Assembly: GCA_022013085.1 (NCBI GenBank)
Contig: JAKLQX010000076.1
Location: 1 to 39,715 of the forward strand
Source: Candidatus Omnitrophota bacterium
Lineage (GTDB): Bacteria; Omnitrophota; Gorgyraeia; Gygaellales; Profunditerraquicolaceae
Length of the DNA: 39,715 nucleotides
Direction: 5' to 3'
Below, one piece after another: positions 1 to 39,715 of the stretch (within the stretch, counting starts at the first letter, position 1; each line of letters starts with the position of its first letter). The notes below the pieces were generated by a model. The model had not been told where the DNA came from, made no database searches, and saw only the letters and a list, made by a program, of their open reading frames with translations. Position numbers and translations under genes: made by a program.

Positions 1-1
1 G

Positions 2-427
2 GCGCAGTTGTCTGATAACTTAATTAGCCAGTTTAAGGCAAAAGTAGTTATTACCGGGAGTATCTCAGATTTACCGTTAGCCAATCAGATTAAGCAAATG
101 ATGCAACAGAAGCCGTTAGTTGCCTGCGGAGTTTTTAATATAAAGCAGTTAGGCGCCTTGGCAAAATCATCCGATCTATTTATTACAGCTGATACCGGGC
201 CGTTACATATCGCTAATGCTGTGGGTGCGAAAAAGATAATTGCAATTTTCGGCCCGACAGCTAAAGAGATTACCGGGCCGTATCCAGTAACTAATACTGC
301 TATTTTGCAAAAAGATGTGGGATGCATAATACCATGTTATAAAGTGCATTGTCAGGATAACCGGTGTATGAAGGCAGTTACTCCGGATGATGTTTTAACC
401 GAAGCCAAGAAAGTTTTACGCAAATGA
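2..427 (+). CDS. Glycosyltransferase family 9 (heptosyltransferase-like), C-terminal part, truncated by window edge
   Basis: Open frame from the window edge; GT9 motifs DLFITADTGPLHIANAVGAKKIIAIFGPT and a C-terminal Cys cluster GCIIPCYKVHCQDNRC as in WaaF-type proteins. Confidence 0.85.
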   Translation, partial: AQLSDNLISQFKAKVVITGSISDLPLANQIKQMMQQKPLVACGVFNIKQLGALAKSSDLFITADTGPLHIANAVGAKKIIAIFGPTAKEITGPYPVTNTAILQKDVGCIIPCYKVHCQDNRCMKAVTPDDVLTEAKKVLRK

Positions 428-2442
428 AGATTCTTTTTGTTACCTTAAGCAATATCGGGGATTGTATTTTGACTCTTCCGGTTTTAGACCTATTACGCGT
501 TAAACACCCGCAAGCTAAGATTACTTGTCTTGTGCCAAATCGTCCCAAAGAAATATTTATTAATAATCCGGTTGTAGATTCAGTAATTATTTTTGATAAG
601 CACGCTAAATTAAGGGAGAAGATTAAGTTATTTTTTTCTTTGGGCAAAGAAGGGTTTGACGAAGTTATCGACCTGCGCAATAGTTTTTTCGGTGCTTTCT
701 TGCCGGCTAAGAAAAGGAGTTCGCCGATGCGGCGGATTCCTAAGCAAATTAAACATATGAAGGATAGGCATTTGTTCTGGGCTAATCTTTTGAGCAGTTC
801 TTTAAAACGTAAGGAAGCTCTTTCATTAAATATTTCGGTTTCTGATAAGCAATTTATTCATGGGATATTAAGTGAGAATAAAATTAATTGCGCTAAACTA
901 ATCGCACTATCTCCCGGAGCAAGAAGCCATTCTAAACTCTGGGGTAAGCAGAATTTTAGCCGGCTTTGTACAATGTTTATCCAACAAGGCTGGGAAATTG
1001 TTTTAGTTGGTGATGCAGCAGACAAGTTCATATGCAGCTATATCCAAAAAGATTGCGCGGGGAAGATTTTAGATCTTAGTGGTAAAACTACTATAGGGCA
1101 GCTAGCTGCTTTATTAACCAGCGCGCAGCTTTTGATTACTAATGATAGTGCAGTAATGCATCTGGCAAGTTATTTAAATATCCCGGTGGCAGCGATTTTT
1201 GGCCCTACGGATGAAGTTAAATATGCACCCTGGTCAGAAAAGAGCGTAGTTATTAAGAAAAATATTTTTTGCCGTCCTTGTGAGAAAGCGCAATGTCGTT
1301 TTGGGACGTTGGCATGTTTGACAAGTATAAACCCGGAAGAGGTTTTTAGTCAGGTGAATTTATTATTAACGAATAAATCCGTGTTTGAAAAAAATGATTT
1401 GCAGTATCAAAGGATTCTTATTGTGCGCACTGACCGTATCGGGGATGTGGTCTTATCTACACCGGTAATTAAAGCTTTAAGGCAGAGATATCCTCAAGCA
1501 TATATATCTATGATGGTTGCTCCGTATGCCTTGGAAATTATCGAAGGTAATCCTTATTTGGATGAGGTTATTGTTTATGATAAGGGTGGTTTGCATAAAA
1601 GTTGGCTACGTTCGCTTAAATTTGCCAGCAGGCTTAAGAAAAAGAAGTTTGATTTAGCAGTAATTTTGCATCCGACTAACCGCGTACATCTATTGACTTT
1701 TTTAGCTGGAATTCCTAAGCGTTTAGGGTATAACCGTAAATTAGGTTTTTTGCTTAATGAAAAAAAAGAACATAAAAAACAAGAGGGCCTTAAGCATGAG
1801 GCAGAATATAATCTAGAGTTGCTTAAAGATCTAGGTATCACAGGTAGGCATACTGAACTATATATTCCTATAAAAGCGGAATCAGAAAAGTGGGTTAATG
1901 ATCTTTTCAAAAGTTTTGGGATTAGGCAGAGTGATAAATTATTAGCGATTAACCCCGGGGCAAGTTGTCCTTCTAAGCTTTGGCCGCTAGAACGTTTTGC
2001 TGAAGTTGCCTTAAAGTTAGCCAGGGCGCATAATCTAAAAATATTAGTTTTAGCTGGGCCTAAAGATATGCTTTTAGCAGACAAAATCGCTTTGCGTCAG
2101 GAACTTAAGGGTAAAGTAATAAATCTTGCTGGTAGATCCTCAATAAGTCAGTTAGCCAGCATTCTTAAGAGGTGTGTGTTATTTATCTCTAATGATTCTG
2201 GCCCGGTGCATATTGCTTCTGCGGTAGGCACGCCAGTTATTTCGATTTTTGGCCGTTCCCAGCCAGGACTTAGCCCTAAGCGTTGGGGGCCATTAGGCAA
2301 GCGTGATAGATATTTACATAAAGAGGTAGGTTGTATTCAATGCCTGGCGCATAATTGTCAAAAGGAATTTGCCTGTCTTAAGGCAATCAGCGTTGAGGAT
2401 GTTGTTCTAGCAGCCGAATCGACTTTAAAATGCCTCTGCTAG
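424..2442 (+). CDS. Tandem two-domain GT9 (heptosyltransferase-like) protein
   Basis: Two complete GT9 units in one 672-aa ORF: MKILFVTLSNIGDCILTLPVLDLL...NDSAVMHLASYLNIPVAAIFGPT and ILIVRTDRIGDVVLSTPVIKAL...NDSGPVHIASAVGTPVISIFG. Confidence 0.88.
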   Translation: MKILFVTLSNIGDCILTLPVLDLLRVKHPQAKITCLVPNRPKEIFINNPVVDSVIIFDKHAKLREKIKLFFSLGKEGFDEVIDLRNSFFGAFLPAKKRSSPMRRIPKQIKHMKDRHLFWANLLSSSLKRKEALSLNISVSDKQFIHGILSENKINCAKLIALSPGARSHSKLWGKQNFSRLCTMFIQQGWEIVLVGDAADKFICSYIQKDCAGKILDLSGKTTIGQLAALLTSAQLLITNDSAVMHLASYLNIPVAAIFGPTDEVKYAPWSEKSVVIKKNIFCRPCEKAQCRFGTLACLTSINPEEVFSQVNLLLTNKSVFEKNDLQYQRILIVRTDRIGDVVLSTPVIKALRQRYPQAYISMMVAPYALEIIEGNPYLDEVIVYDKGGLHKSWLRSLKFASRLKKKKFDLAVILHPTNRVHLLTFLAGIPKRLGYNRKLGFLLNEKKEHKKQEGLKHEAEYNLELLKDLGITGRHTELYIPIKAESEKWVNDLFKSFGIRQSDKLLAINPGASCPSKLWPLERFAEVALKLARAHNLKILVLAGPKDMLLADKIALRQELKGKVINLAGRSSISQLASILKRCVLFISNDSGPVHIASAVGTPVISIFGRSQPGLSPKRWGPLGKRDRYLHKEVGCIQCLAHNCQKEFACLKAISVEDVVLAAESTLKCLC

Positions 2443-2653
2443 TTTTCTCACTCAGGTCGATTTTTTAACGCCAATGATCTTTCGCATTTCGGCGGCTGCT
2501 GTACTCGCGCCTCGTGTTCTCACTCGGCGCTCAGACAGCATCGCCGTTCCGAGATTGCCCCGCCTAAGTCGGGGCCTCGGAATTCCCGAAATACTCAAGC
2601 TCCATTGGCTAAAATCGACATTCGCTGCGAAAACCAGCAGAGTCATTTTAAAA
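2424..2653. repeat. ~225-bp GC-rich palindromic element, copy 1, with long imperfect terminal inverted repeats and internal hairpins
   Basis: Left end TTTAAAATGCCTCTGCTAGTTTTC...CAATG; reverse complement of right end TTTAAAATGACTCTGCTGGTTTTC...CAATG; internal hairpin CCGAGattGCCCCGcctaagtCGGGGCcTCGG; second copy at 39174-39402 in opposite orientation. Confidence 0.85.
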
Positions 2654-2661
2654 TAATCTGT

Positions 2662-2689
2662 TTGATTTAACGGTTAATTGTGCTAGAAT
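2662..2689 (+). promoter_or_regulatory. Candidate sigma70-type promoter
   Basis: TTGATT (2662-2667), 16-nt spacer, TAGAAT (2684-2689), 9 nt before ATG at 2698. Confidence 0.4.
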
Positions 2690-2697
2690 TATTTCTT

Positions 2698-3627
2698 ATG
2701 ATTAACTTAAAAAAGGTAAAAAGATATTCTATTAAATCGCGCAAAAGCCTGGTAAACAAGGGGGATTTTGCCCAGTTACCTGTTAAGGGTAGAAGTTTTG
2801 CCAGTTTCTTAAGCTCTTTGCCGAATATCTTAAAAGCAAAAGATTTGCAGGCGGTTTCTTCCGATATTGTTAGCGCCCATAAGAAGAAAAAAGGGGTAAT
2901 TTTTATGTGCGGGGCGCATGTAATTAAGTGCGGGCTTAATCCGGTATTAATTGAATTAATTAACAAGAAAGTAATTACTTGTATCTGCTTGAATGGCGCC
3001 GGGATTATCCATGATTTTGAGCTGGCTTTCCAGGGCAAAACTTCTGAAGATGTTGCCGAAAACCTTAAAACCGGAAGATTCGGTATGGGTAAGGAGAGCG
3101 CGGATTTTTTAAATCTTGCTGTTAAAGAAGGCGTAGGAAAAGGTTTTGGATTAGGTTATGCTGTGGCCAGTAAAATAGCTACCTCAGATCTTGCGCATAA
3201 AGATTTAAGCCTGCTTTATAACGCCTATAAAAATAAAATTCCCGTCTGCGTTTTTGTGGGAATTGGTACGGATATTATTCATCAGCATCCTTCTTTTGAT
3301 GCCGCTTCTACAGCGAACGGTTCTTTACGTGATTTTCATATTCTTGTAGATAAAATCTGTGCTTTAAATCAAGGCGGAGTGGTGGCTAATTTTGGTTCAG
3401 CCGTAATGCTGCCGGAAGTCTTTTTGAAAGCGCTTAACCTGGCGCGTAATTTAGGAAATCAAGTTAAGAATTTTACCACTGTTAACTTTGATATGATTTA
3501 TCAGTATCGTGCGGTGCAGAATGTGGTGATCCGGCCGACGCTTTCCGGCGGGGAAGGCTATTATATTATTGGCCACCATGAGATTATGCTTCCTCTTCTA
3601 GCGCAAAGTATAATTGAAAAAATATGA
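2698..3627 (+). CDS. Deoxyhypusine synthase-like (DHS superfamily?) protein
   Basis: ATG at 2698 preferred over the GTG at 2680; motifs MCGAHVIKCGLNPVLIELI, NGAGIIHDFELAFQGKTSEDV, ANGSLRDFHILVDKI; assignment from remembered family resemblance only. Confidence 0.5.
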   Translation: MINLKKVKRYSIKSRKSLVNKGDFAQLPVKGRSFASFLSSLPNILKAKDLQAVSSDIVSAHKKKKGVIFMCGAHVIKCGLNPVLIELINKKVITCICLNGAGIIHDFELAFQGKTSEDVAENLKTGRFGMGKESADFLNLAVKEGVGKGFGLGYAVASKIATSDLAHKDLSLLYNAYKNKIPVCVFVGIGTDIIHQHPSFDAASTANGSLRDFHILVDKICALNQGGVVANFGSAVMLPEVFLKALNLARNLGNQVKNFTTVNFDMIYQYRAVQNVVIRPTLSGGEGYYIIGHHEIMLPLLAQSIIEKI

Positions 3628-3708
3628 TCCCCGCACCTTCTCTATATCTAGTTTTCAGAAGGCGTAGGGTTTAAAAAATAATTAATATGGAAGAAGGTGC
3701 GGGGTGAT
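3624..3708 (+). repeat. Start-codon palindromic element copy A (upstream of hldE1)
   Basis: TGAT flanks at 3625-3628 and 3705-3708; 13-bp stem CCCCGCACCTTCT (3629-3641) / AGAAGGTGCGGGG (3692-3704); last G of right arm is first base of GTG start. Confidence 0.85.
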
Positions 3709-4717
3709 AAAGCTTAAACAAATAATTCAAAAGTTTGGGAAAGCGAAGATTCTGGTAGTTGGCGATCTTATTCTTGATGAATATATCTGGGGTTCTGTAG
3801 AGAGAATTTCTCCTGAGGCCCCTGTTCCTGTGCTTTGGGCAAAAAAGCGTACTTTTGTTCCTGGGGGCACGGCTAATGTTGCCAATAATATCCGTTCACT
3901 TGGCGGCGGCGTTACTTTACTTGGCGTAACTGGTAAAGATGCTAACTCTAAAATTCTCTTGAGTGAATTAAAGAAACGTAAGATTAATACTAGCGGTATT
4001 TTTGTTGAGCTAGGCCGGCATACAACAGTTAAAACGCGTATTCTTGCTGGGAGCCAACAAGTGGTAAGAGTGGATTGGGAGCATACTCATGATCTTTCAA
4101 ATGAATTGAATTCAAAAATTTTAAAATATATTGAAAAAAATATTAAGTCATTTGATGCGGTAATTGTCGAGGATTATGGTAAAGGGGTAATTAACGTAGC
4201 GCTCCTGGAGAGGCTTACTACGCTTGCTGCTAAGTACAAAAAGATCCTTACCGTAGATCCTAAAGAGGAAAACTTTCAATATTACCGAGGGGTAACTGCG
4301 ATTACCCCTAACCGTAAAGAGTTGGAAAATGCCATAAAAAACCTTAAGCTAAAAGATACAACTAATAGATTTAGGATAAATACCGATAGGTTATTTACTG
4401 ATAAGGATATTGATTTAGCTGCTCAGCAAATTCTGGCATTTTTAAAATTAGATTCTATTTTAGTTACCCTGGGAGAGCAAGGGATGAAATTGTTTGAGAA
4501 GAATGGCCGCTTAATACATATTCCAACTGTAGCCCAGGAGGTTTTTGATGTTTCTGGGGCAGGGGACACGGTAATTAGCACTTTTACTTTGGCTCTTTGC
4601 GCCGGGGCTTCCAAATTAGAAGCAGCACATATTGCTAATTTTGCCGCAGGCATTGTAGTAGGTAAGCTAGGCACAGCAGTAACAACTATTAAAGAACTTT
4701 TAGAGAGGATAAAATAA
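3704..4717 (+). CDS. hldE1: D-glycero-beta-D-manno-heptose-7-phosphate kinase (HldE/RfaE1 kinase domain only)
   Basis: PfkB family: VVGDLILDEYIWGSVERISPEAPVPVL, PGGTANVANNIRSLGG, DVSGAGDTVISTF; GTG start. Confidence 0.92.
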   Translation: MIKLKQIIQKFGKAKILVVGDLILDEYIWGSVERISPEAPVPVLWAKKRTFVPGGTANVANNIRSLGGGVTLLGVTGKDANSKILLSELKKRKINTSGIFVELGRHTTVKTRILAGSQQVVRVDWEHTHDLSNELNSKILKYIEKNIKSFDAVIVEDYGKGVINVALLERLTTLAAKYKKILTVDPKEENFQYYRGVTAITPNRKELENAIKNLKLKDTTNRFRINTDRLFTDKDIDLAAQQILAFLKLDSILVTLGEQGMKLFEKNGRLIHIPTVAQEVFDVSGAGDTVISTFTLALCAGASKLEAAHIANFAAGIVVGKLGTAVTTIKELLERIK

Positions 4718-4718
4718 T

Positions 4719-5459
4719 ATGGATGTAATTGGAGTTATTCCGGCACGGTTTTCATCAGTTAGATTTCAGGGGAAGATTTTGGCAGATATCATGGGTAAAC
4801 CCATGTTGCAACATGTGTGGGAGCGCGCTAAGCAATCTCGCATGCTGGATGATTTGATTATTGCTTGTGATAGCGAAATCATATTCAAAGTTGCTACTGA
4901 ATTCGGGGCTAAGGCTGTAATGACTTCTAAAGAACATACCTGTGGTACGGATAGAATAAGTGAGGTGGTTAATCCAATTGACGTAAAAGTTATCATTAAT
5001 ATTCAAGGCGATGAACCGCTTATTCATCCTACAATGATTGATAATGTAGCTCGGGCGCTTCTAGAAGATAAATTGATTAATATGGCAACGCTTATGAAAA
5101 GGATCACTGATCTAGCGCAAGTAACTGACCCGAATGTAGTTAAGGTGGTAGTGGATAAGAATAATTTTGCTTTATATTTTTCACGCTCTCCCATTCCGTA
5201 TCTTGCACCCGATGCGCAAGTAATTGGCGCGGTCTATTATAAGCATATTGGCCTTTATGGGTATACTAAGGATTTTCTTTTTACTTATAAGAATCTTCCA
5301 GTTTCTAATCTTGAGAAAACAGAAAAACTGGAACAACTGCGCGTTTTAGCTGAAGGTTTTAAAATTAAGGTGATTGAGACTAAATTTGATACTGTGGGAG
5401 TAGATACTCCGGATGATTTAGAACGGGCGAAAGAACAACTACAAAAGGAAACAAAATAA
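4719..5459 (+). CDS. kdsB: 3-deoxy-manno-octulosonate cytidylyltransferase
   Basis: VIGVIPARFSSVRFQGKILADIMGKPMLQHVWERA; NIQGDEPLI; FDTVGVDTPDDLERA. Confidence 0.95.
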   Translation: MDVIGVIPARFSSVRFQGKILADIMGKPMLQHVWERAKQSRMLDDLIIACDSEIIFKVATEFGAKAVMTSKEHTCGTDRISEVVNPIDVKVIINIQGDEPLIHPTMIDNVARALLEDKLINMATLMKRITDLAQVTDPNVVKVVVDKNNFALYFSRSPIPYLAPDAQVIGAVYYKHIGLYGYTKDFLFTYKNLPVSNLEKTEKLEQLRVLAEGFKIKVIETKFDTVGVDTPDDLERAKEQLQKETK

Positions 5460-6271
5460 TGCAGCAGGTTAGTATTAAAAATATTAAGTTTGGGGATAAA
5501 CAGCCGCTTGTGCTTATTGCCGGCCCTTGTGTTATCCAGTCACTGAGTTTTTGTTTGGATACCGCTAAGAAAATTAAGCGTATTGCAGATGATTGTGGTA
5601 TGCCATTTATTTTTAAATCTAGTTTTGATAAAGCTAATCGGCTCTCTATTGATTCTTATCGCGGGCCAGGGTTAATTAAAGGCTTGGCGATTTTAAAATC
5701 AGTAAAACAACAGCTTAAAATTCCTATATTAAGTGATGTGCATTGCGCGAAAGATATGCCTGCGGCTGCCCAAGTCCTGGATATCATCCAAATACCGGCA
5801 TTTTTATGCCGTCAGACAGATTTAATAGTTGCTGCAGCTAAGACGGGTAAAATAGTGAATATTAAAAAAGGGCAGTTTCTCGCTCCTTGGGATATCTTGC
5901 CTATAATTAAGAAAGTTGAGTCAGTAGGGAATAAGCAGATTTTGATTACGGAGAGAGGGGTAAGTTTTGGTTATAATAATCTAGTCACGGATTTTCGTAG
6001 TTTAGGAATTATGCGTGCCCTAGGCTATCCGGTTATTTATGATGCAACCCACAGTGTACAGCTTCCCGGTGGCTCAGGGGATTGTTCCAGCGGTCAGAGT
6101 GAATTTGTAACGGGTTTATCCCGGGCAGCTGTGGCTTTTGGCTGCGATGGTTTATTTCTTGAGGTACACCCTGACCCGGCTCAGGCGCCGTGCGATGGGG
6201 CAAATATGATTAATTTTAAAGAATTGGAAACTCTTTTAAAACAAGTTACAAAGATTAGAAAGGCGTTATGA
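5459..6271 (+). CDS. kdsA: 2-dehydro-3-deoxyphosphooctonate aldolase (KDO-8-P synthase)
   Basis: LIAGPCVIQS, FKSSFDKANRLSIDSYRGPGL, DATHSVQLPGG, FLEVHPDPAQAPCDGANM. Confidence 0.96.
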   Translation: MQQVSIKNIKFGDKQPLVLIAGPCVIQSLSFCLDTAKKIKRIADDCGMPFIFKSSFDKANRLSIDSYRGPGLIKGLAILKSVKQQLKIPILSDVHCAKDMPAAAQVLDIIQIPAFLCRQTDLIVAAAKTGKIVNIKKGQFLAPWDILPIIKKVESVGNKQILITERGVSFGYNNLVTDFRSLGIMRALGYPVIYDATHSVQLPGGSGDCSSGQSEFVTGLSRAAVAFGCDGLFLEVHPDPAQAPCDGANMINFKELETLLKQVTKIRKAL

Positions 6272-6379
6272 ACCCCGCACCTTCTAAATATTCATCTATG
6301 CAAACTAAAAGGTTTAATGAATCCAGCACCTTCTTGAAGGTGCTGGATGAATTAAGTAAGAAAGAAGGTGCGGGGTGAA
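6268..6379 (+). repeat. Start-codon palindromic element copy B (upstream of kdsD), with nested inner hairpin
   Basis: TGAA flanks at 6269-6272 and 6376-6379; 13-bp stem CCCCGCACCTTCT (6273-6285) / AGAAGGTGCGGGG (6363-6375); inner perfect palindrome ATCCAGCACCTTCTTGAAGGTGCTGGAT (6321-6348). Confidence 0.88.
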
Positions 6380-7343
6380 ATTAAATGTGATTAAGCGGGC
6401 AAAAGAGGTTTTGGAAATTGAGGCGCAGGCAATTAGGTTGCTTAAAAACCGGGTGGATCATAATTTTTCTAAAGCCGTAGAGTTAATCTTAAAAACTAAA
6501 GGCAGGGTAATTGTTAGCGGGATGGGCAAAACTGGAATTATTGCTCAAAAGTTTTCCGCTACTTTAGCTTCTACTGGTACTCCGAGCCTATTTTTACATA
6601 CGGCAGAGGCGATTCATGGTGATCTCGGAAAAGTTACCAATGATGATATAGTAGTCATCCTTTCTAATAGCGGTAGCACTGAGGAGATGAAGCAACTTCT
6701 ACCTTTACTTAAAAAGATCGGTGTATTGATTATCTCACTTACCGGCAATACGAAATCTGTTTTGGCTAAATACAGTGACGTAGTTTTGGATGTTTCTGTG
6801 AAAAAAGAGGCTTGTATTTTAGGGCTCGCGCCCACTGCTTCAACTACCGCGGCTTTAGCTATGACTGATGCTTTGGCGGTATGCCTCTTAGAGCAAAAAG
6901 GTTTTAAGGAAAAGGATTTTGCTTTTTTCCATCCTGGAGGGGCTATTGGCAGGCGCCTGCTTTTAAAAGTTGAAGATCTTATGCGTAGCGGGAAATTTAA
7001 TCCTATAGTTGGTGAGGAAAAAAAGGTTTCTGAGGTTTTATTAGCGATTACGCGTGCGCGCGCTGGATGCGCTACGATAGTGAATAAACAAGGAAAATTA
7101 AAAGGTATATTTACTGATGGTGATCTGCGTCGTCATCTGGAGAGTGATGAAAATTTACCGAGTAGGCCGATCTCTGAAGTGATGACTTCCAAGCCTACTG
7201 TAGTATATAAAGATATGTTGGCAGCTCAGGCAATGCGTATAATGCAGGATAAGCGCATTGATGAAATTCCAGTGGTGGATAAATTTATGCACCCAGTTGG
7301 TTTATTAGATATTCAGGATCTGCTTAAAGCGGGGTTAGTTTAA
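6375..7343 (+). CDS. kdsD: Arabinose-5-phosphate isomerase, SIS + tandem CBS (KpsF/GutQ/KdsD)
   Basis: GMGKTGIIAQKFSATLASTGTPSLFLHTAEAIHGDLG; two C-terminal CBS units; GTG start. Confidence 0.95.
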   Translation: MKLNVIKRAKEVLEIEAQAIRLLKNRVDHNFSKAVELILKTKGRVIVSGMGKTGIIAQKFSATLASTGTPSLFLHTAEAIHGDLGKVTNDDIVVILSNSGSTEEMKQLLPLLKKIGVLIISLTGNTKSVLAKYSDVVLDVSVKKEACILGLAPTASTTAALAMTDALAVCLLEQKGFKEKDFAFFHPGGAIGRRLLLKVEDLMRSGKFNPIVGEEKKVSEVLLAITRARAGCATIVNKQGKLKGIFTDGDLRRHLESDENLPSRPISEVMTSKPTVVYKDMLAAQAMRIMQDKRIDEIPVVDKFMHPVGLLDIQDLLKAGLV

Positions 7344-7345
7344 AT

Positions 7346-7888
7346 ATGGCGCTTGATATGATCAAGGAAGAGCTTAAACTAAAAGCAAGTAAGATCAAAC
7401 TTCTTTTATTAGATGTTGACGGAGTGCTTACCGATGGTAGGATAATTTATGATTCGCGCGGTCGGGATTCTAAATTCTTCGATGTGCATGATGGGCTAGG
7501 GGTTTATGTTTTGCATAAATCCGGGATCAAGACTGTTTTAATTACAGCCAAAAGTTCTAAAACTATATCGCCGCGCGCCAAAGATATGCGTGTAGCTGAA
7601 GTTTTCGCGGATATTTTTCCTAAGAGTTCCCTGCTTGATAGAATTCTAAAGAAGTATGGCGTTTGTTCAGATGAGGTTTGTTTTGTAGGAGATGATTTAG
7701 TGGATTTATCGATTATGCGTAAGGTTGGCTTACCTGTGGCAGTTGCCAACGCAGCAGATGAAATAAAAGAAGTTGCGGGTTTTATTACTAGTTGCGTCGG
7801 CGGCCGCGGAGCAGTTAGAGAAGTTGCGGAGTTAATTCTTAAATCGCAAGGTAAATGGGAAGATATCTTAAAGTTTTATGCTGCTTAA
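7346..7888 (+). CDS. kdsC: 3-deoxy-D-manno-octulosonate 8-phosphate phosphatase (HAD)
   Basis: LLLLDVDGVLTDGRIIYDSRG, VCFVGDDLVDLSIMRKVGLPVAVANA, TSCVGGRGAVREV. Confidence 0.94.
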   Translation: MALDMIKEELKLKASKIKLLLLDVDGVLTDGRIIYDSRGRDSKFFDVHDGLGVYVLHKSGIKTVLITAKSSKTISPRAKDMRVAEVFADIFPKSSLLDRILKKYGVCSDEVCFVGDDLVDLSIMRKVGLPVAVANAADEIKEVAGFITSCVGGRGAVREVAELILKSQGKWEDILKFYAA

Positions 7889-8762
7889 AAGAATACTATT
7901 AGTTTCTGCGTTTTTATTTTTTGCTTCTACCTGTCTTAAAGCCGAAATCACCAAAGAAGTAAAAGAATCCGACCAGCAGATTGGCGATTTTTCTCTATCA
8001 GGCTTTGGCGAAAAAGGGAAGAAGGTCTGGGATATTTCTGGAAAATCAGCGGATATATTTAATGAAGTTGTTAAACTTAAAGAAGTGGTAGGCAACCATT
8101 ATGCCGATAAGGATAGTATTAATCTCACTGCTGATAAGGGCGATTTTAATAAAAATAGTGGAGTTGTGCATTTAGAAGACAACGTGGTGATTACTACATC
8201 AAATGGCGCAAAACTTACTACTGATTCTCTTGATTGGGATCGCAAGCAGCAGATAGTTAGTACTTTAGATAGTGTAAATCTCAAGCGTTCGGATATGAAT
8301 CTTTCCGGAGTAGGGGCTAAAGGCCAAACAGGGCTTAAGCAGGTGGCTTTAGCAAAAGATGTGCGCTTAGATATAGAACCCATGGATAAGCTGAAAGGCA
8401 AAAAAGAAAAAATATTGATTACTTGCGATGGCCCGCTTGAGGTAGATTATGAAAAAAATATTGCCATATTTTATAATAATGTTAAAGTAGAAAAATCAGA
8501 TTTGACTATTCACAGCGATAAGATGGAGGTTTATTTTATCCCTAGGAGTGAGGATCCTAAAAAAGAACAGGGAGCCGCAGTAATGTCCAGCTCAATAAAT
8601 AAGATTGTAAGCATTGGCAATGTGCGTATATTGCGTGGGGAAAATATATCTTATAGCCAGGAAGCAGTTTATACTGCTAAGGACAAGAGAATCGTTTTAA
8701 CTGGAAGGCCTCAGATACTTATTTATCAGACGGAGAATATGAATGCGGCTTTTGGAAACTAA
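7878..8762 (+). CDS. LptC-like plus OstA/LptA-like LPS transport protein
   Basis: Signal peptide; LptC-like segment (INLTADKGDFNKNSGVVHLEDNVVITTSNGAKLTTDSLDWD) followed by a second OstA-type segment (CDGPLEVDYEKNIAIFYNNVKVEKSDLTIHSDKMEVYF); lies directly before lptB. Confidence 0.75.
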   Translation: MLLKRILLVSAFLFFASTCLKAEITKEVKESDQQIGDFSLSGFGEKGKKVWDISGKSADIFNEVVKLKEVVGNHYADKDSINLTADKGDFNKNSGVVHLEDNVVITTSNGAKLTTDSLDWDRKQQIVSTLDSVNLKRSDMNLSGVGAKGQTGLKQVALAKDVRLDIEPMDKLKGKKEKILITCDGPLEVDYEKNIAIFYNNVKVEKSDLTIHSDKMEVYFIPRSEDPKKEQGAAVMSSSINKIVSIGNVRILRGENISYSQEAVYTAKDKRIVLTGRPQILIYQTENMNAAFGN

Positions 8763-9465
8763 AGGTTTAATTAAATCATATGATGGACGCCAAGTTGTTA
8801 AAGGCGTGGATATTACGGTTAAGCGTGGAGAGATCGTTGGGCTTCTTGGCCCTAATGGCGCAGGTAAGACTACTACTTTTTATATGATTGTGGGTATTGT
8901 TGCCCCAAACCAAGGCACAATTGTTTTTGATAATCATGAGATTACTAATTTACCGATTCATGAACGTGCGCGCCTTGGGATCGGTTATCTTTCTCAGGAA
9001 GCTTCGATATTTCGAAAGCTTACGGTTGCAGAGAATATCAACGCAATCCTCGAGACTTTGCCTTTGAGCCGGCAGGATCGAAAACGTAGGTTGGTTTCTT
9101 TACTGGAAGAGTTAAATATTTCCCATCTGGCTAAGAATAAGGCTTATACCTTAAGCGGAGGGGAAAGAAGGCGCTTAGAGATAACTCGGGCGCTGGTAAC
9201 CAATCCATCTTTTATTCTTCTTGATGAACCTTTTTCCGGAATTGATCCGATAGTAGTTAATGAAGCGCAGGAGATTATTAAAGAATTAAAGGCAAAAGGG
9301 TTAGGAATTTTACTTACTGATCATAATGTCAGGGAAACACTCTCTATTACTGACCGGGCATATTTGATTGCTGATGGTTCTATTCTTATTGCAGGTACGG
9401 CGCATGAACTGATTAACCACCCGCAGGCGCGCCAGGTTTATTTGGGTGAGAAGTTTAGAATGTAA
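8743..9465 (+). CDS. lptB: LPS export ABC transporter ATP-binding protein
   Basis: GLLGPNGAGKTTTFYMIVGI, YLSQEASIFRKLTVAENI, LSGGERRRLEITRAL, LLDEPFSGIDPI. Confidence 0.96.
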   Translation: MRLLETKGLIKSYDGRQVVKGVDITVKRGEIVGLLGPNGAGKTTTFYMIVGIVAPNQGTIVFDNHEITNLPIHERARLGIGYLSQEASIFRKLTVAENINAILETLPLSRQDRKRRLVSLLEELNISHLAKNKAYTLSGGERRRLEITRALVTNPSFILLDEPFSGIDPIVVNEAQEIIKELKAKGLGILLTDHNVRETLSITDRAYLIADGSILIAGTAHELINHPQARQVYLGEKFRM

Positions 9466-9476
9466 GAAAGGGAGAA

Positions 9477-10355
9477 ATGAAAACCGAAATTAAGAAGTTG
9501 GATGGTACAAAACGTGAATTAAGCGTAGCTGTAAGCGGCGAGTTGATAAAAAATAAATTTGAGGATGTTTTCGCTCAAATTGCCAAAGAAGCAAAGGTTC
9601 CGGGATTTCGTCCCGGGAAAGCCCCTAGGGATGTTTTAGAAAAACATTATGCCGCTTCTGTGCATGAACAAGTTTTAAAAGAATTAGTGCCTGATGTGTA
9701 TAATCAGGCTATAGCCACAGAGAAACTTGATGTAATTGAGCTGCCGCAGATTAGCGATGTGAAGCTTGACCGTGCTAATCTTTCTTTTAAGGCGGTTGTA
9801 GAGGTGAGCCCCGAGATACAGGTGAAAAATTATAAAAATCAAAAGATAAATTTTAAAAAGGTAGTTGTAACTGCGGATGAAATTAAGAAACAGATTGATT
9901 CTGTTAGAGAGGCACGTAAAGCTGACGCTTTAGATGATAAATTTAGCCGTTCTTTAGGTTACCCCAGTCTAGCTGATTTAGAGAAGACAGTGGAAAGGCA
10001 GCTTTATATTACTAAGGAAAATCAAGAGCGAGCGCGTATTGAAAATGGATTAATTGAGAATTTGATGCAAGGCTTAGAGTTTAAGCTTCCACAAGGTTTG
10101 GTTAACCGTCAAATTCAAGATATGCTTAGACAAACAAAGTTGGATTTAGCTATGAAAGGCCTGCCACGGGATAAAATTGAGGAGCAGGAGAAGCTGCTTT
10201 TGGAGGGGATTGAGCCTGAAGCTAAAAAACAGGTTAAGGTATATTTAGTTTTAGCAGAGATTGCAAGAAAAGAAAATATTGCTATTGATGACCATATGCC
10301 AGCTAAAGTAATGGAGTTTTTGTTAAGCCAGGCAGATTGGCAGGAGACTCACTAA
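9477..10355 (+). CDS. tig: Trigger factor, short form apparently lacking the FKBP-type PPIase domain
   Basis: Ribosome-binding signature [17 protein letters not shown]-terminal chaperone region; 292 aa; clpP follows. Confidence 0.87.
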
Positions 10356-10368
10356 AGCGGAGGATGCG

Positions 10369-10989
10369 ATGGAGACAAAAATGCAGACTTTAGTTCCCAT
10401 GGTAATTGAGCAAACTGCTCGGGGTTATGAGCGCGCCTATGATATTTATTCCCGCCTTTTAAAGGACCGGATTTTATTTATTGGCACGCCGATTGATGAT
10501 TATGTAGCAAACTTGGTGATCGCTCAGTTACTTTTTTTACAAATGGAAGATAAGGATAAAGATATTAATGTTTATATTAATTCACCTGGAGGTTCAGTTA
10601 CCGCGGGTCTAGCTATTTATGATACTATGCAGTTTTTAAAGTGTGATGTGGCTACTTATTGCGTAGGCCAGGCATCTAGCATGGGTGCGATTTTACTTGC
10701 TGCTGGTGCAAAAGGTAAACGTCAAGTTTTACCGAATTCACGGATTATGATTCATCAGCCTTGGGGCGGAGTGCAGGGAGTGGCCGCGGATATTTCGATT
10801 CAGGCTAAAGAGATTTTAAAACTGCGTGATCGGATTAATGAAATTTTGGTGCATCATACTAATCAACCGTTAGATAAGATACAGAAGGATACGGATCGGG
10901 ATTATTTTATGAGCGCACAGGAAGCTAAGGATTACGGCTTAATTGATGAAGTAATCTTACCTGAAGCTAAGAAATTAAAGAATAAATAA
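10369..10989 (+). CDS. clpP: ATP-dependent Clp protease proteolytic subunit
   Basis: [49 protein letters not shown]. Confidence 0.97.
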
Positions 10990-10997
10990 GGTTATAA

Positions 10998-11081
10998 CAC
11001 CCGGCCTTAATGGTGAGGCCGGTGCGCGCTTCTGCGCTAGCACCCAAACCAAATTGATGGTTTGGTGTGCGTTTTCTACGC
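10998..11081 (+). promoter_or_regulatory. Structured leader with consecutive hairpins upstream of aminotransferase/serA
   Basis: CACcCGGCCT/AGGCCGGTG; GCACcCAAACCA/TGGTTTGGTGTGC; GCGttttctACGC, then AAGGAG and ATG at 11092. Confidence 0.6.
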
Positions 11082-11091
11082 AAGGAGAAAA

Positions 11092-12228
11092 ATGAAAAAA
11101 AATTATTTACTTACTCCGGGCCCTACACCTTTACCTCCAGAAATTTGCGAGGCAATGGCTAGGCCGATTATTCATCACCGTACACCGCAATTTCAGGAGA
11201 TCCTGAAAGAAGTAAGCGTTGGTTTAAAGTATGTATATCAGACCACAAATGATGTTTTTATTATCTCTTCTTCTGGAACCGGGGCAATGGAAGCTGCTGT
11301 AACAAATTTGTTTTCAAGCGGAGAAACTGTTTTAGTTGTGCAGGGGGGGAAATTTGGGGAAAGATGGACAGAGATTGCCAAGGCTTATGGAATTAATACT
11401 GAGATTATTAATGTGGAGTGGGGAAAGGCAGTTAATCCGGAAGAGATAGCCAAAAGGTTAAAAGCTGATCCAGGGATAAAGGCAGTATTTACTACTCTTT
11501 GTGAAACTTCTACCGGAGTAGATAATGATATTGAAAAGATTGCAAAAGTAGTTAGGGAAACTTCTGCGGTTTTGGTGGTTGATGCTATAAGTGGTTTGGG
11601 CGCAGTTGATTTAAAAACCGATGCCTGGGGAGTTGATGTAGTTGTTTCGGGTTCGCAAAAAGGCTTGATGCTTCCTCCGGGGTTAGGGTTTATCTCAGTT
11701 AGCTCTCGCGCTTGGAAATTAGTGGAAGCCTCTAAATCGCCTCGTTATTACTTGGATCTAAGAAAAGCCAAGAAGGCAATAGACAAAAACGATACCCCGT
11801 TTACATCTTCGATCACTTTAATTATTGCTTTAAATGAATCCCTGAAGATAATACGTTCTGACGGCTTAGAAAATATTTTTGCCAGGCATAAAAAAATGGC
11901 AGATGCTGTTCGCGCCTCAGCCAAGGCTTTAGGTTTGGAATTGTTTGCTCCAACTGCCGCCTCAAATGCAGTTACAGCAGTAAAAGTACCCGCTGGTATT
12001 GACGGTGAAAAATTAGTTAAAACCATGCGTGATACTTATGGAGTAACTATTGCTGGGGGCCAGGATGAGCTAAAAGGAAAAGTATTCCGCATTGCACATA
12101 TGGGTTTTATCGGTGAGTTTGATATTATTACTGGGTTATCCTGTTTAGAAAAGGTTTTGGCTCAGATGGGTTATAAATTTACTTTAGGCGTAGGTATCAA
12201 AGCTGCGGAAGAGGTTTTTCTTAAATAA
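11092..12228 (+). CDS. Class V aminotransferase (serine-pyruvate / alanine-glyoxylate type)
   Basis: LLTPGPTPLPPEICEAMARPIIHHRTPQF; VSGSQKGLMLPPGLGFISVS; start at 11092 with AAGGAG rather than ORF start 11062. Confidence 0.9.
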   Translation: MKKNYLLTPGPTPLPPEICEAMARPIIHHRTPQFQEILKEVSVGLKYVYQTTNDVFIISSSGTGAMEAAVTNLFSSGETVLVVQGGKFGERWTEIAKAYGINTEIINVEWGKAVNPEEIAKRLKADPGIKAVFTTLCETSTGVDNDIEKIAKVVRETSAVLVVDAISGLGAVDLKTDAWGVDVVVSGSQKGLMLPPGLGFISVSSRAWKLVEASKSPRYYLDLRKAKKAIDKNDTPFTSSITLIIALNESLKIIRSDGLENIFARHKKMADAVRASAKALGLELFAPTAASNAVTAVKVPAGIDGEKLVKTMRDTYGVTIAGGQDELKGKVFRIAHMGFIGEFDIITGLSCLEKVLAQMGYKFTLGVGIKAAEEVFLK

Positions 12229-12242
12229 AGAGGAGTAATAAG

Positions 12243-13829
12243 ATGATTAAAATTTTAGTTAGTGATGCATTGTCAGATGAAGGGTTAAAAGTATTTAGAG
12301 AGGCTAAAGAACTTACTGTGGATGTAAAGACTGATTTAAAACCAGATGCTTTAAAAGAGATAATTAAGGATTATGACGGCCTGGTTGTGCGCAGCGCAAC
12401 TAAGGTGACAAGCGAAATAATTCAAGCAGCTAAAAAACTTAAAGTTATTGGCCGCGCTGGTGTAGGTTTAGATAACGTGGACTTAGAGGCAGCTACGCAA
12501 AAAGGGATTATTGTTATGAATACTCCGGCGGGTAATACTATTTCTACCGCTGAGCATACCTTTAGTATGATTTTAGCCCTTTCGCGCAATATTCCTCAGG
12601 CAAACTCTTCAACTAAAAAGGGAGAGTGGAAACGCTCCAAATTTATGGGAGTTGAGCTTTATGGTAAAACCTTAGGAATTGTAGGTTTTGGCCGCATTGG
12701 CTCTGAAGTTGCAAAGCGGGCTAAATCATTTGGAATGAAAGTTTTGGCTTATGATCCGTTTTTATCCGCGAAGGTTGCTGAAAGTATCGGAGTTGAAATC
12801 GCGGAGTTAGAAAAAGTATTGCAGGAATCTGATTATATTACTGTGCATACTCCGCTTACTGATGAGACTCGGCATATGATTTCAGATAAAGAGTTTTCTA
12901 TAATGAAAAAAGGCGTGCGTATGATAAATTGTGCCCGTGGTGGGATTATTGATGAGCCGGCTTTAATTAAGGCGTTAATTGATGGTTTAGTCGCTGGGGC
13001 AGCGATGGATGTTTTTGAAAGTGAACCGCTTTCTGCGGATAACCCATTTTTGAAACTTGATAATGTAATTATTACTCCGCATTTAGGCGCTTCTACTGAA
13101 GAGGCTCAGGTGAATGTGGCTATCGAAGTAGCTGAGATTGTACGCGATGCCCTGCTTGGCCGGGGAATTCGTAATGCAGCTAACTACCCTTGCTTAGACG
13201 CTGAGGTTTACAAGATCCTTAATCCTTATATTAATCTGGCCGAGAAATTGGGGATGTTTACAGCGCAATTAGTTGAAGGTAGATTCCAGGAGTTAAATAT
13301 AAATTATAGCGGAGAGATTACTAAATATGATTTAAGTTCAGTAACTATGGCTTTGGCTAAAGGCGTACTGTCTCCGATATTAAAAGAGACAGTAAATTTT
13401 GTCAATGCTGTATCTTTAATTAAGGAGAGAGGTATACAGCTGCGTGAATCAAAGTCAGCTCAAGAAGGGGAATTTGTTAATCTGATTCAATTGGAAATTA
13501 AGACGGATAAAGAAACTAAAAGTGTCTGTGGGACGCTTTCTAGTAATAAGCAGCCGCGTATCGTGAAAATCGACGATTATTATCTTGAATTATACCCGAT
13601 TGGAGAGATGGTTTTTATCCGCAACTGGGATAAGCCGGGTTTGATTGGAAGCTTGGGAACATTTATGGGTAAAAATAAAATAAATATTGCTGCTATGACC
13701 TTTGGCCGGGATAAGCCCGGAGGTAAAGCAATCAGCGTCTTAAATGTTGATAGCCAGGTGGGAGTAGATATCCAAGAGGAAATAAAGAAACTAGAAAATA
13801 TTTTAACCGTAAAAGTTATCAGGACATGA
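12243..13829 (+). CDS. serA: D-3-phosphoglycerate dehydrogenase with C-terminal ACT domain
   Basis: VIGRAGVGLDNVDLEAATQKGIIVMNTPAGNTISTAEHT; LGIVGFGRIGSEVAKRAKSFGMKVLAYDP; ACT-like C-terminus. Confidence 0.96.
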   Translation: MIKILVSDALSDEGLKVFREAKELTVDVKTDLKPDALKEIIKDYDGLVVRSATKVTSEIIQAAKKLKVIGRAGVGLDNVDLEAATQKGIIVMNTPAGNTISTAEHTFSMILALSRNIPQANSSTKKGEWKRSKFMGVELYGKTLGIVGFGRIGSEVAKRAKSFGMKVLAYDPFLSAKVAESIGVEIAELEKVLQESDYITVHTPLTDETRHMISDKEFSIMKKGVRMINCARGGIIDEPALIKALIDGLVAGAAMDVFESEPLSADNPFLKLDNVIITPHLGASTEEAQVNVAIEVAEIVRDALLGRGIRNAANYPCLDAEVYKILNPYINLAEKLGMFTAQLVEGRFQELNINYSGEITKYDLSSVTMALAKGVLSPILKETVNFVNAVSLIKERGIQLRESKSAQEGEFVNLIQLEIKTDKETKSVCGTLSSNKQPRIVKIDDYYLELYPIGEMVFIRNWDKPGLIGSLGTFMGKNKINIAAMTFGRDKPGGKAISVLNVDSQVGVDIQEEIKKLENILTVKVIRT

Positions 13830-15547
13830 AAAGTATTAAAACTATATTGTTTCTTTTTGCGTTATTGGTATTAATTGCCGGAAATCTTTATGCCAAAGAA
13901 ATAACTATTCTTTATACCGGCAATACCCATGCTATGCTTTATCCCTGCAACTGTCCTATTGAGCATGATGGTGGAATTAGCCGCCGGGCTTCGCTGGTAA
14001 AAGAATTAAGAAGGAAATCCCCAGGGCTTCTGCTTTTAGATTGCGGCGCTTTTACCGCCGGAGGGTTGATGGATGAATATATGCAGAATACCCGGCTAGA
14101 TATGCAACGCTCTGAAGTAAATCTTAAGGCTATGGAGTTGATGCAATATGATGCCGTTGCTATAAGCAGTGATGAGTTTAATTTCGGTAAGGATTTCTTT
14201 CTAAAAAACGCCAGAAAGAATAATCCTGCTTTCTTAAGCGTTAATTTAGAGTCGGATAAAGTGGAGCCGTATATTATTAAGCAGGTTTCCGGGATAAAAG
14301 TTGGGATTATTGGTTTAACTAATCTTTCTGCTAGCCAAAAGTCAGAAGGCTTAAATATTAATGCGCCTAAGGCGATAGGCCAGTTGGTTAGCCACCTTAA
14401 AGATGAAGGCGTGGAAGTAGTGATTGTTCTAAGCACCTTGAGCAAAAAAGAAGATTTAGATTTAATTTCTAAGGTTAAGGGCATAGATGTGCTTTTTGCG
14501 GGGCATAATCCGGAAAAAGAAGATTTGGAAACTAAAGTGGGTTCTACTTTTATTGTGCGCTCACCCTGGCAAGGCCGTAGGCTCGGGAAATTGACCTTGG
14601 AAGTTAAAAATGGTAAGCTTATAAACTGCAAGATTGAAGAGATCCGCTTGTCAGATAAGATTGCTGATGACCCTGATGTGCAAGCGATCTTACCGCGTTG
14701 TTATTCTGATGCCAACTGTAAGAAAGATGGGTTGGTTGGCAGCTGCCAGAGTCCGGGTGAGCTTAAAGCCAGTTGTTTGTTTGCCGAACCGAATAAATTA
14801 AGGCTGGTTATAATAAGTACAGAAGACTGTATTGTTTGTAATACAGAGCCGGTTCTGGAGTTGTTAAAAAAACAATTCCCCGGCATTAGTGCTGAATATA
14901 TTGATTTAAAGCAGGCTGGAAACCTAATTAAGGATTTATCGATTAAAGTCTTACCAGCTTACATTATCGGCAGAGAAGTAGAAAAAGAAAATAATTTTGA
15001 TAATTTTAAGAATAATCTGGAGTTAATCGGTGACTTCTACTTGCTTAAGCCGCAGGTAAGCGGAGTAGCTTATTTTATTAATCGCCAGATTAAAAAGGGG
15101 AGCCTGGATTTATTTTTTAGTATATTTGATAAAGACGCCGCGGAGCTTCTCTCGGTGTTAAGAGAATTTAACCCAAACTTGCATTTTCTGGCAGTAGAAA
15201 AGGATTTAGGCTTTGATGCCAAGAATGGTTCGTTTGAGATAGAAGAATATTTGCGCGGGGTATGCGTGCAGAAGTATTATCCGCAGAAGTTTTGGGATTA
15301 TTTAATTTGCCGCGCCAAGAATATCAGCAGTTCATGGTGGGAGGATTGTCTTAACGAAACTGATGTGCTTAAAATAAAAACTTGCGCCAGGGATTCAGAA
15401 GGGGCGCTCTTGCTTAAGGAAAATATTGTTTTAAATAAAGAGGTACAGGTTATGTTTGGTTTGAACTATCTTCTGGATAATTATCAGATGTTTTCTTCAC
15501 GCGGGGTGCCGGATAAAGAAGAACTCAGAAAAATAATAAAAAAGTAA
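13826..15547 (+). CDS. Secreted 5'-nucleotidase-like metallophosphoesterase with C-terminal thioredoxin-like region
   Basis: Signal peptide; EITILYTGNTHAMLYPCNCPIEHDGGISRRASLVKEL, LLLDCGAFTAGG, VLFAGHNPEKED; then VIISTEDCIVCNTEPVLELLKKQFPGISAEYIDL (CxxC). Confidence 0.72.
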   Translation: MKSIKTILFLFALLVLIAGNLYAKEITILYTGNTHAMLYPCNCPIEHDGGISRRASLVKELRRKSPGLLLLDCGAFTAGGLMDEYMQNTRLDMQRSEVNLKAMELMQYDAVAISSDEFNFGKDFFLKNARKNNPAFLSVNLESDKVEPYIIKQVSGIKVGIIGLTNLSASQKSEGLNINAPKAIGQLVSHLKDEGVEVVIVLSTLSKKEDLDLISKVKGIDVLFAGHNPEKEDLETKVGSTFIVRSPWQGRRLGKLTLEVKNGKLINCKIEEIRLSDKIADDPDVQAILPRCYSDANCKKDGLVGSCQSPGELKASCLFAEPNKLRLVIISTEDCIVCNTEPVLELLKKQFPGISAEYIDLKQAGNLIKDLSIKVLPAYIIGREVEKENNFDNFKNNLELIGDFYLLKPQVSGVAYFINRQIKKGSLDLFFSIFDKDAAELLSVLREFNPNLHFLAVEKDLGFDAKNGSFEIEEYLRGVCVQKYYPQKFWDYLICRAKNISSSWWEDCLNETDVLKIKTCARDSEGALLLKENIVLNKEVQVMFGLNYLLDNYQMFSSRGVPDKEELRKIIKK

Positions 15548-15564
15548 GGAAAAGAGGAGTAAAT

Positions 15565-16803
15565 ATGGCGCATAAACCGAAGATTTATCTGCTTGATGTA
15601 ACTAACCGTGATGGGGTGCAGACCTCGCGTATCTGTTTGTCTAAACTGCAGAAGACTATGATTAACTGGTATTTGGATCAGATGGGGGTTTTTCAGTCGG
15701 AATTTGGTTTTCCGCTCACGCGCCATGAAACAAATTACCTTAATGCAAATTTAGAACTGGTTAAATTAGGGGGGCTTTCTAATATCAGGTTAAGCGGCTG
15801 GTTACGCGCGACAAAAGAAGATGTAAGAGCTGCTTTTAAACTTGTGCCGCATTTAAAATATCTCAATCTTTCTATTTCAACTAGTGACCAGATGATTGTG
15901 CATAAATTTAAAGGTAAGCTGGATCATCAAACAGTAATTAAGGAAATGGTCGAAGCTGTCAAAGAAGCGATAAGTTTGCATGCAGAATCTGTGGGAGTTA
16001 ATGCCGAAGATGCCTCGCGTACTGATATTGATTATTTGATAAAATTTGCCCTAAGGGCAAAAGAGGCTGGCGCTGACAGGATCCGCTATTGCGATACGTT
16101 GGGAACTGATACCCCTTTTAGTATTTATGACAGGATAAAGTTGTTAGCGCAAGAAGTAAAGCTTCCTATTGAGGTGCATTGTCATAATGATTTGGGTTTG
16201 GTGGTAGCTAATTCTATCGCCGGAGCCAGGGCAGCCAGTGATGCTGGAGTAGATTCATATATTAATACTTGCGTTAATGGTATGGGAGAGCGCGCAGGCA
16301 ATGCGGATCTGGTTTCTGTAATTTTGGCAATTAAATTTGGCCAAGGGATGCAGGACTATTCATTAGATGAAAAAGTGAATTTAAAGATGGCTTGGAAGAT
16401 ATGTAAATATGCTTCTTATGCTTTTGGAGTGCCTATTCCTATTAATCAACCTGGAGTAGGGGCTAATGCTTTTGCCCATGAATCGGGAATTCACGCTGAC
16501 GGAGCGTTAAAAGATAGGCGTAATTATGAACTTTATGATTATGAAGAATTAGGCCGCGGTGAGCCAGAGATAATTGAGACGGGGAGAAAGATTACTGCAG
16601 GGGAGTACTCTGGGATTAAGGGGTTCCGCAATGTTTATGAAAAATTAGAAGTGGCTTTTAAGGATGATGCAGAAGCTACGCGTATTTTAGAGTTAGTCAG
16701 GTATGCTAATGTGCATAATCAAAAGCCTTTAGTTGATGACGAGCTTAATTTTATTGCTAAGTATCCGGATATTGCGCATAAAGTTTTTACTATGACACCA
16801 TAA
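15565..16803 (+). CDS. Homocitrate synthase / 2-isopropylmalate synthase family (NifV/LeuA-like)
   Basis: LLDVTNRDGVQTSRICLSKLQK; RIRYCDTLGTDTPF; EVHCHNDLGLVVANSIAGA; CVNGMGERAGNADL. Confidence 0.88.
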   Translation: MAHKPKIYLLDVTNRDGVQTSRICLSKLQKTMINWYLDQMGVFQSEFGFPLTRHETNYLNANLELVKLGGLSNIRLSGWLRATKEDVRAAFKLVPHLKYLNLSISTSDQMIVHKFKGKLDHQTVIKEMVEAVKEAISLHAESVGVNAEDASRTDIDYLIKFALRAKEAGADRIRYCDTLGTDTPFSIYDRIKLLAQEVKLPIEVHCHNDLGLVVANSIAGARAASDAGVDSYINTCVNGMGERAGNADLVSVILAIKFGQGMQDYSLDEKVNLKMAWKICKYASYAFGVPIPINQPGVGANAFAHESGIHADGALKDRRNYELYDYEELGRGEPEIIETGRKITAGEYSGIKGFRNVYEKLEVAFKDDAEATRILELVRYANVHNQKPLVDDELNFIAKYPDIAHKVFTMTP

Positions 16804-16807
16804 AAAA

Positions 16808-18147
<1,340 letters not shown>

Positions 18148-18170
18148 CCGTCTATGACGCGACAAAACCC

Positions 18171-18199
18171 TTGACTAGGATAACAGGTTATGTTATATT
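18171..18199 (+). promoter_or_regulatory. Sigma70-type promoter upstream of OmpA-family gene
   Basis: TTGACT, 17-nt spacer, TATATT; followed by hairpin GGTCCGCCgttGGCGGGCC (18208-18226). Confidence 0.7.
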
Positions 18200-18247
18200 T
18201 AAAATTCGGTCCGCCGTTGGCGGGCCTCATTTAAAGGAGAAATAAAG

Positions 18248-18898
18248 ATGAAAAATAATTTATTTAAAATTACATTAGTTCTGTTTATAACTTTAAGTTT
18301 AGCTGGTTGTACTTTTATTTTTCAGAAGGGCAGGCGCTCTGATGCCCAAAAGATTGATGAACTAAATGCGCAGCTGGATGAATTGAATAACTCAAAAAGC
18401 CTACTTGAACAGAAACTTGGGCAGGAGATAAATGATAAACAGATTAAGCTACAGATGATGGAAAAAGGCTTGGTCATCACCGTCGTAGGCGATCTTTTGT
18501 TCGATTCCGGAAAAGCCCAGATTAGGCCTGAGGCGTATCCGTTGTTAGATAAGGTGTCTATGATATTAAAAGATAATATGGCTAAATTTAATGTAGGCAT
18601 AGAAGGCCATACGGATAACGTTCCGATTAAGAGCTCTGGATGGAAATCTAATTGGGAGCTTTCCACTGCCCGCGCTCTAAGTGTTTTGCATTATTTGATA
18701 AAGAATCAAGGAGTAGCTCCTGAGCGTTTATCAGCAATTGGTTATGGTGAGTATCGCCCGGTAGATTCTAATGAAAGCAAAGTTGGCCGTAAACAAAATC
18801 GTAGGGTAGAGATAGTTATATTGCCTAATGTGACTAAGGTTAAAGGTGAAAACGTTCGCACATCTCAAGTTGAGAATCTCCAGGAGAACCTTAAATAA
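18248..18898 (+). CDS. OmpA/Pal-family peptidoglycan-associated lipoprotein
   Basis: Lipobox SLAGC; LLFDSGKAQIRPEAYPLLDKV; GHTDNVPIKSSGWKSNWELSTARALSV; GYGEYRPVDSN...NRRVEIVI. Confidence 0.92.
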   Translation: MKNNLFKITLVLFITLSLAGCTFIFQKGRRSDAQKIDELNAQLDELNNSKSLLEQKLGQEINDKQIKLQMMEKGLVITVVGDLLFDSGKAQIRPEAYPLLDKVSMILKDNMAKFNVGIEGHTDNVPIKSSGWKSNWELSTARALSVLHYLIKNQGVAPERLSAIGYGEYRPVDSNESKVGRKQNRRVEIVILPNVTKVKGENVRTSQVENLQENLK

Positions 18899-18913
18899 AC
18901 ATAGATTGATAAT

Positions 18914-19297
18914 ATGGATGAACAACTGAAAAATCGCTTAGTAGTTATTTTAGCAGTATTAACTGCAATCTTCTTTTTTGCTACGCTTAGTTCTTGTAAT
19001 AGCGCAGTGCGTCAGAAAGCTGCTCGTGACAAAGAGATGTCTGCGCGTTTGCAGCTTGAAGAGAAGATGAGTAAGTTTTCGAGTGAGAAATCAGCTTTAG
19101 AAGAAAAAGCTTTAGCAAAAGAAAAAGAGGCTCTAGAAGCAAAACAAAATTTTGAAACAACAAAAAAAGTTTTGTTACAGGAACAATTAGTCAATGAAAG
19201 CCTTAAGGAAGAGTTGCAAAAAGTAACTAAGCTCAAAGAAAACTTGGAAAACGATCTAAAAAACGCCTTAGCAGCTGAAAAAAGGGCTAAGAAATGA
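18914..19297 (+). CDS. Small predicted membrane/lipoprotein-like coiled-coil protein
   Basis: Hydrophobic N-terminus ending ATLSSCNSA, then Glu/Lys-rich heptad-like region. Confidence 0.6.
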   Translation: MDEQLKNRLVVILAVLTAIFFFATLSSCNSAVRQKAARDKEMSARLQLEEKMSKFSSEKSALEEKALAKEKEALEAKQNFETTKKVLLQEQLVNESLKEELQKVTKLKENLENDLKNALAAEKRAKK

Positions 19298-19336
19298 TAT
19301 AGGGGGAGGTAAGAGAACATATTAATTGTTCTGTGT

Positions 19337-19360
19337 AAAGGGGAGAGAATCCCCTTTTTT
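19337..19360 (+). terminator. Rho-independent terminator
   Basis: AAAGGGGA-gagaa-TCCCCTTT followed by TTT. Confidence 0.75.
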
Positions 19361-19379
19361 GTTGAAGGAGGGTAGCCAG

Positions 19380-20348
19380 ATGAAGATATGGGTTAAGATA
19401 AAAGAACGGATTAAAAAAAATATTTTTACAATATTTACTCCTAAGCCTAAAAAAAATAAATTAACAACCGGGCATTTAGGGGATTCTTCATCTAAGGAAT
19501 TCTCAAGCTTTCAAGAGACGGTTGCTGTAAACACTAAATTTTCTCATCCGGAGAATATTTGTCCATCGCCAAAAATGCCGCATGATATTCCTTTTTGCTA
19601 TGACCAGGATAAGATTGTTTTGCAAGTGCGTGATCCGCATTGGGTGCATACGTATTGGGAATTAAGAAACCAGACTCTCGGAGGATTACGTATACGATTA
19701 GGTGATGAATTCGCCCGCGCAAGAAGAGTTTTAAGAGTTTATGATGTTACTAATATTATATTTAATGGATCTAACGCTAATAGTTTTTTTGATATCCAGA
19801 TCAATGACTTTGCTAACAGTTGGTATATAGATACTAATGGCCCGGGCCGCGCATTTTGCGTGGATTTAGGGTTGATGTTATTGGATGGTAGATTTATTAC
19901 AATTGTGCGTTCCAATGTTGTGCAGACTCCAACAGATAGCCCATCATGGATTACTGACGAAGAGTGGATGATTCCCGATGAGATGTTTGCCCGGCTTTAT
20001 GGTATGGGTTTTGGTTTAGGGAAAAGCTCTCCGGTTGGAGGTGCTTGGCAGGAACGTATTAAACAGGGATTATTTAGTTCAGGATTATCTTCTAGCCCTG
20101 TGAGAAAAGAGGTTAAAGAAAGAAGCTTTTGGATGAAAGTGGATTGCGAGCTAATTGTCTATGGGGCTACTGATCCTAGCGCTAAAGTAACAGTACAGGG
20201 AAAATCAATTAATTTGCGTCCCGATGGAACATTTACTCTTCGCTTTTGGTTACCCGATGGAAAGCAGTGCATACCGGTAAAGGCTGTATCTGAAGATAAA
20301 GTAGAAGAGCGCGTTATAACACCGATTGTAAATAGAGAAACCAAGTAG
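19380..20348 (+). CDS. DUF4912 domain protein
   Basis: DQDKIVLQVRDPHWVHTYWELRNQTL; start ATG 19380 after AAGGAGGG; adjacent to GH57 gene. Confidence 0.75.
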   Translation: MKIWVKIKERIKKNIFTIFTPKPKKNKLTTGHLGDSSSKEFSSFQETVAVNTKFSHPENICPSPKMPHDIPFCYDQDKIVLQVRDPHWVHTYWELRNQTLGGLRIRLGDEFARARRVLRVYDVTNIIFNGSNANSFFDIQINDFANSWYIDTNGPGRAFCVDLGLMLLDGRFITIVRSNVVQTPTDSPSWITDEEWMIPDEMFARLYGMGFGLGKSSPVGGAWQERIKQGLFSSGLSSSPVRKEVKERSFWMKVDCELIVYGATDPSAKVTVQGKSINLRPDGTFTLRFWLPDGKQCIPVKAVSEDKVEERVITPIVNRETK

Positions 20349-20349
20349 C

Positions 20350-20470
20350 TTAATGATCAATTACCAAATATCAATGTTGAATGAAATCCCAATGATTTAA
20401 TGTCCAATTGGAAATTGTGAAATTGTAAATTCATTCGTCATTAGAGCTTGGGATTTGGGATTTGAGGGGT
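20350..20470. repeat. Low-complexity AT-rich inverted-repeat intergenic element
   Basis: AAATCCCAA (20384-20392) inverted as TTGGGATTT (20448-20456, followed by another GGGATTT); central palindrome CCAATTGG (20404-20411). Confidence 0.5.
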
Positions 20471-20479
20471 AAATAAAAT

Positions 20480-22060
20480 ATGCACAAAGGATATCTTTGT
20501 TTAGTTTTACACGGCCATCTTCCTTTTGTCAGGCATCCTGAATTTGAGAGTTTTCTGGAGGAGGATTGGCTTTATGAAGCGATTACTGAGACTTATGTAC
20601 CGCTAATCTCTGTTTTCGAAGGATTAGTTAATGACGGTATTGATTTTCGTCTGACTATGACCTTAAGCCCTACGCTTATTTCTATGCTTAGCGATTCTTT
20701 ATTAGGAGAGCGCTATCTTTTGCATATTAATAAATCAATCCAGCTTAGCCAAAAGGAGATGCAGAGGACTGCTTGGCAGCATGAGTTTCGCGCTTTAGCT
20801 GAAATGTATTTTAATAAGTTCTCTTATGCCAAAGATACTTTTCTAAAATACAATCGTAATTTAGTATTGGCTTTTAAAAAGTTTCAGGATTTAGGAAAGC
20901 TTGAGATTATTACCTGTGGGGCAACGCATGGTTTTTTCCCGCTTATGGATGTTTGCCGGGATTCAGTGCGCGCACAGGTTAAAGTTGCAGCAGATCATTA
21001 TCAGGGTATTTTTGGCCGCAGGCCAGCTGGGATATGGTTACCGGAATGTGGATATCACCCTGGGCATGATGAGATATTTAAAGAAGCAGGAATACGTTTC
21101 TTTTTTACCGATTCTCACGGGGTGTTACATGGCTCACCGCGCCCTAAATATGGGGTGTTTGCTCCGGTTTATTGTAAGGGTACGGGCGTAGCTTGTTTTG
21201 GCAGGGATTTGGAATCTAGCAAGCAGGTTTGGTCTTCTATCGAGGGGTATCCTGGCGATTATAATTACCGTGAATTTTATCGCGATATTGGTTTTGATTT
21301 AGAACATGATTATATTTTGCCCTATATTCATCCAGATGGAGTGCGTATTAACACGGGGATAAAATATTACCGTATTACCGGTACGGGAAATCATAAAGAA
21401 CCATATATTCCTGATTGGGCGCGGGAGAAAGCAGCAGCTCATGCTGGAAACTTTATATTTAATCGTCAAAAACAAGCGAGTTACCTAAATGATCTTATGG
21501 GTAAGCCTCCGATCATTGTTTCGCCATATGATGCTGAACTTTTTGGGCATTGGTGGTATGAGGGGCCGATGTGGTTAGATTTTCTTTTTCGTAAAATTGC
21601 TTGCGATCAGGATGAAATTCGTTTGATTACTCCTTCGGAGTATTTGACAGAAAACCCAAGAAATCAGCTAATTTCTCCATCAATGTCTAGTTGGGGATAT
21701 AAAGGTTATTCTGAGATGTGGCTTCAGGGATCTAATGATTGGATTTATCGCCATCTGCATATAGCCTCAGGACGTATGAGCGAATTGGTAAAAACTTTTC
21801 CCAATGCCCAAGGGTTGCATAAGCGGGCGTTAAATCAGGCTTTGCGTGAGTTGCTTTTAGCACAGAGTTCAGATTGGGGTTTTATTTTAGGCACTGGTAC
21901 GCACACAAGTTATGCAATACGCCGCACCAAAGACCATATTTTACGTTTTAACCGTCTATATGAAGAGATAAAACAAAATAGCCTTGATGAAAACTGGTTG
22001 ACTGACATCGAATATAAAGATAATATTTTTGAGCAAATAGATTATCGAGTGCACCAGTAG
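20480..22060 (+). CDS. Glycoside hydrolase family 57 / DUF1957 (1,4-alpha-glucan branching enzyme-like)
   Basis: GYLCLVLHGHLPFVRHPEFESFLEEDWLYEAI; GIWLPECGYHPGHDEIFKEAGIRFFFTDSHG; SPYDAELFGHWWYEGPMWLDFLFRKI. Confidence 0.9.
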   Translation: MHKGYLCLVLHGHLPFVRHPEFESFLEEDWLYEAITETYVPLISVFEGLVNDGIDFRLTMTLSPTLISMLSDSLLGERYLLHINKSIQLSQKEMQRTAWQHEFRALAEMYFNKFSYAKDTFLKYNRNLVLAFKKFQDLGKLEIITCGATHGFFPLMDVCRDSVRAQVKVAADHYQGIFGRRPAGIWLPECGYHPGHDEIFKEAGIRFFFTDSHGVLHGSPRPKYGVFAPVYCKGTGVACFGRDLESSKQVWSSIEGYPGDYNYREFYRDIGFDLEHDYILPYIHPDGVRINTGIKYYRITGTGNHKEPYIPDWAREKAAAHAGNFIFNRQKQASYLNDLMGKPPIIVSPYDAELFGHWWYEGPMWLDFLFRKIACDQDEIRLITPSEYLTENPRNQLISPSMSSWGYKGYSEMWLQGSNDWIYRHLHIASGRMSELVKTFPNAQGLHKRALNQALRELLLAQSSDWGFILGTGTHTSYAIRRTKDHILRFNRLYEEIKQNSLDENWLTDIEYKDNIFEQIDYRVHQ

Positions 22061-22061
22061 A

Positions 22062-22793
22062 ATGTTAGCGAAAAATAATATCCCCAAACATATCGCTTTT
22101 ATAATGGATGGTAATGGACGCTGGGCCAAGGAGCGTGGCTTAGCGCGCACTGCCGGGCATCGCCAAGGTATTAAACGCGTTAAGGAGATTATCCGGGGCG
22201 CAGGAGAGCTAGGGGTAGAGGTAGTTACTTTTTTTACCTTTTCTACTGAGAACTGGGAGAGGCCAAAAAAGGAAATAGATACGCTTATGCGTTATCTCGA
22301 TAAATTCTTAGATGGCCAAATTAAAGAACTAGAGCGTAACAATATGCGTTTTCAAGTCATTGGCCAAGATGATCCGCTGCCTGGATTTATTCAGAATAAA
22401 ATTAAAAAAGCTGAAAATCGGACAAAAGATAATACAGGCTTAGTGGTTGTTTTGGCTTTAAACTATGGCAGCCGACAGGAGATTGTGGATGCTGCTAAGG
22501 GATTTGCAACGAGCGTGCTTAAAGATAACGCGTTACTAGAGCAGGTTACTTGCGAAATATTTTCCCGTTATTTTTATACTGCTGATTTGCCTGATCCGGA
22601 TTTATTAATTCGCACTAGTGGGGAGATGCGTATTAGTAATTTTATGCTTTGGCAGCTTTCATATGCGGAGTTGTATTTCTCTAACAAATATTGGCCGGAT
22701 TTTACGATTGATGAACTAAAAAAAGCTATAGGTGATTTTAAAAAAAGAGAAAGAAGATTCGGAGGAATCGATGTTAGCAAAGAGGATAATTAG
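22062..22793 (+). CDS. uppS: Undecaprenyl diphosphate synthase
   Basis: HIAFIMDGNGRWAKERGLARTAGHRQGI; FFTFSTENWERPKKEI; DPDLLIRTSGEMRISNFMLWQ. Confidence 0.97.
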   Translation: MLAKNNIPKHIAFIMDGNGRWAKERGLARTAGHRQGIKRVKEIIRGAGELGVEVVTFFTFSTENWERPKKEIDTLMRYLDKFLDGQIKELERNNMRFQVIGQDDPLPGFIQNKIKKAENRTKDNTGLVVVLALNYGSRQEIVDAAKGFATSVLKDNALLEQVTCEIFSRYFYTADLPDPDLLIRTSGEMRISNFMLWQLSYAELYFSNKYWPDFTIDELKKAIGDFKKRERRFGGIDVSKEDN

Positions 22794-23565
22794 TTCAGTT
22801 GCTTTAATAGCGATTATCTGCGCGGTTATTTTTTCTAAGTTTCTTTGTGGCTTAGTGATAATCTTGTTTATCATTGGCGGTCTTTATGAATATTTTGTAA
22901 TGCTAGAGAAAAAAGGAATAAAGATCTATAAATATTTTGGAATTGGTATGGGTGCGATTATTCCGCTTTCTATAATGTTTAGATTCGAGCCTACTAAAAA
23001 CTGGGAGCTTTTATTTATTGTTTTAGCTTTGCTATTCATTTTTCTCATGCAGTTTAAGCGTAGAAATAGCTCTGGCGTAATTGTAGATATTGCTACTACG
23101 CTTTTCGGCATACTTTATGTTTCCTGGTTTTTTAGTTTCTTAATTAAAATTAGGTATTTAGAATCGGGTTTAGCATATTTAGCGGCGTTGTTAATAATCA
23201 CGAAACTAGGCGATATTGGTGCTTACTTAGTGGGAAGCAACTTTGGCAAGCATCTTTTAATACCGAGGATTAGCCCTAATAAAACCATTGAGGGCTCTTT
23301 AGGAGGTTTAGCTTTTAGTATAGTAAGCGCGTTAGCTTGCAGTATTTTCTTAGATTTTAATTATCTGCAGCTTACTTTATTAGGCTTAGGATTAGGCATT
23401 TTGGGCCAACTCGGAGATCTTTCTGAATCGCTCTTAAAGCGTGATTGTCAGGTCAAGGATTCAGGTAATTTATTCCCGGGGATGGGTGGGGTGCTTGATG
23501 AAATTGACAGTTTGTTATTTGCTGGGCCGGTTTTTTATTTTTATCTTAGCATAATTATAAAATGA
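22771..23565 (+). CDS. cdsA: Phosphatidate cytidylyltransferase
   Basis: Multi-TM; GDIGAYLVGSNFGKHLLIPRISPNKTIEGSLGG; KDSGNLFPGMGGVLDEIDSLLFAGP; start 22771 preceded by GGAGGA. Confidence 0.93.
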   Translation: MLAKRIISSVALIAIICAVIFSKFLCGLVIILFIIGGLYEYFVMLEKKGIKIYKYFGIGMGAIIPLSIMFRFEPTKNWELLFIVLALLFIFLMQFKRRNSSGVIVDIATTLFGILYVSWFFSFLIKIRYLESGLAYLAALLIITKLGDIGAYLVGSNFGKHLLIPRISPNKTIEGSLGGLAFSIVSALACSIFLDFNYLQLTLLGLGLGILGQLGDLSESLLKRDCQVKDSGNLFPGMGGVLDEIDSLLFAGPVFYFYLSIIIK

Positions 23566-23646
23566 ACCCCGCACCTTGTTTATATTCAATTACTAAAAGG
23601 CGTAGGGTTTTAAAACTAATTAATATAATAAAAGGTGCGGGGTGAA
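23562..23646 (+). repeat. Start-codon palindromic element copy D (upstream of dxr)
   Basis: TGAA flanks at 23563-23566 and 23643-23646; 11-bp stem CCCCGCACCTT (23567-23577) / AAGGTGCGGGG (23632-23642); shares core AAGGCGTAGGGTTT with copy A. Confidence 0.87.
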
Positions 23647-24799
23647 AAATATCGCTGTTTTAGGTTCAACAGGTTCAATCGGAACCAGCACGCTTGATGT
23701 AGTGCGTAAATTTCCAAGTAATTTTCGGGTAGTCGCATTAAGCGTTAACTCTGATATTGATAGTTTGTATAAACAGATAAAAGAGTTTAAGCCTCAAAAC
23801 GTCTGTGTTAGGGACGAAAGTAAAGCTAGATTGCTTGCAAAAAAACTATCAACTTCAACTAAAGTTTATTGTGGAGACATTGGTTTAGAAGAGTTAGTAA
23901 AAGATAAGTGTATAGATCAAGTGATGTTCGCGATTAGCGGGGCAGCTGCATTGGGGCCGTTAATTAGCGCGATTAAAAGCGGCAAAGATATTGCTTTAGC
24001 GAATAAAGAAGCTTTAGTTATGGCTGGGCAAATTATTATGCGCTTGGCCGCTAAGAATAAAGTAAATATTTTACCGGTTGATAGCGAGCAGTCAGCAATT
24101 TGGCAGGCTTTATTAGGCCAAGATCACGGGAGTATCCGCTCGATTTATCTGACTGCTTCTGGTGGCCCGCTTAGGAGTGTTTCTAAAAAAAAGTTAAATT
24201 CTGTTACTATAGATAATGTGTTGCGGCATCCACGATGGAAGATGGGGAAAAAGATCTCGGTAGATTCAGCGACTTTGATGAATAAGGGGCTAGAGCTTTT
24301 AGAGGCAATGTTTTTGTTTAATGTAGGGAGAGAAAAGATTAAGGTACTTATTCATCCAGAAGCCTTAATTCATTCTATGGTTGAATTTGTTGACGCGGTG
24401 GTGATAGCGCAACTGGCTGCAACTGATATGCGTATACCAATTCAATATGCTTTGGCTTATCCTAAAAGATTAGCCAATCAGCTTCCAAGGATAAATTTTT
24501 ATTCTCTTAAAGAGATGCATTTTGCCAAACCAGATTTTAACAAATTCCCTTGTTTGGGGCTGGCTTACGAAGCAGCCAGGCAATTGGGTTCTGCGCCAGT
24601 TGTCTTAAATGCTGCTAATGAGGTCTGTGTAGAGAGTTTTCTGAAGGGGAGAATAAAATTTATGAGTATACCCAAAGTGATTGAGAAAATAATGTGTAAA
24701 CATCGTAATTTAGTCAATCCTTCCCTTAAAGGTATCATGCAGGCAGACGCTTGGGCGAGAGTTGAGGCTTATAATGTCGTTGGGAGAGGGAAAAGTTAG
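23642..24799 (+). CDS. dxr: 1-deoxy-D-xylulose 5-phosphate reductoisomerase
   Basis: IAVLGSTGSIGTSTLDVV; ALANKEALVMAG; LPVDSEQSAIWQAL; GTG start. Confidence 0.97.
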   Translation: MKNIAVLGSTGSIGTSTLDVVRKFPSNFRVVALSVNSDIDSLYKQIKEFKPQNVCVRDESKARLLAKKLSTSTKVYCGDIGLEELVKDKCIDQVMFAISGAAALGPLISAIKSGKDIALANKEALVMAGQIIMRLAAKNKVNILPVDSEQSAIWQALLGQDHGSIRSIYLTASGGPLRSVSKKKLNSVTIDNVLRHPRWKMGKKISVDSATLMNKGLELLEAMFLFNVGREKIKVLIHPEALIHSMVEFVDAVVIAQLAATDMRIPIQYALAYPKRLANQLPRINFYSLKEMHFAKPDFNKFPCLGLAYEAARQLGSAPVVLNAANEVCVESFLKGRIKFMSIPKVIEKIMCKHRNLVNPSLKGIMQADAWARVEAYNVVGRGKS

Positions 24800-25882
24800 A
24801 TGATTGCAACTTTGGTTTTTGTATTAATTCTAAGTTTACTTATTATTGTCCATGAATTTGGGCATTTTATAGCTGCACGTTGCGCAGGGGTGCGCGTGGA
24901 AAAATTTTCTTTAGGTTTTGGCCCGCAGTTGTTTAAAAAGATTATCGGGGATACAGAATATTCTTTAAGCCTTATTCCTTTAGGCGGCTATGTAAAAATG
25001 GCCGGAGATAGTTTTTCAGAATGCGTAGGCAAGCCTGATGAGTATTTTTCAAAATCACCGGGTAAAAGGTTCCAGATTATTTTCTGTGGGCCGCTTTTAA
25101 ATTATATTTTAGGATTTTTATTCTTCTGGGTTATTTTGTTTATAGGTTATCCTACATTAACTACTAAGGTTGGCGGTTTAATTGACGGTTATGGTGCGAA
25201 AGCTGCAGGTATGCAGGTAGCGGATAAAATTATAGCTATAAATGGCCAAAAGGTTGATTCTTGGGATGATTTACAGAATCAGATTCAGAAGAATAAAAAT
25301 AAGAGTTCGGTTGAGCTCTTGTTAATACGTAATGACCAAAAGTTGGAATTTAATGTAGCGCTTAAGAGTAAGGTTCTTGATAATCAGCTAGGGGAAAAGA
25401 AAACTTTAGGAATAATTGGGATTACTCCTTTTGATGAGGTTATAGAGGTAAGGCATGGATTTATTGAATCCGCATATTTTGGATTAAAGAAAACAATCGA
25501 TTTAACAATTATGACTTATAAAGGAATATGGCGATTAGCAAGCGGAAAAATGTCTATGCGTGATTCCATGACTGGGCCATTAGGTATATTTTTCATTACA
25601 TCTAAAGCCGCAAAGCTAGGATTAATTGCGGTTATGCATCTAATTGCAGTTCTAAGTGTAAGCCTGGCAGTATTTAATCTGCTTCCTCTGCCAATTTTAG
25701 ACGGGGGGCATATATTCTTTTTAGGATTAGAGAAATTTAGAAAAAAAACATTAGGTATAAAGGCAGAGCAAATAGTTAATAATATAGGAGTAAGCTTGAT
25801 GATTATGCTTGCTTTGTTTGTTACTTATAATGATATCTTAAGGCTTTATGGAGATAAAATCAGTAAATTGGCAGGAAAGTAA
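24800..25882 (+). CDS. rseP: RseP/site-2 zinc metalloprotease with PDZ domain
   Basis: IIVHEFGHFIAARCAGVRVEKFSLGFGP; PDZ region; NLLPLPILDGGHIFF. Confidence 0.95.
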   Translation: MIATLVFVLILSLLIIVHEFGHFIAARCAGVRVEKFSLGFGPQLFKKIIGDTEYSLSLIPLGGYVKMAGDSFSECVGKPDEYFSKSPGKRFQIIFCGPLLNYILGFLFFWVILFIGYPTLTTKVGGLIDGYGAKAAGMQVADKIIAINGQKVDSWDDLQNQIQKNKNKSSVELLLIRNDQKLEFNVALKSKVLDNQLGEKKTLGIIGITPFDEVIEVRHGFIESAYFGLKKTIDLTIMTYKGIWRLASGKMSMRDSMTGPLGIFFITSKAAKLGLIAVMHLIAVLSVSLAVFNLLPLPILDGGHIFFLGLEKFRKKTLGIKAEQIVNNIGVSLMIMLALFVTYNDILRLYGDKISKLAGK

Positions 25883-25883
25883 T

Positions 25884-26951
25884 ATGGAAATTAAGCGCAG
25901 AAAAAGCAAGGTTATCAAAATTGGTAAGGTATTTATTGGCGGCCTAAATGCAATAGCCATTCAATCGATGACCAAGACTAAGACTGCTGATATTGAAAAG
26001 ACAGTTAAGCAGATTAACGCGTTAGAAGACGCGGGGTGTTCAATAGTGCGTTTGGCGGTTAAGGATTTAACTGATGCAGCGGCTTTAAGTAAGATTAAGG
26101 CTAGGACGAATTTACCGTTAGTAGCGGATATCCATTTTGATTGGCGGTTAGCTATTGCTGCAGTTCGAAATGGTGCGGATAAGATAAGGCTTAATCCAGG
26201 AAATATTGATAAAGGTATACAGATAAAAGAGGTGGTCGCTATTCTAAAAGATAAAGGCGTACCACTGCGTATTGGGCTTAATTCTGGTTCAGTCAAAGAG
26301 TATGGCGGGCAACGTACTAGTATGCCGGAGAGGTTAGTGCGCTCTTGCCTGGGTTATATAAGAAAAATAGAAAAACTTAAATTTGATAATATAGTAATTT
26401 CGCTTAAAGCTTCAAATGTTTTGGATACTTTAGCAGCTTATCGTAAAATAGCCTTAGTTTGTAATTATCCTCTGCACCTTGGCGTTACTGCTGCCGGCTC
26501 TCCATATAAGGGAATAATAAAATCTAGCATTGCTTTAGGGGCTTTGCTATCAGAGGGTGTTGGTGATACAATAAGAGTGTCGCTTACGGATAATCCGTTA
26601 GAAGAGGTCAGGGCAGCAAGAAGTATTTTAGAATCTTTAGGTTTACGTAGCGGGGGAGTTCAGGTGATTAGTTGCCCTACTTGCGGCCGCTGTGAACTGG
26701 ATTTGATCAGTATTGTTAAGGATCTGGAAAGTAAATTAGAGGCTCAAGAATATAAACAATCAGCTCATCCTTTAAAGGTAGCGGTAATGGGTTGTGTGGT
26801 TAATGGCCCCGGAGAGGCGAAAGAGGCGGATATCGGGGTAGCCTTCGGTAAGAAAGAAGGGCTTTTATTCAAGAAGGGTAAGCCGGTAAAGAAGGTGGCA
26901 GCAGCAGATTGCGTCCGGGTTTTATTAGAAGAAATTAATTTAAGGAGATAA
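25884..26951 (+). CDS. ispG: 4-hydroxy-3-methylbut-2-en-1-yl diphosphate synthase
   Basis: IAIQSMTKTKTADIEKT; LVADIHFDWRLAIAA; ISCPTCGRCELDL; MGCVVNGPGEAKEADIGVA. Confidence 0.97.
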   Translation: MEIKRRKSKVIKIGKVFIGGLNAIAIQSMTKTKTADIEKTVKQINALEDAGCSIVRLAVKDLTDAAALSKIKARTNLPLVADIHFDWRLAIAAVRNGADKIRLNPGNIDKGIQIKEVVAILKDKGVPLRIGLNSGSVKEYGGQRTSMPERLVRSCLGYIRKIEKLKFDNIVISLKASNVLDTLAAYRKIALVCNYPLHLGVTAAGSPYKGIIKSSIALGALLSEGVGDTIRVSLTDNPLEEVRAARSILESLGLRSGGVQVISCPTCGRCELDLISIVKDLESKLEAQEYKQSAHPLKVAVMGCVVNGPGEAKEADIGVAFGKKEGLLFKKGKPVKKVAAADCVRVLLEEINLRR

Positions 26952-26954
26952 TAT

Positions 26955-28217
26955 ATGGCTCAACTGACGCTAAAGGGTAGGGTGCGCGAAGCTTTTATTG
27001 TTAAATACAGTAGCATTTTATTTAAAGGTGCTGCCAATAAAACTGAAGTTAGCTCGGTAGTGAGGAACATTTTGGAAGGAATTTTAAGCCAGCCGCGTAA
27101 TCCCATTAAGGAATTGGAGAGGGAGAAAATTATTAATGAATTGGTTGATGAATTTTCCGGTTTTGGCCCTATTGAGAAATTGATGATGGATCCTGATATT
27201 ACGGAAATCATGATTAATGGCACGCATAACGTATACGTAGAGAAGTACGGGAAGAAATTGAGGACTGATATTAAATTTGACAGTGATCAGCAGCTGATGT
27301 ATGTTATCCAAAAGATTTTGTTGCCTACCAGAAGAAGGGTTGATGAATCAGTTCCTTATACGGATATCTGCCTGCCGGATGGTTCGCGAGTTAATATTAT
27401 TATCCCGCCTCTGGCTTTGAATGGCCCAACCATAACTATTCGCAAATTCCTTAAAAAAATTATAAATGCTGAAGATCTTATTAATTTAGGGACACTCGAC
27501 AGAAGAATGGCGGATTTTTTAATTGCTTGTATTAAGGGTAAGGCTAATATTATATTCGCCGGCGCTACAGGTAGCGGAAAAACTACTACTGTAGGGGTGC
27601 TCTCAAGTTATATTGGAAATGACGAACGTACCATTACTATTGAGGATACGGCAGAGTTGCATCTGGCGCAGGACCACGTAGTTAGATTAGAGACTAAGAT
27701 TTCGAATATTGAAGGAAAAGGCGAGGTTACCATTAGAGATCTTTTTCTTAACACTTTGCGTATGCGGCCTCAGAGGATTATCTTAGGTGAAATTAGAAGC
27801 GCCGAGGCTTTGGATATGCTTCAGGCGATGTGCTCAGGCCACAATGGAGCGCTTTCTGTTATTCATGCGGATACCCCTGAAGATGTGATGTATCGGTTAG
27901 AAACAATGATTCTAATGTCTGGAGTTCCCCTAACTTTAGAGGCGATACACCGGCAGATTGTTTCATCTTTACATTTAGTTGTTCAGCAGGATCAGCTTGT
28001 TGATGGAACGCGTAAAATTACCCGGATTACCCAGATTAACGGCCTAAAAGACGGATGGGTGAATCTTGAGGATATTTTTTATTATGATATTGAACATGTG
28101 GATCAAGATGGCAAGGTGTCTGGCCATTTTAAAGCTACGGGGGTGGTGCCGGTATTTTATCCGATTTTTGGCAAAAGAGGAGTAGCTTTACCTAAAGAAG
28201 TTTTTAATAAGGATTAG
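26955..28217 (+). CDS. CpaF/TadA-family secretion/pilus ATPase
   Basis: IIFAGATGSGKTTTVGVLSSYI; ERTITIEDTAELHLAQDHVVRLETK; RPQRIILGEIRSAEALDMLQAMCSGHNGALSVIHADTPED. Confidence 0.92.
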   Translation: MAQLTLKGRVREAFIVKYSSILFKGAANKTEVSSVVRNILEGILSQPRNPIKELEREKIINELVDEFSGFGPIEKLMMDPDITEIMINGTHNVYVEKYGKKLRTDIKFDSDQQLMYVIQKILLPTRRRVDESVPYTDICLPDGSRVNIIIPPLALNGPTITIRKFLKKIINAEDLINLGTLDRRMADFLIACIKGKANIIFAGATGSGKTTTVGVLSSYIGNDERTITIEDTAELHLAQDHVVRLETKISNIEGKGEVTIRDLFLNTLRMRPQRIILGEIRSAEALDMLQAMCSGHNGALSVIHADTPEDVMYRLETMILMSGVPLTLEAIHRQIVSSLHLVVQQDQLVDGTRKITRITQINGLKDGWVNLEDIFYYDIEHVDQDGKVSGHFKATGVVPVFYPIFGKRGVALPKEVFNKD

Positions 28218-28268
28218 TAGTTCGATTTTTGCGCATCATCAATCTTAAGTCCTAATTGAGGGTTTGGT

Positions 28269-29516
28269 ATGTTTTGGAGTAAGGTATTTATTCCCACATT
28301 AAAAGAAACGCCCAAGGAAGCAGAATCTTTGAGCCATCAATTGTTGTTGCGTGCCGGGTTTGTGCGCATGCTCATGGCAGGGGTCTATACTTATCTGCCT
28401 CTGGGGTTAAGGGTTTTAGAAAAAATTCAGGGAATAATCCGCCAGGAAATGAATGCAAGTGGCGCTAGCCAGCTGCTCCTGCCGGCCCTACATCCTTTAG
28501 AGCTTTGGCAGAAAACCGGCCGCGATAAGGATATTGGCGAGGTAATGTTTAAATTTGTCGACCGCCGCGGAAGAGATGTTGTTTTAGGCCCGACGCATGA
28601 AGAGATAATTACAGATTTAGTTAGGACTCAGATTTCCAGCTATAGACAGTTACCTTTAGTGTTATATCAGATACAAACTAAATTTCGTGATGAAATAAGG
28701 CCGCGTTTTGGCTTAATCCGTGCATGTGAATTTATCATGAAAGACGCCTATAGTTTTGATCAGGACAAGGAAGGATTAGATAAGAATTATCAGTTAATGT
28801 ATGAAGCTTATAAAAGAATATTTAAACGCTGTGGCTTAACTGTTTTAATAATGGAAGCAGATTCCGGGATTATGGGAGGTAAGGAATCCCATGAATTCAT
28901 GGCGCCCGCTGCCCAGGGAGAAGATCTGGTTTTGCTATGTAAGAAATGTTCTCAAGCTAAAGCCTTTGATGCGGATAGCTTGTTATGTTCTAAATGTAAT
29001 TTCCAGATGGATAAGATTAATACCATCGAGGTCGGCCATATATTTAAATTAGGGATAAAATATAGCCAGGCTTTGGGCGCAAATTTCTCGAATGCTTCAG
29101 GAGAGCTTAAACCAATAATCATGGGTTGTTATGGGATTGGAGTATCGCGTTTGGTTTCGGCAATTATTGAGCAGAATAATGATGCCCAAGGAATTATCTG
29201 GCCCAAAGAGGTTGCCCCTTATCAGATTTTAGTTTTGCCTCTTGATGTGACTAATAGCCAAATTATGCAGGAGGCAATTGCATTGCATGATCAGTTGGCT
29301 AGTTTAGGATTCCAGGTGCTTTTGGATGATCGCGATGAGCGCGCGGGTGTAAAGTTTAAGGACGCGGATCTTTTAGGCATTCCTATACAGGTAGTTATCG
29401 GCCGTAATTCGCTTGTTGAGCAAACCCTTGAGATAAAGGTGCGCTTAACTCAAGAGAAAATAATTAAACCTCGGCAGGAGGCAATTGAACAGATCGGAAG
29501 GTTTATTACTATTTAG
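28269..29516 (+). CDS. proS: Prolyl-tRNA synthetase, short form without the long INS editing insertion
   Basis: Class II motifs FRDEIRPRFGLIRACEFIMKDAYSF; GCYGIGVSRLVSAIIEQ; only a short two-CxxC segment between motif regions; 415 aa. Confidence 0.94.
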   Translation: MFWSKVFIPTLKETPKEAESLSHQLLLRAGFVRMLMAGVYTYLPLGLRVLEKIQGIIRQEMNASGASQLLLPALHPLELWQKTGRDKDIGEVMFKFVDRRGRDVVLGPTHEEIITDLVRTQISSYRQLPLVLYQIQTKFRDEIRPRFGLIRACEFIMKDAYSFDQDKEGLDKNYQLMYEAYKRIFKRCGLTVLIMEADSGIMGGKESHEFMAPAAQGEDLVLLCKKCSQAKAFDADSLLCSKCNFQMDKINTIEVGHIFKLGIKYSQALGANFSNASGELKPIIMGCYGIGVSRLVSAIIEQNNDAQGIIWPKEVAPYQILVLPLDVTNSQIMQEAIALHDQLASLGFQVLLDDRDERAGVKFKDADLLGIPIQVVIGRNSLVEQTLEIKVRLTQEKIIKPRQEAIEQIGRFITI

Positions 29517-29526
29517 AAAAGTAGTT

Positions 29527-29985
29527 ATGGACAAGGAAAGCGTAAGGCAAGAATTAGAATTATTGTTCCAAGAGAGATTTGTTGCTCAAGGTTTTGAATT
29601 GGTGGATGTAATTTATCGCAAGGAGGGCGCACATCTTTTTTTACGTATTTTAGCGGATCGAGTCGGCGGCGGGATAAATTTAGATGAATGCGCGCAGCTC
29701 AGCCGTGATATAAGCCAGGCGTTGGATGAATTAGATATTATTCCCTCGCGCTATATGTTAGAGGTTTCTTCTCCTGGGCTTAATCGTTGTTTAGCAACGC
29801 AAAAAGATTTTATGCGGTCTTTAAATAAAAAAGCCGTTTTCTATTTGAGTGAACTGATAAATGGTAAATGCCAGTGGCATGGCGAAATTAGCAAGGTTGA
29901 TGGGGAAAGCGTATTTATAGATAGCGGTGGAAGTATATTAGAAATACCATTAACAAAAATAAATAAAGCGACATTGACAATATAA
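29527..29985 (+). CDS. rimP: Ribosome maturation factor
   Basis: GFELVDVIYRKEGAHLFLRILADRVGGGINLDECAQLSRDISQALD; YMLEVSSPGLNRCL; upstream of nusA; start taken at ATG 29527. Confidence 0.93.
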   Translation: MDKESVRQELELLFQERFVAQGFELVDVIYRKEGAHLFLRILADRVGGGINLDECAQLSRDISQALDELDIIPSRYMLEVSSPGLNRCLATQKDFMRSLNKKAVFYLSELINGKCQWHGEISKVDGESVFIDSGGSILEIPLTKINKATLTI

Positions 29986-29987
29986 CC

Positions 29988-30074
29988 CAAAATTTGCATT
30001 AGAAATGAAATATCGTCGAGATGGACAGCATAAAAAGATGTCGTGCAAATTTTGCCGAAGGCCGCCTTTGGCGG
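29988..30074 (+). promoter_or_regulatory. Structured rimP-nusA intergenic region
   Basis: Perfect 11-bp stem CAAAATTTGCA (29988-29998) / TGCAAATTTTG (30044-30054), followed by CCGCCtttGGCGG (30062-30074). Confidence 0.55.
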
Positions 30075-30101
30075 GGTTAAAAATAACTGGAGAGTAAAAA
30101 A

Positions 30102-31349
30102 ATGAGTCAGGAGCTATTAGCGATTATTGAGCAGATTGAACGTGAAAAAGGGATTAAGAAAGAGATTATGCTTGAGGCGGTAGAAAGCGCCTTGCTTAGC
30201 GCTGCTAAAAGGGTGATTGATTTAAAGCCGGATGAAGAGTTTAAAGTTGAGATTGATCGGGCTACGGGTGAGATTCGTGCGTATCGTAATAATGAATTAG
30301 TAACGAATATTGATTTTGGCCGTATTGCTGCTTCGACAGCCCGGCAGGTAATTATTCAGAAAATGCGTGAAGCAGAAAAGGATGTGGTTTTTAATGAATT
30401 TCAAAATCGCGTAGGTGAGATTGTTAGTGGCACAGTTTACCGTTTTGAAAAAGGTAATATTATTGTTGATCTTTTGGGTAAAGCCGAAGGCGTTTTAATT
30501 AAGCGCGAGCAATCTCCTAATGAGGAATTTAAACAGGGCCAGCGTATCCGCGCATATGTTGTAGAAGTTAAGAAGGATGCCAAGGGCCCGCAAATTATTT
30601 TGTCACGCGCGCATCCTAATTTAGTTAAAGAGTTGTTTGAGCTAGAGGTTCCTGAGATTTACGAAGGGATTGTTGAAATCAGGGCTATATCGCGTCAGGC
30701 AGGAGAGCGTACTAAAATTTCAGTTTGCTCAAAAAATGATAAGGTGGATTCTGTAGGTGCTTGCGTGGGCATGCGAGGAAATCGCGTAAGAAATATTGTT
30801 AACGAATTACAGGGCGAAAAAATTGATATTGTGCGTTTTAACGATGATGTGCGTGAATATATCAAGGCTGCTCTTTCTCCGGCCAAGATTTCTGAAATAA
30901 AGTTAGATAAGGAGAAGAATAAGGCTGCTGTCGTGGTTGATGATGATCAGTTGTCACTATCTATTGGGAAGCACGGACAGAATGTGCGCTTGGCTTCTAG
31001 ATTAGTTGGTTGGGAGTTGGATATTCGTACTAAGAGTATGATTGCTGCTGAAGCACTTGGTGGTAAGCCCAAGGAGCAAATTACTCCTGAGGCGCAAGCT
31101 GTACCTGAGATTCAAGAGAAACCAAAGAAGGCTAAAAAAGCAGCTGTTAAAGCTGTAGCTAAGAAGAAAGAGCCTTCTTTAGGAGAATTATTAGGGATTA
31201 GTGAAAAGATTGCTGAAAGTTTAAAAGTTGCGGGTATTAAAAGTATAGAAGATATACTCAAAGCTAAAATTGAGGGATTGGTAAAGATAAAGGGTATTGG
31301 AGAAGCCAAAGCTGGTAAAATTATAGCAGAAGCAAAGAAGCTAAACTAA
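30102..31349 (+). CDS. nusA: Transcription termination/antitermination factor NusA
   Basis: S1 and KH regions: VCSKNDKVDSVGACVGMRGNRVRNIVNELQGEKIDIV; SIGKHGQNVRLASRLVGWELDI; helix-hairpin-helix C-terminus. Confidence 0.96.
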   Translation: MSQELLAIIEQIEREKGIKKEIMLEAVESALLSAAKRVIDLKPDEEFKVEIDRATGEIRAYRNNELVTNIDFGRIAASTARQVIIQKMREAEKDVVFNEFQNRVGEIVSGTVYRFEKGNIIVDLLGKAEGVLIKREQSPNEEFKQGQRIRAYVVEVKKDAKGPQIILSRAHPNLVKELFELEVPEIYEGIVEIRAISRQAGERTKISVCSKNDKVDSVGACVGMRGNRVRNIVNELQGEKIDIVRFNDDVREYIKAALSPAKISEIKLDKEKNKAAVVVDDDQLSLSIGKHGQNVRLASRLVGWELDIRTKSMIAAEALGGKPKEQITPEAQAVPEIQEKPKKAKKAAVKAVAKKKEPSLGELLGISEKIAESLKVAGIKSIEDILKAKIEGLVKIKGIGEAKAGKIIAEAKKLN

Positions 31350-31376
31350 TTTTTCTTAATATAAAAGGATGAGATT

Positions 31377-33611
31377 ATGCTTAAAGCAAAAAAAGGAAAA
31401 GTAATTGTAAAGAAAGTTGTTAAGCCTAAGATTACTACGCAGAGGCGTGTACTGGCGCATCCGATAGAGCCAGGTACTACGCAGAGGCGTGTACTGGCGC
31501 ATCCGATAGAGCCAGGTACTACGCAGAAGCGTGTACTGGCTCATCAGGTAGAGCCAGGTAAGATTGGTATAAAAGCTAAAAAAGTTGTGTCTAAGCTTCA
31601 TTTAGCAAAACCAAAAGCTGTAGTTAAGCCGCTTAAACACAAAGCTGTAATAAAGAAGGCAAAAGAAGAGATTAAGCCGCAAGCAAAACCTGTAGTAATG
31701 CATGAGCATAAAGCTGAGGTTAAAATTGAAGTTAAACATGTAATTCAGCCAGAACCAAAAATTGAAGTTAAACCTGAACACAGGCCTGAGATTAAAATTG
31801 CGGTTCTTAAGCCTACCGTGGTTCTTCAGCCAGTGGCTGAAGCTGTAGTTGTTCCAGGTAAAGAAATCGAACTTGAATTGCCAGTGACGGTTAAGGAGTT
31901 GGCTGTAAAATTACAGGAGAAATCATCTGTAATTATTAAACATCTTATGAGCATGGGGGTAATGGCAGGAATTAATCAGGCCTTGGATGAGATAGTTGCA
32001 AATAAAGTATGCCTAAAGTATGGTTGTGTGATTAAAAAAGCACCCGATGCCGAAGAAATAGCTTTGCAGTTACATAGAGAAAAAGATAAAGCAAGCCAAC
32101 TCAAATCGCGCCCTGCGGTAGTTACTTTTATGGGCCATGTTGATCATGGTAAAACTTCCCTGCTTGATGCCATACGTAAAACTAAAGTTGCTGAAGGTGA
32201 ACATGGAGGAATTACTCAGCATATCGGGGCTTATCGCGTCAGACTTCCCGGGGGAGACATCACTTTTCTGGATACTCCGGGCCATGAAGCTTTTACTGCT
32301 ATGCGCGCTAGGGGGGCAAGTATTACGGATATTGTAGTTTTAGTGGTTGCTGCTGATGATGGTATTATGCCTCAGACCCAAGAGGCTATTGATCATGCGC
32401 GTGCTGCCGGAGTTTCTATTATTGTTGCTATAAATAAAATAGATAAGTCAGGAGCTAATCTCGATATGGTTAAGAAACAATTATCTGAGGCAGGCCTAGT
32501 TGCTGAAGATTGGGGAGGCAAAACTATTACTGTTGCAGTATCTGCTAAGACGGGCGAGGGAATCGATAATTTACTAGAGATGATTTTGTTACAGGCTGAG
32601 GTTATGGAGTTAAAGGCAAATCCTAATCGCCTTGCTTATGGAGTGGTTGTGGAGTCTAAGATGGCTAAAGGCAGGGGCCCAGTAGCTACGCTTCTTGTGC
32701 AGAATGGCACTTTACATCTTAATCAAAATATAATTGTAGGTAATTTTTACGGAAAGATTCGGGCTATGCTTAATGACCATGGCCAGGCAGTAACTTTTGT
32801 TACTCCGTCAACTCCCGTAGAAATTCTGGGAATAAGTGGAATTCCTGCTGCCGGGGAGAAGTTTTTTGCGATTGAAGATGAGAAGCAAGCAAAAAGTTTA
32901 GCTCAGGCGCGTTTGGAGAAAGACAGGCAGCAGCAGATAAAAACTGTGAAAAGAGTAAATCTAGAGGGGTTGTATGCTCAGATTGCCGAAGGAAAGATTA
33001 AGGATATCAAATTAATTATTAAGGCAGATGTCCAGGGCTCACTTGAAGCAATAAAAGATACTTTGAATAAGTTAAATGTTTCTGAAATAAAAATTGATAT
33101 CATTCATCTAGGGGTAGGCAATATTAACTCTTCAGATGCAATTTTAGCGGTAGCTTCGGATGCATTGATCTTAGGGTTTAATGTTATTGTCGATAATCTA
33201 GCAAAAGAGATTATCTCTAAAGAAGGTATTGATGTAAGGACATATAGCATTATTTATGAGTTAGCTAATGATATTAGGGCTGCGGTTGAGGGTATGCTTG
33301 ATCCAAAGTTAAAGAGAGTATTTTCAGGTAGGGCTGAAGTTAGAAAGATGTTTAAGTTATCAAGGTCAGGGATAATCGCGGGTTGTTTTGTAACTAAAGG
33401 CAAGATCACTCGTAATAGTATGGTTACATTGATAAGAAATGGGCAGGTGGCTTTTGAAGGCAAGCTTTCCAGCCTTAAGCGCTTTAAGGATGATGTGCGT
33501 GATGTGGCTGAAGGGTTTGAGTGCGGTATCGCTATTGGTGGGTTTGATCAATTAGCTGAAGGTGATATTATCGAGGCTTACGAGATAGAGAAGACCGCGA
33601 GAAAATTATGA
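31377..33611 (+). CDS. infB: Translation initiation factor IF-2
   Basis: [57 protein letters not shown]. Confidence 0.97.
31434..31559 (+). repeat. Three tandem 42-bp repeats within the N-terminal region of infB
   Basis: Unit ACTACGCAGAGGCGTGTACTGGCGCATCCGATAGAGCCAGGT; units 1 (31434-31475) and 2 (31476-31517) identical, unit 3 (31518-31559) diverged; [14 protein letters not shown] x2, [14 protein letters not shown]. Confidence 0.95.
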
Positions 33612-34588
33612 AAAAGATAATATTAAGCGGGATGCGGCCTACGGGTAAATTACATCTGGGCCATTTGGTGGGAGCACTAAGCAATTGGGTAAAGTTTCAA
33701 GATGATTACGATTGTTTATTCATGGTTGCGGATTGGCACGCGTTGATGACAGAGTATGAGCATCCGGATAATCTTAAAGCAAACATGTTTGATAATGTTG
33801 TTGATTGGTTGTCTTGTGGAATTGACCCTGATAAAGCCACTATTTTTGTTCAATCGCAAGTGCCTGAGCATCTTGAGCTTTATTTTATTCTTTCGCTGAT
33901 TACGCCTTTAGGATTGTTAGAGCGTTGCCCTACTTATAAAGAGCAGTTGCGCCAGGTGGCTAATCGTGATTTAAGTACTTATGGTTTTTTAGGTTATCCG
34001 GTGTTACAAGCAGCGGATATTTTGCTTTATAAAGCTAATGCCGTTCCGGTAGGAGAGGATCAACTGCCGCATTTGGAATTAACTCGCCAGATAGTGCGTA
34101 AATTTAACCATCTTTATAAAACAACTTGTTTTCCTGAACCTAAGGCAATGCTAGCCGAAACTACTCGTCTTATGGGCCTTGATGGCCGTAAAATGAGTAA
34201 GAGTTATGATAATTATATCGCGTTATCTGAAACACCGGATGTTATCCGAAAAAAAGTGCAGAGTATGATTACTGATCCACAGAGGATCAGGCTTACTGAT
34301 TGCGGGCATCCAGATAAGTGCAATGTTTTTAGTTACTATGTTACATTTTTTCCTTTGATGAAAAAAGAAGTGCTGGAGCGGTGTGCTAAGGCTAAGATTG
34401 GATGTACTGAATGCAAGAAAGAGCTAGCTTCTAAATTAATTGATCTATTAGCTCCCATTCAAGAAAAAAGGCATGTTTTATTAAAAGATAAGCAACGTAT
34501 TCAAGAGATATTATCTTTTGGCGCGCGCCGGGCGAGGGTAAAAGCAGGCGCCACTATGCAGGAAGTAAAGGAGTTACTTAAAATTTAA
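33608..34588 (+). CDS. trpS: Tryptophanyl-tRNA synthetase
   Basis: ILSGMRPTGKLHLGHLVGALSNWV; GLDGRKMSKSYDNYI. Confidence 0.97.
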   Translation: MKKIILSGMRPTGKLHLGHLVGALSNWVKFQDDYDCLFMVADWHALMTEYEHPDNLKANMFDNVVDWLSCGIDPDKATIFVQSQVPEHLELYFILSLITPLGLLERCPTYKEQLRQVANRDLSTYGFLGYPVLQAADILLYKANAVPVGEDQLPHLELTRQIVRKFNHLYKTTCFPEPKAMLAETTRLMGLDGRKMSKSYDNYIALSETPDVIRKKVQSMITDPQRIRLTDCGHPDKCNVFSYYVTFFPLMKKEVLERCAKAKIGCTECKKELASKLIDLLAPIQEKRHVLLKDKQRIQEILSFGARRARVKAGATMQEVKELLKI

Positions 34589-34590
34589 AT

Positions 34591-35358
34591 ATGGATTACA
34601 AAATAAAATTAGAGATGTTCGAAGGCCCGTTGGACCTGTTGCTTTATTTAGTGAAAAAAGATCACCTTAATATTTATGATATTCCAATTGCTAAAGTTAC
34701 CAGTCAGTATCTCGATTATATCAATCTTATGCAGCTTTTGGATTTAAATATTGCTGGCGAGTTTTTAGTGATGGCAGCAACTCTTATGCAGATTAAATCT
34801 AAGATGCTGCTTCCGGCTTCTGAATTAACTTTAGAGGAAGAGGAAACAGATCCGCGTGCTGAATTAGTGAAAAGATTACTAGAGTATGAAAAGTTTAAAC
34901 AGATCGCTGAGAATTTAAGAGAAAGAGAGATTAGCCAGCAGGATGTTTTTAAGCGCCCAAGAACAGATAGCCTTAAGGAATTTAAGCAGCAAGGTTCGAA
35001 AGATGACACGTATTTTGAAGCCAGTATATTCGATTTAATTAATGCTTTTTCCCAAGCATTAAAAGATGTTCCGAGGGAAGTTTTTTATGAAGTAATCAAG
35101 GACCAGTTTACCGTAGAGCAGAAAGTACATGATATTTTACACCTACTTTTGGTTGAGACCGAAGTTAAGCTTTCGAGTTTATTTAGCCAGACTAAAAGTA
35201 AATTAGAGATCATTGTAGTTTTCTTGGCGATTTTAGAACTAGCTAAAATGAAGGAGATTAAAGCGTGCCAAAATGCGGCATTTGAGGATATAACCATATT
35301 AAGAAACAAGGAAAATATCATACCTTATGAGCGACGAGACCAGAGAGGCCTTGCTTAA
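34591..35358 (+). CDS. scpA: Segregation and condensation protein A
   Basis: [57 protein letters not shown]. Confidence 0.95.
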
Positions 35359-36352
35359 GGCTAATCCAATAGTTAATTCGACAGTTGAGTCTGAAGAAGA
35401 TATAGTTTTAAATATATCGCTTCGGCCTAAGAAATTTAGCGAGTTTGTCGGCCATAAAGATATCGTAGACAATTTAAAGATTGCTATTACTGCTGCGCGC
35501 CAAAGAAAAGAGCCATTAGAGCATGTTCTTTTAAGCGGGCCCCCAGGATTAGGCAAGACTTCTTTATCGCATATCATCTCGCATGAGATGGGAGCTAAGA
35601 TTACTGCAACCAGTGGCCCAGCTATTGAGCGCGCTGGAGATTTAATCGGAATACTGACCAATTTAGAAAAGGGTGATATTCTTTTTATTGATGAAATTCA
35701 CCGTATGTCTAAAGTAGTAGAAGAGTTTTTATATCCTGCCATGGAAAGTTTTCAGATAGATTTTGTGATTGATAAAGGCCCGTATGCTAAAACCATTAAG
35801 TTTAATCTTAAGCCTTTTACTTTAATTGGGGCAACTACACGCACCGGTTTATTAGCTGCCCCTCTGCGTGGAAGATTTGGGATATTTTATAGCTTGGATT
35901 TTTACAAAATAGAGGATTTGGCTAAGATCATTAGGAATTCCGCGCTTCTATTATCAGTTGAAATCGATGAAGAGGCGTCTTTGGAAATTGCTAGGCGGGC
36001 TCGCGGGACACCGCGCATTGCTAACCGGCTCTTGCGTCGGGTTCGTGACTACGCCCAGGTTTTGAAAATTAATAAGGTAGGTCAGGCAGCTAGTGCTAAG
36101 ATTCTCAATGACCTGGGTATTGACCAGGCAGGGTTTGATGATTTGGACCGCAAGGTGTTGAAATTGATTCTTGAGTCATTTGGGGGTGGCCCGGTGGGAA
36201 TTGAATCTTTAGCAGCTAGTCTTAATGAAGAAGTGGATACTATTGCTGATACAGTTGAGCCGTATCTTTTAAAAGCCGGGTATTTAAAACGTACTTCTAG
36301 GGGCAGGCTGGCTACTAAAAAAGCGTTTGAGCATTTTAAAAGTTTTGCGTGA
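35327..36352 (+). CDS. ruvB: Holliday junction branch migration helicase RuvB
   Basis: [87 protein letters not shown]. Confidence 0.97.
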
Positions 36353-36891
36353 TGAGAATTTTACTGCATACTTGTTGCGCGCCTTGTTTAATCTATCCAT
36401 TAGAAAGGCTAAAGATTAAAGGGTTTGAGGTTAAGGCATTCTATTATAATCCTAACATTCATCCATTTAGTGAATATAATAAGCGCAAGGAATCACTTGA
36501 GGTTTTATGTAGAGAGTTGCAGCTTGAAATTCAGTTTTCAGAGTATCAACCCGCTGAATTTTTTCAAGCAATAAATACTAAAGAAGATTTGCTTTCGCGA
36601 TGCGCAATCTGCTGGTCTTTGCGTTTGCAGAAAACAGCTTTGGCGGCGCGCGAAAATGGTTTCCAGGGCTTTAGCTCAACTTTACTAGTTAGCCCATATC
36701 AGAATCAAGAGCTTTTAAAGCAATTAGGCGCACAAGCAGCTCATGAGGCTAAGACAGAATTTTATTACGAGGATTTTCGCCCTGGGTTTAAGAAGGCTCA
36801 TATTGAAGCTAAAAGCAAAGGGATTTATTGCCAGAAATATTGTGGATGTATTTATTCAGAGATAGAGCGATATAAGAAAATAAGCAAATGA
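36352..36891 (+). CDS. queH: Epoxyqueuosine reductase QueH (DUF208)
   Basis: RILLHTCCAPCLIYPLERLK; FYYNPNIHPFSEYNKR; RCAICWSLRL; YCQKYCGCIYSEIERY. Confidence 0.92.
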   Translation: MRILLHTCCAPCLIYPLERLKIKGFEVKAFYYNPNIHPFSEYNKRKESLEVLCRELQLEIQFSEYQPAEFFQAINTKEDLLSRCAICWSLRLQKTALAARENGFQGFSSTLLVSPYQNQELLKQLGAQAAHEAKTEFYYEDFRPGFKKAHIEAKSKGIYCQKYCGCIYSEIERYKKISK

Positions 36892-38096
36892 AAAACAAAA
36901 TCTTAATCTTATTTTTTGTTTGTTTTATATTGTGTTTAGCCTTTACAGAAGGCGTTGCCCAGGATGTTAATCAGAGTGCGCCTCAAAGTGCAGTTCAAAG
37001 TGCAGTTCAAAGCGCGTGTCGGGGAGTATGGGTATCAGTGTTTTCTGCCAAGTCAATACTTTATACAAAAGAAGGAGTGGATAATTTGATTAATCAATGC
37101 AAAAAAGCAAAGATTAATGAAATTTACTTGCAGGTTTTTCAATCGGGAAACGCATATTATGACTCCAAGGTGTGCGATAAATTTAAATATAATGAGATGG
37201 TTAAGGCAGCAGGGATGGACACGCTGGATCTGTTGCTTAGGCAGGCTCATGAAAACAATATAAAAGTTTTTGCCTGGGTAAATGTCTTAAGTTTAGGGAA
37301 AAATAATAAAGCGGATATTATAAATAAATTTGGTAATTCTATTCTTACCCGTGATCAATATTTAAGGGTATCCCAAAGCAAAACTAACATGGACCTGGAT
37401 AAGTATTATTTGAGAGAAGACCAAATATTCCTTGAGCCGGGAGATCCAAGGGTAGAAGAGTATATTTTAACCATTATTAATGAGATTATTAATCGTTATC
37501 CATTAATAAGTGGGATACATCTGGATTATATACGTTATCCATCTCCTGTACCATTTGTGCCTGGATCAAGATTTAAGAAATTTGGTTTAATTTATGGCTA
37601 TGGGGTAAAGAACTTGGAGCGGTTTAAAGATAAAACAGAGCTTAACCCCCTGGATACATTAAATAATGAAGATGAATATCTGGCCTGGGACAATTGGAAG
37701 CGTCAACAGGTAACGGATTTAGTGCGTAAGATTTCAAATTTAGTAAAAGTCAAGTCAGCGGATCTATCGGTTTCTTGCGCAGTTATCTCACTTACCGAGC
37801 GTGCGTATGCCAATGCCTTTCAGGATTGGTCATTTTGGCTTGAAGATGGTATTATTGATTATGCTGTATTAATGGCTTACACTAAGGATAACCAGTTTGC
37901 TAAAGAAATAGTAAAATCTGCGTTAGGCCACCGCGGCAAAGGCAAAATCTATATTGGTATAGGGTTATTCCTGATGAAAAATAATCTAGATTTATTTTAT
38001 AACCAATATAAGATGGTTACTGGTTTATCCCCCGATGGAATTGTATTTTTTTCTATTGACGATTTATCTAATGAAATAATCGGTTATCTGAATTAA
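36888..38096 (+). CDS. Secreted glycosyl hydrolase-like GHL10/DUF187-family protein
   Basis: Signal peptide; ACRGVWVSVFSAKSI; NEIYLQVFQSGNAYYDSKV; VFAWVNVLSL; LEPGDPRVEEYILTIINEIINRYPLISGIHLDYIRYP. Confidence 0.78.
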   Translation: MKNKILILFFVCFILCLAFTEGVAQDVNQSAPQSAVQSAVQSACRGVWVSVFSAKSILYTKEGVDNLINQCKKAKINEIYLQVFQSGNAYYDSKVCDKFKYNEMVKAAGMDTLDLLLRQAHENNIKVFAWVNVLSLGKNNKADIINKFGNSILTRDQYLRVSQSKTNMDLDKYYLREDQIFLEPGDPRVEEYILTIINEIINRYPLISGIHLDYIRYPSPVPFVPGSRFKKFGLIYGYGVKNLERFKDKTELNPLDTLNNEDEYLAWDNWKRQQVTDLVRKISNLVKVKSADLSVSCAVISLTERAYANAFQDWSFWLEDGIIDYAVLMAYTKDNQFAKEIVKSALGHRGKGKIYIGIGLFLMKNNLDLFYNQYKMVTGLSPDGIVFFSIDDLSNEIIGYLN

Positions 38097-38108
38097 ATTA
38101 GGGACAGC

Positions 38109-38170
38109 GACTATTTTTTCTTAATTAGTAGGGGAGGTTTAAACCTCCCCTACGATGTTAATAAATAGTC
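38109..38170. repeat. Nested perfect palindrome between GHL10-like gene and queA
   Basis: GTAGGGGAGGTTTAAACCTCCCCTAC (38128-38153) enclosed by GACTATTT (38109-38116) / AAATAGTC (38163-38170). Confidence 0.85.
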
Positions 38171-38185
38171 CTTATTTATGTCAAA

Positions 38186-39178
38186 ATGCTTAAACTTTCT
38201 GATTTTGATTATCCGCTTCCTAAAGAGTTGATTGCCCAATATCCGTTGGAAGATAGGCAAGAAGCCCGGCTTTTAATTGTGGATCGCAAAAGCTGCCAAA
38301 TCAGCCATGGAATATTTAAGGATATCTGTAGTTTCTTTAAGAAAAACGATTTACTGGTGCTTAATGATACAAAAGTCTTAAACTGCCGGTTAATTGGTTA
38401 TAAGAACACTGGTGGGAAGGTAGAGATTTTATTAACCCGGCGTCTTAATGGAACAACATTTTCTACTCTCTTGCAACCTAGCCGTACAAAGACAGGAGAG
38501 AAGATTATTTTTGCGGATGGAAAAATCAGCGGTGTGCTTAGCGCCCGCGGACAAATTAGCTTTAAGCAATCTGATGCGGATGTAATTTATGACTATGGGA
38601 TCGTGCCTTTGCCACCATACATAAAACGCGATCCTGAAGAGATAGATAAGATTTATTACCAGACGGTTTATGCGAAAAATGATGGGGCACTGGCCTCTCC
38701 CACTGCAGGGCTGCATTTTACTGCTGGATCACTTGAAGAGATTAAAAAGTCGGGGGTTAATTTAGCTTATCTAACTTTACATGTAGGATTGGGCACGTTT
38801 CGTCCGGTTAAATGTACGGATATAACTGAGCATAAGATGGAGCCTGAATATTTCCTGGTTCCTGATACAACAAGGGCGGCAGTTACTAAAGCAAAAAATG
38901 ATTTGGCCCGCATTATTGCTGTGGGTACAACTAGCTTGCGCGCGTTAGAAACTTATGGCTCTGGGAGAAATGAAGGCAATACAGATTTATTTATTTATCC
39001 AGGTTATGAATTTAAAGTAGTGGATTGCCTCTTGACCAATTTTCATCTGCCGTGCACCACTCTTTTTATGTTGGTGTGTGCTTTTGGTGGAGAAAAGCTA
39101 GTAAAGCAGGCGTATCAAGAGGCAGTTGAGAAGAAATACAGATTTTATAGTTATGGCGACGCGATGCTGGTTATTTAA
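38186..39178 (+). CDS. queA: S-adenosylmethionine:tRNA ribosyltransferase-isomerase
   Basis: MLKLSDFDYPLPKELIAQYPLEDRQEARLLIVDR; PTAGLHFTAGSLEEIKKSGVNLAYLTLHVGLGTFRPV; LLTNFHLPCTTLFMLVCAF. Confidence 0.97.
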   Translation: MLKLSDFDYPLPKELIAQYPLEDRQEARLLIVDRKSCQISHGIFKDICSFFKKNDLLVLNDTKVLNCRLIGYKNTGGKVEILLTRRLNGTTFSTLLQPSRTKTGEKIIFADGKISGVLSARGQISFKQSDADVIYDYGIVPLPPYIKRDPEEIDKIYYQTVYAKNDGALASPTAGLHFTAGSLEEIKKSGVNLAYLTLHVGLGTFRPVKCTDITEHKMEPEYFLVPDTTRAAVTKAKNDLARIIAVGTTSLRALETYGSGRNEGNTDLFIYPGYEFKVVDCLLTNFHLPCTTLFMLVCAFGGEKLVKQAYQEAVEKKYRFYSYGDAMLVI

Positions 39179-39402
39179 AATGATCTTGGCAAGTTTAGCG
39201 CGAATGTCAATTTTAGCCAATGGAGCTTGAGCAATTTCGGGAATTCCGAGGCCTCGCCTTAGGCGGGGCAATCTCGGAACGGCGATGCTGTCTGAGCGCC
39301 GAGCGAGAGCGCGAGGCGCGAGTTCAGCAGCCGCCGAAATGCGAAAGATCATTGGCGTTAAAAAATTGACCTGAGCGAAAAATTTGCCAAGATCATTTTA
39401 AT
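39174..39402. repeat. ~225-bp GC-rich palindromic element, copy 2 (inverted relative to copy 1)
   Basis: TTAAAATGATCTTGGCAAgTTT...CCAATG at left; ...CATTGG...AAAtTTGCCAAGATCATTTTAA at right; internal sequence matches reverse complement of copy 1 (GGAATTCCGAGGCC...GGGGCAATCTCGGAACGGCGATGCTGTCTGAGCGCCGAG). Confidence 0.86.
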
Positions 39403-39421
39403 AGTTTATTGAATGAAAAGA

Positions 39422-39477
39422 GGGACGCGCTAAAAGGGGACACCTTTAATCAAGGGTGTCCCCTAAGAGGACGTCCC
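39422..39477. repeat. Nested inverted repeat, REP-like
   Basis: Outer GGGACG (39422-39427) / CGTCCC (39472-39477); inner GGGGACACC / GGTGTCCCC within 39436-39463. Confidence 0.75.
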
Positions 39478-39508
39478 CAACTACAGAGTCATTTTATTAA
39501 TATTATTA

Positions 39509-39589
39509 GCGGGTGACTGTCGAGACGAAGCCCTTGCCGCGCGCAACGAAAAGTGAGCACGGCGAGGTGGCTCGGCAGGCAGGACCCGC
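39509..39589. repeat. Extended three-tier stem-loop just upstream of tgt
   Basis: GCGGGT (39509-39514)/ACCCGC (39584-39589); CTGTCGAG (39517-39524)/CTCGGCAG (39571-39578); CCTTGCCG (39532-39539)/CGGCGAGG (39560-39567). Confidence 0.75.
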
Positions 39590-39600
39590 GTAAAGTAAAT

Positions 39601-39715
39601 ATGTTTACCTTAATTCATCAAGACAAAAATAGTAAGGCGCGGTTGGGTAAGCTGACAACTGCTCATGGCGCATTTGATACACCGGCTTTTATGCCTGTGG
39701 GTACGCATGCCACGA
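39601..39715 (+). CDS. tgt: Queuine tRNA-ribosyltransferase, N-terminal part truncated by window end
   Basis: [38 protein letters not shown]. Confidence 0.92.

Follow-up and report, generated by a model that had tools for sequence, protein, structure and literature searches.

Palindromic elements at four gene starts

The window, a stretch of 39,715 nt from the 1.39-Mb genome of an uncultured Omnitrophota bacterium (G000), contains four palindromic elements, each followed directly by the GTG start codon of a gene. They lie at 3629-3704, 6273-6375, 16813-16879 and 23567-23642, and their perfect arms are 13, 13, 13 and 11 bp long. The original prediction that these GTG codons begin genuine genes is borne out: the products are a heptose-7-phosphate kinase (hldE domain I) after copy 1 and a KpsF/KdsD isomerase after copy 2, and the genes after copies 3 and 4 are purA and dxr. 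Identical flanking 4-mers had also been proposed, TGAT/TGAT for copy 1 and TGAA/TGAA for the other three, and both rereading and a blind scan of the whole window agree. The scan (arms of at least 8 bp with identical flanking 4-mers) finds these four elements, one nested hairpin and nothing else; shuffled windows give 0.33 matches per window. For copies 1, 2 and 4 the original ATGA also provides the upstream stop, TGA, as expected; at copy 3 the TAA of the upstream gene ends 4 nt short of the ATG. The features of the window are as follows.

3624..3626, forward strand: original hldE ATG; the TGA at 3625-3627 doubles as the stop of the upstream gene, and element-free orthologues have a plain ATGA
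3625..3628, forward strand: left target-site duplication TGAT of copy 1, found by the blind scan
3629..3704, forward strand: palindromic element copy 1, 76 bp, 13-bp arms CCCCGCACCTTCT/AGAAGGTGCGGGG (covariance model E=7.5e-16; fold z=-5.05)
3692-3704, forward strand: right arm of copy 1 with Shine-Dalgarno (SD)-like AGAAGG
3705..3708, forward strand: right target-site duplication TGAT of copy 1; G3704 plus TG gives the new hldE GTG start at 3704-3706
6268..6378, forward strand: mini-ORF of copy 2 (MNPAPSKYSSMQTKRFNESSTFLKVLDELSKKEGAG, then stop), from the old ATG across the element to a TGA overlapping the new GTG
6273..6375, forward strand: palindromic element copy 2, 103 bp, before kdsD/kpsF; duplications TGAA at 6269-6272 and 6376-6379
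6322..6347, forward strand: hairpin of 26 bp, TCCAGCACCTTCTTGAAGGTGCTGGA, nested in copy 2 and itself flanked by TGAA/TGAA at 6318-6321 and 6348-6351; a similar nested hairpin occurs in G014
16813..16879, forward strand: palindromic element copy 3, 67 bp, arms CCCAGCCCTTCCT, before purA; duplications TGAA at 16809-16812 and 16880-16883
23562..23645, forward strand: mini-ORF of copy 4 (MNPAPCLYSITKRRRVLKLINIIKGAG, then stop), from the old ATG to a TGA overlapping the new GTG
23567..23642, forward strand: palindromic element copy 4, 76 bp, 11-bp arms, before dxr; duplications TGAA at 23563-23566 and 23643-23646

The 26-bp hairpin alone was considered as a common mobile unit and rejected, as the whole genome has one perfect copy, the nested one.

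Distribution in the genome and the genus

The element family is far larger than the four copies of the original prediction. A search pattern that leaves out the flanking bases finds 22 copies in G000, and a covariance model built without the flanks found more. After de-duplication 45 palindromes were classified, and in 43 of them the right boundary is the start codon of an open reading frame. The enrichment at starts anticipated for a genome-wide search is thus present with the flanks unused. The remaining two sit in -35 boxes, and none of the 45 classified copies was found within a gene. At starts the layout is NTGNN-palindrome-TGNN, with one constant orientation relative to the gene. Single arms at other places in G000 (C41, C55, C103) are partnerless chance matches in coding sequence and were discarded.

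Genus-wide, 125 start-type copies were collected from MAGs of the genus and a few relatives; the copies are related to one another, so survey counts are non-independent. The terminal inverted repeats are 13-bp arms with at most one mismatch in 101 of the 125. Genes bearing an element include purA, dxr, nusG, rplR, rpmJ, radA, murI, a hom-like gene, and nucleotide and cell-wall genes; names beyond hldE, kdsD/kpsF, purA and dxr are our reading of translated N-termini.

Target-site duplications and empty sites

The flanking 4-mers are target-site duplications, as had been proposed. Their bases vary and yet match on both sides: they are identical in 37 of the 43 start copies of G000 and in 98 of the 125 genus-wide. 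The 98 perfect duplications comprise TGAA (84), TGAG (9), TGGA (2), TGCG (2) and TGAT (1), and among the informative copies, those other than TGAA with a left flank starting in TG, the 4-mers match in 14 of 16. One TGCG insertion is found at the MRKIFIAATKQNDGKTTV gene in three species (L033, L133, L095); the interiors can be aligned, and it is clearly one inherited copy.

The empty sites that were predicted to exist in relatives are found. The hldE start is a plain ATGA junction (...atATGA) in seven genus members (G001, G002, G004, G005, G006, G007, G013). It carries an element in G000, G011, G012 and G014, another hairpin in G009 and the right arm of one in G010. The purA start is occupied in G000, G012, G014 (by an element similar to copy 3) and G021. 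In G013 the element there is apparently degenerate, and most others have a plain start (ATGAAT). Occupied and empty sites are dispersed across the species tree, even between sister species at one gene, which shows that an identical position has repeatedly gained (or precisely lost) an element.

Insertions away from plain start codons

Not all insertions are at start codons. Four, with the duplication TTGA, lie inside complete TTGACA -35 boxes and rebuild TTGACA; a -10-like hexamer follows 16-17 nt downstream in three of them.

L072, 1501-1581: -35-box insertion in G000
L077, 1501-1559: -35-box insertion in G000
L243 and L252: -35-box insertions in other bacteria

Further copies lie in intergenic DNA at TCAA, TAAA, TAAT or CTTG. 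Of the copies in other lineages that carry a gene for a GIY-YIG nuclease (see below), roughly half occupy intergenic sites other than starts. The original prediction described a design for start codons. The location stands for 43 of the 45 copies in G000, but insertions have also hit -35 boxes, intergenic DNA elsewhere and existing elements, so the apparent design is partly an effect of target motif and survival. The insertions in TTGACA and at other intergenic 4-mers thus indicate that the target is a short 4-mer, and that selection or targeting concentrates the survivors where the duplicated bases rebuild a signal.

Elements have also entered one another. In tandem arrays (L081, L079 and L090 of G014, L119 of G021, L122 of G012, and L258) a second element, often of another subfamily, lies inside the GTG or ATG start created by the first. 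Several start-codon elements of G014 (L148, L149, L103, L157, L158, L159) contain nested palindromes (GGGGACGGTTCTCTT..., GACCTACGCGGTCTAC..., 26-bp TCCCGCACCTT..AAGGTGCGGGA hairpins), as though such elements were safe places to land.

Survival may not be the whole explanation of the location. Non-coding DNA outside the elements makes up 3.7% of the window's bases, and start codons account for 29-60% (0.29 to 0.60) of its TGAA-like sites compatible with non-coding DNA. Under a motif with even tolerance, the probability of at least 43 of 45 copies at starts is at most 4e-6 even with the most favourable motif, an estimate that takes the site share from one 40-kb window and treats copies as independent. 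This excess over the roughly 60% expected at most would fit machinery that actively recognises translation starts (or -35 boxes), for example through the SD-ATG context or through transcription or translation complexes, making the location more than survivorship. The re-entry of element-made GTG starts in the arrays of G014, G021 and G012 points the same way, as does the position of all four TTGA insertions in full TTGACA boxes, three with the -10-like hexamer. However, TGAA makes up 86% of perfect duplications and follows only 27% of gene starts in the window, which argues that a short motif matters. The nested hairpins at non-start TGAA or TAAA within other elements and the intergenic half of the GIY-YIG copies in other lineages also speak against active targeting, which we regard as unlikely.

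New start codon, Shine-Dalgarno-like arm and mini-ORF

The right arm of the element supplies both an SD-like sequence and part of a new start codon. It reads AGAAGGTGCGGG followed by G or A, and this last base plus the duplicated TG forms the start (AGAAGGTGCGGG-RTG). The original prediction of a new start made from a terminal G holds for the GTG of 92 of the 125 copies; in the other 33 the terminal base is A and the start is ATG. GAAGG is invariant in all 54 of the 73-mers, and the arms are conserved while the interiors vary. One-sided changes in the stem number 11 on the SD side and 30 on the partner strand (P=0.002), as expected if the right arm doubles as an SD sequence.

Many copies can be translated through. 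Read-through of the right arm from the old ATG to a TGA overlapping the new start is found in 60 of 98 copies, compared with 15 in shuffles (maximum 28 among 300). The mini-ORF is open in 44 of the 54 73-mers, compared with 31.5 in a column-resampled null, and the other two frames are almost always closed. The path from the old host ATG through a short ORF to a TGA overlapping the new start suggests translational coupling. The excess of read-through and the open frame favour it, though 38 of the 98 copies lack the read-through. In about a quarter of copies the length breaks the mini-ORF frame, and read-through in those is 0 of 23, so coupling would not be obligatory. A coding function for the mini-peptide was considered and rejected: differences by codon position are almost flat (0.26/0.25/0.29), and with hardly any third-position excess the peptide itself is probably not selected; the open frame looks to be what is kept.

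The hairpins might instead be domesticated regulatory leaders, kept by positive selection, in which the SD sequence is occluded unless the upstream gene or the mini-ORF is translated. The stems containing the SD sequence are stable (-28.9 to -50.5 kcal/mol, z -4.1 to -9.2 for the window copies), and the conservation of the arms, greater on the SD side, would suit such a role. Yet sister species differ in presence at the same gene, and purA, dxr, rpmJ, nusG, radA and murI have no common theme. The arms are also shared with non-start copies and with GIY-YIG elements of other phyla, like transposon ends, and an Rfam search at the gathering threshold matched nothing in the window, L144, L187, L188, L243 or L252. 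Regulatory leaders are an improbable explanation of the family.

GIY-YIG parent elements

Longer elements with the same arms encode a GIY-YIG nuclease. A search of G000 for distant arm pairs finds a 294-bp copy, situated at a purN-like start, with a frameshifted gene for a GIY-YIG protein. Intact elements are found at nrdR starts in two genus members (L188, 361 bp; L257, 295 bp) and at the pgsA start in another family of the order (L187, 327 bp), where the ORF begins at the host ATG (MNPAPSSYLAMYQVYLLRS...). With L144 and L237 these make five elements with the same arms, several of them at start codons; carriers of exactly this arm type in the sampled genus are three (L144, L188, L257), one of them frameshifted. 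Full-length elements are about 290-360 bp, and the nuclease is their sole gene. Pfam assigns L187 and L188 to PF01541 (E 2e-16), that is, GIY-YIG and not Y1, and the nearest solved structures are the UPF0213 proteins 1zg2 and 1ywl.

The nuclease is widespread. A phylum search finds its relatives in 198 of 384 genomes, and several of them have other arm types (CCCCCACACCAATT, CCCCGCCCTTCC). In a scan of GTDB genomes, GIY-YIG elements with palindromic ends came from Omnitrophota, from Patescibacteria and from one Nitrospirae genome. Within the genus the majority of GIY-YIG genes (L166, L186 and L179 are examples) lack such arms and belong to other subclades. An SD-like right arm is present in 8 of the 14 GIY-YIG elements of the start type and in 1 of the 20 others (P=0.001, related copies counted individually). 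The arms tend to be shorter at starts (15) than at other sites (16.6), but this is a trend only (p=0.08).

Three observations concern individual loci. At the nrdR copy of G010 (L188/L236, 601-1060) the old start is now ATA, with TAAG on the left and TGAG on the right, as if it were dispensable. In a Nitrospirae MAG, L245 is a GIY-YIG element with 19-bp arms at the GTG start of an epimerase-like gene on a G+C-rich contig (64_68), a hint that start-codon insertion also happens outside A+T-rich genomes. GIY-YIG elements with other arm types (L269, L270, L271, L272, L274, L276) have CGAA-TTGA-like and TTNAATTCGC-like sequences as flanks, as though a repeated GAATT..AATTC palindrome had been split in the middle by the insertion.

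The interiors of the mini-elements align to the last 60 nt or so of the GIY-YIG ORF. With L144, 101 of 112 minis score above shuffles; the interiors do not match the middle or head of the ORF. Mini and parent have a reading frame in common (...YSGLKLRIRNSLNKEEGAG and ...YSTIKAIRFDKLNKKEGAG, each followed by a stop). On these alignments, the mini-elements are internal-deletion derivatives of GIY-YIG-encoding elements with the same arms. We infer that the GIY-YIG protein is the mobility enzyme because it is the only gene in elements with terminal inverted repeats and target-site duplications in several phyla. It could also be a hitchhiker, the element being moved by another enzyme.

Since the encoded domain has the homing-endonuclease fold, and several species carry an element at the same gene start, classical homing deserves consideration: the nuclease would cut empty alleles, homologous repair would copy the element, and the 4-base repeats would be micro-homology. 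Homing to one cognate allele does not agree with near-identical copies (3-7 differences per 73 nt) in dozens of unrelated genes per genome. In addition, flanks other than TGAA match on both sides, which calls for target duplication and not donor micro-homology. We consider homing very doubtful.

Comparison with known systems

The mini-elements resemble bacterial MITEs (ERIC, Correia/NEMIS, RUP) in their terminal inverted repeats, target-site duplication, multiple copies and origin by internal deletion. To our knowledge none of these MITEs derives from a GIY-YIG element. The bacterial MITEs listed in a review have mostly TA at their termini, and no start-codon rebuilding is described among them (PMC2229807). 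The same review lists Rickettsia palindromic elements (RPE) with terminal inverted repeats and ORFs (PMC2229807). Like RPE, the Omnitrophota minis are short palindromic repeats of about 100 bp with an open frame that enter protein genes. RPE are fused in frame inside coding sequences, whereas the minis are found at the start codon and not in frame within genes, with a stop overlapping the new start; they also have a clear 4-bp target-site duplication and, unlike RPE, a nuclease-coding parent.

The parent shares PF01541 with GIY-YIG homing endonucleases and with single-domain UPF0213/YhbQ-like proteins, which are intron-borne, free-standing or housekeeping. Here, in contrast, the gene is carried by an element that has palindromic ends, a 4-bp duplication and many unrelated target genes. 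IS200/IS605 and REP/RAYT elements are similar in their hairpin ends and short TGA-like target preference, but IS200/IS605 elements make no target duplication and use a Y1 transposase. The Omnitrophota ORF is GIY-YIG, and the flanks of the minis match even as TGAG, TGGA, TGCG or TGAT. The byp elements of yeast mitochondria are mobile GC-rich hairpins that the ribosome skips inside a gene. They too are compatible with the translation of essential genes, and the new start codon of the minis makes such skipping unnecessary. A search confined to open-access papers found no description of such an element, and as far as checked the parent gene and the start-codon niche of this MITE-like family are undescribed. 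The GIY-YIG element stands a fair chance of representing a new class.

Proposed explanation and significance

We think it likely that a GIY-YIG mobile-element family and its MITE derivatives, with a TGAA-like target preference, became concentrated at start codons by survivorship or entrenchment. The minis would be non-autonomous, derived from a small mobile element whose only gene encodes a single-domain GIY-YIG protein. Its ends are palindromic over 13-16 bp, and insertion duplicates four target bases, preferably TGAA-like. An insertion into an ATGA(A) start thereby repairs itself. The left side retains the upstream stop and the old ATG, and on the right side the last base of the element (G or A) plus the duplicated TG forms GTG or ATG behind the SD-like AGAAGG. 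The stem would hide the SD sequence, but translation from the old host ATG and its ribosome-binding site would run through the hairpin along a short ORF left over from the GIY-YIG gene, whose TGA stop overlaps the new start. Ribosomes would probably melt the stem and restart there by translational coupling. Copies at start codons would be tolerated and hard to lose because the host gene needs the element for its start, while copies elsewhere would be purged, non-coding DNA amounting to about 4% of the genome.

A further proposal is tentative, and we lean slightly against it: the family may represent a new prokaryotic class of mobile element, with a single GIY-YIG nuclease of about 90 residues as transposase and with ends that have evolved to serve as ribosome-binding site and start codon. 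The element would settle in gene starts, those of essential genes included, be translated from the host ATG, and hand translation back via the start overlapped by its TGA.

The elements offer a route for mobile DNA into the start codons of very compact genomes, many of them of essential genes, without lethality. Such entry would rest on the target duplication together with an element end that reads as SD sequence and NTG. The findings account for odd GTG starts and for the MNPAP...EGAG-stop peptides in annotations. They also provide a candidate mobility role, hitherto unrecognised, for the small 'GIY-YIG nuclease family proteins' that are very common in Omnitrophota and Patescibacteria, and the elements are a natural system for studies of translational coupling and target-site choice.
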